A stretch of DNA of 59,638 bases from Steroidobacter agaridevorans. Lineage in GTDB: Bacteria > Pseudomonadota > Gammaproteobacteria > Steroidobacterales > Steroidobacteraceae. Position 1 is the first letter of the stretch, and each line of letters starts with the position of its first letter. Under the pieces are notes generated by a model. It was not told the origin of the DNA. It did no database searches and was given only the letters and a program-made list of their open reading frames with translations. The translations under genes were made by a program, and so were the position numbers. Shown here one piece after another: positions 1 to 59,638 of this stretch. Location of the stretch: contig NZ_BLJO01000009.1 in the NCBI RefSeq assembly GCF_009932555.1, positions 420,200-479,837 of the forward strand, given 5' to 3'.

Positions 1-1425
1 GTCATCGAGCTCGAGGCGGGCTTGCAGTTTCGCGAGCGCGCTTCTGACCTCGATCAACGGCACACTGCGATTGAAGTCGTAGAAGGTCTCGAGATTCTTG
101 ATCGAGTACCTTTCCACGCTGGCGCGAATGCTTTGTCGCGCAATAGTGTAAAGGTCGACGAACAGCGAGCCGCGCAACATCCGATCGATCTCATCTTCAC
201 GCGTCGCATATCGGCCCATCAGCCGCTTCAGCGCGCTCGGCTCATAAGGCGCGTAGTGATAGATGTGAAGCCCGGGATACTTCGCCCATCGATCCATCAC
301 GAAATCGACGAATCGCTCGAACGCCCGACGCTCCTCCGCCCGCGAGAACGCCCACTCCGCAACGTAGTTGCGCGCGCCAGTGGCATCCGCGGTCACGTAG
401 CCAAAGAGAAATTCCAGCCCTTCCTCGCCAACGAATGGATCTGCCTCGAGGTCGAGAAAGATGTCACCGGGCGACGGCTCCGGCAGTCGATAAAGCCCGG
501 TGTTCGGCGTGAGCGGCAGCGCCTCATAAATCGGCTGCGCACTCTGCCGGCCTTCCCGCTGGACTCGTGCCTGCTCACGACTGCGCTCGAACGACTGCGC
601 CACACCGCGCTCGGGCTTCCAGGGTAAGGGAACTGGCAGATGCGCCAGGCCCGTCAGTGTCGTGATGTTGTGCCGAGCCAGTTCTGCGATCTGCGTCGCC
701 GAGATGCCGGCGACCAGACACAAATGATCGTCGCGTCGCCGCCGCGCGTCGCAGTCTCGCCGCCAACGGCAGATGTCGCAGTGATCTTTCGGATTCGGAT
801 AGGTCGGTGCGCCTTCCGTTTGCGCGAGCGATCGTTCCAACGCCGTGCGCACCTGTCGATAGTAGGCCGCGTACGCGGCTGTTCTGTAGCCCGCCGGTTC
901 GAAGCCACAGCCCGGTGTGACGACATGCATGTGCTCAGGCGTCCGCCCTTGTGCGCTAGCCAACAGGTCCGAGTACAAGCACAGCTGCAACACCGTGCCG
1001 CCCTTGGTCTCGCGCGCCAGCTTCGTATCGACTACTTCATACGACCAATCGCCGAGCGCGCTCGCTCCCGGCACGCGAAGGAGCACGTCCGTGCGTCCGC
1101 TCCAGACTCCTTCGAGAAAAGCACCCTGCACGATGACCTCAGCGCCGGCGCGCATGGCCATCATTGTTTGCTCTACCTGTGTCTGGGAGACACCGACACC
1201 TTCGATCTCGACGATCTTCAAACCGCGCGAGCGCAAGTGATCGACGTACGCGCGCTCGTGAGCAGCGCCGCGTTCCCACAGCACTTCGAGCGAGGGATCC
1301 CACACATCGGGTTTCGACAACGCACCCGAGGCGACCTGCGCGTCGAGGTGCGTCAGATGATGACAGTTGAGATAGCCGACCAGATCGGATGCGCTGAGCT
1401 GCAGCGCGTGACCGCGTTTGAGCAA
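1..1425 (-). CDS. TM0106 family RecB-like nuclease/helicase, N-terminal part (cut by window edge)
   Basis: The frame is open from the left edge to a TTG at 1425 (475 codons), so the C-terminal part lies outside the window. The N-terminus has the family opening LQLSASDLVGYLNCHHLTHL. A cysteine cluster follows around residues 245-270 (CDICRWRRDC then a fourth Cys), as in Fe-S RecB-like nucleases. An RNase H-like stretch near residue 325 reads FLDLEADPF, with HIYHYAPYEPSALKRLM after it. Family members usually continue into a superfamily I helicase domain, and a DNA or RNA processing role is inferred from that. No ATG precedes the conserved region and an in-frame TAG lies about 15 codons upstream. 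The TTG, with AAAAGGG about 7 bases before it, is therefore the best start. Confidence 0.85.
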   Translation of the reverse strand, partial: MLKRGHALQLSASDLVGYLNCHHLTHLDAQVASGALSKPDVWDPSLEVLWERGAAHERAYVDHLRSRGLKIVEIEGVGVSQTQVEQTMMAMRAGAEVIVQGAFLEGVWSGRTDVLLRVPGASALGDWSYEVVDTKLARETKGGTVLQLCLYSDLLASAQGRTPEHMHVVTPGCGFEPAGYRTAAYAAYYRQVRTALERSLAQTEGAPTYPNPKDHCDICRWRRDCDARRRRDDHLCLVAGISATQIAELARHNITTLTGLAHLPVPLPWKPERGVAQSFERSREQARVQREGRQSAQPIYEALPLTPNTGLYRLPEPSPGDIFLDLEADPFVGEEGLEFLFGYVTADATGARNYVAEWAFSRAEERRAFERFVDFVMDRWAKYPGLHIYHYAPYEPSALKRLMGRYATREDEIDRMLRGSLFVDLYTIARQSIRASVERYSIKNLETFYDFNRSVPLIEVRSALAKLQARLELDD

Positions 1426-1620
1426 GGCAAGCCCTTTTTGCCGACGCTTATTAGACGAGGCGCGACTCTACACCCCGCTTCCGGCGCCGCGATATCGCGG
1501 CGATCGAAATGGACACCCACGCGATCAAGGGAACACACTGCCGCCCACATCCCGGTTGTCACTGGAATAAGAAGCTGGCCGGATTGATCCCGGTTCGATC
1601 TGCCCGAGCGGGAGGCTTCA

Positions 1621-2994
1621 ATGGACCTCGGATTCGAGACATGTGGCAACGCAACGTTGATCGTCTATGACGGCGGCATCCCCGTGCTCGTCACCGATCC
1701 CTGGATCTCGGGCGCGCAATACTTCGGGTCCTGGATGCTGCCCTATCGATTCACGCCGGAGCAGCGCGAAGCATTCGCTGCAACTCAACATGTCTGGCTG
1801 TCCCATGGACATCCGGATCATCTGAATCTCGATTCTCTCGCGCAGTTCCACGACAGGACCGTGCTGGTGCCTCGCCACCACGGCGGGCGGATCCTTCGCG
1901 ATCTGAAGGCCGCCGGCTACCGCGCCCACGAGCTTGCAGACGATTCCTGGCTGCAGATTTCACGGCACGTCAGAATTCTTTGTTGTGCGGATTGGAATCA
2001 GGATGCGGCGCTGCTGATCGCACTTGGCGACCAATGCGCCGTTCTGAATCTCAACGACGGCTCCGCGCTTGGCACCCGAGCAACGCTGCACACCCGATTC
2101 CAAGCGTTCAAGCGTCGGTTCGTGCTCAAGCTCTTCAACAACGGCACGGCCGACATGGTGAACTTCTTCACCGAAGACGGGCAGCGAATCGAGCCGCTGC
2201 CGCCCGAATCGAAGCCGCTCGGCTATTCCTACAGCGGGCTGCTGAAGAAGTGGTCCGGTACGCATACGGCGCCGTTTTCTTGCAACCATGTGTTCGCGCG
2301 GACCGATTCGCGCTGGGCATCGGATTATGAGGTCCCCATCGAGGCCCACGGAACCAACTTCAACCACGCGCGGGGGGAATTCATTCCTGGCTACTTTTCG
2401 TACGATGTGACCAAGGATCGCATCACCGAAACGGCGATGGAGCTTGCACCACGAGAATTCCATGAGCCGCAGGAGTTCGGCGACGACTGGTCGGAACCGC
2501 TCGACCCGCAGGATGTGCAAACCGTGCGCGCGTACTTTCAGAAGTTCGATCACCTGCGACAAAAATTCCAATTCATCGATGTACGCGTCGGCGGCCAGGA
2601 CAATTTCGTGGACCTCGGCGGCCCGAAGGGCCGCGGCATTACCTTCGAGGCGCCCCGTCACTCCCTCATGACCGCGATCAACTACGAGATCTTCGATGAC
2701 CTGCTGATCTCCAACTTCACGAAGACCGTGCTGCACGGTGGCGTGCGGTCGCTCTATCCGGACTTCACTCCCTATGTCGCCAAGTACGGCGACAACGGCC
2801 GAGCTTTCACGGTCGGCGAGCTGCATGATTATTTTCGCGCCTACCGCAAGGATTCCGGCTTCCACGGCTGGCTCGATCAAGTTCGCGTGGACTCCTCCCG
2901 CAAGCTCCGCCGCACATTTCTCGCCACGCTCCAGTCAGCAACGCCCGCGCTTTATAAAATTGCACGGCGCAGCTATCGGCGCTTCACGGCGTGA
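1621..2994 (+). CDS. MBL-fold metallo-hydrolase
   Basis: 457 residues. The N-terminus has a metallo-beta-lactamase fold signature: DPWISGAQYFGSW, then the metal-binding motif SHGHPDHLN (HxHxDH) around residue 60, and a second part reading ADWNQDAALLIALGDQCAVLN. This resembles the UlaG / CMP-Neu5Ac hydroxylase-like branch of the superfamily. The long C-terminal half (from about 190) has no domain I recognise. It is divergent from the TM0106 gene and followed by a stem-loop at 3067-3098. Substrate and pathway are unknown. It is probably not part of the peptide locus downstream, from which 385 bases and the stem-loop separate it. Confidence 0.8.
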   Translation: MDLGFETCGNATLIVYDGGIPVLVTDPWISGAQYFGSWMLPYRFTPEQREAFAATQHVWLSHGHPDHLNLDSLAQFHDRTVLVPRHHGGRILRDLKAAGYRAHELADDSWLQISRHVRILCCADWNQDAALLIALGDQCAVLNLNDGSALGTRATLHTRFQAFKRRFVLKLFNNGTADMVNFFTEDGQRIEPLPPESKPLGYSYSGLLKKWSGTHTAPFSCNHVFARTDSRWASDYEVPIEAHGTNFNHARGEFIPGYFSYDVTKDRITETAMELAPREFHEPQEFGDDWSEPLDPQDVQTVRAYFQKFDHLRQKFQFIDVRVGGQDNFVDLGGPKGRGITFEAPRHSLMTAINYEIFDDLLISNFTKTVLHGGVRSLYPDFTPYVAKYGDNGRAFTVGELHDYFRAYRKDSGFHGWLDQVRVDSSRKLRRTFLATLQSATPALYKIARRSYRRFTA

Positions 2995-3379
2995 TGTTCG
3001 GCGGCTTCCGTAGAAAGAAGTGGCAATAGGGGGATCGCACGACCCCGCGGGCGGGATCAATGGAGCTTGCAGCCCCATCCTCCCTAACAGGGCTGCAAAT
3101 TCTCACGCTCTGACGGCGCTGGTTCGAAGATCTGCAGCAGACCTCATCCATGAGGCCCACTACAAACCACCAAGGGCGAACCAAGCACCTAGGTCCTGAT
3201 GATCTTATCGGTCTCTGCTCACGTTGACCGGATCACCGGGCGAGCTTAACCCCCCTCTTTACGGATGGTAAACCCATTTATTTTTTGAGCTCCGGAAGTT
3301 GCCTAATTGCCGTTAACCAATAGGAAAGGATATTTACCGACGGGCAGGAGGATGGTCATAAATCCTTTAAGGAACCGTC
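2995..3379. other. Intergenic leader region before the small peptide gene
   Basis: 385 bases without a convincing gene. It holds a 9-bp inverted repeat at 3067-3075/3090-3098 and a short one, TTTAC-ggatg-GTAAA, at 3258-3272 followed by an AT-rich run (ATTTATTTTTT). These could be an operator or promoter for the peptide gene. I could not assign a confident -35/-10 pair. Confidence 0.5.
3067..3098 (+). terminator. Stem-loop downstream of the MBL-fold gene
   Basis: Perfect 9-bp stem TTGCAGCCC / GGGCTGCAA with a 14-base loop, 73 bases after the MBL-fold stop codon. There is no U-tract, so this is a weak terminator call. It could instead be a processing or regulatory structure. Confidence 0.4.
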
Positions 3380-3523
3380 ATGAATCAGAAAACAGAGGAA
3401 AGAAAGGACGAGGAGGTTCAAGGGATTGAAGTGATCGATTTGGGTGATGCGAGGGTGGAGACGAAGCAGAACGGCGTCCCGTTCATAACAGATTCCTGCT
3501 GCACGTTTACATACGGCGAATAG
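3380..3523 (+). CDS. Putative RiPP (lasso-peptide-like) precursor, 47 aa
   Basis: ATG at 3380 follows TTTAAGGAA with 6 bases of spacing, a good ribosome site. The leader is rich in charged residues and ends IEVIDLGDARVETK. This matches the IDLGxAxxET(K/R/Q) pattern of proteobacterial lasso-peptide leaders such as the caulonodin, sphingopyxin and astexin types, with the critical Thr at -2. The predicted core is QNGVPFITDSCCTFTYGE. Asp sits at core position 9, where a macrolactam acceptor would be, and a vicinal Cys pair lies in the tail. Gln as residue 1 is atypical, since Gly, Ser, Ala or Cys are usual. No cyclase or leader protease is in the window. The convergent neighbour is a TonB receptor with ECF sigma and FecR, the usual companions of such peptides. 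Being a real gene is likely; the class is inference. Confidence 0.65.
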   Translation: MNQKTEERKDEEVQGIEVIDLGDARVETKQNGVPFITDSCCTFTYGE

Positions 3524-3541
3524 CAAGAAAGCGCAGGACGG

Positions 3542-3568
3542 GGGCCCGCGCTCAGTGACGGGCCCTCT
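3542..3568. terminator. Terminator hairpin between peptide gene and receptor gene
   Basis: 7-bp perfect GC stem GGGCCCG (3542-3548) / CGGGCCC (3559-3565) with a 10-base loop, starting 18 bases after the peptide stop. It lies between two convergent genes, so it may serve both strands. The U-tract is poor. Confidence 0.6.
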
Positions 3569-3586
3569 TGGCTATCCACGATGCGG

Positions 3587-6406
3587 CTAAAAGCTCTTCG
3601 TAATCCGGAAATACGCGAATCGCTGTTTCAGATCCGCTTGCGATATATCAAAGCCGAACATCAAGCCAGCATTTGCGAAGTCCACATCCTCATCGAAGAG
3701 ATTCACTGCCCCGCCCGTGATCTTCATGCCATCAAAGCAAGCTGGGTCGAAGAATCGGTCCAATTCCAGCCATGTCTGTAAGTCGATGACTGTGCGGGAT
3801 GGCAGACTTCTATCTAGCGCCCCGGTCAGATCTGAATCCTGATAGCTTGGCGTAAACGTCGCCGTCGTGGAAACGCCCCAGCCATTGCCCTCCCACGTCA
3901 GCGACCCGATCAGACGCCACTCGGGAATTGTGCCCAGATAATTCGCGACGCCCACGCGATCCGACGTGGCGAGCGGAGCAAAATCCTTCGAAGAATACTC
4001 ATCCACCCAAGTGGCTGACAGCGCCAACTGCAGGCGGCCTAAGCTCGTTGTAGTGCGATGTGAGAGATCAAGGTCAATACCGCTGGTCTCCAGCCGACCG
4101 TAATTGAGGAGCGAGATATCTATTGATTGAAGCGCACCAGGCCAGCCAACCAACCTGTCGGCCTCCGTCGGTGCGGAGCGCGTAACACGGCCGGGCACTT
4201 CTTTCAGTTTCTCAACGTTCAGGGCACCGGGCAGGATAATGCGGTTGTCCATAACCACCCGCCAGTAGTGAGCGCCCCAATGCAGCCCCGGCCTATCACT
4301 GTCTCGATAAGCGACGCCCGTGGTAAAAGAATGCGCCGCCACATTTTCGAGGCCGGGATTGCCACCGACTATGAGCCAGACCGGGGATATCGAGCCGCCG
4401 CGCCGAAGGTCCGCGAGAGGGAACTGTAACACCGATCTTGGGAAGGATAGTTCGGCCAACGACGGCGGCCGAAAGCTCGTGCCATAGGCGGCTCGGACCA
4501 ACCAGTCCGGACTCGGACGCCACACGAGGCCATACTGCGGGTTCACCGAGTCTTCTGCGTGCTCATAGAAATCTGCTCGCAAGGCCAGCTTCAGCGACAG
4601 TTCCTTCAATAGTGGCAACTTGAGTTCCGCGAATTCAGAAACGATGTCGCGCTCTTGCTTTAGCGGCGACATGTCGACGGTTTTCACCTCTTCTCGCCGC
4701 ACCTCTCCTCCTGCGACAAGTTCGCTCATTCCGCCTGGCATGCGAAACAACGAGCCTCGCAGGAATCCGGAGAGCAACCACGCTCGCGAGGAATATCCGT
4801 ATTTTTGGTCACGCACTAGGGACGACAACAGCGCATCGCCCCCTGCGGGACCATCTGCAAACGGATTTAGTGCCGTCTGGGCGTCGGTCGATCGTAATGC
4901 CGCCTCAACACGTGCTAGATCCAGATCACCCACTGTCACGTCAGCGCTCTCGTCGCTGCTGGTCAGCGCTAACTCCCAATCCCAGCTACTCAATCCGCCG
5001 CGAGCTCCAAGCACGAATCGTGAGAACCGCGCCCCCGTCTCCTGAGATAGGGGTTTCGTCCCAGTCAGTGAAAAGTCGGCCCTGACCGGCTCACCAAATG
5101 GATTGAATGGATTCTCGGCGGCTACGACCTGTCCCGTTACGGCAGGCAAGGCGTTCTGGTTCACGATATCGCTCGTGCTTATCAGCATCTCGCCAAACAT
5201 GACGGAACGCGCACCAAGGGAGAGTTCCGCCGAGCCGATGGCGGACAGCTGTTTCAGATCAAGGTCAACAGATGCGGTTTCCCTAGAGGAGTAGTAGCTG
5301 ACCTCTCCAGCTGTTGCCAGGAAATCCTCCGATCGAAGACCGACGCCGGTACTACCCACCGGCACCGATGCTTGCGAGGTCGGCAATCCCGAAAGCAGCG
5401 CACCGGTTAGTGAGTAAATATTGGCTCGCGGTGCCGCAGTTATACGATAGTCCTTGCCCCCAAAGCGCCGAAAGTCCTGATTTCGCCAGAGCTCACGCTC
5501 CGCCCCGACGAGCGCGGAGCGGTCGAAGTAATCGAGCGTGAGCGAGGACCTGAAGCGTTGCCCGGAAGTGCCCAAAGAGCCCGCGATCCGCCGCTCCTCG
5601 GCTCCGCCAGCCGCCCCGCCGTAATGAAGATGAACGTCTGGCCCAGCACCTGCCTCCTTGAGAATAATATTAGCGACGCCACCGATGGCGTCGGAGCCAT
5701 AAATAGCCGAGGCCGAATCCGACATGATTTCGATACGTTCCACGGCCGTAAGGGGAATCATGTTCAGGTCAAAGGCATTCAAACTAACGCTGGTTGCGCT
5801 TGGCGACACCCTGCGTCCATTGATGAGAACAAGCGTGGTATCCACACCTAGCCCGCGCAGTTGAAAATGCTGAGCTCCGCTACGCTGAACAAATTGCCCG
5901 AAAGAAAACGGCTGCTGGGTCAAGTAGGTCGCCATTCCTGACAGCGACGAGACGCCCATTCGATCGATCTGCTCCCGGTTATACACACGAATCGGCGCCG
6001 GCCCTTCCCCCCCTCTTAGCCGCGTCCCCGTCACCTCCACTTCCCGTTCCCCGCTCTCCCCGTGCGGCCGCACAATCCCCGGATAAATGCGAACCGTATG
6101 GTCCCCCTGCCACTCCGTGGCAAGACCACTCCCCTCCAGGATTCTTGCGAGCGCGGCGCGAGCCGAGAGGCGCGCCCGAAAGCCCTGCGTCCGCAGGAAA
6201 TCGACTTCCGTCGCCTGCATGTCGACGGTGAATTGAACGTCGGTTTGCTGGGAGAATTGCTTGATTGCTTCGATGAGCAATCCGGCGGAGATGTTTAGTT
6301 CGTATTCATTGCTCGTCGAATCGTCCAGCGCCCATGACAGTGGTGCCCATCCGCACAAAAGCACGATGGCCAGCGTACTTGGAACGTGCCAGCGGCTGAA
6401 AGGCAC
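3587..6406 (-). CDS. TonB-dependent receptor with N-terminal STN domain
   Basis: 939 residues from a GTG start at 6406, 6 bases after the fecR-like stop. There is a signal peptide at about 1-26 (LAIVLLCGWAPLSWA). A secretin/TonB N-terminal (STN) signalling domain follows at about 35-110, then a TonB-box-like segment EREVEVTGTRL, a plug domain (IRVYNREQIDRMG...GLGVDTTLVLINGRRV) and a 22-strand-type barrel ending FAYFRITKSF. The STN domain marks a transducer that talks to FecR in the periplasm on ligand uptake. With the two genes upstream it forms a cell-surface signalling operon. The ligand is unknown. A modified peptide made from 3380-3523, or a related one, is an attractive guess because of the adjacency. 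Confidence 0.93.
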   Translation of the reverse strand: MPFSRWHVPSTLAIVLLCGWAPLSWALDDSTSNEYELNISAGLLIEAIKQFSQQTDVQFTVDMQATEVDFLRTQGFRARLSARAALARILEGSGLATEWQGDHTVRIYPGIVRPHGESGEREVEVTGTRLRGGEGPAPIRVYNREQIDRMGVSSLSGMATYLTQQPFSFGQFVQRSGAQHFQLRGLGVDTTLVLINGRRVSPSATSVSLNAFDLNMIPLTAVERIEIMSDSASAIYGSDAIGGVANIILKEAGAGPDVHLHYGGAAGGAEERRIAGSLGTSGQRFRSSLTLDYFDRSALVGAERELWRNQDFRRFGGKDYRITAAPRANIYSLTGALLSGLPTSQASVPVGSTGVGLRSEDFLATAGEVSYYSSRETASVDLDLKQLSAIGSAELSLGARSVMFGEMLISTSDIVNQNALPAVTGQVVAAENPFNPFGEPVRADFSLTGTKPLSQETGARFSRFVLGARGGLSSWDWELALTSSDESADVTVGDLDLARVEAALRSTDAQTALNPFADGPAGGDALLSSLVRDQKYGYSSRAWLLSGFLRGSLFRMPGGMSELVAGGEVRREEVKTVDMSPLKQERDIVSEFAELKLPLLKELSLKLALRADFYEHAEDSVNPQYGLVWRPSPDWLVRAAYGTSFRPPSLAELSFPRSVLQFPLADLRRGGSISPVWLIVGGNPGLENVAAHSFTTGVAYRDSDRPGLHWGAHYWRVVMDNRIILPGALNVEKLKEVPGRVTRSAPTEADRLVGWPGALQSIDISLLNYGRLETSGIDLDLSHRTTTSLGRLQLALSATWVDEYSSKDFAPLATSDRVGVANYLGTIPEWRLIGSLTWEGNGWGVSTTATFTPSYQDSDLTGALDRSLPSRTVIDLQTWLELDRFFDPACFDGMKITGGAVNLFDEDVDFANAGLMFGFDISQADLKQRFAYFRITKSF

Positions 6407-6412
6407 GGTGGC

Positions 6413-7522
6413 TCATTCCGACCGCAGACGCAGCGTTTTATGTTCGCGATCTTCACTCACTGCAACCCCCTCCTGGTTGTCCATCGCGTCTCTGAAGTTT
6501 TCGACTGAATCGATTTTCATGCGCGCATAACGAACCTTCTTCTCCGCCACGACAGGATCGACGATGTTGACCTGAACCTCATGACGGCGATTGAACTGCT
6601 TCACCATCTCGCGGACCGTGGCCCCTTCGTCGAAATGGACCCAGCCGGTGGTCCACTCCAGTTCGGCCTTGGCATCGACGTGAATCTTGTTTGGTGCGGA
6701 AATGCGCGGGACTTCGACAACGGAAGGCGGAGCGATATACAACTGTTCGTCTCGAGCCAGCATCACCGCAGACGAATCCGTCTCGCCGTGCTTGATTACT
6801 TTGACGACCCCTTCTTCCACGACCGTCGTGACACCTGCATCCAGGCCGATATCGACACTGAAGCGAGTGCCCACGGCAACGACATCGACCAGCGGCGTCC
6901 GCACGATGAAGGGCCGCCGCGAATCTTTGGCCACATCGAAGGCCGCCTGGCCGTGATTGAGATAAACGATGCGCTGTCCGTCGGTGAATTCGACCTTCAA
7001 CTGAGTTCGCGCATCCAGGTGAATCGAGCTGCCGTCCTCGAGCGACTTGTGTTGCCATTCACTCGCAACGGTCTCGATGACGCCATTGGGACGATCGAGC
7101 ACCGCGTGTCCCAGCAGCCCCGCTACCGAAAAGGTGCCGATCGCCGCCGCCACTTTCCACAACGGCTTGAACTTCGACTCGGCGGCCTTGCGTGGAACCT
7201 TGTCGCTGACCGTTCTGCTGGGCTGATAGTCGTATTGCGATGCACCGCCGCCGAAATCGACTTCGACGACATTGGACTCGCACAGCCCATTGACCACATC
7301 GCGCAATCGCTGCCGAGCGCATTGCCCATCCAATTGAAACATACGCAGGATTTCCGCAACGTGCTCCGGCGACTTCTTCAGCCACGCCAGCAGCAGCTTG
7401 CGGTCGTAGCGCGACATCGACCGCTCGTCGGAGCAGCGGATATACCAGTAGGCAGCTTCTTGGCTAACCATGCGTTTTCGGTCCATTGCTGTTGGCACGT
7501 TGCGTTCCTCTTGTGCATCCAT
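6413..7522 (-). CDS. FecR family anti-sigma/regulator
   Basis: 369 residues from ATG 7522, which overlaps the sigma-factor stop by one base (TGATG). An alternative GTG lies one codon upstream. The N-terminus carries the cytoplasmic DUF4880-like sigma-binding segment (EAAYWYIRCSD...LLLAWLKKSPEHVAEILRM). One transmembrane helix is near residue 125-145 (VAAAIGTFSVAGLLGHAV). The periplasmic FecR domain follows (LEDGSSIHLDARTQLKVEF...VVAVGTRFSVDI) with a C-terminal DUF4974-like domain that would contact the receptor STN domain. The role is to relay receptor occupancy to the ECF sigma factor. Confidence 0.92.
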   Translation of the reverse strand: MDAQEERNVPTAMDRKRMVSQEAAYWYIRCSDERSMSRYDRKLLLAWLKKSPEHVAEILRMFQLDGQCARQRLRDVVNGLCESNVVEVDFGGGASQYDYQPSRTVSDKVPRKAAESKFKPLWKVAAAIGTFSVAGLLGHAVLDRPNGVIETVASEWQHKSLEDGSSIHLDARTQLKVEFTDGQRIVYLNHGQAAFDVAKDSRRPFIVRTPLVDVVAVGTRFSVDIGLDAGVTTVVEEGVVKVIKHGETDSSAVMLARDEQLYIAPPSVVEVPRISAPNKIHVDAKAELEWTTGWVHFDEGATVREMVKQFNRRHEVQVNIVDPVVAEKKVRYARMKIDSVENFRDAMDNQEGVAVSEDREHKTLRLRSE

Positions 7523-8109
7523 CACTTGAGGTCTTCCGGATCCAGTCGCGTCCGCAGCTGGCTGTAGGCGCGGGACAGATCACGCAGCACGACTCGTGGC
7601 GACAACTCGAGCCGCTCGGCGATCTGCTTGTAGGTCAGCCCCTCGTTCACTCGCAACAGTAGAACCTGACGCTGCCGTGGCGGCAGCTTGTCGACGGCGG
7701 CCTGCACGTTTGCATCGCTGCCGGCCTGACTAACAGAATTCTCCGGCTCCTGATCGGGCTCGATCAGCAAATCTTCGAGCCATTCTTGATCGTGCGGCTT
7801 GGAAACTCGGGCGCGCTCGCGCCATTCGCTGGCGACGTTGCCCGCGATGCGCAACAGATATCCCAAAGGGTTCTCGACCGCCGTCTTCTCGCTATAACGA
7901 AGCAAGCGCAGAAAAACCTCCTGCGCGAGATCGTCCAGCTCGGCGGCAGGCACCGAGGCGCGCCGGGACAGCCAATGTCTCACCGGCTTGCGCCAGTCCT
8001 TGAACCACTGTGCGAAGCGATTCTTTGGGTTGCTCTGATCGACAGGCTCCGGCGCCGGTGAAGCCACGGTTTCTCGTCGCGCGTCCACAGTGCGCGCAGG
8101 CGAGGTCAT
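7522..8109 (-). CDS. ECF (FecI-like) RNA polymerase sigma factor
   Basis: 195 residues. Region 2 reads AAELDDLAQEVFLRLLRY...NPLGYLLRIAGNVASEWRERAR. Region 4 is LPPRQRQVLLLRVNEGLTYK plus a helix-turn-helix (IAERLELSPRVVLRDLSRAY). I start it at the ATG at 8109, preceded by GGGGAAG with 6 bases of spacing. An in-frame ATG at 8148 adds 13 residues but has its Shine-Dalgarno-like bases almost touching the start. It is first in the sigma - FecR - receptor operon. It probably drives the receptor and perhaps the peptide gene. Confidence 0.92.
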   Translation of the reverse strand: MTSPARTVDARRETVASPAPEPVDQSNPKNRFAQWFKDWRKPVRHWLSRRASVPAAELDDLAQEVFLRLLRYSEKTAVENPLGYLLRIAGNVASEWRERARVSKPHDQEWLEDLLIEPDQEPENSVSQAGSDANVQAAVDKLPPRQRQVLLLRVNEGLTYKQIAERLELSPRVVLRDLSRAYSQLRTRLDPEDLK

Positions 8110-8198
8110 CTTGACTTCCCCATGACTCCGGCGATCGATCACGAGCATTCCCTAAGCGACGTGTCTTGCCCGACCACTCTTTATGCATCGCGCCCTAC

Positions 8199-8226
8199 TT
8201 GTATCCTGTCGTCGGCGAGCTATGCA
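8199..8226 (+). promoter_or_regulatory. Candidate sigma-70 promoter for a small RNA
   Basis: TTGTAT at 8199-8204, a 16-base spacer, then TATGCA at 8221-8226. It points away from the ECF sigma gene, and no protein gene lies downstream on this strand before the terminator at 8388-8416. Confidence 0.4.
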
Positions 8227-8232
8227 AAAGGG

Positions 8233-8416
8233 GTTTCCACTGAGGTGGACCGGTCATGGTCCGGGAACTAACCCTGGAGGCCGCCACGCAATCGCGGTTC
8301 CGTTCAGTTATCTATTCGTGATGAACTGAAATAGGAGTAAACGGCAGAAACGAGCGCAGTTGTTTCCTCACAAGCAGCGCACTCGGGAGGCTTGCCCCAG
8401 GGGGACAAGCCTTTTT
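8233..8416 (+). ncRNA. Candidate structured small RNA of about 185 nt
   Basis: No protein gene lies on this strand between the ECF sigma gene and lpd, which are both on the other strand. The segment still has a promoter-like pair upstream and ends in a full intrinsic terminator. It is rich in short hairpins: GGACC/GGTCC near 8247-8262, CCGC/GCGG at 8281-8296, and a 7-bp stem TTCAGTT/AACTGAA at about 8303-8330. Several unpaired-looking GGA motifs occur (for example AATAGGAGTAAAC), which would fit an RsmY/RsmZ-like CsrA sponge. I do not recognise a known family; it does not look like 6S, 4.5S or a common riboswitch. Confidence 0.45.
8388..8416 (+). terminator. Intrinsic terminator of the candidate small RNA
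   Basis: Stem AGGCTTG (8388-8394) / CAAGCCT (8406-8412), 11-base loop, then TTTTT. The U-tract is only on the plus strand, so it does not serve lpd. Confidence 0.8.
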
Positions 8417-8457
8417 CACGAATATTTCTAATCGATGACGTTTTGACTAAACGTCGA

Positions 8458-10350
8458 TCAGTGGGCGGGGCGAGCTGCCTTCTTCGGCACGTACAGATCG
8501 GTCAGGGTGCCTTCGTACGCTTCGGCCGAGAACATCACCGTCTCCGACAGCGTCGGATGCGGATGAATGGTCAGGCCCAGGTCGGCCGCATCCGTGTTCA
8601 TCTCGATCGCGAGCGCAAGCTCGGAGATCAGATCGCCGGCGTTGGGACCGACAATGCCGCCACCGATGACACGATGCGTGGCGGGATCGAACAACACTTT
8701 GGTCATGCCATCGTCACGTCCGAGCGTGAGCGAGCGGGCATTGGCCGACCACGGGAAGCTGCCCTTCTCGAACGCGATGCCCTTGGCCTTCGCTTCGGTC
8801 TCGGTGACGCCGACCCATGCAATTTCCGGATCGGTGTAAGCGACCGACGGAATCACGCGAGCATCGAAGAAACGTTTCTCTCCGTGGGCGACTTCGGCCG
8901 CGAGCTTGCCTTCATGCGACGCCTTGTGAGCGAGCATGGGCTGGCCGACGATATCGCCAATCGCGAAGATGTGCGAAACGTTCGTGCGCATCTGCTTGTC
9001 GACCGGAATGAAGCCGCGCTCGTTGACGACGACGCCGGCCGCTTCCGCGCCGATCTTCTTGCCATTCGGGCTGCGGCCGACGGCGATCAGCACCTTGTCG
9101 TACATCTGCGGCTCGATGGCCTGCTCGCCCTCGAACGTGACCCGAATGCCTTCCTTGAGCGCCTCGATCTTGGTGACCTTGGTCTTCACCATGATTTTTT
9201 CGTAGCGCTTGCCGATGCGCTTCTCGAGCGGACGCACCAGATCGCGATCGCAACCTGGGATGAGCCCGTCGGTGAGCTCGACGACGCTGACCTTCGTGCC
9301 CAGCGCGTCGTACACGCAAGCCATTTCCAGGCCGATGATGCCGCCGCCGACGACCAGCATGCGCTTCGGCAGATCCAGCTCGAGCGCGCCGGTGGAATCG
9401 ATGATGCGCGGATCGTCGGGGACGCCCGGCAAGCGAACGACTTCAGAGCCGGCCGCGATAATGCAGTGCTTGAACGAGATCTTGCGCGCGCCTTCACCCG
9501 GCGCGTTCTCGCCTTTCGACAGCACCGTCGAGAGCGGCGTCATATCGGTGTTCGCAATCTGCATCTCATGCGGAGAGACGAACTTGCCGATGCCACGGAT
9601 CACTTCGACCTTGCGTTGTTTCGCAAGGATGCCGAGACCGCCGGTCAGTTTGCTAACGACCTTCTCTTTCCAACCCTTCAGCTTGACCGCGTCGATCTGA
9701 GGCTTGCCGAAGGTAACGCCGAAGCTCTCCATCTCGTGGGCTTCTTCAATCACCTTCGCAGCGTGCAGCAGTGCCTTCGAAGGAATGCAGCCGACGTTGA
9801 GACACACGCCGCCGAGTTGCGGCCAGCGCTCGACCAGCGCGACTTTCATGCCGAGATCGGCGGCGCGGAACGCAGCCGTGTAACCACCGGGGCCGGCGCC
9901 AAGCACGACCATGTCGAAGTCGTATGTGCCGCCCGATGTGTCCTTGGCCGGAGTGGGAGCGGCCGCAGGCGCATTCGCGGCAGCTGCCTTCGCCCGTTGC
10001 TCGCGGACGATGGTGTCCGTGAACGGAACGTCCTCTTCTTCCTTGGCAGGCGCAGGTGCTGCGGCCTTTGTCTCTTTAGCAGCCGGGGCCGGCGCAGGTG
10101 CGGGTGCGGCGGCGGCGCCGGCGGCTTCGACTTCGAGAATCAGGCTGCCTTTGGAAACGCGGTCGCCCTTCTTCAACGAGATCGACTTGACGACACCCGC
10201 CGCGGACGAGGGCACATCCATCGTCGCCTTCTCGGTCTCGAGCGTGACGAGCGGAGTTTCCAGCGCGATCTCATCGCCCGGCTTGACGAGCACATCGATG
10301 ACTTCGACATCTTTGAAGTCACCGATATCGGGAACGTTAACTTTGGTCAC
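8458..10350 (-). CDS. lpd: Dihydrolipoyl dehydrogenase with N-terminal lipoyl domain (E3 of pyruvate dehydrogenase)
   Basis: 630 residues, longer than a plain E3 of about 475. The extra N-terminus is a lipoyl domain (residues 1-80, lipoyl Lys in [13 protein letters not shown]) joined by an Ala/Pro linker at about 90-145. The flavoenzyme part follows: FAD-binding [17 protein letters not shown], redox disulfide [20 protein letters not shown] site [12 protein letters not shown], and C-terminal interface with the catalytic His in [10 protein letters not shown]. It reoxidises dihydrolipoamide using NAD+. It is last in aceE-aceF-lpd and overlaps aceF by four bases. Lipoylated E3 forms are known in Neisseria and many beta/gammaproteobacteria. 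Confidence 0.97.
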
Positions 10351-12086
10351 GGCACGGCCTCGATCAGCCCACGGACATCCGCGAGCTTCTCCGCCAGGAA
10401 GGTGGTGAAACGCACGCCGGCAGCACCGTCGATCACGCGGTGATCGTAGGCCAGAGTGAATGGCAGCATCAGGCGCGGCACGAACTGGCCGTCTTTATAA
10501 ACCGGCTTGAAGCTCGACTTCGCGACACCGAGGATCGCCACTTCCGGCGCATTGATGATGGGCGTGAAGCCCACGCCACCGATGCCGCCGAGGCTCGACA
10601 CAGTAAAGGTCGCGCCCTGCATCTCGGTGATTTTCAGCTTGCCATCGCGCGCCTTCGCAGAGAGGTCGGCGAGCTCGCGCGCGATCTCATAAATATCCTT
10701 CTTGTCGGCATCCTTGATCACAGGTACGACGAGACCGCCCGGGGTGTCCGCCGCGAAGCCCAGGTTGATGAACTTCTTGAGAATGAGGTTCTTGCCCGAG
10801 GACTCCAGCGAGCTGTTGACGTTCGGGAACTGCTTCAACGCCAGCACGCAAGCGCGCAGCACGAACGCGAGCGGCGTGAGCTTGATGCCCTGCTTCTCGG
10901 CTTCGCCCTTGAGCTTCTTGCGCGTTTCTTCCAGCTCGGTGATGTCCGCTTCGTCCATCTGCCAGACATGCGGAATGTTCAGCCAGCTCGCCTGCAGATG
11001 CGGACCGGAAATCTTCTGGATGCGGCTGAGCGGCTTGACCTCGATCTCGCCGAACTTGGAGAAATCGACTTCTGGAATCTTCGGCAGCGCGCCGCCGCCA
11101 GCAGCTGCACCGGCGCCTGCGGGCGCGCCTGAAGTGAGCGCCTGTTTGACGAACGCCTTCACGTCCTCGGGCGTGATCCGACCTTTCGGTCCCGTGCCCT
11201 TCATACGACTCAAATCGGCGCCTAGCTCGCGCGCGAACTTGCGAACCGATGGACTCGCGTACGCGCGAGCGAAACCGGCTTCGTCGATCTGCGGCAAACC
11301 TTTCGTCGCGGCCGGAGCCGGCGTTGCAGGAGCTGGCGCAGGTGCCGGCTCCTTCTTCGCTGGAGCCGCAGCGGGTGCGGCGGCCTTTGCGGGTTCAGCA
11401 GGCGCAGCCTTCGGCGCTTCCGGCGCGGCCTTCGCAGCAGGAGCGGCGCCGCCTTCGAGCAAGCCGATCAGTGCGCCCTTGGACACACGATCGCCCTTCT
11501 TCAGCGCGAGCGACTTGACCACACCGGCGGCCGTGGACGGAACATCCATCGTCGCCTTCTCGGTCTCGAGCGTCAGCAGCGGAGTGTCGACTTCGATGCG
11601 ATCGCCGGGCTTGACCAGCACATCGATGACTTCGACATCTTTGAAGTCGCCGAGATCGGGCACACGAACTTCGCCGCCGCCCGCCGAGCCACCGCCCGAC
11701 GCCGGCTTGCTCGGAGCTTCAGCCTTTGCCGGCGCGCCAGCGTTGCGCTCCGATTGTTCCTTGCTGATCGACGGCGTGGAGACGGGCTCTTCGACCGCGC
11801 CGCTCGTCTTCTTCGCGCCCGCCGGAGCAGCCACGGCCGGGGCCGCGCCGCCTTTGGCTTCGATCTGACCGATCAGGCTGCCTTTGGAAACACGATCGCC
11901 CTTCTTCAAGGCGAGCGAGGTGATGACGCCCGCGGCCGTGGACGGCACGTCCATGGTCGCCTTCTCCGTCTCGATCGAGATCAATGGAGTGTCGACGTCG
12001 ATCTGATCGCCGGGCTTGACCAGGACGTCGATGACCTCGACGTCCTTGAAGTCGCCCAGGTCCGGGACTTTGATATCTGTTGCCAT
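10347..12086 (-). CDS. aceF: Pyruvate dehydrogenase complex dihydrolipoamide acetyltransferase (E2)
   Basis: 579 residues. Two lipoyl domains (about 1-75 and 140-215) both contain [16 protein letters not shown]. They are separated by Ala/Pro/Lys-rich linkers. A peripheral-subunit-binding domain lies around 285-325 ([20 protein letters not shown]). The acyltransferase core ends with the catalytic motif YDHRVIDGA. It transfers acetyl groups from lipoate to CoA and forms the scaffold of the complex. It lies between aceE (18-base gap) and lpd (4-base overlap). Confidence 0.97.
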
Positions 12087-12104
12087 GCTTGCTTGACCGG
12101 GACC

Positions 12105-14774
12105 TTACTGCGTGACCGGATTCGGCTTGTCCGGATCGATGTTGAATTTCTTGATCGCCGCCTTGACGGTCGCCATGTCGAGCTTGCCTTCATCCGCGAG
12201 CGCGCGGAGCGAGGCCACCACGATATGCGGCGCGTCCACTTCGAAGTGCCGGCGAAGCTGGGCACGCGAGTCGCTGCGGCCGTAACCGTCGGTGCCGAGC
12301 ACGACGAAACGTCCAGGGACCCACTGACGAATTTGATCGGCCACGATGCGCATGTTGTCCGTCGCCGCGATGAACGGACCAGTGCGATCGCCGAACACCT
12401 GCCGCAGATACGGCACCGCCTGCGGCGCATCCGGATGCAGCATGTTGGTGCGTTCGACGTCGAGCGCCTCGCGACGCGCCTCGGAGAAGCTGGTCGCGCT
12501 GAACACGTCGGCTGGCACGCCGTAATCCTTCTCGAGAATCTCGGCAGCCTTGAGGACTTCGCGCAGGATCGTGCCCGAACCCATCAGGTTCACACGCACC
12601 TTGCCCTTGCCGCCGGCCTGCAGCAGATACATGCCTTTGAGGATGCCCGCCTCCGCGCCCTTCGGCATGGCCGGGTGCGCGTAGTTCTCGTTCATCACCG
12701 AGAGGTAATAGAACACATCTTCCTGGTCGGCAAACATGCGGCGCATGCCATCCTGAATGATGACCGCGAGCTCGTATGCATACGTCGGATCGTAGGCGAC
12801 GCAGTTCGGAATCGTGCTCGCCGCGAGATGACTGTGACCGTCCTGGTGCTGCAAGCCTTCGCCCGCGAGCGTCGTGCGGCCCGAAGTGCCGCCCAACAGG
12901 AAGCCGCGAGCCTGGCTGTCGCCAGCCGCCCAGATGAAGTCGCCAACGCGCTGGAACCCGAACATCGAGTAATAGATGTAGAACGGGATCATGTTCACGT
13001 TGTTGTTGGCATACGCGGTACCGGCCGCGATGAACGAAGCGAGCGCGCCGCCTTCGTTGATGCCCTCTTCGAGAATCTGACCTTTCTTGTCTTCCTTGTA
13101 GAACATCAGCTGATCGGCGTCCTGCGGCGTGTACAGCTGCCCCGCCGAAGAATAGATGCCGACCTGACGGAACATGCCTTCCATACCGAAGGTGCGTGCT
13201 TCATCGGGCACGATCGGCACGACGTTCTTGCCGATGTTCTTGTCCTTCACCAGCATCTGCAGGATGCGCACGAACGCCATCGTGGTGGAGAACTCACGAT
13301 CGCCCGAGGACTGCAGCAGCGAATCGAAGGTCTCCAGCGGAGGAATGGTGAGCGACGGCGCATTCGAGCGACGCTGCGGCAGCGGGCCGCCGAGCCGTTC
13401 GCGACGCTCGCGCAGATACTTCATCTCTTCGCTGTCTTCCGGCAGCCGCTGGAACGGCGACTTGGCGAGTTGCTCATCCGGAATATTGATGTGCACGCGC
13501 TTGCGGAATTCCTTCAGCGCTTCGTCGTCGAGCTTCTTCTGCTGGTGGGTGATGTTCTGGCTCTCGCCCCACTTGCCCATCATGAAGCCCTTGACCGTCT
13601 TGCACAGGATGACGGTGGGCGCGCCCTTGTGATTCACGGCCGCGTTGTAGGCGTTCCAGACTTTCTTGTAGTCGTGGCCGCCGCGGTTCAAGCGCCAGAT
13701 GTCGTCATCCGACATGTTGGCGACCATCTCCTTCAGCTCGGGATATTTGCCGAAGAAGTTCTCGCGCGTGTAAGCGCCGCCCTTGGCCTTGAAGTTCTGA
13801 TATTCGCCGTCGACGCACTCTTCCATCACCCGGCGCAGCAGGCCCTTGGTGTCCTTCGCGAGCAAAGGATCCCAACGCGAGCCCCAGATGACTTTGACGA
13901 CGTTCCAGCCCGCGCCGAGGAAAGCGGCTTCGAGCTCTTGAATGATCTTGCCGTTGCCGCGCACCGGACCGTCGAGGCGCTGCAAGTTGCAGTTGATGAC
14001 GAACACCAGGTTGTCGAGCTTCTCGCGCACCGGCATGGTGATCGCGCCCATCGATTCGGGCTCGTCCATCTCGCCGTCGCCGAGGAACGCCCACACTTTG
14101 CGGTCGGTCTCCGGCACGATGCCGCGATTTTCGAGGTAGCGCTGAAAGCGCGCCTGATAGATCGCCATCATCGGACCGAGGCCCATGGAGACGGTCGGGA
14201 ACTGCCAGAAGTCCGGCATCAACCAGGGATGCGGGTACGAGCTCAGTCCCTTTTCCGGGCTGGCCACTTCCTGACGGAAGTAACGCAGATTCTCTTCGGA
14301 CAGACGCCCTTCGAGATACGCGCGTGCGTAGATGCCCGGCGCGACGTGGCCCTGGATGTACACCATGTCGCCGGGATGCTTCTCGGACGGCGCACGCCAG
14401 AAGTGGTTGAAGCCCACTTCATACATGGTCGCCGACGAGGCATAGCTTGCGATGTGGCCGCCGTATTCGGAGCTCTGGCGATTGGTGTGCACCACCATGG
14501 CCATCGCATTCCAGCGGATGAACGCTTCGATGCGCCGCTCGATGCTGCGATCCCCCGGGTACTCCTGCTCCTGCCCGGGTGAAATTGTATTTACATAGGC
14601 CGTATTGGGCTTGAACGGCAGGTACGCGCCGCTCCGGCGCGTGAAATCGATCAACCTTTCGAGCAGAAAGTGGGCCCGGCCGGCGCCCTGCGCCTTGATC
14701 ACCGAGTCAATCGATTCGAGCCATTCCCGGGTTTCTTCGGGATCGAGATCATCAAACCTGGAGGGTTCGGACAT
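12105..14774 (-). CDS. aceE: Pyruvate dehydrogenase E1 component, homodimeric type
   Basis: 889 residues, the usual length of AceE. The thiamine diphosphate motif is GDGEMDEPESMG...NCNLQRLDGPVRGNG around residue 230-275. Other family stretches are PGDMVYIQGHVAPGIYARA and TSGRTTLAGEGLQHQDGHSH. It decarboxylates pyruvate and acetylates the E2 lipoyl domains. It is the first gene of the complex operon and divergent from the aminopeptidase gene across about 80 bases. A PdhR-type operator was not identified. Confidence 0.97.
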   Translation of the reverse strand: MSEPSRFDDLDPEETREWLESIDSVIKAQGAGRAHFLLERLIDFTRRSGAYLPFKPNTAYVNTISPGQEQEYPGDRSIERRIEAFIRWNAMAMVVHTNRQSSEYGGHIASYASSATMYEVGFNHFWRAPSEKHPGDMVYIQGHVAPGIYARAYLEGRLSEENLRYFRQEVASPEKGLSSYPHPWLMPDFWQFPTVSMGLGPMMAIYQARFQRYLENRGIVPETDRKVWAFLGDGEMDEPESMGAITMPVREKLDNLVFVINCNLQRLDGPVRGNGKIIQELEAAFLGAGWNVVKVIWGSRWDPLLAKDTKGLLRRVMEECVDGEYQNFKAKGGAYTRENFFGKYPELKEMVANMSDDDIWRLNRGGHDYKKVWNAYNAAVNHKGAPTVILCKTVKGFMMGKWGESQNITHQQKKLDDEALKEFRKRVHINIPDEQLAKSPFQRLPEDSEEMKYLRERRERLGGPLPQRRSNAPSLTIPPLETFDSLLQSSGDREFSTTMAFVRILQMLVKDKNIGKNVVPIVPDEARTFGMEGMFRQVGIYSSAGQLYTPQDADQLMFYKEDKKGQILEEGINEGGALASFIAAGTAYANNNVNMIPFYIYYSMFGFQRVGDFIWAAGDSQARGFLLGGTSGRTTLAGEGLQHQDGHSHLAASTIPNCVAYDPTYAYELAVIIQDGMRRMFADQEDVFYYLSVMNENYAHPAMPKGAEAGILKGMYLLQAGGKGKVRVNLMGSGTILREVLKAAEILEKDYGVPADVFSATSFSEARREALDVERTNMLHPDAPQAVPYLRQVFGDRTGPFIAATDNMRIVADQIRQWVPGRFVVLGTDGYGRSDSRAQLRRHFEVDAPHIVVASLRALADEGKLDMATVKAAIKKFNIDPDKPNPVTQ

Positions 14775-14853
14775 GTCGGGTGTGCTGCAAAAGTAGGCCG
14801 CGTATCATCGGAGTTTGAGAATTTTCGGTCAAGGAACCCAGTAAGGACTACTC

Positions 14854-16386
14854 GTGGTGGAATTGCTTCCCGCAGAGCGCGACATCCGTATTTTTCAGCG
14901 TCGTGCGCAGCTGAGCGAAAGCTCAATGCAAAAACACGATGCCTGCATCGTCGTCATCGATAAGGAGCAGGCCGAGCAGCGCTTGACCAAGCTGCCCTAC
15001 GGGGCGGCCTGGCAACGGCTGTATCGCGAAGCCAAGGCACGCGGACCTGTATCTATCCTCAGTGCGCGACTGGCAGCCGATGCATCACCTATGGTGGTGG
15101 CGCTGGCCAAAGCTTCAAGCTTGCCCTTCGAGCGGCTGTCGCTCGCGACCCGCATTTGGAAGGAGTTAGCGCCTGTTTCCGGCGCAAAAGTGCTGCTCGC
15201 GACACAGGGGCTCGACGCCGCTGTGAGCGCAGCGATGCTCGAAGCGCTGACCGCCGCTGCGCTGGCCGCGACCGCGCCGATGCCGGTGATCAAGTCGAAG
15301 ACGCCAAAGGCGCCAGAACCGCCGCAACTCACCCTCAGCGGCGATGGCCCGGAGATCGATGCGGAGCAGTCGATCGCAATCGACCGTGGCAATCACCTGG
15401 CGCGCTGGCTGACCACGTTGCCACCGAACGTCTTGCACACGGCGAGTTATCGAAAAGCGTTGCGTGACCTCGCGAAACGCGAAGGCTGGGCGTTCTCGTT
15501 CCTCGACGAGCGCGCGCTGAAGAAGCTGAATGCCGGCGCATTTCTGGCGGTAACACGCGCAAATGAGCATCGTGACGCGGGCATCGTGCGCCTCCGCTAT
15601 CGCGCCGCCGGCGATTCCACGCGCAAGAAACTGGCCCTGGTCGGCAAAGGTATTTGTTTTGACACGGGGGGTATTAATTTGAAGCCCCACAAGAGCATGT
15701 ATCAGATGCACGAAGACATGCAGGGCAGCGCCGTCGCCGTCGGCACGCTGCTCGCGCTGACCCGTCTCAACGTGCCTTATGACATCGACTGCTGGCTCGC
15801 CATCACCGAAAACCAGATCGGCCCGAACGCCTTTCGCCCGCAAGAAGTCGTGCGCGCAGCGAATGGCACAACGATCCAAGTCGCGCACAGCGACGCCGAA
15901 GGTCGCATGGTGCTCGCGGATACACTCACCATCGCTTCGCGCGAGAAGCCGGATTTGATCATCGACTTCGCGACGCTCACCGGCGCGTGTGTTACGGCGC
16001 TGACGGAGCGCTATTGTGGTGCGTTCACGAACCGGCCCGAGTGGCACGGCGCGATCGAGGCCGCAGGCCGTGAGAGTGGCGAGCGCGTGTGGCCGTTTCC
16101 GATGGATGAGGACTTCGACAGCGATCTCGAATCATCGATCGCCGATGTCCTTCAGTGCACGCCGGATAGCAAAGGCGATCACATCCTCGCCGCTCGGTTC
16201 CTAAGCAAGTTCGTGCCGGCGGAGATTCCGTGGATTCACATCGATCTCGCCGCTGGCAATCGCCCGGGCGGATTGGCGCACGTGCCGACGGATTTCACGG
16301 GCTTCGGCGTGCGATACACGACTCAGCTCTTGCTCGAGCAGGGCCTGCTGACCGGCGGACGGATGAAGCGCGCGCGTCGGGAGTAG
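14854..16386 (+). CDS. Leucyl aminopeptidase family (M17) protein
   Basis: 510 residues from GTG 14854, preceded by TAAGGA with 7 bases of spacing. An in-frame ATG at 14926 has no good ribosome site. The C-terminal catalytic domain shows the M17 metal and active-site motifs: LVGKGICFDTGGINLKP, MHEDMQGSA and SDAEGRMVLADTL, a variant of the usual NTDAEGR. It hydrolyses N-terminal residues from peptides with two metal ions in the cytoplasm. The N-terminal domain is divergent from PepA, so this is a PepB/PepA-like paralogue. The GFA gene follows after 4 bases. Confidence 0.9.
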   Translation: MVELLPAERDIRIFQRRAQLSESSMQKHDACIVVIDKEQAEQRLTKLPYGAAWQRLYREAKARGPVSILSARLAADASPMVVALAKASSLPFERLSLATRIWKELAPVSGAKVLLATQGLDAAVSAAMLEALTAAALAATAPMPVIKSKTPKAPEPPQLTLSGDGPEIDAEQSIAIDRGNHLARWLTTLPPNVLHTASYRKALRDLAKREGWAFSFLDERALKKLNAGAFLAVTRANEHRDAGIVRLRYRAAGDSTRKKLALVGKGICFDTGGINLKPHKSMYQMHEDMQGSAVAVGTLLALTRLNVPYDIDCWLAITENQIGPNAFRPQEVVRAANGTTIQVAHSDAEGRMVLADTLTIASREKPDLIIDFATLTGACVTALTERYCGAFTNRPEWHGAIEAAGRESGERVWPFPMDEDFDSDLESSIADVLQCTPDSKGDHILAARFLSKFVPAEIPWIHIDLAAGNRPGGLAHVPTDFTGFGVRYTTQLLLEQGLLTGGRMKRARRE

Positions 16387-16390
16387 TGCC

Positions 16391-16795
16391 GTGGTGACTC
16401 GGACGGCGTCGTGTTGTTGTGGTCAGCTGAGCATCGAAGTCGACGGCGAACCTCGCGGCGTAGGTGTTTGCCACTGCCTCGCGTGCCAGCAACGCACGGG
16501 AAGTGTGTTCGCTGCCCTCGCCGGCTTCTCGGCGCCGTTCAGAGTTTCAGGCAAGGCGACGGAGTACGTGCGCACTGGCGATCAGGGAGCGCAGTTCCGG
16601 TTTCGGTTTTGTCCGGTGTGTGGATCGACGGTGTTTCACACGGAAGAAGGTGTAGAGGGCGGAGTCAGCGTCGCGGTCGGCGCGTTTGCGGATCCGAGCT
16701 TTCCGGCGCCGCAGGTTTCGGTCTACGACAGTCGGCGGCACTCGTGGGTGGCGTTGCCGGCGGGCGTGGAAGCCTTCGCGAAGGATCCGGACTGA
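16391..16795 (+). CDS. GFA family protein (glutathione-dependent formaldehyde-activating-like)
   Basis: 134 residues from GTG 16391. It has the paired zinc-binding cysteines of the family: CCCGQL near the start, CHCLACQQRTGS, and CPVCGSTVFH. The fold is that of Mss4/GFA zinc proteins. Most members have no proven activity, so the formaldehyde role is only a family name. It is probably co-transcribed with the M17 gene just upstream. Confidence 0.9.
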   Translation: MVTRTASCCCGQLSIEVDGEPRGVGVCHCLACQQRTGSVFAALAGFSAPFRVSGKATEYVRTGDQGAQFRFRFCPVCGSTVFHTEEGVEGGVSVAVGAFADPSFPAPQVSVYDSRRHSWVALPAGVEAFAKDPD

Positions 16796-16830
16796 CCTTC
16801 ACGCCAGGCGTTTCCGCAGAAACGCCACTG

Positions 16831-17169
16831 TCAAATTGCTGCTCGATCCGGCTCGCGCTGACGCTGTAGATCTTCGTACCAGTCGCCCAATGCGTTGATC
16901 AGCGGCACGAGCTTGCGGCCGCCTTCAGTCAACTCGTACTCGACGTGCGCAATCTTTCCAGGCACGACGGTGCGCGTAATCACACCTGCGCCTTCCAGCG
17001 CCCGCAACTCGTGCGTCAATATGCGATGTGAGATTCGTGGGTTGTCACGCCGCAGCTGCGCGAAGCGCTTCTTGCCATCGATCAAGTAATAGACGAGCAG
17101 CGTACGCCAGCGCCCGCTCAACAAGCGCATGGCGTCTTCGATGGGACAACCGGAAACCGTGGTTTTCAT
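16831..17169 (-). CDS. HxlR family transcriptional regulator
   Basis: 112 residues with the winged-helix HxlR layout: CPIEDAMRLLSGRWRTLLVYYL, then FAQLRRDNPRISHRILTHEL and YELTEGGRKLVPL. The N-terminal Cys (residue 8) is the one often used as a redox/electrophile sensor in this family. It is divergent from a glutathione S-transferase gene. The two palindromes between them are likely its operators, which suggests control of the GST gene and autoregulation in response to electrophiles. Confidence 0.93.
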   Translation of the reverse strand: MKTTVSGCPIEDAMRLLSGRWRTLLVYYLIDGKKRFAQLRRDNPRISHRILTHELRALEGAGVITRTVVPGKIAHVEYELTEGGRKLVPLINALGDWYEDLQRQREPDRAAI

Positions 17170-17176
17170 GGCAGTA

Positions 17177-17217
17177 ACAAATTTGTGCCCACTCGTGGAC
17201 TCCAGTCACAAATTTGT
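17177..17217. promoter_or_regulatory. Twin palindromic operator for the HxlR regulator
   Basis: The perfect 10-bp palindrome ACAAATTTGT occurs twice, at 17177-17186 and 17208-17217. The centres are 31 bp apart, about three helical turns, so both face the same side. The pair sits in the divergent hxlR/GST promoter region, 8 bases from the regulator start. Assignment to HxlR is inference from position. Confidence 0.7.
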
Positions 17218-17283
17218 TCGTAATTTACAGCGCGAATGTGCTCAATAACATAGGGCTCCCTTCTACATGTCGGAGTTCATTTC

Positions 17284-17985
17284 ATGGAGCCCGTGTTGCT
17301 ATATGGCGTCCCACAGGGATGCTCGTTCGGATCGATCGTTGCGTTGGAATGGCTCGGTCAGCCGTACCGGCTGTGCCGGATCGACATGTTCCAGGACATG
17401 CAGTCGGATCTGTATGCACGATTCCATCCGGGTCGCAAGACGCCCGTACTGCTGCTCGAAGACGGCACGGCGCTCACCGAAAGCGCCGCAATCCTGCAGA
17501 ACATCGCCACTCGCGGAATCTCGAAAGGCCTCGGGTTCACGCAAGGCACGCGCGAATACGATCGCCTCAATCAGCGCATCGCATTCTTGACCACGACGTA
17601 TTTCGCCGCGTTCGGGCCGCTGTGGCATGCGTACAAGATGGATGAGAATTGTCAGGTGCCCGGCGTTCTGCGTGAGGTGGGCCGGGAGACCGTCGCCAAA
17701 GCGAGCGAACAGCTGGAGTCGATGCTTGGCGAGGGTGAGTGGCTGATGGGCCCGCGGAAGTCTTTGGCGGATGCGTATTTCATCGGCCTCGCTCGTTGGG
17801 GCAAATACCACCGCGTCGTCGCGCCTGGGCAGTATCCGAAGCTCGATCGACTGATCGATCGGCTCGAAGCGGATCCCGCGGTGATCTTTGCTCATGCCAT
17901 CGAGGACGAAGTGCCCGCCGCAAGCAGCGGTGGCTTTTTAGGTCACATTTCGATCGACGATTTGCGCCCGCGTCTGGCCGCTTGA
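17284..17985 (+). CDS. Glutathione S-transferase family protein
   Basis: 233 residues. The N-terminal thioredoxin-like domain reads LLYGVPQGCSFGSIVALEWLG...KTPVLLLEDGTALTESAAIL, where ESAAI is the glutathione gamma-Glu contact. A helical C-terminal domain contains GEWLMGPRKSLADAYFIGLARW. It conjugates glutathione to electrophiles or reduces peroxides in the cytosol; the substrate is not known. It is divergent from the HxlR regulator and likely under its control. Confidence 0.9.
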   Translation: MEPVLLYGVPQGCSFGSIVALEWLGQPYRLCRIDMFQDMQSDLYARFHPGRKTPVLLLEDGTALTESAAILQNIATRGISKGLGFTQGTREYDRLNQRIAFLTTTYFAAFGPLWHAYKMDENCQVPGVLREVGRETVAKASEQLESMLGEGEWLMGPRKSLADAYFIGLARWGKYHRVVAPGQYPKLDRLIDRLEADPAVIFAHAIEDEVPAASSGGFLGHISIDDLRPRLAA

Positions 17986-18000
17986 CCGCTACCGCAGACT

Positions 18001-18028
18001 TCGCGCCCGGAAAAGAGTCCGGGCGCGA
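18001..18028. terminator. Bidirectional stem-loop between GST and M48 genes
   Basis: Perfect 11-bp stem TCGCGCCCGGA / TCCGGGCGCGA with a 6-base loop between two convergent genes. There is no strong U-tract on either side. Confidence 0.6.
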
Positions 18029-18045
18029 GCACGGGCCTAAGCAGC

Positions 18046-19278
18046 TCAGGGCTGCTGCGACCTGCATTTCGCCGATCGATACTTCTGATCCAGCGTGCCG
18101 CCCACGCAGTGCCACTGGATGCTGCCGTCGTCGTTCTGATAGGCGCCCACCACGATGGTCTTCTCGTTCAGCAGTGCGTTGCTGCTTCGTAAGGTCAACT
18201 CGAAGCCCTCATCGATCACGGCAACGTGACTCACCGGCCCCGTCTCCATCTCCTCGGGCAATCCAACGTCGGCGGGCGATTCGGGGTACGCCTTGTGTTC
18301 ATTGACATACTCGGCGGCGGCGCTCTCCACCTGTTCCACAAGAGGCATCGCGCCGGAGGCCTGCGCGCGAAGGGTGTAGTCCTGATAGGCCGGGATGGCG
18401 ATCGCGGCCAGCACACCGATGATCGCAACCAACACCAGGACCGATGCGCCGCCACCGACTCCAAAGCGGGGTGTGAACGCTGCGAACACTCCAGCAAAGA
18501 AACTGCGTGACGGCGCCTTGTATTCCGATGCTCGGCCATTGCGCGCACCACTCACGGCCGCGATGTGCGCCAACCGTTTGCACAACCATGGATAGTCATT
18601 GGTCAGCTCGTGGTACGACATCCAGAACCCGCCCGTGTAGCGCTGCTGGTCGATGAAGCCGTTGACGTTCACGTCGGCCAGCTTCTCTCCACCTGTACCC
18701 AGCACCGCCAGCGCCGCGAGCGCATCTTCGCGCGAGTTCGATGCGGCGAGCCCGTGAAGATCGCACGTGTACTCTTGGGCGCGCCGATAAGCTGCGCCGA
18801 GCAACGGCAGGATCGAAGCCGGCATCTTCAGCCACTGCAGGTTGAGATGGCCGCGCTTGATGTGAGCCAACTCGTGCCCGAAGTAGAAGCGCAACGCGTC
18901 GGGTCGCGAACGAAGCGCCTCCACCACGCTGCTATAGAGAACCACATAGTGACGGCGCAGAAAGCGCGTCGCGAGCGCGTTCAGAATGCCATCGCTCATC
19001 ATCAGGTACGCGGTCGGAATCTCCTCGATCTCGAGTCTTTCGCAGGCTTCGAGGTACTGCTTGTAGAGATCCGGGAACTGGCTTTCGCTCAGCTCCAGCG
19101 TGTTGCCGCGCAGATAGGCGATGAAGCCGGAATGAGCGAACAAATAGATGATCAGGAATAACAGGACATAGACCAGGGCGACGCCGAACGTGCCAACGAC
19201 GAGCGCCAGCCACACAATCGTTCCAATCACCATCGACAGGACAAACAACGGCTTCTCGGACTTATATACGAGATCCAT
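18046..19278 (-). CDS. M48 metallopeptidase fused to a type IV pilin-like domain
   Basis: 410 residues in two parts. Residues 1-250 form an Ste24/HtpX-type M48 protease with two N-terminal membrane helices (about 10-55), the zinc motif HELAH at 135-139 and a probable third ligand in AQEYTCDLHG near 169. Residues about 278-410 look like a type IVa pilin: a hydrophobic helix LVAIIGVLAAIAIPAYQDY and a C-terminal disulfide-like pair, Cys391 and Cys405. The prepilin cleavage motif and Glu5 are missing (GGGASVLVLV instead of GFTLIE), so this part cannot be processed like a pilin. It may serve as a membrane anchor or assembly-sensing domain. It is convergent with the GST gene. Confidence 0.88.
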   Translation of the reverse strand: MDLVYKSEKPLFVLSMVIGTIVWLALVVGTFGVALVYVLLFLIIYLFAHSGFIAYLRGNTLELSESQFPDLYKQYLEACERLEIEEIPTAYLMMSDGILNALATRFLRRHYVVLYSSVVEALRSRPDALRFYFGHELAHIKRGHLNLQWLKMPASILPLLGAAYRRAQEYTCDLHGLAASNSREDALAALAVLGTGGEKLADVNVNGFIDQQRYTGGFWMSYHELTNDYPWLCKRLAHIAAVSGARNGRASEYKAPSRSFFAGVFAAFTPRFGVGGGASVLVLVAIIGVLAAIAIPAYQDYTLRAQASGAMPLVEQVESAAAEYVNEHKAYPESPADVGLPEEMETGPVSHVAVIDEGFELTLRSSNALLNEKTIVVGAYQNDDGSIQWHCVGGTLDQKYRSAKCRSQQP

Positions 19279-19433
19279 AGAACGTACTTCTCCCTAAGTG
19301 TCACAGTGGCTTATTCTTTGAATTAGTGCGCCGACAGTGCCGGGCACCCGCGCATGGAGATTAGCATGCCGGTGCGACTGGAGAACGGCTCCCCGAGAGC
19401 CGAACGTTGCATCGAAACGTCGAATTGTGAGCT

Positions 19434-19856
19434 TCACTCCTTCGGCAGCAGCTGCGGATTCCAAGTCACCTCCCACAGATGCTTATCCGGATCTTGAAAA
19501 TACCCTGAGTACCCGCCGTAAAACGTATCGTGCGCGGCTTTGACGATCTGCGCGCCGGCATTCCGAACCTGATCCATCACCGTATCCACTTCCGCACGCG
19601 AACTCACATTGTGGGCCAGACAAAAGTCCGTCGGGCTTGGCGCGGACACAGGCAAGCCACAGTCGCGCGACAAACTCTTCCGCGGCCACAGCGCCAAACG
19701 CAGCCCGCCTTCCAATTCGAAGAACGCGACGGCGCCGTATTCGAACTCCTTGCCGACGATGCCTTCGGTCTTGAGCCCAAGGCCGCGGCCGTAAAAATCG
19801 ACGGCTCGGTCGAGATCGTCGACGCCGAGCGTGATGAGCGTGATGCGAGGTTTCAT
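19434..19856 (-). CDS. VOC family protein (glyoxalase/dioxygenase-like)
   Basis: 140 residues. The beta-alpha-beta-beta-beta module starts ITLITLGVDDLDRAVDFYGRGLGL and ends with YSGYFQDPDKHLWEVTWNP, the second metal-binding half. VOC proteins cover glyoxalase, extradiol dioxygenase and antibiotic resistance functions, and the substrate cannot be told. It stands alone, divergent from the hydrolase at 20007. Confidence 0.9.
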   Translation of the reverse strand: MKPRITLITLGVDDLDRAVDFYGRGLGLKTEGIVGKEFEYGAVAFFELEGGLRLALWPRKSLSRDCGLPVSAPSPTDFCLAHNVSSRAEVDTVMDQVRNAGAQIVKAAHDTFYGGYSGYFQDPDKHLWEVTWNPQLLPKE

Positions 19857-20006
19857 GTTTCATCCTCCAACGTCGGCTAAACAAGAACGGCCAAGGTGCG
19901 CGCCTTGGCGCGACAGTGCTGCTGGCTAAAGCAAGTTGATCGAGGGCCTTTAGGTTCGGCAGTACCGCGGGTGCCATTCAGCGCCGCGAAAGTTCATACT
20001 GCCGCC

Positions 20007-20681
20007 ATGACAGCCTCTTCGACACCGCTAAGCATAGAAGTTAAAAGCGGCCTACGCATGTCAGCTTTACTTCAACTTCCGCCGAATGCTCGCGCTTGTT
20101 TCGTGCTGGGTCATGGAGCGGGCGCCGGCATGACGCATGCTTTCATGGCCGACCTCGCCAACGCCCTCGAAGCACGACAGATCGGCACGCTGCGCTACAA
20201 CTTCCCTTACATGGAGAGCGGATCGAAGCGCCCCGACCCGCCAGCACTGTGTCACGCAACCGTGCGCGCGGCAGTCGAGGAAGCACGCAAGCTAGCGCCG
20301 GGCGTGGCATTGATTGCGGGAGGCAAATCATTCGGAGGTCGGATGACTTCGCAGGCTCAGGCGGCGAAACCGTTAGCCGAGGTGCGGGGGCTGGCATTCG
20401 TCGGCTTTCCCTTGCATCCAGCAAAGAAGCCCTCCACCGAACGCGCGACGCACCTCTCGGACGTAAAGATTCCAATGTTGTTTCTGCAGGGTACGCGTGA
20501 TGATCTGGCCGATCTGACGCTGCTCGAGCCGATCGTGCAGAAGCTCAACCCGAGCGCGACGATGAAGCGGATCGAAGGTGCGGATCATTCCTTCCACGTG
20601 CTGGCGCGCTCAGGAAGAAAGGATCGTGAAGTGATGGAGGAGCTCGCGGACACAATCGCGAGCTGGGCCGCGAAACTCTAG
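20007..20681 (+). CDS. Alpha/beta hydrolase (KANL3/Tex30-like)
   Basis: 224 residues from ATG 20007. A 37-codon in-frame extension to 19896 lacks family similarity. Features are the oxyanion segment VLGHGAGAGMTHAFM, the RYNFPYME motif, the nucleophile elbow GGKSFGGRM (Ser), Asp in LFLQGTRDDLAD and His in GADHSFHV. This is the dienelactone-hydrolase-like branch often called predicted alpha/beta hydrolase; the substrate is unknown. It is followed by a hairpin and the convergent rnt gene. Confidence 0.88.
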   Translation: MTASSTPLSIEVKSGLRMSALLQLPPNARACFVLGHGAGAGMTHAFMADLANALEARQIGTLRYNFPYMESGSKRPDPPALCHATVRAAVEEARKLAPGVALIAGGKSFGGRMTSQAQAAKPLAEVRGLAFVGFPLHPAKKPSTERATHLSDVKIPMLFLQGTRDDLADLTLLEPIVQKLNPSATMKRIEGADHSFHVLARSGRKDREVMEELADTIASWAAKL

Positions 20682-20706
20682 TCGAAAGGGCCTCGGCCGC
20701 TTTCGA
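20682..20706. terminator. Convergent terminator hairpin
   Basis: TCGAAAG / CTTTCGA stem with an inner GGCC-TC-GGCC, directly after the hydrolase stop and 10 bases before the end of rnt. It is placed to end both transcripts. Confidence 0.6.
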
Positions 20707-20716
20707 CCGAACAGAA

Positions 20717-21352
20717 TCAGCCGATCGCCACCTTCATCGAATTACAAATCTTGCAGAACAACTCCGCCGTCTTCTGCGCATCGTAAGCCGCCGAGTGCGC
20801 GGCGTTCGAGTCCCACTCGATGCCCGCCGCCTGCAGCGCCTTGCCGAGCACGGTCTGCCCATAGGCAACGCCAGCGAGCGTCGCCGTATCGAAGCTCGAG
20901 AACGGATGGAACGGATTCCGCTTGATGTCCGTACGGGCAATCGCGGCGTTGATGAAGTTCAAATCGAAGTACGCGTTGTGACCGACCAGGATGGCGCGCG
21001 TGCAATCGTTGTCCTTCATCGCACGGCGGATTTCCTTGAACAGCCGGGTCAGCGCTTCTTTTTCCGGAATGGCCGGACGCAGCGGATGAAACGGATCGAT
21101 GCCGGTCACCGCGAGCGACGCCGGCTCGAGATTCGCACCCGAGAACGGCTGCACGTGATAGCGCCAGCTCTCGCCGGGAAGCAGCGAGCCGTCACCCTGG
21201 ATTTCGAGCAGCACCGCGGCGATCTCCAGCAGCGCATCGGTGTTCGGATTGAAGCCGCCGCACTCGACATCGATCACCACGGGCAAAAAGCCGCGAAAGC
21301 GGCGAGCCATGGGCAGCTTCCCGTCAACCTCGACACCGGCTACATCGCTCAA
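20717..21352 (-). CDS. rnt: Ribonuclease T
   Basis: 211 residues. The DEDDh exonuclease motifs are visible: [23 protein letters not shown] (Exo I; E. coli RNase T has ...ETAGF), [12 protein letters not shown] (Exo II) and [17 protein letters not shown] with the catalytic His/Asp (Exo III). It trims 3' ends of tRNA and other stable RNAs. The start is TTG 21352, overlapping the pyrC stop as TTGA, so translation is probably coupled. It is last of grxD - pyrC - rnt on this strand. Confidence 0.95.
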
Positions 21353-22395
21353 GACGGAATTTCCTCGGCCAGCTGCCAGGCAACGCTCTCGCCCGCACGG
21401 AACGGCGTCAGCTCGTCGTTACCGAATCGGTACACGGCGGGCGGCGTCCACGAGGTGCGATTCAATGTGATCTTCGTAGTATTGCGCGGCAGGCCATAGA
21501 AGTCAGGCCCGCGCTCCGATGCGAACGCCTGCAGGCGGTCCAATCGGCCCGCCGCTTCGAACGCCTCAGCGTAAAGCTCGATCGCCGCATGCGCGGAAAA
21601 CACACCGGCGCATCCGCAAGCATTTTCTTTCGTGTGACGCGCGTGCGGCGCGCTGTCCGTGCCGAGAAAGAATCGAGCATCGTCGCCGGTCGCCGCTTCA
21701 ACGAGCGCCTGGCGATCGTGCTCGCGCTTGAGCACGGGCAGGCAATAGTTGTGAGGACGAATGCCACCCTGAAAGATCGCATTGCGGTTCAACAGCAGAT
21801 GCTGCGGCGTGATGGTCGCGCCGACGCCGGCACGAGCACCCTTCACGAACTGCACGCCCTCACGCGTCGTCGCATGCTCGAACACGACGCGCAGCTTCGG
21901 GAACTTCTCGACGATGCCCGACATGATGCGGTCGATGAACACCTTCTCGCGATCGAACACGTCGACGCTGTGCTCCGTGACTTCGCCATGCACCTGGAAG
22001 ACCAGATCGACTTCCTGCATGGCCTCGAGCACCGGGAAGATCTTTTCGATTGCGGTCACGCCGGCATCGGAGTTCGTCGTCGCGCCAGACGGATATACCT
22101 TCGCGCCGACGATGAATCCGCTGGCCTTGGCCGCGTGAATCTCTTTCGGCGACGTGGCGTCCGTGAGATACAACGTCATCAACGGCTCGAAGCTCAGCCC
22201 CGCAGGCACCGCCTGCAGGATGCGCTCGCGATACGCTGCCGCAGCGGCGACAGTCGTCACCGGCGGCTTGAGATTCGGCATGATGATCGCGCGCGCGAAC
22301 TGGCGGGCGGTGAACGGAACGACGCTGGCCAGGTGGGCGCCATCGCGCACGTGCAAATGCCAATCGTCGGGACGAAGCAGAGTCAGCTGGGTCAT
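21349..22395 (-). CDS. pyrC: Dihydroorotase
   Basis: 348 residues, matching class II PyrC. It begins [19 protein letters not shown] (metal-binding HxH). It has [10 protein letters not shown], the carboxylated-Lys region [32 protein letters not shown] and [16 protein letters not shown]. It closes carbamoyl-aspartate to dihydroorotate in pyrimidine synthesis. It lies downstream of grxD across a stem-loop and overlaps rnt by four bases. Confidence 0.97.
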
Positions 22396-22440
22396 GCGGG
22401 GAGTTTAACGGACCCGAGCGGAGGAAGCTGGGCCCGTGAT

Positions 22441-22464
22441 GCCCTCCGCCTGTTGGCGGAGGGC
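22441..22464 (-). terminator. Stem-loop between grxD and pyrC
   Basis: 10-bp perfect stem GCCCTCCGCC / GGCGGAGGGC with loop TGTT, 13 bases after the grxD stop. In the gene direction the T-rich run precedes the stem instead of following it. It may therefore attenuate or stabilise the transcript more than terminate it. Confidence 0.5.
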
Positions 22465-22477
22465 AAAAAGGAAAGGA

Positions 22478-22801
22478 TCAACCGGTGGCCTTGGCCGCCT
22501 CGCCGATGAGCTTCTGCAACTCGCCGCTCTTGTACATCTCGATGATGATGTCCGAGCCGCCGACCAGCTCGCCGTTCACGTACAGCTGCGGATAGGTGGG
22601 CCAGTTGGAGTACTGCTTCAGCGCCTCGCGCAGCTCCGGATCCTCGAAAATGTTGACGTGCGAGAACTCGGCGCCGACTGCGCCCAGGGCACGCACGGCG
22701 GCTGCGGAGAAGCCGCACTGGGGAAAGTCAGGCGTGCCCTTCATGTACAGCACGACCGGGCTGGAGGACAGCTGCGACTTGATGCGTTCGATGACGTCCA
22801 T
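22478..22801 (-). CDS. grxD: Monothiol glutaredoxin, Grx4 family
   Basis: 107 residues with the active-site motif CGFS (FPQCGFSAAAV) and the glutathione contacts KGTPDFP, NWPTYPQLYVNGELVGGSDII. These proteins carry a glutathione-ligated 2Fe-2S cluster, and with BolA partners act in iron-sulfur delivery and iron sensing. The DUF1289 gene lies just upstream on the same strand. Confidence 0.96.
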   Translation of the reverse strand: MDVIERIKSQLSSSPVVLYMKGTPDFPQCGFSAAAVRALGAVGAEFSHVNIFEDPELREALKQYSNWPTYPQLYVNGELVGGSDIIIEMYKSGELQKLIGEAAKATG

Positions 22802-22830
22802 ACAAACCTCGAATTAAAGCCAAAGACGGT

Positions 22831-23022
22831 TCACGGGGCGGCCTGGCTGCGCCGCTGGCGTGCCCGGTCGACGACCTGGCCCCGCTGCTCCTCCGTCATT
22901 CGCGACCACTGAGCGATCTCGTCAAGGGTGCGCCCGCAGCCAACGCAGACCTGCTGTGCATCGAGTACACAGACCTTGATACAGGGAGAAGCAATAGCCG
23001 GAAGTGGGGGCGGCAACGTCAT
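22831..23022 (-). CDS. DUF1289 domain protein
   Basis: 63 residues from ATG 23022. The Cys-rich motif SPCIKVCVLDAQQVCVGCGR (CxxxC...CxxC) is followed by TLDEIAQWSRMTEEQR, which is diagnostic of DUF1289. It is probably a small metal- or Fe-S-binding protein; function unknown. The same frame stays open far upstream, across the PuuD-like gene on the other strand, but only this part has family similarity. It precedes grxD by 29 bases. Confidence 0.88.
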   Translation of the reverse strand: MTLPPPLPAIASPCIKVCVLDAQQVCVGCGRTLDEIAQWSRMTEEQRGQVVDRARQRRSQAAP

Positions 23023-23175
23023 GACGGAAGGGGCTGACAATTGAATTATGGGGATGCCTCCCCTATTCTTCAAACGCTTTTTGCTGACAAATGCCGTAGT
23101 CCGCGGACTGGCACGGTCGCATCGGACGCGGCGACAAGAACGAATAACCGGCGGGTTTAGCGAGGAGTTCAGGTC

Positions 23176-23790
23176 ATGCATCCACTGACTACGGTGCGCG
23201 GGGCCATTATTTCGGCCTTTGTGCTTGCCATCGTTCTCTCCGTCATCCTCACCACCACGATCGTCGGCGCCGACGGGCTGGGCCTGCACCACACGCGCAT
23301 CGATCGCTGGCTGCACATCGTCTCGGGCGTGATGTGGATCGGCCTGCTCTACTACTTCAACGTCGTTCAGGTCCCCGCGCTGGGCGATGCCACCGCCGAT
23401 AAGGGCGGCCCGGGCGGCGCCGGCATCACGAAATATGTCGCCCCGCGGGCGCTGTGGTGGTTCCGTTGGGCTTCGGTGGCGACCTGGGTCACCGGTGCGT
23501 ATTTCCTGCTGTTCGGCTATGGCAGCCCGGTGGCCATGCATAAGGCTTTTCTGCTGCAGGAAGGGTTCGTGACCATTGGCGTGGGCGCCTGGCTCGGCAC
23601 CATCATGCTGCTGAACGTCTGGGGCCTGATCTGGCGGAACCAGAAGAAAATACTCGGCATCGTGCCCGCCACCGACGAGGAAAAGGCCAAGGCGCGCAAA
23701 GTGGCGCTGTACGCCTCGCGCGTGAATTTCATTCTGTCGGTGCCGATGCTGATGTGCATGGGCGGCCAGAGTCACGGCTTACCCTTCTAA
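23176..23790 (+). CDS. Membrane protein similar to the N-terminal domain of urate hydroxylase PuuD
   Basis: 204 residues with about four to five membrane helices: an N-terminal one (IISAFVLAIVLSVILTTTIVG), WLHIVSGVMWIGLLYYFNVVQVP, WWFRWASVATWVTGAYFLLFGY, GVGAWLGTIMLLNVWGLIW and a C-terminal one. The HIVSGVMWIGLLYYFN and RALWWFRW stretches match the PuuD/DUF989 domain. Full PuuD has a C-terminal cytochrome c domain that is absent here. A urate-oxidising role is therefore unproven. It is followed by a strong terminator. Confidence 0.85.
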   Translation: MHPLTTVRGAIISAFVLAIVLSVILTTTIVGADGLGLHHTRIDRWLHIVSGVMWIGLLYYFNVVQVPALGDATADKGGPGGAGITKYVAPRALWWFRWASVATWVTGAYFLLFGYGSPVAMHKAFLLQEGFVTIGVGAWLGTIMLLNVWGLIWRNQKKILGIVPATDEEKAKARKVALYASRVNFILSVPMLMCMGGQSHGLPF

Positions 23791-23799
23791 GTCAGCCTC

Positions 23800-23824
23800 A
23801 AACCCAGCTTCGGCTGGGTTTTGA
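23800..23824 (+). terminator. Intrinsic terminator with TTCG tetraloop
   Basis: 9-bp stem AAACCCAGC / GCTGGGTTT closed by TTCG and running into TTTT, 10 bases after the PuuD-like stop. It separates that gene from nadC. Confidence 0.9.
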
Positions 23825-23857
23825 TAGTCTTCGACGTATTGCGCTCGAGGACTCCTC

Positions 23858-24709
23858 ATGTCGATTGCCCTGCCCAGCACGGAATACATTGCCCGCACCG
23901 TCAAAATCGCGCTCGAAGAAGACGTCGGCACGGGCGACCTGACTGCCCAGTTGATTCCGGCTGATCGCGTTTCGAAAGCCACCGTCATCACGCGTGAGGA
24001 CGCGACGCTGTGCGGCCGCGCGTGGTTCGACGAAGTGTTCCGTCAAATCGATCCCAGAGTGCAGGTTCGTTGGAACGCAGCGGACGGGGATCGCGTGCGC
24101 GCGAACCAACTGCTTTGCGAATTATCCGGCCCCTCACGCTCGCTGCTGACGGGCGAACGCTCGGCGCTCAATTTCCTGCAGTGCCTGTCTGCGGTGGCGA
24201 CCGAGACGAGTCGCTATGTCGACGCACTGAAGGGCACGCAGTGCCGCGTGCTCGATACGCGCAAGACGATTCCTGGCCTGCGACTGGCGCAGAAATACGC
24301 CGTGCGATGCGCTGGCGGCACGAATCATCGCATCGGTTTGTTCGACGCCATCCTCGTGAAAGAAAATCACATCGCGGCGGCGGGCTCGATTGCGGCAGCC
24401 GTCACCGAGGCCCGCAAGGTCAACAGCAAGGTGATGGTGGAAGTCGAGGTGGAGAATCTCGATGAGCTGCAGCAGGCGCTCGCGGCGAAGGTGGATCGCA
24501 TTCTGATCGACAACTTCTCCAGCGAAGACATGAAGACCGCGGTGCGCATCACCCGCGAGCACGAGAACAAAGGCATTGAACTGGAAGCGTCAGGGAATAT
24601 GTCGCTGGAGACGCTGCGCACCGTGGCAGAGACCGGCGTGAACTTCATCTCGGTGGGCGGGCTCACCAAGCACGTGAGAGCCGTGGATCTGTCGATGCGC
24701 TTCGCCTAG
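23858..24709 (+). CDS. nadC: Nicotinate-nucleotide pyrophosphorylase (quinolinate phosphoribosyltransferase)
   Basis: 283 residues, the usual NadC length. Motifs: [85 protein letters not shown] and [11 protein letters not shown]. It turns quinolinate and PRPP into nicotinate mononucleotide in NAD synthesis. Its stop overlaps the stop of the convergent GGDEF-EAL gene by four bases. Confidence 0.97.
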
Positions 24710-27396
24710 AACGCTTCGCTGCCCGAGGCGAGCTTCATCACTCGCTGCGGCGTCGCTATGCCGTAGCCCTGGGCGTAATCCACGCCGATACTGCGGAGCA
24801 TCTCGATGATCTCGACGTTCTCGGCGAACTCGGCAATCGTCTGCTTGCCGGTGAGATGACCGATTTCGTTGATGGATCGCACCATCTCGCGATCGATCGG
24901 GTCGTGCAGGATTTCCTTCACGAAGCTGCCGTCGATCTTCAGGAAGTCGACCGGAAAGTGCTTCAGGTAACCGAACGACGACAGGCCGGTGCCGAAGTCG
25001 TCGAGTGCGAAGCGGCAGCCCAGCTCCTTCAGCGCATGAATGAAGCGATTCGCCTGCGAGAAGCTTGCGATGGCCGCGGTCTCGGTGATCTCGAAGCAGA
25101 TCTTCGAGGCGTCGATGCCGCTGCGATGGAAGTGATCGATGACGAACGGCAGGAATTTGTCGTCGCCCAAGCTCTGGCCCGACAGGTTGATGGAGCACAG
25201 CTCCAGCTTCTCGCGCTCGTCCGCTTCGGACACCAGCCAGCGCAGCGCGTGCTCGATCATCCAGCGGTCGATATTCGGCGTCAGGCCGTAGCGCTCGGCG
25301 GCGACGATGAACTGATCCGGCGCCACGATCTTGCCCGCCTCATCGCGCATGCGGAGCAGCAGCTCGTAGTGCAGACCGTGCGCATCCTTCTGCTGTAGCG
25401 GCTGGATGACCTGACGGAAAATCTCGAAGCGGTTGTCTTCCAGGGCGTTGTTGATGCGCGCGGCCCACTGCATTTCGCGGCGACGGCGCATCAAATCGAT
25501 GTCGTTTTCCTGGAAGCTGTAGATGCGGTTGCGACCGCTTTCCTTCGCGGCGGCGCAGGCGCTATCGGCGGCGGAGATCAGGGACGCAACGTCTTCATTC
25601 TCGGGCGAGAGCGGCACGACGCCGATGCTGGCGCCGAGACGGAACGTGCGCTCTTCCCAAACGAACTTATAGTTGCGGATCGCTTCGCGAAGCATCTCGG
25701 CGTTACGCACCGCTTCTTCCAGCGAGCAGCTTTCGAGCAGCACGCCGAACTCGTCGCCACCGAGACGTGACACCGTATCGCGCCAACGAATCTTCGACTT
25801 GAGCAATGCGCCGACCTGGCCGAGCAACGCGTCACCCGCGCTATGGCCGCAGTTGTCGTTGATGATCTTGAACTGATCGAGATCGATGTGACACAGCGCG
25901 TAGGACGCTTCGCGAGCCTTGGCGCTCTTCAGCGCGCGCTCGAGCCGCGACTCGAACTCACGACGATTGACGAGACCGGTGAGAATGTCGTGGCTCGCGT
26001 GATAGGAGAGTTTGCGATTCAGCTCGCGGCTCTCGCTCACGTCATGGAACACCAGCACGCCGCCGGACACATTGCCCGCGCCATCGCGAATCGGCGAGGC
26101 GCAGCTCTCGATATAAAGCTCATTGCCGTCGCGACGGATCAGCAGCGTCGGGCGGACCGACTTGATCGCCCGCGTGCGCCGGATCGCGACCGCCAGCGGA
26201 TTCTCCAGCGGCTCGCAGGTCTCTTCGTGGAAGCTGCGGTAGATCTCGTCGATGACGCGACCCTGTGCATGCTCGAGGCGCCAGCCGGTGAGCTGTTCGG
26301 CCACCGGGTTCAGATACTCGATGCGGCACTTCGAATCGGTGGTGATCACGCCGTCGCCGATGGACTGCAACGTGATCTGCGCGCTCTCCTTCTCCTTGAA
26401 CAGCGCTTCTTCGTACAGCTTGCGCTCGGTGACGTCGAGGTCGACGCCGACGATGCGCCGCGCGCGACCCTGCTCATCGAGACGAGCCTTGGCGCGACTC
26501 TCCACCCACAGCCAGACGCCATCGCGATGGCGCAGCCGGTGGACGCTTTCGAACAAGGGCTCCTTGCCGGACAAGTGATCGCGCAACGCCGTGCTCACGC
26601 GCACCGTGTCATCCGGATGTAACAATTGTTGCCAGTCGACCAGCGGCTCAGCTTCGTCGTCGCTGTAGCCCAGCATGGCTTTCCAGCGCGGCGAGAACCA
26701 GGTCTTCTGAGAATCGACCTCGAAGTCCCACAAGCCGTCGTTCGCGCCATGCAACGCCAGCTCGTTGCGCTCTTCGAGCTGATGGAAGTGCCTTTGGTAG
26801 CGCAACCTTTCGATGCCGCTCGAATAACTGGAACCGAGCAGCTTGAGCATCAAGTGCAGGTTGGCATCCCACGAATCGCGCGGCAGCGTCGAGCACAGCG
26901 CGATGAACGCCTGAACGCGTCCCTGAATGGCCACGCCGACGATCAACGCGGCGCCAATATGCAAGGACGCGAGGCGCGCCCCTTCGGCCGCGAGCTCCCG
27001 CCGGGGACGCGAGGTATCGCGAATCTCGACGATGCGCAGATGACCGAGCTTGCTACGAAGATACGGCAAGCGCTCGAGCGGCTCGCCATGGAACACGATG
27101 GGATTGAAGGTCGCGAACAGGCCGCTCGCGGCAACCACGTGCTCGATGCTCTTCTGAGGTTCATCGAACGTGGCGATCACGACCGCGTCCAGGCCGGCCG
27201 ATTCGCGCAGCGCCTCGAGGTTCTGCTTCAACAGCGGATCGTCGTGATCCGACGTGAGGTTCTGGAAATCGATGGACGCCTTGGTGAGCAGCACGTCCAG
27301 GCCCACCTTGGTGTTACGGCGAGGTCGTGCAGTAAACAGCGTGTCACCGCTCGGCGCGGAGATCAGCGGTCCATGCTCTGTCGGATTGCTTGCCAC
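24706..27396 (-). CDS. Sensor protein with GAF, two PAS, GGDEF and EAL domains
   Basis: 896 residues. A GAF-like region (about 50-200), PAS 1 (about 215-330, with [16 protein letters not shown] and a PAC tail [14 protein letters not shown]), PAS 2 (about 340-455), GGDEF (about 465-625) and EAL (about 645-890) follow in order. The diguanylate cyclase motif is intact (RLGGDEFGV). In the phosphodiesterase domain the signature is YELLLRM, i.e. ELL, with catalytic DDFGTG and the metal-binding E of CFEITETAA present. It may both make and degrade cyclic di-GMP. No membrane helix is seen, so it is cytoplasmic. Confidence 0.95.
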
Positions 27397-27693
27397 TTGC
27401 GGCGTGCGTCAGCAGGCGGGCGCCAAGCGGCAGTTACGCGGACTCGACAACGGGCCGCGATTCGTATCGTTCATTCAGGGCACCCTCCCGAATCGAAACT
27501 TTCTTGCGCGTCGCCGGCACTGCACTGCTGAGCGAATATGAATAGCAATGCGGCGATCATCCGATTGTGGCACAGCAAAATATGCGATGAAAAGCAGACT
27601 GCCAAGTGTCGCACCCAATTCGCGACGCCAAACAGCGACATTTCTCTGTGCAGGCCGTACGCAATCCGACGGAACCCCCGTCAGATGCCTGCC

Positions 27694-28431
27694 TCATTCG
27701 TGGGGCAGGGATTCCCGGATGCGAATGGGCGGCGCGTTCCTCAGGATCAGCCAGCGCACCCCGAACAAATCCACGATCCCCACCCACAATCGATTGCTCA
27801 GCCCGTACTTCGAGACCCCCCGAGTGCGCGGACGATGGCGCACGGGCACGGAGACCACGCGGGCGCCGGCTCGCTGATACAGCGCCGGCAGAAAGCGATG
27901 CATGTGGTTGAACCAGGGCAGCCGCATGAACGTGGCCCGATGCATGAGCTTGATACCGCAGCCCGTGTCGGGGGTGCCGTCGCGAAGCAGTCCGCCGCGT
28001 ACTCGATTCGCCACACGCGAAGAAATCCGGCGCAACCAGGTATCTTTTCGTGTGGTGCGATTGCCCATCACGAGCCGCAGAGACTCATCGCCCGCCGTGA
28101 CCGCCTTGATCAATTCGGGGATGTCGGCCGGGTCGTTCTGACCGTCGCCGTCCAGGGTCGCGATCCATTCGGCGCGGGCCGCTTCGACGCCGGTGCAGAC
28201 CGCCCGGCTCTGGCCGCAGCGCTGGGAATGCTCCAGCAGACGGATTTCCGGGATGCCCTCGGCGCGCGCCGCCTGGATGGCCGCGACGGTGCCGTCGGTG
28301 CTGCCGTCGTCGACGAAAATGATCTCGAAGGGCTGATGATTGACCAGGGCGGCCTGGATTTCGCGGGCCAACGGCCCGACATTGTCAGCCTCGTTACAGA
28401 CTGGGATGACGACGGAGAGTTTCATGCGCAT
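27694..28431 (-). CDS. Family 2 glycosyltransferase (dolichyl/polyprenyl-phosphate sugar transferase-like)
   Basis: 245 residues from ATG 28431 (or ATG 28425, two codons in). The GT-A fold starts MKLSVVIPVCNEADNVGPL, then IIFVDDGSTDGT, the DxD motif TLDGDGQNDPADI and GCGIKLMHRATF. This matches the DPM1/ArnC-like group that loads a sugar on polyprenyl phosphate. The C-terminal membrane helices seen in ArnC/GtrB are absent. A longer in-frame extension reaches 28626 but overlaps the divergent transporter gene and has no similarity. There is no good ribosome site, so the start is uncertain. Confidence 0.88.
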   Translation of the reverse strand: MRMKLSVVIPVCNEADNVGPLAREIQAALVNHQPFEIIFVDDGSTDGTVAAIQAARAEGIPEIRLLEHSQRCGQSRAVCTGVEAARAEWIATLDGDGQNDPADIPELIKAVTAGDESLRLVMGNRTTRKDTWLRRISSRVANRVRGGLLRDGTPDTGCGIKLMHRATFMRLPWFNHMHRFLPALYQRAGARVVSVPVRHRPRTRGVSKYGLSNRLWVGIVDLFGVRWLILRNAPPIRIRESLPHE

Positions 28432-28496
28432 GCGAATTATAGACCAGGCAGGTAGGACGTCTGGCCGCACAAAATCAATCGACTTATGCTGATCCC

Positions 28497-29471
28497 ATGA
28501 ACGAGCACCGGCACGAGCATGGCGATGGCCATGCGCACGATCACGGCCACAGCCACGACCATGATCACGACCACAGCGCTGGCGCCAGCGGCAAGGTCCT
28601 GGGTGTCGCCTTCGCGCTGACCGCATCGTTCATGCTGGTCGAATTTGCTGGCGGATTGCTGGCGAGGTCGCTCGCCCTGGTCGCCGACGCCGGCCACATG
28701 CTCACCGACGCAGCCGCCCTGGCGCTCGCTTGGGCGGCAGTCCGCATCGCCACGCGCCCTGCCGATGCCAAGCGCTCCTTCGGCTATCAACGCCTGCGAG
28801 TGCTCGCCACGTTCGTCAACGGCTGCGCATTGCTCTTCATCGTCGCCTGGATCGCGTTCGAGGCCATCGCGCGCCTGTTGAACCCCGTGCCCGTGAACGC
28901 AAGCGCGATCCTGTGGATCGGCACCCTCGGTTTCGCCGTCAACCTGCTCGTGTTCGCGATGCTGCGTCGGGGCGACTCGCACGACATGAACGTGTCGGCC
29001 GCCACGATGCACGTGCTCAGCGATCTGCTGGGCTCGGCCGCCGCCATCGTCGCAGCGCTGGTCATTCTGTGGACCGGCTGGATGCCGATCGACCCGCTGT
29101 TGTCGCTCTTTGTGAGCGCGTTGATCGTGAAAACCGCGATCTCGCTGGTGCGCCGGTCAGCGCACATTCTGATGGAAGGCTCGCCCGAGTGGCTGGATCA
29201 GGGCGAACTGCGTCGCACGCTCGAGCAGAAGATTCCCGCGATCCGGGACGTCCACCACGTGCACACCTGGTCGGTCGGGCCGCATGAAACGCTGCTGACC
29301 ATGCACGCGCTGGTGAATGGCTCGGCGGATCAGGCGATGGTGTTGAAAGACACGAAGGCGCTGCTGGCGGAGCGCTTCGGCATCACGCACGCGACGATTC
29401 AGATCGAAGTGGAAGACTGCGTCGACAAGGATTGCGCGGAAGAGCCGCCGATCAAGCGTGCTCGCGGCTAA
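28497..29471 (+). CDS. Cation diffusion facilitator (CzcD/ZitB-like) metal exporter
   Basis: 324 residues. The N-terminus is very His-rich (HAHDHGHSHDHDHDH), a metal-scavenging tail. Six membrane helices follow, with the transport-site residues in LVADAGHMLTDAAALALAW (HxxxD) and a second set in HDMNVSAATMHVLSDLLGS. The C-terminal cytoplasmic domain (about 210-300) includes HHVHTWSVGPHETLLTMHAL. It exports Zn2+, Cd2+ or Co2+ in exchange for protons. Its stop overlaps the convergent DUF374 gene by four bases. Confidence 0.96.
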   Translation: MNEHRHEHGDGHAHDHGHSHDHDHDHSAGASGKVLGVAFALTASFMLVEFAGGLLARSLALVADAGHMLTDAAALALAWAAVRIATRPADAKRSFGYQRLRVLATFVNGCALLFIVAWIAFEAIARLLNPVPVNASAILWIGTLGFAVNLLVFAMLRRGDSHDMNVSAATMHVLSDLLGSAAAIVAALVILWTGWMPIDPLLSLFVSALIVKTAISLVRRSAHILMEGSPEWLDQGELRRTLEQKIPAIRDVHHVHTWSVGPHETLLTMHALVNGSADQAMVLKDTKALLAERFGITHATIQIEVEDCVDKDCAEEPPIKRARG

Positions 29472-30205
29472 CGCTCTTGCAACGCGCGTTCGGCGATTTT
29501 GAAAGTCTCGTGCAGACGCCGCTCTAATTCCTTCTGCGCGGCCTCCATTTCTTCTTCGGTCATTCGCTTCGGCGGAAAGTAAGGCTCGCCGATCGCGATG
29601 CGCAGGCGTGCGAAGGGAAAGGGGATCACGAACTTATCCCACGTCCTGAGCAACTTCGCGGGACTTGCCGCATAGGCAATCGGCACGACCGCCTTGCCGC
29701 TGATCTGCGCTGTGAAGATGGCTCCTGGCTTCATGACGAAACGCGGACCGCGCGGGCCATCGGGTGTGATGGTCGGCGAAATGCCTTCTTTCACGATCGC
29801 GTTGTAAACACCGCGAACCGCGCGCACGCCGGTGTAGGAGCCCGAGCCGCGAACCACGTGCGCGCCGTACATCTCGGCGAGCATGGTCGGCGCCTGGCCA
29901 TCGACCGACGGTGAAATCATGAAGCCCGGCTTCATGCCTTTGATCTTGCTCGAGCAGATGAAGCGAGCGGCCATCAACAGATGCTGATGCCAGAACACCG
30001 GCACCACCGCGTCCTGCTCCTTCAGCAATGTTTCCAGCCGATCCAGGTTGACGATCTTCAGCCGGCTGGTCCGCCACAGCACTTCCAGAATCAGCGCGCC
30101 AAGATACGTGGCGAGCCGATAGACGAACATGCGCCCCGCCGTCAGCTGGCGCTGAGATTTGGTACGCGAAGGCCGCGGCGGCGGCGCACTTTCTTCTGCT
30201 GACAT
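29468..30205 (-). CDS. DUF374 family lysophospholipid acyltransferase-like protein
   Basis: 245 residues. The family motifs are PVFWHQHLLMAARF (a variant of the HX4D acyltransferase site), ISPSVDGQ and the diagnostic TPDGPRGPRFVMKPG near residue 145, with VVPIAYAASPAKLLRTWDKFVIPFPFARL after it. An N-terminal hydrophobic segment suggests membrane association. Acylation of a lysolipid or lipid A-type substrate is inferred from the superfamily. It is probably co-transcribed with the DegS-like protease upstream (21-base gap). Confidence 0.88.
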   Translation of the reverse strand: MSAEESAPPPRPSRTKSQRQLTAGRMFVYRLATYLGALILEVLWRTSRLKIVNLDRLETLLKEQDAVVPVFWHQHLLMAARFICSSKIKGMKPGFMISPSVDGQAPTMLAEMYGAHVVRGSGSYTGVRAVRGVYNAIVKEGISPTITPDGPRGPRFVMKPGAIFTAQISGKAVVPIAYAASPAKLLRTWDKFVIPFPFARLRIAIGEPYFPPKRMTEEEMEAAQKELERRLHETFKIAERALQER

Positions 30206-30226
30206 CCGTGCAAGTTTACCGAAAGG

Positions 30227-31360
30227 CTAATTGCCCTGCTGCAGCTCGGCGGTGAGCTCGATTTCCTTGCCCTCGCGCCACACTTTCAGGCGTACTGTGT
30301 CGCCCGGCTTGTAGTCATCCAGGCGTGCTGACAGCAGCGCGCCACTATCCACCTCCTTGCCGTCGACCGCGACGATCACATCGCCTGGGACAATCGTATT
30401 CCGGCGCTCGACGCGAACCCCGCGCAGCCCGGCACGCTCGCCGGTGCCTCCTTGCTGAACTCTGAGAACCGCCGCGCCTTGCACACCGAGTTGTCGCGCG
30501 ACCGCGCGGCTGAGCGTCTCATCGACATCGATGCCGAGGCTCGGCGGCGCATAACGACCCGTCGCGATGAGCTCCGGCACGACACGATTGATCGTATCCA
30601 CGGGCACCGCGAAACCGATGCCCGCGCTCGCGCCCGAGGGGCTGAAAATCGCGGTGTTCATGCCGATCAACCGACCGGCGCTATCGAGCAGCGGACCGCC
30701 CGAGTTGCCTGGATTGATGGCGGCATCGGTCTGGATGAGATGTTGAATGACGCGGCCATCCTCTTCGCTGAGCGAACGATCCAACGCCGAGACGATGCCC
30801 GTCGTCAGCGTCCAGTCGAGCCCGAATGGATTGCCGATCGCGAAGACCGACTGCCCGACCTGGACATCGCCGCTGCTGCCCACGGGAATCGGCGCTGGCG
30901 CCTCCTTGGCCGCGGCAATCTTCAGGACCGCGATGTCATGCGCCTCGCTGCCGCCGACGAAAGTCGCTTCGAAATCGCGACCATCCGCGAGCTTCACGGT
31001 CGCACTGCTGCCGCCCTGGATCACATGCAGATTCGTGACGACATGGCCGTGCTCATCCCAAATGAAACCCGAGCCGGTGCCGCGCGGCACAGTCATGACA
31101 TTGCGCGTCCAGTAGTCGAGCACGCGCTCCTGGGTCGAGATGAAGACCACCGAGCCCTTGGCCGCTTCGAACAAACCGATGATGGCTCGTTCGTTCGACA
31201 TGAGCTCGGGCCGGGGCACGACAGGTCGAGGGGCGGCATCCGCGGTGACTCTGCGGACCGTGTCGGTGCCCAGGTACCACGCGCCATACGCCGCCAGTGC
31301 GAGCACGATGAGCCGGGCGACATTCCGCCAACGCGAGCGCTCGGAAGCTTGCAACGTCAT
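30227..31360 (-). CDS. DegS/HtrA-like periplasmic serine protease, one PDZ domain
   Basis: 377 residues with one N-terminal membrane anchor (LIVLALAAYGAWYLG) in place of a cleaved signal, as in DegS. The catalytic triad is visible: His112 (NLHVIQ), Asp142 (AHDIAVLKI) and Ser220 (NPGNSGGPLL). The GTGSGFIWDEHGHVVTN motif is clear. One PDZ domain occupies about 275-370. DegS cleaves the anti-sigma RseA in envelope stress, and no rseA lies near, so degS identity is not certain. Confidence 0.92.
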   Translation of the reverse strand: MTLQASERSRWRNVARLIVLALAAYGAWYLGTDTVRRVTADAAPRPVVPRPELMSNERAIIGLFEAAKGSVVFISTQERVLDYWTRNVMTVPRGTGSGFIWDEHGHVVTNLHVIQGGSSATVKLADGRDFEATFVGGSEAHDIAVLKIAAAKEAPAPIPVGSSGDVQVGQSVFAIGNPFGLDWTLTTGIVSALDRSLSEEDGRVIQHLIQTDAAINPGNSGGPLLDSAGRLIGMNTAIFSPSGASAGIGFAVPVDTINRVVPELIATGRYAPPSLGIDVDETLSRAVARQLGVQGAAVLRVQQGGTGERAGLRGVRVERRNTIVPGDVIVAVDGKEVDSGALLSARLDDYKPGDTVRLKVWREGKEIELTAELQQGN

Positions 31361-31385
31361 GGGGCGTAAGTGCTTGATGGGAAAC

Positions 31386-31411
31386 GGTGTCGACTCGCGG
31401 AATCGAACCGC
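31386..31411 (-). repeat. Copy of the tRNA-Thr 3' end (distal att site)
   Basis: 26 bases match 32747-32772, the 3' end of tRNA-Thr (T arm and acceptor strand), with one mismatch (31390 against 32751) and 21 exact bases at 31391-31411. Same orientation as the tRNA. A lone tRNA tail with no body is the classic mark left by site-specific integration. Confidence 0.85.
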
Positions 31412-31624
31412 AGGTTAGCACAGGAGAGTCACGGAAAAGTCACGGCTTCCCGCCCCGACGGCCGCTTCGACGAAGCCGCTGCCGAGACCGTCCGTTAACA
31501 AATCCGACACCCACGTTATGTGACCAAAATTGCGATTTCTTATTGAGAAGACGCTAAATTGACCTGCACAAAAGAACAGGCTTGCTTCCCCCTGCACGGA
31601 AGAGCTGTCAACGGAGTGGACGGG

Positions 31625-32695
31625 ATGAGGATTTCGCTGTCGCTGCTCGAGGTGCCGAATCAGTCGGGCCGCCTTTCATCAATGGAAGGACTGCGCGCCT
31701 ACGCGGCCGGCGTCGTGTTCCTGCTCCACGTTGCGCTGCTTGCACCGCCGGAGTTGCGCGACACCTTCGCCGTCCAATGGCTTGCGTACGGGCATCACGG
31801 CGTCGACATATTCTTCTTGCTGAGCGGCTATCTCATCGCAGGGATGGTCCGGAAATCGGATTTCCGATACTGGAGCTATCTCGGGCATCGCGTCGCGCGT
31901 ATCTATCCCGCCCTGCTTGCGATGCTGTTGTTGTGCTCGTTGGGCCTGTTTGTATTGCGAGGCGAAGTCATCAGCCCGCTGAGGTTCGTGCAGAACGTTT
32001 TCCTGTTGAATGGCATCTTCCCGCTCAACATCAAACCGATCGACTACGTGACATGGTCGGTGTTCTTCGAGTTCGCGTTCTATGCCGTGTTCCCGTTGTT
32101 GTATCGCGCGCTCGGCTTACGATGGGCGCTGCTTGCTGCACTGGTGATCATTGCGTGCGTGTACGATTTCGATTCCCGATACAGCAGATTCGCGATGTTT
32201 CTTTTCGGTGTGTGGCTGCGCTTTCATCCTGAACGCACGCTGCGCATCCCGACGCCGGTCGTGATCGCGCTCTACCTGGCCTTCACGACACTCACCATCG
32301 GCGTACACCACGAGATGCCGACGTGGGCTTACGTTGCCGGGTTCGGTGTCGTCAGCTACCTGTTAGTCGATAACACCTTGCACGCTGGCGGCGCCTTGAG
32401 CCGCCTGTTTACGTGGCGCCCGCTGCGGCTGATCGGAAACATTTCGTACAGCTTCTACCTGCTGCACCCAACGGCGCTGCTGATTGCACGAATGCTCATC
32501 GCTCCCCTGCACCTGGAAGGTTGGAGCTGGCTCTTGGCCCTCGCCGTTATCGGCTTTGCACTGAGCATGGCGATGGCCTCGGTAAGCTTCGTGCTGCTCG
32601 AGCGCCCTTACTTCCTACTGCGGAAGAACGCGAGCAGGAGCACTGCCGACCGATCCGGAACTGCGCTTGGAGGCGCCACGTCGGCGGAAGGCTAA
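31625..32695 (+). CDS. Acyltransferase 3 family membrane protein
   Basis: 356 residues from ATG 31625, with GGAG upstream at 8-base spacing; a further in-frame ATG at 31559 is less likely. About ten membrane helices are seen. Family landmarks: SMEGLRAYAAGVVFLLHV, GVDIFFLLSGYLIAGMV, RVARIYPAL, TWSVFFEFAFYAVFPLL and ISYSFYLLHPTALL. These proteins O-acylate cell-surface sugars such as O-antigen, exopolysaccharide or Nod factor. As the only gene between two copies of the tRNA-Thr 3' end, it may be a horizontally gained surface-modification gene, for example altering a phage receptor. Confidence 0.9.
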   Translation: MRISLSLLEVPNQSGRLSSMEGLRAYAAGVVFLLHVALLAPPELRDTFAVQWLAYGHHGVDIFFLLSGYLIAGMVRKSDFRYWSYLGHRVARIYPALLAMLLLCSLGLFVLRGEVISPLRFVQNVFLLNGIFPLNIKPIDYVTWSVFFEFAFYAVFPLLYRALGLRWALLAALVIIACVYDFDSRYSRFAMFLFGVWLRFHPERTLRIPTPVVIALYLAFTTLTIGVHHEMPTWAYVAGFGVVSYLLVDNTLHAGGALSRLFTWRPLRLIGNISYSFYLLHPTALLIARMLIAPLHLEGWSWLLALAVIGFALSMAMASVSFVLLERPYFLLRKNASRSTADRSGTALGGATSAEG

Positions 32696-32745
32696 AGCCG
32701 GCGCGCACTCCGGGGCTAAGCTATTGACGGTGCTTAGAAATGGAG

Positions 32746-32821
32746 TGGTGCCGACTCGCGGAATCGAACCGCGGACCCACGCATTACGAATGCGTTGCTC
32801 TACCAGCTGAGCTAAGTCGGC
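32746..32821 (-). tRNA. tRNA-Thr (anticodon CGT)
   Basis: 76 nt including an encoded CCA. The acceptor stem pairs GCCGAC with GTCGGC. The D arm is CTCAGCTGGTAGAG, the anticodon loop TTCGTAA gives CGT (reads ACG), and the T arm is GCGGTTCGATTCCGC. Its 3' end faces the acyltransferase islet and is the duplicated att sequence. Confidence 0.97.
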
Positions 32822-32922
32822 ACCGAAGAACCGATGCGGCACCGGGGAGCCCCGGTGCGGCGGGGTGCGAAGTATAGGGGAAGAAGTTGCGAGCGAACAG
32901 GCGCTGCAACGAACTTGCCGAG

Positions 32923-33399
32923 TCAGGCCGACGGCGTCTCGACCGGCCGCTTCTTGCGCAGCCGGATCACGACCTCGATGGCCTCGGCTTCCATGCCCTC
33001 GGGCAATGTCGGGAAACGACTGAAGGCGATGTCGTTCGGGTCGATATCCCGCAGCTCGCCGGTTTCCAGGTCATGGAAGTGGTGATGGGGCACGATGGTC
33101 GAGTCATACACCGAGCGCTCCGGATCCAGGTGGATCTGGCGCACCAGGCCGCGCTGGGCCAGCACTTTGAGGGTGTTGTAGACCGTGGCCTTGGAGACAC
33201 GCTCGCCAGCCCGGCGGATCTCCGCCAGGATCTGCTCGGCCGTCATATGGGTCGGCGCCGCCATCAGGATCTCGGCGACTCGCACGCGCTGATGGGTTGG
33301 CTTGAGGCCATGCAGATGCAGCTGCTCGATGATCCGATCGCGCGTCGGACCCTCGGCGCTGACCGCGGGGCCCTGCTGAGGGCTGTACTCGGAAGTCAC
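32923..33399 (-). CDS. Fur family transcriptional regulator lacking cysteines (Irr-like)
   Basis: 158 residues. A winged-helix Fur DNA-binding domain (LKPTHQRVRVAEILM...SKATVYNTLKVLAQRGLV) is followed by the dimerisation domain with PHHHFHDLETGELRDID. No Cys is present anywhere, so the structural zinc CxxC pairs of Fur, Zur and PerR are missing. The His-rich PHHHFHD motif is retained, as in the Irr group that senses haem/iron. The N-terminal extension of about 20 residues is unusual. It stands between tRNA-Thr and the divergent minor pilin genes. It is unlikely to be the main Fur. Confidence 0.88.
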   Translation of the reverse strand: MTSEYSPQQGPAVSAEGPTRDRIIEQLHLHGLKPTHQRVRVAEILMAAPTHMTAEQILAEIRRAGERVSKATVYNTLKVLAQRGLVRQIHLDPERSVYDSTIVPHHHFHDLETGELRDIDPNDIAFSRFPTLPEGMEAEAIEVVIRLRKKRPVETPSA

Positions 33400-33574
33400 T
33401 TAGGAACCCGCCACTGAAAAATCCGGGCAAATACCCAGGGCAATCAACTTGGGACCGAGCATACCTCGGCATGCGCTTGGAGGCGAGAAACTAGGTAGAA
33501 AAGCCTCGAAATCGACATTTGGGGGCTGAGGCGGGCCGCTATGGTGGCCGCCCTTGCAGCGAAGGATCGCGCCC

Positions 33575-34132
33575 ATGTCTCCCGCCTGTCCGCCCCTCCC
33601 CACCCGCCCGGCGGGATTCAGTCTGCTGGAACTGCTGACCACCCTCTCGATCGCCGGAATTCTGCTGGGGCTGGCGGCCCCTTCCTTCCGCGGATTGATG
33701 CTCGACTCGCAGCGAACCGTAGTGGTGAATTCGTTCGTCCACGACGTCTACCTGGCTCGAAGCACCGCGGCCACACAGTGGCGCGAGGTCGCCATCTGCC
33801 GCTCGACGGACGGCGACACTTGCAGTCACGGCACCGCGAACTGGCAGGAAGGCTGGATCGTGTTCGTGAATTCCGATCGGGACGAGCCGCCGCTGCGTGA
33901 CCCGAACGAACGGATTCTCTCCGTTCAAGCGCCCTGGCGCGAAGGAACGGTGACGGCGAACCGGCGCAGCTTTTCATTCACTCCCTATCAATACGCCGTC
34001 AACGGCACGCTGGTGTTCTGCGACCGTCGCGGCCCGGCGCACGCACGCGCCATCATCATCAACATCCTCGGCCGTCCGCGCTTGGCGACACGAGACGCCA
34101 ACAATCGCCCTTTACGGTGCCCGAACGGATAG
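33575..34132 (+). CDS. Type II/IV pseudopilin, GspH/FimT family
   Basis: 185 residues from ATG 33575, preceded by GAAGGA at 9-base spacing. An in-frame TTG at 33554 is less likely. The prepilin cleavage site reads PAGFSLLELLTTLSIAGILLGLAAPSF with Gly-Phe and Glu5. The GspH/FimT C-terminal domain has the pair Cys-Cys (ICRSTDGDTC) and ends PRLATRDANNRPLRCPNG. It is a minor pilin that primes type IV pilus assembly at the inner membrane. It is first of a two-gene cluster with pilV. Confidence 0.9.
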   Translation: MSPACPPLPTRPAGFSLLELLTTLSIAGILLGLAAPSFRGLMLDSQRTVVVNSFVHDVYLARSTAATQWREVAICRSTDGDTCSHGTANWQEGWIVFVNSDRDEPPLRDPNERILSVQAPWREGTVTANRRSFSFTPYQYAVNGTLVFCDRRGPAHARAIIINILGRPRLATRDANNRPLRCPNG

Positions 34133-34147
34133 CCATCATGCTCGCGT

Positions 34148-34612
34148 ATGGGAGGACCAATTACGCCCTTGCGCGGCGCTCACCGCGAGCGCGGCTTCAA
34201 CATCGTCGAGATTCTTGCCGCCTTGTTGGTCATGGCTGTGGCCATCGTCGGCATTGCGGCGCTCTACTCGGATCAAACTCACATTCCGGCGGACGCGCGC
34301 TTGCCGCTGCGAGCCGCGGAGCTTGCTGAGCAAATGGCCGATCGCATTCGCGCGACTGCCGAAGGGCGAGACGGCTTTGCGACGACGGTCGGCGTGATCT
34401 GCAACGACAAGGCGAAGACTCGAACGCCACAGGACAAGGCCGCGCAGATCGCAGCGTGTTGGGAAGACGAGGTCGAAAGCTCATTGCCCAGTGGCCTGGG
34501 CTCGATCTCACGCGATACGTCGATGACGCCAGCGAGCTATGTCGTCGCCGTGAGCTGGTCCGCGCCCGGCACGGGCGCCGCGTCGTATGTGACGCGGGTG
34601 GAAATCAGATAG
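34148..34612 (+). CDS. pilV: Type IV pilus minor pilin PilV
   Basis: 154 residues with a prepilin signal ([28 protein letters not shown]). A short globular part follows with [18 protein letters not shown], typical of PilV, and ends YVTRVEIR. A role in minor pilin priming is inferred with the FimT-like gene 15 bases upstream. The usual following genes (pilW, pilX, pilY1, pilE) are absent. Its end overlaps the convergent ispH end by 8 bases. Confidence 0.88.
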
Positions 34613-35558
34613 CGGGCCGCTGCTTTTCTCTCAGCTCTCTTGGGAGGCTGAACACGACATTCTCCACTTGCCCTTGCAGGTTCTCGGGCAATTGTCCGCC
34701 CCACTCTCTCAACCGCGCGACCACGCGTTCGACGAGCACTTCCGGCGCCGAGGCACCCGCAGTCACACCTGCGACGCGCTTGCCCTCAAACCACTCGCGC
34801 TGCATGTCTTCCGGACCATCGATCAAATAGCCGGGAATGCCCGCCTTCTCTGCGATTTCGCGCAGGCGATTCGAGTTCGAGCTGCTCGGCGAGCCCACCA
34901 CCAGGATGATGTCGCAACGCTCGACCAGGCGCTTCACCGCGTCCTGACGATTCTGCGTCGCGTAGCAAATATCTTCCTTGCGCGGCGTCGTGAGCGTCGG
35001 GAAGCGACGGCGCAGCGCATCGACCACTTTCTGCGTATCGTCGACCGACAACGTCGTCTGCGTCACGAATGCGAGGCGCGCCGCGTCCTTGATCTCGAGC
35101 CGATCCACATCCTCCGGTGTCTCGACCAACACGATGCGACCGCCGTACTGCGTATCGAACTGCCCCATCGTGCCTTCGACTTCAGGATGGCCCTCGTGAC
35201 CGATGAGGATCACCTCACGGCCTTCGCGCGCATAGCGTGAGACCTCCATGTGAACCTTGGTCACCAACGGACACGTCGCATCGAACACCTTCAGATCGCG
35301 ACGACGCGCTTCTTCCTGAACCGCACGCGCCACGCCATGCGCGCTGAAGATCACTGTCGCATCGTCCGGCACTTCATCGAGCTCCTCGACGAACACCGCC
35401 CCCAGGCTGCGCAAACGTTCGACCACGTAGCGGTTGTGAACCACTTCGTGCCGCACATAGATCGGAGCGCCGAACAACTCGATCGCACGCTCGACGATGT
35501 CGATCGCCCGATCGACACCGGCACAGAATCCGCGAGGGTTGGCGAGAAGAATCTGCAT
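34605..35558 (-). CDS. ispH: 4-hydroxy-3-methylbut-2-enyl diphosphate reductase
   Basis: 317 residues from ATG 35558. Same-frame reading upstream runs through lspA on another frame and has no similarity. It begins [19 protein letters not shown], with the first of three 4Fe-4S cysteines. The others are in [12 protein letters not shown] and [11 protein letters not shown]. Glu/His/Thr-rich motifs include [14 protein letters not shown] and [13 protein letters not shown]. It performs the last step of the MEP isoprenoid pathway. It follows lspA by 2 bases. Confidence 0.97.
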
Positions 35559-35560
35559 CG

Positions 35561-36109
35561 TCACTTGCTCGGTGTTTGCGAAGTACTGTCGGCAGGACGA
35601 CGGTCCTGCCCGCTTTCGAGGAACGCATCGATGAGCAGGCAAGCGGCGCCGATGGAGATCGCGGTGTCCGCGATATTGAACGCCGGGAAATCCCAGGTGC
35701 GCCAGTTGAAATAGATGAAGTCGACGACGTAACCGTGCATCACGCGATCGATCACATTGCCGAGCGCGCCGCCGAGCACCAGCGACAGTCCGATCGCCAG
35801 AATCGTCTGATCCGAGCGGATGCGCCGCAGCCAGATCATCAACGTCAGGCTCACCACCACCGCGAGCGTGATGAAGAACCATCGCTGCCATCCCGAAGCC
35901 TGCGCCAGGATGCTGAACGCCGCGCCGGTGTTCTCCAGGTACACGATATCGAGGATGGGCAGCAGCGAAATGCTGTCCTGGAATTTCACGGTGCTGATGA
36001 CCAGCGCCTTGGTCGCCTGGTCGAGGATCACCACGAAAAAGGACAGCCACAGCCAGTTGCTGCCGCCGCGCGTGGGCGTGAACCAGACTTTCGCCAGAGG
36101 GTTGGTCAT
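35561..36109 (-). CDS. lspA: Lipoprotein signal peptidase (signal peptidase II)
   Basis: 182 residues, four membrane helices. The aspartic protease pair is visible: Asp121 in [15 protein letters not shown] and Asp148 in [18 protein letters not shown] is also conserved. It removes signal peptides from diacylglyceryl-modified prolipoproteins in the inner membrane. It lies in the ileS-lspA-ispH block conserved in gammaproteobacteria. Confidence 0.97.
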
Positions 36110-36119
36110 TGCATCGACC

Positions 36120-38924
36120 TCAAGTAAAGCGTCGCTGTTCGCCGGGCCCGTCTACGTTGGTCACGCAGCGGCCACAAAGTTCCGGATGATTGGGGTGCTG
36201 CCCCACATCCGGACGCTTGTGCCAGCAGCGCACGCACTTGGTCGCTGTCGTCGGCTTCACCGCGATCCAGGTCGTATTGCTTTCGCCCTCCACCGCGGCA
36301 ACCGCATCGGCCGGCCGGCTGTCGGCAGAATGCACCCGCGCAGCTGAAGTGATGAACACGAAACGAAGTTCCTCGCCGAACGACTGCAACGTCTCGAGCA
36401 ACGGCGCCTTCGTATAGACATCCACTTCCGCATCCAGCGGCGCACCGATCGAGCCCGCGTTACGCAGCTTCTCGAGCTCCCGCGAGATGGCGCTACGAAC
36501 ATCGAGGATCGCATCCCAATCGATCGAGGGCCGCTGCGTCAGCTCCTTCGGGAACTCGAAGAAGGTGTTGAAGAACACCGACTCGCTGCGGGCGCCGGGC
36601 ATGTAACGCCAGATCTCCTCGGCCGTGAACGACAGGATGGGCGCGAGCCAGCGCGACAGCGCTTCGGCGATATAAAACATCGCCGTCTGCGCCGAGCGGC
36701 GCGGCAGGCTCTTCTTGCCGGTCGTGTAGACGCGATCCTTGGTGATGTCGAGATAGAAACCACCCAGGTCGACGCTGCAGAAGTTGTGCACCTTCTGATA
36801 GATGAGGTGGAACTGATAGCTGCGATACGCCGCGATCACTTCCTCCTGCAACTGATGCGTGCGCCACACGGCCCAGCGATCGACCGCGACCATATCCGAC
36901 ACCGGCACTTTGTCGGTCGCCGGATCGAAGCCGTCGAGATTGCCGAGCAGGAAGCGCGCGGTGTTACGGATGCGCCGGTACGACTCGGCGACTCGTTTCA
37001 AGATTTCATCCGACAGCGCCATTTCGTTGGCGTAGTCGGTGGCCGCGATCCACAAGCGCAGCACGTCGGCGCCGAGGGTGCCGATGACCTTCTGCGGTAC
37101 GACGACGTTGCCGAGCGACTTGGACATCTTGCGACCCTTGTCGTCGATCGTGAAGCCGTGCGTGAGCACCGCTTTGTACGGTGCGCGATCGTGCTGAGCG
37201 ATCGAAGTCAAAAGCGAGCTATGAAACCAGCCGCGATGCTGATCCGAGCCTTCGAGATACAAGTCCGCGGGATCTTTCACGTCCGGATGCATCTTAGGCA
37301 CGCAGTGGTGAGCACTGCCCGAGTCGAACCACACGTCCATGATGTCGGGCACTTTCTCGTATTCCGCCGCCTCGCCGCCGAGCAGCGCCGCCGGATCGAG
37401 ATCGAACCACGCATCGATCCCGCCCTCTTCCACGAGCTTCGCCACGTCTTCGAGCAACTCCACGGTCCGTGGATGCAGCTCGCCCGTCGCCTTGTGAGTG
37501 AACAAAGCAAGCGGCACGCCCCACGCGCGCTGACGGGAGATACACCAGTCCGGACGATCGGCGATCATGCTGTTGATGCGGTTCTCACCCCAGCCCGGCA
37601 CCCACTTCACTTTCGCGATCTCGCGCAGCGCGCCCTTGCGCAGCCCCGCCTGCTCCATGCTGATGAACCACTGCGCGGTCGCGCGATAGATCACCGGCGT
37701 CTTGTGACGCCAGCAGTGCGCATAGCGGTGATTGAGCTTGGTCTCGTGCAACAGAGCGCCGCGCTCCTTGAGCACTTCGATCACATGTTTGTTCGCATCG
37801 AACACCCGCTCGCCTTCGAAGATCGGCGTGCCGGCGACGAAGCGGCCATCGCTGCCGACCGGGTTGTAGACCTCGAGCTTGTACTTCAAGCCCACTTCGA
37901 AGTCTTCCGCACCGTGGCCAGGAGCCGTGTGCACGGCGCCCGTACCATCGTCGATCGTGACGTGATCGCCGAGGACGACCGGCACGACGCGCTCGTAGAA
38001 CGGATGCTGCAGCTTCACGCCTTCGAGCTTCGCGCCGTCGACTTCGGCGAGGCGCGTGACATTCTCGACGCCCGCCCGCTTCGTCACTGCATCGACGAGC
38101 GCGCTCGCCAGCACCAACAATTCGGTGCCGGTGTCGACCAGCGTGTAACGAAGCTCCGGCCCCAGCGCGACGGCTTGGTTGGCGGGCAGCGTCCATGGCG
38201 TGGTGGTCCAGATGATCACGCTCGCGGGCGACTTCGACGCGGGCACGCCGAAGCGCTTCGCGAGGTCGCCAGCGTCCTTGACCGCGAAACGCACATCGAT
38301 GGCCGGCGATACTTTGTCTTCGTACTCGACTTCCGCTTCGGCGAGCGCCGAGCGACAGTCGAGACACCAGTGCACCGGCTTCAAGCCTTTGTAGACGTGA
38401 CCGTTGCGCAGGATCTCGGCGAACGAGCGCAGCTGTTCGGCCTCGTACTTCGGCGCCATCGTGATGTACGGACGATCCCAGTCGCCCATCACGCCCAGGC
38501 GCTTGAAGTCCTCACGCTGGCCGTTGATCTGTGACTGCGCAAATTCGCGGCATGCCTGACGGAACGCGCGAGGATCGAGCGACTTCACTTCCTTGCCGCG
38601 CGTCTTCTCGATCTGATGTTCGATCGGCAGACCGTGACAATCCCAGCCGGGCACGTAGGGGGCGTCGAAGCCATCCATCGAGCGTGACTTGACGACGATG
38701 TCCTTCAACACCTTGTTGATGGCGTGACCGAGGTGAATCGCGCCGTTCGCGTACGGCGGGCCGTCCTGGAGAATGAACGTCGGCCGGCCCTTCGCGATCT
38801 CGCGCAGCTTCTGATACGTCTGGGTTTCTTCCCAACGCTTGAGAATGTCCGGCTCGCGACGGGCCAAATCGGCCTTCATCGGGAAGTCGGTCTGGGGCAG
38901 GTTGATGGTTTGCTTATAGTCCAT
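36120..38924 (-). CDS. ileS: Isoleucyl-tRNA synthetase
   Basis: 934 residues, class I synthetase. The HIGH motif is HLGHAINK near residue 65 and KMSKS is intact (KMSKSLGN). The editing domain (about 190-400) has [12 protein letters not shown] and [12 protein letters not shown], and the C-terminus has zinc-binding cysteines ([12 protein letters not shown]...CGRCV). It charges tRNA-Ile and edits Val. It lies 7 bases after ribF and 10 before lspA. Confidence 0.98.
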
Positions 38925-38931
38925 ACTCGAT

Positions 38932-39885
38932 TCACGAACCCAATATCTGCCGCGCCTGCGCGGCGTCTCGATTCATCTGCTCGATCAAAGCGTCCATATC
39001 GGCGAACCAGCGCTCCGCGCGCAGGTAGGCAACGAAGTCGACGTGCACGTGCTGACGATACAAGTCGCCCTCGAAGTCGAACACGTGCGCTTCAAGTAGC
39101 AGCTCCTTGCCGTTCACCGCCGGGCGCGTGCCGAGGCTCGCGACACCCGGCGCGTCTTTCAGTCCAGCGCCCGTCACTCGAATCGCGAATATCCCGGCCA
39201 GCGGCGTCGCGCGCCGATGCAAGCGCAGATTCGCGGTCGGAAAGCCGAGCTTGCGGCCGAGCTTCTCGCCATGAATCACCTTGCCGGTCATCCGGTAGGG
39301 ACGACCGAGCAGCTTCGCCGCCTTCGCCATGTCGCCGACCGCCAGCGCCTCACGGATTCCGGAGCTGCTGACGCGCTCGCCGTCGATCTCGAACGGCGGC
39401 ACCTCGGTAACCTCGAAGCCCGCCGCCGCTCCGAGCGAGCGCAAGCAGGCGATGTCGCCCTGGTTGTCGCGGCCGAAGCGGAAATCGTGCCCTACCACGA
39501 TGTGGCGGACGCCGAGCGCTTTTACCAGTACCTCGTTCACGAACTCTTCGCGGCCGAGCCGGCGCATGCGCTCGTTGAAACGCAGGCAGACGAAACGGTC
39601 GACCCCATAGCGCTCGAGCGCCTCGAACTTCTCGCGAAACCGGGTCAGCCGGGCCGGCGGCGTGCCTTTGGCGAAAAACTCGCGCGGCGTCGGCTCGAAC
39701 GACATCAAGGCCGCCGGCAAGCCGTGCTGCGCGGCGCGCTCGCGCAGCACGCGGATCATCTCCTGGTGCCCGACGTGGATGCCATCGAACGCCCCGATCG
39801 TCAGCACGCAGCCCCGCTGCCCGGCACGCAGGTTATAAAGGCCCCGAATGAGCTCCACCGCGGCCCTCGTGCTCCGCAAGTCCAA
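38932..39885 (-). CDS. ribF: Bifunctional riboflavin kinase / FAD synthetase
   Basis: 317 residues. The N-terminal adenylyltransferase part has [30 protein letters not shown] and [10 protein letters not shown]-like [10 protein letters not shown]. The C-terminal flavokinase has [22 protein letters not shown]. It converts riboflavin to FMN and FAD. It sits between murJ and ileS in the conserved order. Confidence 0.97.
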
Positions 39886-39925
39886 GATTAAGGTGAACCG
39901 ACGAGTCTACTTGAAGTGGAGTCGA

Positions 39926-41509
39926 TTATAGGGAACTCGCGGGCGACTGCAGTCGGAACTGGCCGGCGCGTACGCCCATCGCCCACAACGCCGCGAAATA
40001 AACCCCGATTCCGCCGACGACCAGTCCGGCCAGCCAGACCACGCGCTGGAGCGTCGGGGTGACCAGCCAGGTCGTGATATCGCCGCCGAACCACCACAGG
40101 AAGGCCGCCATGAGCACGCTCGCGACCGCGATCCGGATCAAGAGCCCCCGCATGGCCTGGCCGCGCCGGAGCACCTGGCTGCGCAACAGCCCGAGGTAGA
40201 GCAAGCCGGCATTCATGATGGCGCCGACGCCATTGGTCAGGGCGAGCAGCGTGTGCGCGCCGGGGGTCTTGAGGTTTCCGGTGAGCCACAGCGCCACCAC
40301 CACGATTACGTTCAGGACCATGGTCACGCCGAGCGCTCGCATGGCGACCTTCACCGGACCTTTGGTGTTTTGCTGGGCGTAATAGCCGGTCGCGAGCACC
40401 TTGATCATGCTCCAACCCAGCAGCGCCAGGGAGAACGCCATCAGCGCCATTCGCGTCATCGCGACGTCGGTCGCCTTGAACTGGCCATAGTGCAGCAGCG
40501 CGACGGTCAACGGCCCCGACATCGCGAACATCGCGACGGACGCCGGGATCACGATGAGACATACGAGGCGCACCGCCCAGGCGAGCGTCGCCGAAAACTC
40601 ATCCGGCGACTTGCGCGCGTGCTGCGAGGACAGGCTCGGCAGGATCACGGTGGCGAGCGCAATGCTGAACACGCCGAGCGGAAACTCGACCAGCCGGTCC
40701 GCGTAGTACAGCCAGGTCATGCTGCCATCGGCAAGTAAGGACGCGATGCCCGAGCTGATCATCACGCTGAGCTGCCCCATGGACGAGCCGATGATGGCCG
40801 GGCCCATGAGCCTGGCAATGCGCTTCACCGCCTCGTGCTGCCAATTCCAGTGCGGTCGACGGATGACGCCGAGCTTGATCAACGCCGGGATTTGAATGAT
40901 CAGCTGGATCACGCCGCCGACGAACACACCGACGGCGAGCGCCACGACCGGCTGCTCGAAATACGGCGATACGTAGGCCGCGAACACGATCAAAACGATG
41001 TTCAGCACGACCGACGTGAATGCCGGCAGCGCGAACTGTTGATAACTGTTGAGCACGCCGCCGGCGAGCGCGGTCAGCGAGACGAACAACAGATAAGGAA
41101 ACGTCCAGCGGAGCATTTCCACGGCGAGCCCGAACTGCCCTACCTCTTTCGAGGCGAAGCCAGGCGCGCAGATCGTCACGACGATCGGCGCGGCGATCAC
41201 GCCGATCACGGAAACGACGGCGAGAAACGCGCCCAGCGTGCCGGAGACGGAATCGACCAGCTCGCGCACGTCTTCTTTGGAGCGATTGGCCTTGTACTCT
41301 GCGACCACCGGCACGAACGCCTGCGAGAACGCGCCTTCGGCAAACAATCGTCGCAGCAGGTTGGGGATCTGGTTCGCGAGGACGTACACCTCCAGATACA
41401 CCGCCGGGATCATCACGGCCTGGACGACGTCGCGCACCAGCCCCGTGATCCGGGACAGCAGCGTGGTGATTCCGACGATGGCGGTGCTACGAAAAAAGCC
41501 GCGGCTCAT
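39926..41509 (-). CDS. murJ: Lipid II flippase MurJ
   Basis: 527 residues from ATG 41509, chosen because MSRGFFRSTAIVGITTLLSRI aligns with the family start. The frame is open to 41590 without similarity. About 14 membrane helices of the MOP superfamily are present. Landmarks include GLVRDVVQAV, IPNLLRRLFAEGAFSQAFVPVV (the family RRLFAEGAFS motif) and GSSMGQLSVMISSGIASLL. It moves lipid II across the inner membrane for peptidoglycan synthesis. It is divergent from rpsT. Confidence 0.96.
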   Translation of the reverse strand: MSRGFFRSTAIVGITTLLSRITGLVRDVVQAVMIPAVYLEVYVLANQIPNLLRRLFAEGAFSQAFVPVVAEYKANRSKEDVRELVDSVSGTLGAFLAVVSVIGVIAAPIVVTICAPGFASKEVGQFGLAVEMLRWTFPYLLFVSLTALAGGVLNSYQQFALPAFTSVVLNIVLIVFAAYVSPYFEQPVVALAVGVFVGGVIQLIIQIPALIKLGVIRRPHWNWQHEAVKRIARLMGPAIIGSSMGQLSVMISSGIASLLADGSMTWLYYADRLVEFPLGVFSIALATVILPSLSSQHARKSPDEFSATLAWAVRLVCLIVIPASVAMFAMSGPLTVALLHYGQFKATDVAMTRMALMAFSLALLGWSMIKVLATGYYAQQNTKGPVKVAMRALGVTMVLNVIVVVALWLTGNLKTPGAHTLLALTNGVGAIMNAGLLYLGLLRSQVLRRGQAMRGLLIRIAVASVLMAAFLWWFGGDITTWLVTPTLQRVVWLAGLVVGGIGVYFAALWAMGVRAGQFRLQSPASSL

Positions 41510-41749
41510 GGCTGGCCGGGCTCGAGCGGGGTGAACTGGGCTGAGGTCATGGGGCGGCAATGGTAGTGAAGAAGCGGACTGGCTGACCAACTATCGCCTT
41601 TTCGCACCGGATTATGGCCGCGCGCCGGCGATTTCCCGGCGGGCGGCTGACGAAATTGGCTATTTTCCGGGCGGACCGCTACTTTGCCCTTGCCTTACGG
41701 CTGATCGGCCGGCAGAATTCGCGGCCTCTTTTTTGGAGCCTTCACGACC

Positions 41750-42019
41750 GTGGCCAATATCAAGTCCGCCGAAAAGCGCGCCCGCCAGACCGTCAAGCGC
41801 CGTGCCCGTAACGTGGCTGGCCGCTCGAAGCTGCGTACTGCCATCAAGGGCGTCGTGAATGCGGTGGAAGCCGGCGACAAGGAAACCGCCGTTGCCAAGC
41901 TCAAGGCCGCCGGCCCGATCATCGATTCGGCCGTGAACAAGGGCCTGATCCATCGCAACAAGGCTTCTCGCCATAAGAGCGCCCTGAATGCGCGCGTGAA
42001 GGAACTGTCGGCCGGCTGA
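41750..42019 (+). CDS. rpsT: 30S ribosomal protein S20
   Basis: 89 residues from GTG 41750, with TGGAG 11 bases upstream; a rare start codon is typical of rpsT. ANIKSAEKRARQTVKRRARN is the usual opening, and the protein is Lys/Arg-rich and helical. It binds 16S rRNA early in 30S assembly. A strong terminator follows. Confidence 0.98.
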   Translation: MANIKSAEKRARQTVKRRARNVAGRSKLRTAIKGVVNAVEAGDKETAVAKLKAAGPIIDSAVNKGLIHRNKASRHKSALNARVKELSAG

Positions 42020-42040
42020 GCCGACTGCTGGATTCGAATA

Positions 42041-42068
42041 AAAAAGCCGGGCAATGCCCGGCTTTTTT
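42041..42068. terminator. Bidirectional intrinsic terminator between rpsT and obgE
   Basis: GCCGGGC (42046-42052), loop AAT, GCCCGGC (42056-42062). It is flanked by A5 before and T6 after, so it has a U-tract on both strands for the two convergent genes. Confidence 0.95.
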
Positions 42069-42097
42069 ATTTCGGCCTCCATCTGCGACGAGCCGCT

Positions 42098-43135
42098 CTA
42101 GCCGACCTCGGCTTCGCTGGGCGCGTCGATCTCTTCCAGCCGCTTCATGATGGACTCGCACAGCTCTTGGGTGCCCTGGTGCGCCAAGCCCGAGATCCGA
42201 TACACCGGCCCCTTCCAGCGCAGCCGGCGCACGATGTCCTTGCAGACCTTGTCGGCCTGATCCGCGGGCAACAGGTCGACCTTGTTCAGCACGAGCCAGC
42301 GCTCTTTCTCCGCCAGTTCCGCGCTGAACTTCTTCAATTCGGCGATGATCGCGCGGGCATCCTTCACCGGATCGGCGTCCGGGTCCGGCGGGCTCACATC
42401 GATGAGATGCAGCAGCACTCGGGTGCGCTGAAGGTGTTTCAGGAACTGGATTCCGAGCCCCGCCCCTTCCGCCGCGCCTTCGATCAGACCCGGTATGTCC
42501 GCCATGACGAAGCTGCGATGGACGCCGACGCGGACCACGCCGAGATTCGGATGCAGCGTCGTGAACGGATAGTCGGCAACCTTCGGCTTCGCCGCCGAAA
42601 CCGCACGAATCAGCGTCGATTTGCCCGCATTCGGCAAGCCAAGCAAGCCGATGTCGGCCATGACCTTGAGCTCGAGCCGGAGGTCGCGCTTCTCGCCGGG
42701 CAGACCCGGCATGGCCTTGCGAGGCGTGCGATTGGTGCTGGTCTTGAAGCGGGTGTTGCCCCAGCCGCCCTTGCCACCTTTGCCGACCAGCAGGCGCTGG
42801 CCCGCCTCGGTGATGTCGCCCAACTGCTCTTCCGTGTCCACATCTATAACGACGGTGCCGATGGGCACCTCGACGACGAGATCGGTGCCACTGGCGCCTG
42901 TGCAGTCATTGCCAGAGCCTGCGGTGCCGTGCGGCGCGCGGAAGGCACGGTTGTAGCGGAAGTCGGCCAGCGTGTTGATGCCCGCCTTGCCGACGAGATA
43001 GATGTCCGCGCCCTTGCCGCCATCGCCGCCGTCGGGGCCGCCGAACGGAATGAACTTCTCGCGACGAAAGCTCGCGCAGCCGCGCCCGCCGTTACCGGCT
43101 TGAACCTTGATCGTGGCTTCGTCGACGAAACGCAT
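42098..43135 (-). CDS. obgE: GTPase ObgE/CgtA
   Basis: 345 residues. The Gly-rich Obg fold (about 1-158: [27 protein letters not shown]) is followed by the G domain: G1 [12 protein letters not shown]3 [10 protein letters not shown]4 NKVDLL. It is a ribosome-associated GTPase in 50S assembly and the stringent response. It is downstream of rplU-rpmA in the common order, but a terminator lies between rpmA and obgE. Confidence 0.97.
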
Positions 43136-43163
43136 GTTGCTAGTTTGGGTGCGCGGCGGGCTT

Positions 43164-43194
43164 AAAAAAAGAGCCCCGGCGCAGGCCGGGGCTC
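43164..43194 (-). terminator. Intrinsic terminator of rplU-rpmA
   Basis: 10-bp stem GAGCCCCGGC / GCCGGGGCTC with loop GCAG. On the minus strand it is followed by seven T. It lies 27 bases after the rpmA stop. Confidence 0.93.
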
Positions 43195-43220
43195 CTTCGA
43201 TCTTGCGAAAGCGGCCGCGC

Positions 43221-43478
43221 TTACTCGGCGACGACGCTCACGAACGTCTTCTGCTCGACGCCGCGCTTGCGGAACAACACGCGACCTTCAGTCTTCGCAA
43301 ACAGCGTGTAGTCCGTGCCGACGCCGACGCCGTCGCCGGCGCGATAAACCGTGCCCCGCTGACGGACGATGATGTTACCGGCGAGCACGTGCTCACCGCC
43401 AAACTTCTTGATGCCGAGTCGTTTGGACTCTGAATCGCGGCCGTTCTTGGTACTGCCGCCTGCCTTTTTATGTGCCAT
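43221..43478 (-). CDS. rpmA: 50S ribosomal protein L27
   Basis: 85 residues. [20 protein letters not shown] is the standard L27 N-terminus that reaches the peptidyl transferase centre. [17 protein letters not shown] follows. It lies 31 bases after rplU. Confidence 0.98.
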
Positions 43479-43509
43479 GGCGTGTGCTCTCCGAAATCAA
43501 ATAAAGGGG

Positions 43510-43824
43510 TTAGCCGCCGACGATGCCCGTCACCTTCACTTCCGTGAACGGCTGACGGTGCGTGCCCTGGCGCAGGTAATGCTTGCGGCGACGGAATTTG
43601 ACGATGACTTTCTTATCGCCCTTGCCGTGGCTCTGCACGGTGCCGGTCACCTTGCCGCCGCTCAGGAACGGCGCGCCGATCTTGACCTGATCGCCCGAAC
43701 CGACCAGCAGCACCTTGTCGAACTCGACATCGGCGCCGGCCTCGGCGTCGAGCTTCTCGACGCGCACGACCTGGCCTTCGCTGACGCGATACTGCTTACC
43801 ACCCGTGGAAATGACGGCGTACAT
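43510..43824 (-). CDS. rplU: 50S ribosomal protein L21
   Basis: 104 residues. [20 protein letters not shown] at the start and [26 protein letters not shown] at the end are characteristic. It is first of the rplU-rpmA transcript and divergent from ispB. Confidence 0.98.
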
Positions 43825-44142
43825 GTTTGACCCAAGCTCCGGGGACCGGGAAGACCCCGGCTGAAAAGGGCGTGAAGTGTACGGAGCGGACGGGTTCTAA
43901 GCAACAGCCGAGGCCGCATCCAGGCCAAAAACTGCTGCGAAATGCCCTTCCGATGGCTTTCCCGTCGGCATTCGCCTCATGTTCGCGGCGGCGAGCGCAT
44001 GCGCGGCCTCGCACTTTACCGGCGAGTTTCATGCTTTTCACGACCTCATGAAGGCGCTGAAGCGAACTAAGTCTGTGACATGCGACAGCTTGCGCCCCCG
44101 ATCGGCTACCATTCGCGCGTCGGCTATTTCCCCTTGGAATCC
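43825..44142. other. Divergent promoter region, rplU / ispB
   Basis: 318 bases without a gene. It must hold the rplU promoter and leader (minus) and the ispB promoter (plus). I see a short GC stem, CCGGGG...CCCCGG, at about 43841-43859 in the rplU leader, possibly an autoregulatory element. I found no clear -35/-10 pair. Confidence 0.5.
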
Positions 44143-45111
44143 ATGAGCTTCGAGTCCGTCAAAGCGCTGGTCGAAGACGACCTGCGACAGGTCGATGCGG
44201 TCATCCGCAATCGCCTCGCCAGCGATGTAGTCCTGGTCAACCAGATCGCCGAGTACATCGTCGGCAGCGGCGGCAAACGCCTGCGACCCTTGCTGGTCGT
44301 GGTCGTCGCCCGTGCCTGCGGCTATCGAGGTGCACAGCACTCCGAAGCCGCGGCCATCATCGAATTCATTCATACCGCCACCCTGCTCCACGACGACGTG
44401 GTCGACGGCTCCAAACTGCGCCGCGGCCGCGACACCGCCAATGAAGTGTGGGGCAACGAGGCGAGCGTGCTGGTGGGCGATTACGTCTACTCGCGCTCCT
44501 TCGAAATGATGGTGTCCCTGGAAAGCATGAAGATCATGGCCGTGATGGCCAGCGCCACCAACAAAATCGCCGAGGGCGAGGTGCTGCAGCTCCTGAACGC
44601 CAACGACCCGGACACCACCGAGGAGCGGTATTTCGAGGTGATCTATCGGAAGACCGCCAAGCTCTTCGAAGCCGGCGCGCAGATCGCCGCGCTTCTGGCT
44701 GGGGCTTCGCCCGCTGTTGAAGCCGCGATGGCGGCCTACGGCCGCCACCTCGGCACGGCCTTCCAACTGGTCGATGACGTACTGGATTACCAGTCAAACA
44801 GCGCGGAGCTCGGCAAAAACCTGGGCGACGACCTGGCCGAAGGCAAGCCCACCCTTCCTCTTATATATGCGCTCCGCACCGGAACCGAGGAGCAGCGGGT
44901 TTTGATCCGACGCAGTATCGAGGAGGGCAGCATCGATCGCCTCGCCGATATCACCGCCGCAATTGAATCTACTGGAGGCCTTGCGTACACTGCGCGGCTC
45001 GCGCGGCGGGAGGCCGCCCTCGCCATCGAGGCAATCGCCGTATTGCCCGACTCGGCGTATAAGCAAGCCTTGCGCGAACTCGCTGATTTCGCGGTGGAAC
45101 GGACGCATTAG
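44143..45111 (+). CDS. ispB: Polyprenyl (octaprenyl) diphosphate synthase
   Basis: 322 residues from ATG 44143 (family start MSFESVKALVEDDLRQV; TTGGA 5 bases upstream). A longer reading from 44080 lacks similarity. The two Asp-rich motifs are LLHDDVVDGSKLRRG and FQLVDDVLDYQ, with GGKRLRP at the substrate entry. It makes the side chain of ubiquinone/menaquinone. It is divergent from rplU as in many gammaproteobacteria. Confidence 0.96.
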   Translation: MSFESVKALVEDDLRQVDAVIRNRLASDVVLVNQIAEYIVGSGGKRLRPLLVVVVARACGYRGAQHSEAAAIIEFIHTATLLHDDVVDGSKLRRGRDTANEVWGNEASVLVGDYVYSRSFEMMVSLESMKIMAVMASATNKIAEGEVLQLLNANDPDTTEERYFEVIYRKTAKLFEAGAQIAALLAGASPAVEAAMAAYGRHLGTAFQLVDDVLDYQSNSAELGKNLGDDLAEGKPTLPLIYALRTGTEEQRVLIRRSIEEGSIDRLADITAAIESTGGLAYTARLARREAALAIEAIAVLPDSAYKQALRELADFAVERTH

Positions 45112-45177
45112 ATGGCGTTCGTGCGGGTAAGTCAGGACGGACTTACTTAGATTATTGAGGCCGCGTATTTCGGATTT

Positions 45178-45254
<77 letters not shown>

Positions 45255-45264
45255 TTCAGAACAT

Positions 45265-46035
45265 TCAAGTTTCTTCTCTGATTGACGCTGGGGTTCCGGC
45301 GTAACTCTGCTCGGGGTCCGAGTGGGGTGTTTGCGCTTTCACCTCCTGGTGCGCAAGAAATCGCTTAATGGCGGTGGCGCACTCAGCTGGCCGACTCTGA
45401 AGCAGCAAATGCGGGCCGTCGATCTGTTGCACCGTAGCTCGCGGAAGCGCCTGCGTGAGCTGTCGGCTCAGGCGGTCGCTCACGATCCGGTCTCGGGTGG
45501 CCTGCAGATACAGCACGGGCGCCGTGATCCGGGGAAGCAGCGCTGTCACGTCGATTCCTGATAGCACCCGTAATCGGTTCCGAATCGTTGCTGCAGACAG
45601 GGAACGAACGACAGATGCCGCTCGATCAACAAGGGCGTCGTCACCTTCGCCATTCAGGCAAAAGCCTCGCAACAATGGCTTCTGCATCCGAGTCGGAGTG
45701 AACAGGAATGTCGGCATGTACCTCGCCGCGTGCGTTAGCGTTCGAAAGGGACTCACCGCGAATGTAGCGCAGAGCACCGCGCATTTGATGCGAGCTGGAT
45801 ATCTCGCAAAGAGCGATAGCGCGACCGGCCCGGAGAATGACTCCGCTACCAGAACTGCATTCTCGTGCGGCAGGATCCTGGCAACACTGTCTATGTACTC
45901 ATCGAGTGACCGCTCGGCATCGTACCGGACCGTCGCGGAAGCTACGTCTTCGCCAAGAGCCGCTCGCAGGGGCCAGAATAGCTCGCCTGTTCCGTCGAAT
46001 CCGGGCAGAAGCACTAGCTGCAAGCTGTTGCTCAT
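45265..46035 (-). CDS. Alpha/beta hydrolase
   Basis: 256 residues. The oxyanion region is LVLLPGFDGTGELFWPL. The nucleophile elbow is VAESFSGPVALSL (Ser). Asp is likely in YLQATRDRIVSDRL and His in IDGPHLLLQSRP. The fold is clear but the substrate is unknown. It lies right after tRNA-Pro, on the opposite strand, and is the first gene of the accessory region. It may share a transcript with the XRE gene upstream (32-base gap). Confidence 0.88.
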   Translation of the reverse strand: MSNSLQLVLLPGFDGTGELFWPLRAALGEDVASATVRYDAERSLDEYIDSVARILPHENAVLVAESFSGPVALSLFARYPARIKCAVLCATFAVSPFRTLTHAARYMPTFLFTPTRMQKPLLRGFCLNGEGDDALVDRAASVVRSLSAATIRNRLRVLSGIDVTALLPRITAPVLYLQATRDRIVSDRLSRQLTQALPRATVQQIDGPHLLLQSRPAECATAIKRFLAHQEVKAQTPHSDPEQSYAGTPASIREET

Positions 46036-46067
46036 TGAAGCATTCGTGGCCTCTCTTGCTCCTCATC

Positions 46068-46466
46068 TTATCGTTTGTTGTACCCCTCCAGCACATCGAT
46101 AATTCGGACGACAAAGCGCTGCTGCGTTTTGGATAGCGCCTGGAGGCGCTCCGCGTGGCGCATCGCTCTCGGTGAGAGCCGGCGCTTCCTGACTGGCGGC
46201 TCCGGAGCGAAGCCGAGGAACTGGTCGATGTTGAGACGGAACAGCCTCGCGAGCCGTTCGAGAATGAGGACCGAAATCCGCCTGTCGCCGATCTCGTAAG
46301 CAAACACTGCCTGTTGAGAAACGCCGAGCGCGCGAGCCAGCTCCGCTTGCGTCATACCTCGTGACTTTCGCAGCTGCGTAACACGCTTCCCGAGCGCGGC
46401 GAAGTAGGCACGACTTTCTCTTTTGATCTGCGGCGACTTCGGCGATGCGGGTTGCGTGTCGCTCAC
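46068..46466 (-). CDS. XRE family helix-turn-helix regulator
   Basis: 132 residues. The HTH is at about 27-82: RVTQLRKSRGMTQAELARALGVSQQAVFAYEIGDRRISVLILERLARLF. The C-terminal part RMRHAERLQALSKTQQR-like (MRHAERLQALSKTQQRFVVRIID) is short and helical. It is probably a repressor. Its target is not known; the two small genes just upstream and the hydrolase downstream share its strand and spacing and could be one operon. Confidence 0.9.
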   Translation of the reverse strand: MSDTQPASPKSPQIKRESRAYFAALGKRVTQLRKSRGMTQAELARALGVSQQAVFAYEIGDRRISVLILERLARLFRLNIDQFLGFAPEPPVRKRRLSPRAMRHAERLQALSKTQQRFVVRIIDVLEGYNKR

Positions 46467-46484
46467 GTGCGCGCCCTGCCTGCT

Positions 46485-46784
46485 CTACTTCGAACTTCCG
46501 GAGTCAGCGTCGCCCGGTGCCTTGTTTGGTGGCGGGCTGAACTCGCCGGCCTTGAAGCGCCTGACGATCTTCTCGAGCGCATCAACCGATTCTTCAATCA
46601 GTCTCGCGATGACCTTCGCCACGTCGGCGTGCATCGTTCCGTCATCGTCGTCGGAGTACAGCAAGACGTCGTATAGAACCCTGGCCATTCCCTGAACCTG
46701 CATTAGGTTCACGCGCTCCGCTTCGATGAGTTCTTCGAGAGAGCTGCCGGCGGGAAGTGCTTCGTATGTTTCCTTCTCCGCCAT
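46485..46784 (-). CDS. Hypothetical protein, acidic, 99 aa
   Basis: 99 residues from ATG 46784, with AAGAGG upstream; an in-frame start at 46844 would overlap the preceding gene. Mostly helical, with SLEELIEAERVNLMQVQGMARVLYDVLLY, an Asp run YSDDDDGTMHADVAKVIARLIEESVDALEKIVRRF, and a Pro/Ser tail. I do not recognise a family. It lies 18 bases upstream of the XRE gene and 7 after the gene at 46792, so it is probably in the same operon. Confidence 0.65.
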   Translation of the reverse strand: MAEKETYEALPAGSSLEELIEAERVNLMQVQGMARVLYDVLLYSDDDDGTMHADVAKVIARLIEESVDALEKIVRRFKAGEFSPPPNKAPGDADSGSSK

Positions 46785-46791
46785 GAGTTGT

Positions 46792-47139
46792 TTACCTCTT
46801 GCGGAGCGGTGAGCTGCACAACCGCTCGATGGCTTCTGCGCCACCGATTAGTCGTTCGTGGAGGGCCGCCTGCCCTTCGTGACATTGCTGAGCGGCGTCG
46901 CGAAGGCCGTCAGCGACGAAGAGCGCTTCGGTGACGTCGTCGTTCGCTTCGCCAGCGTTTGAGCTTCCGAAGAACTTACTGCGAGTGATGAGGATCGCGT
47001 GTATCAGGAGGCGGGTGCGCCGGAGCGATGCCACGTCACCCTGCGATCGACACCACGCCTCGGTCTGCCGCACGCTGGCGAGCAGCGTGTTAAGGCCCAT
47101 GCTGAGGACGACCATGTCTTCGCGGCTGGCGCGGGTCAT
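46792..47139 (-). CDS. Hypothetical helical protein, 115 aa
   Basis: 115 residues, all-helical by composition (MVVLSMGLNTLLASVRQTEAW...LRRTRLLIHAILITRSKFF...VADGLRDAAQQCHEGQAAL). No domain recognised. It is first of the four-gene group ending with the hydrolase at 45265. The pairing of a second helical protein (46485) and an XRE regulator suggests a small accessory operon, function unknown. Confidence 0.6.
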   Translation of the reverse strand: MTRASREDMVVLSMGLNTLLASVRQTEAWCRSQGDVASLRRTRLLIHAILITRSKFFGSSNAGEANDDVTEALFVADGLRDAAQQCHEGQAALHERLIGGAEAIERLCSSPLRKR

Positions 47140-47608
47140 GGCTCGTACCTCGCGCGCGATACGCCGGGGCGTGAACTGAGCCGGTCTGAACGATTCTTAG
47201 AAGAGACCGGCGAGTATTTGCGAACGCATTCTCGCCGCCGGTTCATGGCCGCGCCCTACCCGACGAAGCTCGGTGGAGCACGGCAAAGCCGTTTGTTCTG
47301 TGAGATACGTGCGCACATCCCCGCGCAAGCGCCGGGTGCGCCATAATGCAGGAAGCCATAACTGCCTCGCGTAAGGCGTTGTGGTTAGGTCCTCGTCGGT
47401 GTTGGTAGCACCGGCGGGGGCCGCCCTCGGGCGGATCACTGGCCGCAGGACTGACACTATTCCGATATCGAGTTGGAAGTCCAGACAATCAGAGCGGAAC
47501 AGCAGCTGGGTCGCCGCACCTAAGGCTTCACATGCGCGTACATCCAATGCTGCCGCTGTCACCCGCCGCACGTTCTGACCGGATGACGCTTCAGCGGCTC
47601 TGAATTTC
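47140..47608. other. Gene-free stretch between the XRE operon and the CBASS operon
   Basis: 469 bases. Open frames exist on both strands (for example 47197-47571 minus) but none has a ribosome site or recognisable sequence. A short palindrome CCGCCC-tc-GGGCGG lies at 47421-47434. It presumably holds the promoter of the gene ending at 46792 and the end of the CBASS transcript. Confidence 0.5.
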
Positions 47609-49129
47609 CTAGGGAAGCGCTAGTGATGGTCGGTAAGAACCGTCGCGTGCGCCCTCGAAGTCAAATTCGTAAAGCGTAAGGGGCGCCAACAATGGGCAGT
47701 GCTGGCCGAGGTACAAGGTGAATCCGTTCGGTGCCGCGACGAACAGATGGACGCGGCTTTGTGTTTCAGGCTGCGACTCGCGCTGCGCCTTGACTCGACG
47801 CGCAAGTGCCTCCGCCAACTGATATGCATGGTGTCCTGAGGCCACGGCGCTGGACGAGGCCCCCCCGACGGGCTTGAACGTAAGCAGGGTACGCGGAGGC
47901 AGTGGCAGTGCGCTCAAATACGCCCGAACCTTCGGTTCAACATCATGCGTGAGGGACACAGCGATAGCCATGTCGGCTCCGGCGCTTGCGAACTCGTATT
48001 CCGCGACCTCCCACGATGGTCTGATCACATCCGATTCGTCGTCGGGTGACCACAACCGTCGCGAGGGCGTTCGCTGCTCAATCTCCAGGACTCTGCCGCT
48101 CTTGCGATTGAGGACGGCCCCTGTCGCAAATGCCAGCGTGGTATGCGCGTCAATCGCGAGACGAATACGGTCATGTGATCGCGCAGCTCGCAACAGAAAA
48201 GTCTGCAACGTCGGCAGAAGCGTCGCATTCCAGGTCGCGCCCTCTCGAATGAATCGGTTGTCAAACTCCGCAACCAGATCTAGGACTTCCGTACACCGAT
48301 CCTCAAGACGATCGATCGGATGCTCGAACGACTTGATTCCAAATGCGACGCTGCGATCGCCCTTCCCCTCGAACAATCCATCCTGTACGCACGCTTTGCG
48401 AAAGAGCTTTCGATCGAAGACGTTGCGACCTTGGGCTGCCCACTGGCGCACGATATCGTCATAGAGCACTGCGCTACTCTCTGCAGGCACGCGCCTTAGG
48501 CCAAACGCCCTGCACGTCACATCGAGACGTTCTCTCATGTCATCCAGCGATTCGCCGAAATACGAGAAACCAAGTGCTGCGGCAAGTCGGCGCAGTTCGA
48601 TCTCGTCGAGTTGCAGATGTTCGCGCCAGAGCTTACGGATCTGTGCTGTTGCGCTTCTCGCGGTTGTTCCTTCGAATAGCTCGTCAACCTTGAGAGTATG
48701 TGACCGACTCCGGATCAGTGACGACAGACGATCGTTAGGGTCTAGGCGCCAATTGGTCACGAACTTGAGCCTCAATGCACACTCGTCTGCTGTCGAGTGA
48801 TCGAGGAGCGCCGCGTATGCACGCTGCAGAAGTGACTTGGTGCTCGCATTAATGAATTGGGGTTCGGTCAGGTCCTTGTGCGTATAAAGACCTGGAGAGA
48901 CGTGCCACTTGCACTGAAAGAACTCTTTCGCGAGTGGTACCCCGTACTGGTCTTTGGGGCGATGCGACGGATCGTATTCGACCCAAAGATCGTCGAATCC
49001 GCGCGGGCCGCATTCAAAGCCAACGCGTTGTATTGGGCCTTCGTCGTCCAGTAGGTGTGCTGCCTTGAGCCAGAACAACCTCGCTTGGAAATCATCTCCA
49101 TCGCGCCGTGCGCCGATAGCGTTCGCCAT
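47609..49129 (-). CDS. cap4: CBASS effector: nuclease domain fused to SAVED domain (Cap4-like)
   Basis: 506 residues from ATG 49129, 13 bases after the CD-NTase stop; the frame is open to 49243 but there it overlaps that gene. The N-terminal part (about 1-200) is a PD-(D/E)xK-type nuclease of the DUF4297/Cap4 group: DDFQARLFWLKAAHLL, GFDDLWVEYDP (Asp46/47) and EFFQCKWH (Gln72-x-Lys74). The C-terminal part (from about 320) looks like a SAVED domain (RLAIDAHTTLAFATGAVLNRKSG...AIAVSLTHDVEPKVRAYL). SAVED binds the cyclic oligonucleotide made by the adjacent enzyme, which switches on DNA degradation and aborts phage growth. Confidence 0.85.
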   Translation of the reverse strand: MANAIGARRDGDDFQARLFWLKAAHLLDDEGPIQRVGFECGPRGFDDLWVEYDPSHRPKDQYGVPLAKEFFQCKWHVSPGLYTHKDLTEPQFINASTKSLLQRAYAALLDHSTADECALRLKFVTNWRLDPNDRLSSLIRSRSHTLKVDELFEGTTARSATAQIRKLWREHLQLDEIELRRLAAALGFSYFGESLDDMRERLDVTCRAFGLRRVPAESSAVLYDDIVRQWAAQGRNVFDRKLFRKACVQDGLFEGKGDRSVAFGIKSFEHPIDRLEDRCTEVLDLVAEFDNRFIREGATWNATLLPTLQTFLLRAARSHDRIRLAIDAHTTLAFATGAVLNRKSGRVLEIEQRTPSRRLWSPDDESDVIRPSWEVAEYEFASAGADMAIAVSLTHDVEPKVRAYLSALPLPPRTLLTFKPVGGASSSAVASGHHAYQLAEALARRVKAQRESQPETQSRVHLFVAAPNGFTLYLGQHCPLLAPLTLYEFDFEGARDGSYRPSLALP

Positions 49130-49142
49130 GACTTGCGTGCGC

Positions 49143-50042
49143 TCAGGAAAGTGGGAAAAGGGGGCCGAATAGCTGTCGCCAGGTCTTAAGAGCCTCGCCG
49201 CCTCTTCCTTGGCGCGCGTGATGGATGGCGAGACCTGCCTCACGAGCCGCGGTGGTCAATAGAATTTTGGCGCGATCGACGCGCTTCTGATCCATGGACG
49301 CACTGATCGGCGGCCCCAGCGCCGCAGGATCCGGCCACGTGTCGCCGATGCGATCGGCCAACGTCGCAAAGAAGCTTTGGATCTCCCGATCATATTGCCC
49401 GCCCCAACCGCAAAACAGGCATTGGAGTGCCATCACCTCGATCAGGAAGGACGGCTTAATCGGCTTCTCGCCGTGCTTCGGATTGTTATTCCAGTATTTG
49501 ACCATTCTGACTAGTCCCTTCCACTCATTTCCGTACGCCTGATGTGCTTGCGTCGCCTTGTCCGCATGGATGTCAGGGTTCGTCTTGATCCACTTGCCCG
49601 TATCACCGTCTGGAATTTCGTAGTCGTTGCCACTATTGAAGGCGGGCACGACATCGACACTTAAGATCTGTTCGTTGGCGTTGTCCTCCGCATCGACGCT
49701 CACCCCGAAGTCGATATTGATGGAGCGACTTTGCTTGCGTACGGCCTTTTCCCCATATTTCTCGCTCAGCGCAGCCTTGTAGTTATCAAGCACCAGGCCG
49801 GCGGCCTTGCCACGGTAGTGCTTCTCGCTCTCCTTCATGACGAAGAAGATGTCGATGTCCTTGAGCGGCTTGGTCTTGGTGTATCGAGCATATGAGCCAG
49901 TGAGGAAGTCCCGGTCAATCGCGTACCTGGTGCGAACGTACTCGCGCACTTCGTTGTGCCGCTTGGTTGCGTTCTTCTGCTCACCGTTCGTGAGTTCGAG
50001 CCGGCTCTTGAACTTTCGGAAGGCTTCGTCGATCGTGAGCAT
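49143..50042 (-). CDS. CD-NTase (cGAS/DncV-like nucleotidyltransferase) of a CBASS system
   Basis: 299 residues from ATG 50042, overlapping the HORMA gene stop by one base (TGATG). The nucleotidyltransferase core is plain: [24 protein letters not shown] with Gly49-Ser50 and Asp62/Asp64, and the third Asp at 130 in [10 protein letters not shown]. Further on, [13 protein letters not shown] and [14 protein letters not shown] fit the SMODS/OAS1-like C-terminal domain. It makes a cyclic di- or trinucleotide when activated by the HORMA partner on infection. The clade (D is likely from the operon type) and product cannot be told from sequence here. Confidence 0.92.
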
Positions 50043-50542
50043 CAGTGCTTTCTCCAGTAGCTTGTGTTGGCGCCGAGTCCATTGTGCTCGATGGTTGTGC
50101 CGAGGCTTTGACGCACCATGCCGTCCGTGGATAGGTAGGACGTGTTCGACCAACCAGCAACCTCGGGTTCTCCCGGCTTGTTCTGCACGAGTACGCGATA
50201 CTGAGCCTGTGCGGGCAGAAGACCGGATTTCTTGATGGCGTACCTGAGTTGATCTGTGTCGGTCCAAAAGGTCCCAGCATTGAGATCCCACTGGTACGAG
50301 ACGCTAACATCCCAGCGGGTAATGAGCTTGTTCGTGGACGGCTCATAAATCTCCAAGGTCACACTCCGCAAGTGCTGCGACTCAATCCAACGGCTTATCC
50401 CGCGCAGTAAGACCTCCCAGTCGCCTATCAACTTCTGTGGATCAAGTCCACTTAGCCGGATGATGTCCTTGAGGCTCTTCAGGATGTTGTCGGCAACGTA
50501 CGTGACCGAATGCGTATAAGAATAGACGGCGACGGTGCTCAT
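50042..50542 (-). CDS. Bacterial HORMA-domain protein (CBASS sensor/activator, Cap7-like)
   Basis: 166 residues. It starts [20 protein letters not shown], with [47 protein letters not shown], the pattern of bacterial HORMA proteins. The C-terminal segment after about 120 is the likely safety belt. In type III CBASS a HORMA protein closes around a peptide and then activates the CD-NTase. ATG 50542 overlaps the preceding stop by four bases, so the two HORMA genes are coupled. Confidence 0.85.
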
Positions 50543-51024
50543 GAGCGGAGAAATGCCTCGGTGTCGATGGCCAGGTCTTGATCTTTCACGAAGGATTTTT
50601 CATCCGACGTCGCGGCATTCACTGGTTGGGTGGCGTCTCTAGCCGTGATGCGCGATGATTTCGTCTTGAGCGCACGCTGCACCCAGGACAGGTCGTCGGC
50701 GGGACATGGCAAAGAGATCGTCCAGTTTCCGGAAAGCGGGTCATATCCCAGAGCGTCTTCCCGGGCGTCATGGCCGGCAATCGCGTCCTCGTCGTAGGAA
50801 CAATAGATGCGCGTGCGCGGGCCGTCGCAGATCACGACGATCGCAGCGTCCTTCGGACTGCGCTCGGCGATCAACGCACTCGCGACTCCTGCGACCGAGA
50901 GCAGTTCATCGCGCTCCGCTCCCGCCTTTCCTCGAGTGAGTAACTCGATTATCGCGGTCCATGTTTGTGTTGTGTCGCGGTATGGTGAGCTACGGATGAC
51001 CCGGCTTGCGACTGTGGCGCTCAT
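50539..51024 (-). CDS. Second, divergent HORMA-like protein of CBASS (HORMA3/Cap8-like)
   Basis: 161 residues with little overt similarity. It is placed by position between the TRIP13 gene and the first HORMA gene, with four-base overlaps on both sides. The middle ([22 protein letters not shown]...[23 protein letters not shown]) could be a degenerate HORMA core. The C-terminal 35 residues look flexible and end [14 protein letters not shown]. In described two-HORMA CBASS operons, the tail of this second protein is the closure peptide bound by the first. Function here is inference from operon order. Confidence 0.7.
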
Positions 51025-51926
51025 GATGACCTCCGCACTGATCTGGCGGCCTTGGCCGCTCGTGCCGCCTCAAGCAAATCGGACATTGTCAATTCCTCTG
51101 GGCGCAGTGCCACCTGCTTGCGTACCGTCAACGCATTCGCGACCACCTTTCGGATTGTCCGCCCGTCGAGGCCGACGAGCTCACTGACCACCTTGGAGAA
51201 CCCCTCGCTCGCTGGTAAGCGCCTGATGGGTGCAAATGTGGCCGCCAATCCCTCAAGACATGAGGCGAGGATCTGCTCGCATGCCGCTTTGTTGGGCAAT
51301 GGGATCTCTAGCACGAGATCACAACGTGAGGTGAACGCCGAATCCACCGCTTGTGGAAAATTGCTCGTGGCGACAAACAGCAAGTTGGCATGCTGCTCAG
51401 CCAGTGCGTCGAGTTGCACGAGGACAGCATCGGTTGCTCGATGGACGTCGATGGGATTGGCTTCCAGGCTCAGCTTCGCTCGATCCGCGGCGAGCGTCTC
51501 GACTTCGTCCAGCAGAACGATGGTGTAGCCGCCGGCCATTGCCGATTCGGCGATCGACTGTGAAAAAAGATCGGATACTGCCTTCTGCGTCTTCCCCATC
51601 ATGGAGCTGCCAAGGGCGTGCGCGTCCACCTCGAGCAATGTGAAACGAGAGCCCTTGAACGATTCAGCTGTTCGCTGCGCCAATCCCCTCGCGAGCGAAG
51701 TCTTGCCTGTGCCCGGGGGACCGACCAGAAGGATCGCGCCGTGCAACGGCAAGACCGTGCGGGCGACCTTCGGTCGGACTGTGAAGTTTACGACGGCCTG
51801 GGACAGCAACTGGTCCTTGATCGCCGGGTCCAGGACGATCGAGTCCCAGAGTTCAGCGAGCTCCGGGGCAGGCAATTTTCGTGATTGGTGGATGCCTTTG
51901 GCTTGGGCGGCGTCTTCAGATTTCAC
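51021..51926 (-). CDS. cap6: TRIP13/Pch2-like AAA+ ATPase (CBASS Cap6)
   Basis: 301 residues. Walker A is GPPGTGKT (69-76), Walker B VLLDEVE (Asp140/Glu141), sensor 1 VATSNFP, and an arginine-finger region TSRCDLVLEIPLP, with GLDGRTIRKVVANAL in the lid. Bacterial TRIP13 proteins open and recycle HORMA proteins and so keep the CD-NTase off before infection. It is the first gene of the five-gene CBASS operon. The upstream region is shared with the divergent sigma-factor operon. Confidence 0.93.
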   Translation of the reverse strand: MKSEDAAQAKGIHQSRKLPAPELAELWDSIVLDPAIKDQLLSQAVVNFTVRPKVARTVLPLHGAILLVGPPGTGKTSLARGLAQRTAESFKGSRFTLLEVDAHALGSSMMGKTQKAVSDLFSQSIAESAMAGGYTIVLLDEVETLAADRAKLSLEANPIDVHRATDAVLVQLDALAEQHANLLFVATSNFPQAVDSAFTSRCDLVLEIPLPNKAACEQILASCLEGLAATFAPIRRLPASEGFSKVVSELVGLDGRTIRKVVANALTVRKQVALRPEELTMSDLLEAARAAKAARSVRRSS

Positions 51927-51978
51927 ATAATTCCTTTATTGATAACTCAGTCACACTTTCCGGCTCTCAGACCGAATT

Positions 51979-52017
51979 ACGCTCAAGCGTGAAAGCAGCG
52001 AAATCACGCTTCGGCGT
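51979..52017. promoter_or_regulatory. Paired palindromes in the CBASS / sigma-operon promoter region
   Basis: ACGCTCAAGCGT (51979-51990) and ACGCTTCGGCGT (52006-52017) are two inverted repeats built from the same half-site T(C/T)ACGC. Their centres are 27 bp apart. They lie midway in the 146-bp gap between the TRIP13 start (51926) and the sigma-factor start (52073). A shared operator for both operons is the natural reading; which protein binds is unknown. Confidence 0.55.
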
Positions 52018-52072
52018 ATATGCTGGTGTCCAAGAAGAACAGCCCCGACGGGATTTGGGTGGGCAGAAGAAA

Positions 52073-52777
52073 ATGGCGGGATTGATCGACATGAGGGAAC
52101 AGTCCGATGAGGATCTGTTCGTATATATGTCGTTCATCGACAACGCATCGGACCGGCCGGTTGCGGAGGCAGCCTTCGCCGAAGTTCATCGTCGCTACGC
52201 CGCCGAACTCTACTCGCGCTGTCGCGATTTGTGTCGGCGGTTGGGTCAACCCACGAGCCTCGCTGAGGACCTGGTATCGCTGACGCTAACCCGTGCACTC
52301 GACCGGGCAGAGACCTACCGCGGACCAGGAACGTCAGCGCGGACCATGGCGTGGCTGTGCAAGATTGCTCGCAATGCACTCATTGACGCCCATCGGAACC
52401 CACATCGACCGAGCAGCATTGGTAGCGGGTCAGACTCCGATCTGGGGGCTGAGATCTATTCAGCTCAAGACTTTGCTTCGTTGTATCACCAGTTCGAAAG
52501 TCCACTTGCGACAAGGGAGCATTGGACGCGTGTGGCTGCGGCCTTCCAAGAACTCGATGAGAGGTGCCAGCGAGTGCTGCTGGAGACATTGCTGCAGCGG
52601 TCGAAATCACCCGGCCAGTCCTACATGTATCGCGGAACCGCTGCCCTGCTTGCTGAACGACTGGGAATCACGCCCGAGAATCTGCGCCGCATCCGCTACA
52701 AAGGGATGAAGGCGATTAGTGAGAAACTGCAGCAATGCATGCCTTCGAAAGGAGCTAAACATGGCACAGCTAGATAA
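52073..52777 (+). CDS. Sigma-70 family (ECF-like) RNA polymerase sigma factor
   Basis: 234 residues from ATG 52073 (AGAAGAAA just upstream); ATG 52091 is an alternative. The open frame reaches back to 51881 but that part crosses the TRIP13 start. Region 2 is LYSRCRDLCRRLGQPTSLAEDLV...TMAWLCKIARNALIDAHRN. Region 4 is FQELDERCQRVLLETLLQ...ALLAERLGITPENLRRIRYKGMKAI. It overlaps the next gene by 17 bases. It is divergent from CBASS across the palindromes, so CBASS itself, or its own operon, is a likely target. Codon use is less GC-biased than the core genes. Confidence 0.85.
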   Translation: MAGLIDMREQSDEDLFVYMSFIDNASDRPVAEAAFAEVHRRYAAELYSRCRDLCRRLGQPTSLAEDLVSLTLTRALDRAETYRGPGTSARTMAWLCKIARNALIDAHRNPHRPSSIGSGSDSDLGAEIYSAQDFASLYHQFESPLATREHWTRVAAAFQELDERCQRVLLETLLQRSKSPGQSYMYRGTAALLAERLGITPENLRRIRYKGMKAISEKLQQCMPSKGAKHGTAR

Positions 52778-53126
52778 GCTCCGAAACCAGTTAGAAGCGA
52801 TTCATTTAGCCTTCGAAAAGCTTGAGCAGGCGTTGGAACACTCCGGCTTGCTGTTGCCAACGACGGAGGAAATGGTTGTCGCGTCTCGAGCATACGTCGA
52901 GCTAGAAGAGTTGCCGGAGCAACTTAGAGATCCAGCCGAGCTGTTAAAGCGTGGTCGTCGCGTAGAGAAGGAAGGCTTGTCGTTGATGCCAGGAACGTCG
53001 AGTCAACAAGATTCGCATGTTGATGGCGAGTTTGCACTTGCGGCGCGCAACGGTGGAAAGCTCAATGATGTTCTGCTTGCGCGGATGCACGCAGACCGCG
53101 CGGCGATACAGAAGAGACGTTCCTGA
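52761..53126 (+). CDS. Small coiled-coil protein, candidate anti-sigma factor / protease substrate
   Basis: 121 residues. Strong ribosome site AAAGGAG 7 bases before ATG 52761. The N-terminus is a predicted coiled coil (LDKLRNQLEAIHLAFEKLEQALE), then LPTTEEMVVASRAYVELEEL. The C-terminal third is low in order (SSQQDSHVDGEFALAARNGG) and ends basic. No family recognised. It is translationally coupled on both sides: 17-base overlap with the sigma factor, and its stop TGA overlaps the ATG of the ImmA/IrrE protease. By position it is the natural candidate to hold the sigma factor and be cleaved by the protease; this is a hypothesis. Confidence 0.75.
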   Translation: MAQLDKLRNQLEAIHLAFEKLEQALEHSGLLLPTTEEMVVASRAYVELEELPEQLRDPAELLKRGRRVEKEGLSLMPGTSSQQDSHVDGEFALAARNGGKLNDVLLARMHADRAAIQKRRS

Positions 53127-53929
53127 TGACATCGCGTTGCGACGAAATTGAAGAATTGGCGGGATTCGTCGCGGACTCTTATTTTCCGAACGACAAAATC
53201 GATCCATACAAGTTGGCGGAGGCGAACGGGATCAGCTACAACTTCGGTCACTACGAAGACGCCTTCGACGGGCTACTCGAGTATCGGGACCACGCATTTC
53301 ACATCTATGGAAATGCTGATCGGATACGGGACGAATCATACCCCCGAGCGCGCTTCACCTTTGCCCACGAGTTGGGTCATTACTATATCGATGAGCATCG
53401 TCTTTCCCTTGAGAGTGGATCGGCGGCGGTCGCCTGTCTGACTGATTTTCAATCAGACATGTCGGTCGAGCGAGAGGCGGATCACTTCGCTTCCTACCTG
53501 CTGATGCCGAACCAACGATTCTTGAGCTACGCGCGAACGTGCTCCAAGGGCTCTGCTGCGATTCGCACCCTAGCGGATGCCTTCGGAACCTCGCTCTCAA
53601 GCACCGCAATTCGATACGCACGCAGCAATGTCTCGCCGGTGATTGTGATGTGCTGGACATCAGCGCTTAGGCGGTGGTGCTGGTCTTCCCGAGACTTCTA
53701 CGATCTGACAAATAACTGGGCATTCAAGGATCCATCTCGGCTGCCCCGCGATGCAGAGACGGTGCGACTCCTGGGTGACCCAACTCTTACTGCAAAGCCT
53801 CGCGGAACGACTCTGAGCACGTGGTTCCCGAGAGTCAGGCGAGGAAGTCTGCAGGACTTCATCATGATTGAAGATGTATTGAGTCTCGGCGCTTATGGAG
53901 TGATCACGCTTCTCTATTCCGAGCGATAA
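53126..53929 (+). CDS. ImmA/IrrE family metallo-endopeptidase
   Basis: 267 residues. The zinc motif HELGH is at 81-85 (RARFTFAHELGHYYIDEHR) and the third-ligand segment EREADHFASYLLMP at 115-128. KLAEANGISYNFGHYEDAFDGLLEY at the start is typical. The C-terminal part (about 180-267) has no match I know and may be a sensing domain. Family members (ImmA, IrrE/PprI, CapP) cleave an HTH repressor in response to DNA damage. Here there is no HTH partner but a sigma factor and a small protein. The start overlaps the previous stop by one base. Confidence 0.93.
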   Translation: MTSRCDEIEELAGFVADSYFPNDKIDPYKLAEANGISYNFGHYEDAFDGLLEYRDHAFHIYGNADRIRDESYPRARFTFAHELGHYYIDEHRLSLESGSAAVACLTDFQSDMSVEREADHFASYLLMPNQRFLSYARTCSKGSAAIRTLADAFGTSLSSTAIRYARSNVSPVIVMCWTSALRRWCWSSRDFYDLTNNWAFKDPSRLPRDAETVRLLGDPTLTAKPRGTTLSTWFPRVRRGSLQDFIMIEDVLSLGAYGVITLLYSER

Positions 53930-54002
53930 CGGATGATTTTTCGTAGCACCAACGCAAAGTTCAGCGACCGGCATCTCTGTGCGGCAGATTGATGCTGCAC
54001 TA

Positions 54003-54810
54003 TCACGTGTATCGTGGGGTCCCAAGCAGACTGGAAACTCTAACGCGCCGTCCCAGTCCAGCCTCTTCTGCAGTTGATCGGATAGCTTCGATTTGCTTGT
54101 CGCCCAACAGCGGACCCCAGTATATGCGGTCAATAAGAGCATCGAGGTTGAAAGCCACGTCGATGCCCAGCTCTGGAACTTGCACGCCAAACTCTTCAGC
54201 CATGCGGACTGAGATCGCGAGCCGAAACTCCTTCCCAAGAGAAGGCCATGTGCTTGTACCAGAAGCGATCCATCATGCTTACCCGCAAGCGCTCCTTCAG
54301 AAGGTCAACATAGTTGACATTGCCAGCCCACAGATCCTCTGTTCCATAGCTTGGGTGGAGCCGAAAAGGCTTAGCGGCAGCCTGAATTCGCTCGGCATTG
54401 GTCCGTATGGCAATGCCCTTATGTGAGCCGGCATAGAGGTGCCACATCGCGTCGCTTTCGCATGTAGCGCGGTGCCAGCGACTAATCTCAGTAAGGCGCT
54501 TGAGCTGCTCGAATGCGCGCTCTGCCCCGTCTAGCTACACATATCGCGGATCAACGGGAAAGCCCGGGGGAAGTACTGCGACGGCGCCCTCGAAGCGGTC
54601 GTTGAACTGGCGGGCGGACGCGAAGTGCGGGCAACCCGTCTGCATGAGGGCCGCAAAACGTTCAGGCTTGAAGTAGCGCCACAGGGGCTCAGCCATATCG
54701 AGCGCCCGATTATCAATGATACGCACGCGTGCTTCGCTCCTACCCATCGATATGGGCGACTGGTCGCAGCAATATATCAATTCGAAAGTGTACTCGAGAT
54801 GCAATTCCAC
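54003..54810 (-). pseudogene. DUF2971 protein gene, inactivated
   Basis: The three pieces join into one DUF2971 protein. Piece one is PLWRYFKPERFAALMQTG...RQFNDRFEGAVAVLPP. Piece two is CESDAMWHLYAGSHKGIAIRT after an in-frame TAG at 54535-54537. Piece three (FRLAISVRMAEEFGVQVPEL) is reached only by a frameshift near 54223-54230. One nonsense and one frame change make it non-functional unless sequencing errors are involved. DUF2971 proteins are of unknown role and often sit near defence genes. It is convergent with the ImmA/IrrE gene. Confidence 0.8.
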
Positions 54811-55031
54811 AATTCTCGGGTGTTCATTAGGCCAAAATCGGTGACCTGTCCGATGCGCTTTCAGTAACGAGCCTTACGTCGTGCAAGCATGTGTACCCGG
54901 CAACCTCGATCAGGATGGCCGCTTTGAGCCAGGCGTGTGAAACATCGGTCGAGCAGACCACGACCACGAACACTGCTGTAACTCCCGTCATTTCAGAAGT
55001 TTGGGTTTGCGCCTTGCGGTATCGCAATGTA

Positions 55032-56027
55032 TCAGCGAACGAGGGGCATATCTTTGTTACGCGCACGAGCCAGTTCCACCAGCTCATGTGCCAACCTCTC
55101 CTTTTCGGTGCGCGGAGCCGGCATTTGGCTGACGAATCTTGCAACATCATTGGCAAGTTGGTGCCGTCCCTCGACGAGCAGAACATCCCGCACAGCTTTC
55201 CATCCGCGCACGACTTCCATTCTGGTTTTATGGAGCCGAGCGGCGCCGGATCTATTTAGAGACGCCGCTTTCAGTTCAAGCGCGACATCGCTCACCCGGG
55301 CGACCATGTGCGACGACTCTCCCCTCTGAGCTGCCCTAAAAATCGGGTCCAACTTCGGTGCACGACTTTGCCCGCGAACGGCGCGCTCCGAGGCGTTCGC
55401 CTCAACGCCATGCGCCCGAAGCTGACGTGCAAACTCCTGCCGCCAATGCCGCAGAGTCGCCTTGCGAATATTGAGCCGCACGCCATCTTCGCTGAGAGCC
55501 TTCACCACCACATGCACATGCGGGTGCGGCTCATCCGTGTGCAGCACCATGGCGTATCGGTGCTTGAGCCCGAATTCCTCGCGCGCGAAGTCGCGAACAG
55601 CCGCCAGTACCTTCTGCGGCGGCGTGCCGGCCGGCATGGAGAAGATCAGCCTGTGGACGAGCTTCGGCGGCTTTCGCCGATTAGTCGCGAACAGGTCGAG
55701 CCGCTTGCGATCTTCATCCAGATCCAAGTCCCAATCGTCGACGAGCTGCCGCCCTACTCCCCGGCCGGTCAAGCGCTGGCCGTCGTCGGTCTCGATCTCC
55801 AACTCGCCGCGCCTGCCGATGTAGCTAAAATGTGCATTGACGCCTCGGCCAGTGGTCGAACCGCCACCGCCCGTCACCTTGACCACTACTTCAGGCGCTC
55901 GCGAGACCGTCCGGTGGATCTGCGCGATCTGAGCCGGGGTCAGGGAAAGCCGATTTTCGGGACCTGCACGGCCGTAGCTGATGATGTCGAGGATCGGTCG
56001 ACCTGTCTCAAGTCTGATCGTTCGCAT
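55032..56027 (-). CDS. Relaxase / mobilization nuclease (MobA/VirD2-type)
   Basis: 331 residues from ATG 56027 (GGAAG 6 bases upstream); an ATG at 56051 is possible. The metal-binding three-His motif is VLHTDEPHPHVHVVV around residue 170, with the preceding KLVHRLIFSMPAGTPPQKVL and FAREEFGLKHRYAMV. A Tyr in ISYGRAG or HFSYIGR could be catalytic. It nicks oriT and pilots the strand into a recipient. Its start overlaps the end of the mobC-like gene by 20 bases. No type IV secretion genes are in the window, so it would need a helper element. Confidence 0.88.
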   Translation of the reverse strand: MRTIRLETGRPILDIISYGRAGPENRLSLTPAQIAQIHRTVSRAPEVVVKVTGGGGSTTGRGVNAHFSYIGRRGELEIETDDGQRLTGRGVGRQLVDDWDLDLDEDRKRLDLFATNRRKPPKLVHRLIFSMPAGTPPQKVLAAVRDFAREEFGLKHRYAMVLHTDEPHPHVHVVVKALSEDGVRLNIRKATLRHWRQEFARQLRAHGVEANASERAVRGQSRAPKLDPIFRAAQRGESSHMVARVSDVALELKAASLNRSGAARLHKTRMEVVRGWKAVRDVLLVEGRHQLANDVARFVSQMPAPRTEKERLAHELVELARARNKDMPLVR

Positions 56028-56559
56028 AACCTGCTTCCCAACTCCTGGCATTGGCTTTGATCAGCTCCTTGGTATGAGCGCGCATCCCTTCGCATACCTT
56101 TAGCATCATTTGCAGAACATCCCCGCCGGGTGCGACCGAGCCCGGTCTCTGGTGCGCCAGACGAGCCAGCTGGTTGAGGTTTCTACCGATCGCACTGAGC
56201 TCGGCGACAGAGCGCTTTAGCTCCATCAGCTCCGCCTTGGGAAGCGGCGACAGCGTCCGCAGATGGGCGCGCACCAGGACGGAGACGTACGTGGCCGCCG
56301 GCATCTGCCGAGCTGCCGCCCTTTCCGCCAGCAACAAATGATCGTCCGGGTGCAGTCGGACACACAGCCGAGCGCCTCGCAGGCGTCGCTCTGGCGACTT
56401 CAGAACATCGGCATCGTTCACGCCGCCGGTGTGTACGGCCATATCGACGAGCCGTTTCAGCAACGCCGACTCGGTCATCTGCTGCTGTTCCGCGAGGCTG
56501 CGGAACCGCGCTTTCGTCTCCGCAGAGACGCGAGCAGCGATGAGGTGCGTGGTGCCCAT
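56008..56559 (-). CDS. mobC: MobC-like relaxosome accessory protein
   Basis: 183 residues from ATG 56559. The N-terminus resembles a ribbon-helix-helix (TTHLIAARVSAETKARFRSLAEQQQMTESALLKRLV). The C-terminus has the MobC stretch LKRSVAELSAIGRNLNQLARLAHQ. It bends oriT DNA and aids the relaxase. A longer reading to 56634 would run through the candidate oriT. Two-gene unit with the relaxase. Confidence 0.85.
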   Translation of the reverse strand: MGTTHLIAARVSAETKARFRSLAEQQQMTESALLKRLVDMAVHTGGVNDADVLKSPERRLRGARLCVRLHPDDHLLLAERAAARQMPAATYVSVLVRAHLRTLSPLPKAELMELKRSVAELSAIGRNLNQLARLAHQRPGSVAPGGDVLQMMLKVCEGMRAHTKELIKANARSWEAGYANDQT

Positions 56560-57302
56560 GGACCAGAGTGTTAAACAAAAGCAGCCGCAGGCCAATCCTG
56601 CAATTAGCCGCTTTTTTGATCGAAACTCAAACATTCGCAGTCGCTGATTCCAGCGGAGTGCGTGGCAGTTCGAGGAGGAAGAGTTCGACCGTTGGCGATA
56701 TTTGCTAATTTTTTCGAGGCCGGTGATCTTTGGCCTCGAGCGCGTGTGTTTTATGGTGAGACTGAGATTCGGTGCGCATGAGTTCTGGAATATATCGCCG
56801 GGTGTGCTCCGCCGTTTGTCGGCGTACTGTCTTCATCGAAATGCAGACGACGCGACGCCTGTGTAACGATCACCCAGAGCGCTCCTCTCGATCTTGGCTC
56901 ACCACCCCGTCGGACGCCTGGCATCACGGGCCATACGAGGGGCCGCTTGCGCGAGGAAGAGACCCTGCCCAGTCACCAATACAGCAGCGGGACTCGTTCT
57001 CGCATCGTGGCCGACGGGCCCCGTCCAGGCGATGCCCATCTCTACGGGGCCAGTTGTGGGCTGGGCGGCGGGCAGGAAGCTGTCCGCAGGCGGCTCTGGG
57101 TCGCTTTCCTACAAGCTCATCCGATCACCGTTCTTATTCGTCCCGACATCGGGAGACTATCGAAGCAGCGCGCGAGACGACTCGCCTGTAGCGCGCAATC
57201 TGGTCTGCCGGCAGTGACGTGGATGGTGAAGACGACGCCACATAGAAACGGTCGCGCGACAAATTGCGACGCCACGCGACCGTTGGGATTGCCACCCATC
57301 CG
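56560..57302. other. Gene-free region upstream of mobC holding a likely oriT
   Basis: 743 bases between mobC and the methyltransferase. Several plus-strand frames are open (such as 56894-57217) but none is recognisable or has a ribosome site. The mobC-proximal end holds the repeats listed at 56585-56739. Nothing else was identified. Confidence 0.5.
56595..56739. other. Candidate origin of transfer (oriT)
   Basis: ATCCTG|C at 56595-56601 equals the RP4-type (MOBP) nick consensus. It sits inside a small GCAGG-ccaat-CCTGC hairpin (56586-56600 region). A perfect 8-bp inverted repeat, TCGAGGCC / GGCCTCGA (56714-56721 / 56732-56739), lies further up. Location directly upstream of mobC-relaxase fits an oriT. 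Nick position is inference. Confidence 0.45.
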
Positions 57303-58100
57303 TCACGAGCCGTACTCCGCGCGTGCACGTTCGATGAATCGAGCGACGCCCTCCTGGCCCTGCCCGCGCAGCCACCGGATGAAGCCATCCACCTCGAGCG
57401 GTGGCAGTTCCCGGTTGTCGCGCCCAGGCGCCGCCGTCACTCCTTGCGAAGGAGACAACCTACGTTGCACTTTCGCAAGCCGCTCGCGGGCTACGCGACA
57501 GTAATCGGACTCCAGCTCCACGCCAAGGTAACGCCGGCCATTCAACGCAGCGGCTACCAGGGTGCTACCGGAGCCAGCGAAGGGATCGAGGACGAGTTGC
57601 CCAGGCTGCGAGAACGCTTTGATAAGCGGCGTCAGAATCTTCACCGCCTTCTGAGTCGGATGATCCTGATTGCCCGAGTACACCCAGGGCTGAACGTCAT
57701 CGATCGGCTGCTCCGGCATCTTCGGTGATCCCTTCGCCAGCACATACGCCTGTTCGTGGCGGTAATGGAGATAACGTGTGCGCGACGCGTAGTCCTTGGC
57801 CCAAACGATGTGACCGATCGGCCGGAACCCAGCGCGGCGCCAGGCTCGGAAGAATGCATCCACTTGGCCCCAACCGTAGAAGGAGATGCAGATGCTGTTG
57901 GGCTTCAGAACCCGGTACAAATCTGTAAAGGCACCCAGAATGCGATTCGGATCATCGTCGTTCGCAATCGTCCGACCTTTGCTGTCTTGATAGCTGACGC
58001 CGTACGGCGGATCGGTTACCACGAGATCGACGAACGAATCCGGCAACCGCCGCAGTACGCGAGTGCAATCACCCTGAAGAACTTCGTTGACCGGGAACAT
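57303..58100 (-). CDS. Orphan site-specific DNA methyltransferase (adenine N6 or cytosine N4)
   Basis: 265 residues. Catalytic motif IV is VVTDPPYGVSYQD near the N-terminus and the AdoMet motif I comes later (LVLDPFAGSGSTLVAAALNGRRYLGVELE), the beta-class order. YLHYRHEQAYVLAKG and DHPTQKAV are also conserved. No restriction endonuclease is adjacent, so it is probably a solitary methylase protecting or regulating the mobile element. The upstream side carries an inverted repeat at 58117-58138. Confidence 0.92.
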   Translation of the reverse strand: MFPVNEVLQGDCTRVLRRLPDSFVDLVVTDPPYGVSYQDSKGRTIANDDDPNRILGAFTDLYRVLKPNSICISFYGWGQVDAFFRAWRRAGFRPIGHIVWAKDYASRTRYLHYRHEQAYVLAKGSPKMPEQPIDDVQPWVYSGNQDHPTQKAVKILTPLIKAFSQPGQLVLDPFAGSGSTLVAAALNGRRYLGVELESDYCRVARERLAKVQRRLSPSQGVTAAPGRDNRELPPLEVDGFIRWLRGQGQEGVARFIERARAEYGS

Positions 58101-58116
58101 GATGGCATCTCCATTG

Positions 58117-58138
58117 GCATCGGCGGGTTTGCCGATGC
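58117..58138. promoter_or_regulatory. Inverted repeat upstream of the methyltransferase
   Basis: Perfect 8-bp repeat GCATCGGC / GCCGATGC with a 6-base spacer, 17 bases before the ATG. It is well placed for an operator controlling the methylase. Confidence 0.45.
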
Positions 58139-58203
58139 GCTCTCCCGATCACGGCGCGCGGAGCGGTCAAGCGAAGCCTGGCGGGACGTCGAATAAATGG
58201 AGG

Positions 58204-59561
58204 GGTGCGACGAGAGTCGCTGGTAGAAGTTAGAAGTTATAACTTAGGAGGTGATGTTACTTCTTCAGTGGCGTGAAGCCACGATGATGATTGTCAGCCA
58301 ACTTGCTCGGAGAGAACAAGCTGAGCTGACCGGATGTTCAGTCATCCGTAGCCTATGGGCTGTGGCGGAGTCCGAGAGGAACCGTCTAAAGCGCCCTGAC
58401 AATGGACCCTCGCGTTAGCGACAGAATCGATCCGTGAGGATCGTTTCTGGAGTCTGCCAGCTACACGGCGGACAAGGGACTAGGCTCGGTGGTCGGGTGA
58501 ACGTAAGTGAACTGCTGTTACAACTATCGTCATTATTGACAGGCGAAAGTAGCTGTATGCGCCTGAGCCAAAATGGCACGCGGTCGGATGACCTGATCCC
58601 TCACCGGGTCACACTGACGCAGTACCGCCGGTAGACAAGCAGCACCCACCCCACCGCGTCATCGTCGTGGAACTCGGTAAACCCGTTGTCTTCCCCTGCG
58701 GATGGGCCGCCGGGGTCTGCGAGCTGCAAAGCGCGTGACGGGATAGCGGGCAAAGGATCGCGGAGAAAGCAAACGCCGGGCTGTAACGGTCCGGATAGGA
58801 GACAACGTGCTCCACCCGAAAGGGGGCTGACTTCCGTGTGGTGTGGTGGAGCGAGAACGTATGCCGAATCATCTCGATAGGAGGTCAGCAAGTATGCGAT
58901 CCGTGATAGCGGATTCTGCGACCGCCCGCAGCGTGAACAACTGGACCCAAATCGATTGGCCCATCGTACACGATCGCGTGAGAAGACTGCAGACTCGTAT
59001 CGCTCAGGCAACTCGTGATCAGGACTGGCGCCGGGTGAAATCCCTGCAACGGTTCCTGGTCAACTCGTTCTCGGCCAAGACATTGGCCGTGAAACGAGTA
59101 TCGGAAAGCGATGGCAAGCGAACACCGGGTGTGGACGGCGAGACTTGGACCACCCCGGAAGCCAAATGGCAAGCCATCCAGCGGTTGGGCAGCCGCGGTC
59201 TTCGACCGCAGCCTCTGCGCCGGGTGTACATCCCCAAGCGCGGGAGCACAAAGATGCGCCCACTGGGAATCCCCACCATGACGATTCGAGCCCAGCAAGC
59301 TTTGCATTTGCTGGGGCTGGAGCCGGTGGCAGAAACACGCGCCGACCCTCACTCCTACGGTTTCCGTCGGTATCGAGGGCCGCAGGACGCCATCGCGCGC
59401 GTGTTCAAACTGTTGGTGCAGAAAGGTTCAGCACCGTGGATTCTCGAAGGGGACATCAAAGGCTGCTTCGACAACTTCCGACACGGATGGTTGGAAAGTC
59501 GCATCCCGATGGATAGGAACGTTCTTCGGGACTGGCTCAAGGCTGGATATATGGAGTCTGG
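58204..59561 (+). mobile_element. Group II intron, 5' part, interrupted by an IS
   Basis: The 5' boundary consensus GTGCGAC begins at 58204. About 690 bases of structured domain I-IV RNA follow, including GGTGAACGTAAGTGAACTGC, a stretch typical of bacterial introns, and then the reverse transcriptase gene. Domains V and VI are missing because the RT gene is broken at 59561 by an IS21-like end. It lies on the strand opposite the methyltransferase. The boundary is inferred from consensus; class was not assigned. Confidence 0.75.
58894..59561 (+). pseudogene. ltrA: Group II intron reverse transcriptase/maturase, truncated
   Basis: Start ATG 58894 follows AGGAGG at 8-base spacing. About 222 residues remain of a usual 420-600. 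NNWTQIDWPIVHDRVRRLQ, AVKRVSESDGKRTPGVDGETW, RRVYIPKRGSTKMRPLGIPT, DPHSYGFRRYRG and the first RT Asp motif ILEGDIKGCFDN are present. The YADD active site, thumb and maturase domains are lost. From 59562 the frame runs on for 22 codons in IS sequence to a stop at 59628. Confidence 0.88.
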
Positions 59562-59638
59562 TGTTAGCGCCGGAGTAAAACTGACCCACCCCCGCCGAAG
59601 TAAAAGTGACCCACCTGGGCGAGGATGACGGCTTTTTG
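59562..59638. mobile_element. Left end of an IS21-family-like insertion sequence (cut by window edge)
   Basis: The RT gene stops matching at TGTTAGCGCCGGAGTAAAAC. A 16-base motif occurs twice, 25 bp apart: GTAAAACTGACCCACC (59575-59590) and GTAAAAGTGACCCACC (59600-59615). Repeated GTAAAA(N)TGACCCACC blocks behind a TG terminus are the transposase-binding ends of many IS21 elements. The istA/istB genes would lie to the right. Confidence 0.65.

Follow-up and report, generated by a model that had tools for sequence, protein, structure and literature searches.

A sigma factor, a small protein, and a CapP-like protease as a putative local controller of divergent bacterial immune operons

Analysis of a 59,638-nt stretch of the Steroidobacter agaridevorans genome (NZ_BLJO01000009.1, positions 420,200–479,837, forward strand; hereafter, the window) demonstrated two divergent operons. 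The first consists of three genes on the + strand: an ECF-type sigma factor gene (52073–52777, with the start at 52073 or 52091; Pfam, NCBIfam, and family profile), a gene for a 121-aa small protein (52761–53126; ORF, family alignment, and AlphaFold2), which is proposed here to be both an anti-sigma factor and a protease substrate, and a gene for a CapP-like ImmA/IrrE (M78) metalloprotease with an HELGH motif (53126–53929; Pfam, PADLOC, and family profile). All three ORFs had been named in the original prediction and were confirmed, as were the overlaps of 17 bases between the sigma and small-protein genes and of 1 base between the small-protein and protease genes. The predicted distance of 146 bp to the divergent operon was also correct, measured to the GTG start of a TRIP13-like ATPase gene at 51926. 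This second operon lies on the − strand and had been read as a type III CBASS, an assignment that Pfam and PADLOC upheld. Its first gene encodes the TRIP13-like ATPase (51021–51926; PADLOC TRIP13, 9.5e-141) and is followed by genes for two HORMA proteins (50539–51024; PADLOC HORMA, 1.2e-67; and 50042–50542; Pfam bacHORMA_2, 1.3e-85), a CD-NTase, or oligonucleotide cyclase (49143–50042; PADLOC Cyclase, 4.7e-143; Pfam SMODS), and a Cap4-like SAVED-domain endonuclease effector with an uncertain start (47609–49216; PADLOC Effector/Endonuclease, 1.9e-187; Pfam SAVED, 1e-28). The CD-NTase, HORMA, TRIP13, and effector components by which a type III CBASS is recognized were all present. No WYL (CapW) domain was found among the Pfam matches of the three triplet proteins at E ≤ 1.

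The predicted identity of the sigma factor was supported by matches to Pfam Sigma70_r2 (2.2e-9) and NCBIfam sigma70-ECF (51.1 bits, with the cut-off at 42.9), which span residues 30–213 and cover regions 2 and 4. When the family profile was compared with solved structures, SigW showed the best match (5wuq; 1.7e-12), and region 4 of SigA-type sigma factors was also matched. Pfam detected region 2 in 23 and region 4 in 13 of the 41 family members at E ≤ 0.01, the remaining members being assigned from the alignment and gene position. The triplets fall into class B, to which the window belongs, and a plasmid-type class A. Homology between the sigma-like proteins of class A and those of class B was unsupported (hhalign probability, 4%), and class A was joined to class B solely through protease homology and a short C-terminal motif common to their small proteins.

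The window protease matched Pfam M78 (6.8e-11) and the PADLOC capP model (2.4e-47) over residues 7–265 of 267, the C-terminal part included, as expected of a CapP-type M78 protease. Its family profile matched the solved CapP structure 7t5t (3.3e-26; profile positions 76–269 of 271) as well as the M78 structures 8slm and 3dte. CapP is described in a published account as being activated by single-stranded DNA (ssDNA) and cutting CapH (PMC13373217).

The conservation of the triplet was determined by genome searches. Of the 40 best genome loci in the protease search, 39 were sigma, small-protein, and protease triplets. Linkage to defense operons, on which the original prediction had staked its refutation, held, with 29 of the 39 triplets adjoining an immune operon: 13 Bub (multi-ubiquitin), 10 CBASS, 3 Pycsar, and 3 ubiquitin-like/E2/JAB operons. 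Two others stood beside DUF1508/YegP-like genes, and no immune operon was found for eight, three of which had less than 1 kb of contig upstream. A divergent gene lay next to the sigma gene in 36 of the 39 loci, with gaps of up to 558 bp. A neighbor comparison that gave 32/39 against 0/41 is not a clean one, since most of the proteins serving as its reference were drawn from the triplet loci themselves; one locus with a generic AAA gene (L073) was dropped from the 32. A search with the small-protein profile alone gave matches in 14 of 395 genomes. Twelve regions were opened, all with a sigma partner, and one repeated a locus already in hand (L085), leaving 11 new loci. The sigma gene was directly upstream in all 11, the protease gene was downstream in 10, and an immune operon was linked in 7. 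The window small protein had only its self-match among 296 genomes of the same order, and it and the window sigma factor had no match in the plasmids searched. Single-sequence scans of the viral_contigs set with each of the three window proteins gave no relative, and 33 loci were obtained when class A proteases were used on the same set; judged by eye, the class A small-protein motif preceded the protease only in L152.

The intergenic region of the window contains two exact matches to a promoter-like element, TCACGCTT-NN-GCGTA, one facing the CBASS operon (51978–51992, − strand) and one facing the sigma operon (52004–52018, + strand). With up to one mismatch allowed, the window had 2 matches against a shuffle mean of 0.11, and 2 of 100 shuffles reached this number. 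Together the elements form a 41-bp gapped palindrome (51978–52018) with 28 of 41 positions self-complementary, a value attained by none of 200 shuffles. The gapped-palindrome test gave p ≤ 0.05 in 7 of 37 regions, including the window, and an ungapped 22-nt test for paired copies reached significance in only 10 of 44 regions, the window not among them (p, 0.49). The spacing of the two copies varies between loci, and therefore the idea that they form one dimeric operator was rejected. A de novo 6-mer count placed GTGACA on both strands in 17 of 36 promoter regions (shuffle mean, 0.07). With a bipartite pattern written after the sites had been seen, an outward-facing pair of the TGTCACGCTT-N4-GTATA type, directed toward both operons, was present in 21 of the 36 regions, including the window (shuffle mean, 0.02), and absent from 15; single elements faced the sigma gene in 24 and the other operon in 22 (shuffle means, 0.68 and 1.05). 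In 150-nt upstream windows, the bipartite element was found at 20 of 36 sigma genes versus 5 of 395 other genes. The 11 loci from the small-protein search had a match toward the sigma gene in three cases and in both directions in none. A strict form of the element was searched in six genomes and matched in two (G1042 and G1045), with two matches per genome, all at the triplet promoter. Plasmid-type triplets carried TGTCCG-N15/16-CCGCATA-like elements in 7 of 11 cases in each direction and in 6 of 11 in both, counted with a pattern that was likewise composed after inspection of the sites. This 15/16-nt gap is the usual spacing of ECF promoters, and the 8-bp gap between TGTCAC and GTATA in the class B element is shorter than the usual ECF spacer. 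The occurrence of a sigma-promoter-like element toward both operons in many loci supports the predicted sigma-driven transcription of CBASS from these putative promoters.

The strict element was also found upstream of recA in three Chlorobi-like genomes out of five with stand-alone triplets; the other two had no such site, and the recA genomes are related, so the three cases are not independent. A looser pattern applied to the recA genomes hardly rose above background (13 matches against 9 in the reversed control), and the strict pattern was used instead. The recA link of the stand-alone copies would connect immune activation with DNA damage.

The small protein had been called unrecognized. 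This description stood with respect to Pfam, in which it has no family, and needs qualifying with respect to PADLOC, in which it weakly matched capH (2.3e-4). No PADLOC model matched the window sigma gene, and the triplet could thus escape annotation because the capH and capP models match its small protein and protease. AlphaFold2 modeled the 121-aa protein at low confidence (pTM, 0.33) as a long N-terminal helix (residues 2–28) followed by four shorter helices, a model that neither establishes nor contradicts the coiled coil named in the original prediction. A Foldseek search with the model gave no fold match, and the best sequence match among solved structures was unrelated (E value, 0.15). 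None of the 37 small-protein members searched with Pfam matched an anti-sigma family. In the 41-row family alignment, the most conserved part is a C-terminal core, A-A-R-x-G, at residues 94–98 (R96 in all 41 rows, A95 in 40, and A94 and G98 in 39; M109 and D112 follow with 37). The core is common to classes A and B, of which the proteases are related and the sigma genes not detectably so, and it is lost in a protease-less locus (L222) that retains the N-terminal part. A guess that the C-terminal domain of the L222 protein is SocA/Panacea-like was unsupported by Pfam. The conservation of the core, its presence in both classes, and its loss together with the protease suggest that the small protein is the likely protease substrate.

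Overall, we consider it reasonably probable that the triplet controls the divergent immune operon locally, with an anti-sigma factor blocking the sigma factor until a damage-activated CapP-type protease cuts the anti-sigma factor. In the unstressed cell, the N-terminal part of the 121-aa protein would bind the sigma factor and keep it silent. DNA damage or phage replication would generate ssDNA and activate the CapP-like protease, which would cut the small protein near its AAR-x-G core. The freed sigma factor would bring RNA polymerase to two outward promoters in the common intergenic region; transcription from one would turn on CBASS, and the other, which serves the sigma factor's own operon, would provide positive feedback. 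The original prediction is supported in part; the putative sequestration, damage-activated proteolysis, and cleavage that it foresees agree with the CapP homology and the recA link.

It is also conceivable, though unlikely, that control is CapH-like: the small protein, as a diverged CapH, would itself repress the promoter, either jointly with the sigma factor or by acting through it, and would be cut by CapP as in CapH/CapP. The protease is of the CapP family, the element pair of the window is palindromic and operator-like, and, at E ≤ 0.01, the PADLOC capH model matched 31 of 37 small proteins with a best E value of 2.8e-18, its alignment spanning most of the protein in genome searches (e.g., positions 2–102 of 103 in G1043). 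However, this model is unspecific, with matches in all 14 control genomes, and the variable spacing of the element copies is unlike that of one dimeric operator. Moreover, Pfam detected no bacterial repressor HTH among the 37 members, giving weak single-member matches only, such as one to a UBR1-type winged helix (E value, 0.0046), and no homology emerged when the small-protein profiles were compared with those of ten CapH-like proteins of the HTH type (E value, 0.23 for class B and 0.08 for class A). Alternatively, the small protein could be a partner needed by the sigma factor, as in split or co-factor sigma factors, or a protease inhibitor, with the protease serving as an off-switch or cutting the sigma factor itself. 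The lack of anti-sigma homology in the searches above leaves room for this reading, and the sequence results do not fix the sign of control, but it appears improbable given that the features of the AAR-x-G core point to a substrate role. Finally, it is highly improbable that the triplet is a separate stress or toxin–antitoxin-like unit hitch-hiking in defense islands with no control of its neighbor: M78 genes outside the triplets, taken from the same scan as controls, do adjoin defense genes, mainly type I restriction–modification (PADLOC; 25 commonest of 193 families), and three stand-alone triplets lie beside rbfA/truB/ribF-like genes, but the divergent gene is retained next to the sigma gene in nearly all loci and the outward element pair is confined to the triplet promoter in the two genomes with a strict match.

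Extending the anti-sigma reading, we see an even chance that the sigma factor, anti-sigma factor, and CapP-type protease constitute a widespread class of immune controller, which would switch on CBASS, Pycsar, Bub, and other systems through a paired divergent promoter and, in Chlorobi-like bacteria lacking the immune operon, a DNA-damage sigma regulon including recA. If the Chlorobi-like module is such a damage regulon, a non-SOS damage response was probably either the source from which the immune switch was recruited or a descendant of that switch.

The proposed control bears on how immune operons capable of killing the host cell stay silent before infection. If correct, it would follow a positive logic: cleavage by a CapP-type protease would free a dedicated sigma factor, which would also feed back on its own operon. 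Bacteroidota and Proteobacteria would then share a compact, portable sigma switch serving CBASS, Pycsar, and ubiquitin-like systems. No description of a sigma version of CapH/CapP was found in the literature searched. The triplet resembles the ECF sigma/anti-sigma pairs of the RseA/RsiV/FecR type in that an ECF-type sigma gene precedes a small partner gene and, as proposed, the sigma factor is released by proteolysis. Classical ECF anti-sigma factors are released by site-1 and site-2 proteases, whereas the triplet encodes a CapP-type protease in its own operon and its partner has no known anti-sigma domain. With PprI/IrrE and DdrO of Deinococcus it shares the M78 protease family and, in stand-alone triplets, a recA link, but a sigma factor and a small protein take the place of DdrO, which is an HTH repressor. 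With CapH/CapP it shares a CapP-family protease, a position beside CBASS and Bub operons, and a small protein as the likely substrate; in the triplet, however, no HTH repressor was found, and a sigma factor with a small protein is present, so that control would be positive. The local immune controllers CapW, CapH/CapP, and CapK/CapS work via repressors, according to the published account (PMC13373217). As described there, CapK/CapS is likewise a local controller beside CBASS, Bub, and YegP-like genes with components resembling those of the anti-sigma world, but it pairs the kinase CapK with the DNA-binding repressor CapS and includes neither a sigma factor nor a protease (PMC13373217).

ORF listing with a coordinate check placed three consecutive genes on the plus strand of the window: a sigma factor gene (start at 52073 or 52091, end at 52777), a small protein gene (52761-53126; 121 aa), and an M78 protease gene (53126-53929). 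The first two overlap by 17 bases and the last two by 1 base, and 146 bp separate the triplet from a divergent operon with a GTG start, in agreement with the original observation. Pfam and PADLOC identified this operon as type III CBASS (TRIP13, two HORMA proteins, CD-NTase, and SAVED endonuclease). The sigma factor matched Sigma70_r2 (Pfam; E value, 2.2e-9) and exceeded the cut-off of an NCBIfam ECF model, and the protease matched PADLOC capP (2.4e-47). The small protein, noted as unrecognised, indeed had no match at E ≤ 1 in Pfam or NCBIfam, but PADLOC capH matched it weakly (2.3e-4). The triplet is thus a real feature of the window. Downstream of it, three short adjacent minus-strand ORFs (54003-54810) resemble the pieces of one broken gene in the ORF list. 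Further ORFs (55032-56634 and 58843-59628) were recognized by eye as relaxase-like, MobC-like, and, at the right edge of the window, a group II intron-type reverse transcriptase; the CBASS region is therefore probably located on a mobile element.

The same order of sigma-like, small, and protease genes was found at L017, a protease match of the window's class and the sole sigma-like triplet among 17 loci whose upstream genes were viewed; by eye, most others carried an HTH gene. When eleven plasmid regions were opened for gene order around the protease, 10 contained the three genes in that order (Rhodoferax, Polaromonas, Azospirillum, Cereibacter, Rhodobacteraceae S2214, Bradyrhizobium, Celeribacter, Pseudoalteromonas, Spirosoma, and Isosphaeraceae), the first being sigma-like by size, position, and eye unless annotated. 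Sigma factor annotation of this gene was confined to Azospirillum and Isosphaeraceae, with "hypothetical" entries in the others. The eleventh region, Mesorhizobium L071, had an HTH gene and protease pair adjoining CBASS. The Cereibacter and Pseudoalteromonas triplets were divergent from nucleotidyltransferase/SAVED operons, and that of Celeribacter from a multi-ubiquitin/E2/ThiF operon.

A genome_contigs scan with the aligned window and Isosphaeraceae proteases yielded 80 loci, and triplets made up 39 of the best 40 (exception, L103), although the scan is biased toward triplets because both query proteases come from triplets. A motif filter overlooked 11 small genes, 10 of which were found on inspection by eye, again with the exception of L103. 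The 39 triplets had sigma ORFs of 204-289 aa and small ORFs of 99-140 aa, and HELGH was kept in all 39 proteases. The closest relative, L072 from a Gammaproteobacteria bog MAG, shared 91/221, 35/110, and 128/263 identical aligned residues in the sigma factor, small protein, and protease, respectively. Kaistella yonginensis CECT 7547 carried two triplets (L089 and L092) on two contigs. As a protease-independent check, a profile of the small protein only was compared with 395 genomes from the phylum of G1042, the genome of triplet locus L087. Of 14 matched genomes, 2 were already known; 12 regions were fetched, one of which (L211) was, judged by its length, the L085 contig, leaving 11 new loci. 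A sigma gene lay directly upstream in all 11 and a protease downstream in 10 (exception, L222).

A divergent minus-strand gene adjoined the sigma gene in 36 of 39 triplets, with gaps of -12 to 558 bp. By reference matching and PADLOC/Pfam analysis of representatives, the neighbours were assigned as 13 multi-ubiquitin (Bub) operons with PF14452 and DUF6791/ThiF; 10 CBASS operons, five with TRIP13 (three of these with NucC) and five other; 3 Pycsar operons with PycTM and PycC; 3 ubiquitin-like/E2/JAB; and 2 DUF1508/YegP-like. No immune operon was found for the remaining 8, three of which (L089, L092, and L109) have less than 1 kb of contig upstream. The predicted linkage to defence is therefore conserved, with 29 of 39 triplets adjoining CBASS, Bub, Pycsar, or ubiquitin-like operons. 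Among the 11 new loci, seven had an immune operon, three of the Bub type and four of the CBASS type; the CBASS operons included patatin, Sa_NUDIX, Cap15, or E1-E2 components. Independently of the reference set, CBASS cyclases, TRIP13, and E2 were among the 25 commonest PADLOC families of 123 proteins upstream of 31 triplet loci. For control M78 genes (129 upstream proteins from 37 of 41 loci), the 25 commonest families were mainly type I restriction-modification, a comparison that leaves room for rarer CBASS matches in the controls; 12 of the 129 proteins, upstream of the other M78 genes of the scan (L103 and L112-L151), matched type I methyltransferase models. General closeness to defence is thus not peculiar to the triplet, and what stands out is its back-to-back placement with signalling-type immune operons.

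To characterize the intervening DNA, 5- to 7-mers were counted over 36 non-redundant intergenic regions, including the window, after near-identical copies of four loci were dropped. This count picked out AAGCGTGACA; 17 of the 36 regions carried GTGACA on both strands (shuffle mean, 0.07). The aligned sites formed a directional bipartite element, TGTCACGCTT-N4-GTATA, with one copy toward each operon. A search pattern composed after the sites were viewed, TCAC-N8-(GTA, CATA, CTATA, or ATATA), occurred toward sigma in 24, toward the other operon in 22, and in both directions in 21 of 36 regions (shuffle means, 0.68, 1.05, and 0.02), and within equal 150-nt windows, 20 of 36 regions upstream of sigma genes contained it vs 5 of 395 others. 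The element lay 27-47 nt ahead of the called sigma start in 17 of 24 regions; in the window, its distance to 52091 is 88 nt. The window copies (51978-51992, minus strand; 52004-52018, plus strand) form a 41-bp gapped palindrome equalled in 0 of 200 shuffles, and a near-identical palindrome was present in L072. A single operator was nevertheless less favoured than two directional elements, since the distance between copies varies widely. Across 37 regions, the gapped-palindrome test gave p ≤ 0.05 in 7. A general test for paired copies reached significance in 10 of 44 regions, but not in the window.

A strict form of the element occurred exactly twice in each of G1042 and G1045, both times at the triplet promoter, and had no match in four other triplet genomes searched. 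A looser pattern matched the 8-Mb genome of the window at 4 sites, 2 of them at the triplet/CBASS promoter. Plasmid-type and related triplets (11 regions) had TGTCCG-N15/16-CCGCATA-like pairs; 7 of 11 regions matched in each direction, and 6 of 11 matched in both (shuffle means, <0.01), with a pattern again composed after viewing. A spacer of N15/16 is typical of ECF promoters. Paired elements that would suit the proposed sigma-driven CBASS promoter were present in 21 of 36 regions, including the window, but at none of the 11 new loci, where the element faced sigma in 3 and both directions in 0. These cis elements, found in the window and at more than half of the related main-set promoters, are consistent with sigma control.

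The small-protein family was conserved in its N-terminal part (G29 and P33, 39/41 each) and strongly in a C-terminal core of AAR-x-G (residues 94-98 in the window; R96 in 41/41), M109, and D112. Profile comparison related the proteases of the plasmid and window classes clearly (5e-33) and found no relatedness between their sigma genes; their small proteins had only the AAR-x-G core in common (26 columns; E value, 5e-5; probability, 68%). In L222 (reverse strand of the region), the N-terminal half was fused to an unrelated domain of approximately 200 aa with no Pfam match, and both the protease gene and the core were absent. Together, these comparisons suggest that the core may face the protease and the N-terminal part the sigma factor. 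L222 also adjoins a Bub-like operon and is followed, by eye, by a caspase-like gene. AlphaFold2 modelled the window small protein as helices (pLDDT, 75.8; pTM, 0.33), and Foldseek returned no match to this model.

Identity of the small protein with CapH would be favoured by the PADLOC capH model, which matched 31 of 37 small proteins (best, 2.8e-18). The same model, however, also matched true HTH CapH-like genes, with 1.4e-27 for the L071 record, and gave matches in 14 of 14 control genomes. The small-protein profile showed no homology to ten HTH CapH-like proteins, and Pfam gave only weak matches, each in a single member. The small protein was therefore not classed as CapH, although the PADLOC matches speak against this choice.

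The model that best fits the sequence data is a predicted anti-sigma factor cut upon DNA damage: the small protein would hold the sigma factor until a CapP-type protease cleaves it. Five triplet genomes had no immune match to the reference set. One is L073, whose title names Thermochlorobacteriaceae; L215, L218, L219, and L220 were grouped with it by reading, with the least certainty for L219. In these stand-alone, Chlorobi-like genomes, the strict element in its window form, TCACGCTT-NN-GCGTA, had seven matches: two upstream of recA, two at the sigma genes of the triplets (184 nt ahead of the ORF in one case and inside an overextended ORF call in the second), and three elsewhere. A recA search detected the element upstream of recA in three of the five, at distances of 194, 274, and 137 nt from the ORF and with 0, 0, and 1 mismatches, and not in the other two; the three cases are not independent because the genomes are related. 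The triplets of L215, L218, and L220 adjoin rbfA/truB/ribF-like genes by eye.

Among the top matches in open full-text literature (titles and abstract starts), no sigma, small protein, and M78 immune controller was named, and the priority of a sigma-type controller is not certain. Small DUF2188, DUF3892, or DUF1508/YegP-like genes lay opposite the sigma (or CapH) gene, as the first or second divergent gene at L059, L065, L066, L080, and L106 and nearby in L060 and L071. The CapK/CapS paper describes YegP-like genes adjoining that controller too, and CapP as an ssDNA-activated protease that cleaves CapH (PMC13373217). The profile of the triplet proteases matched solved CapP best (3.3e-26), followed by IrrE-type proteins. 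PADLOC PDLC04142 (capH) matches HTH CapH-like proteins and the sigma-linked family alike, and annotation with this model would therefore conceal the sigma-type controller.
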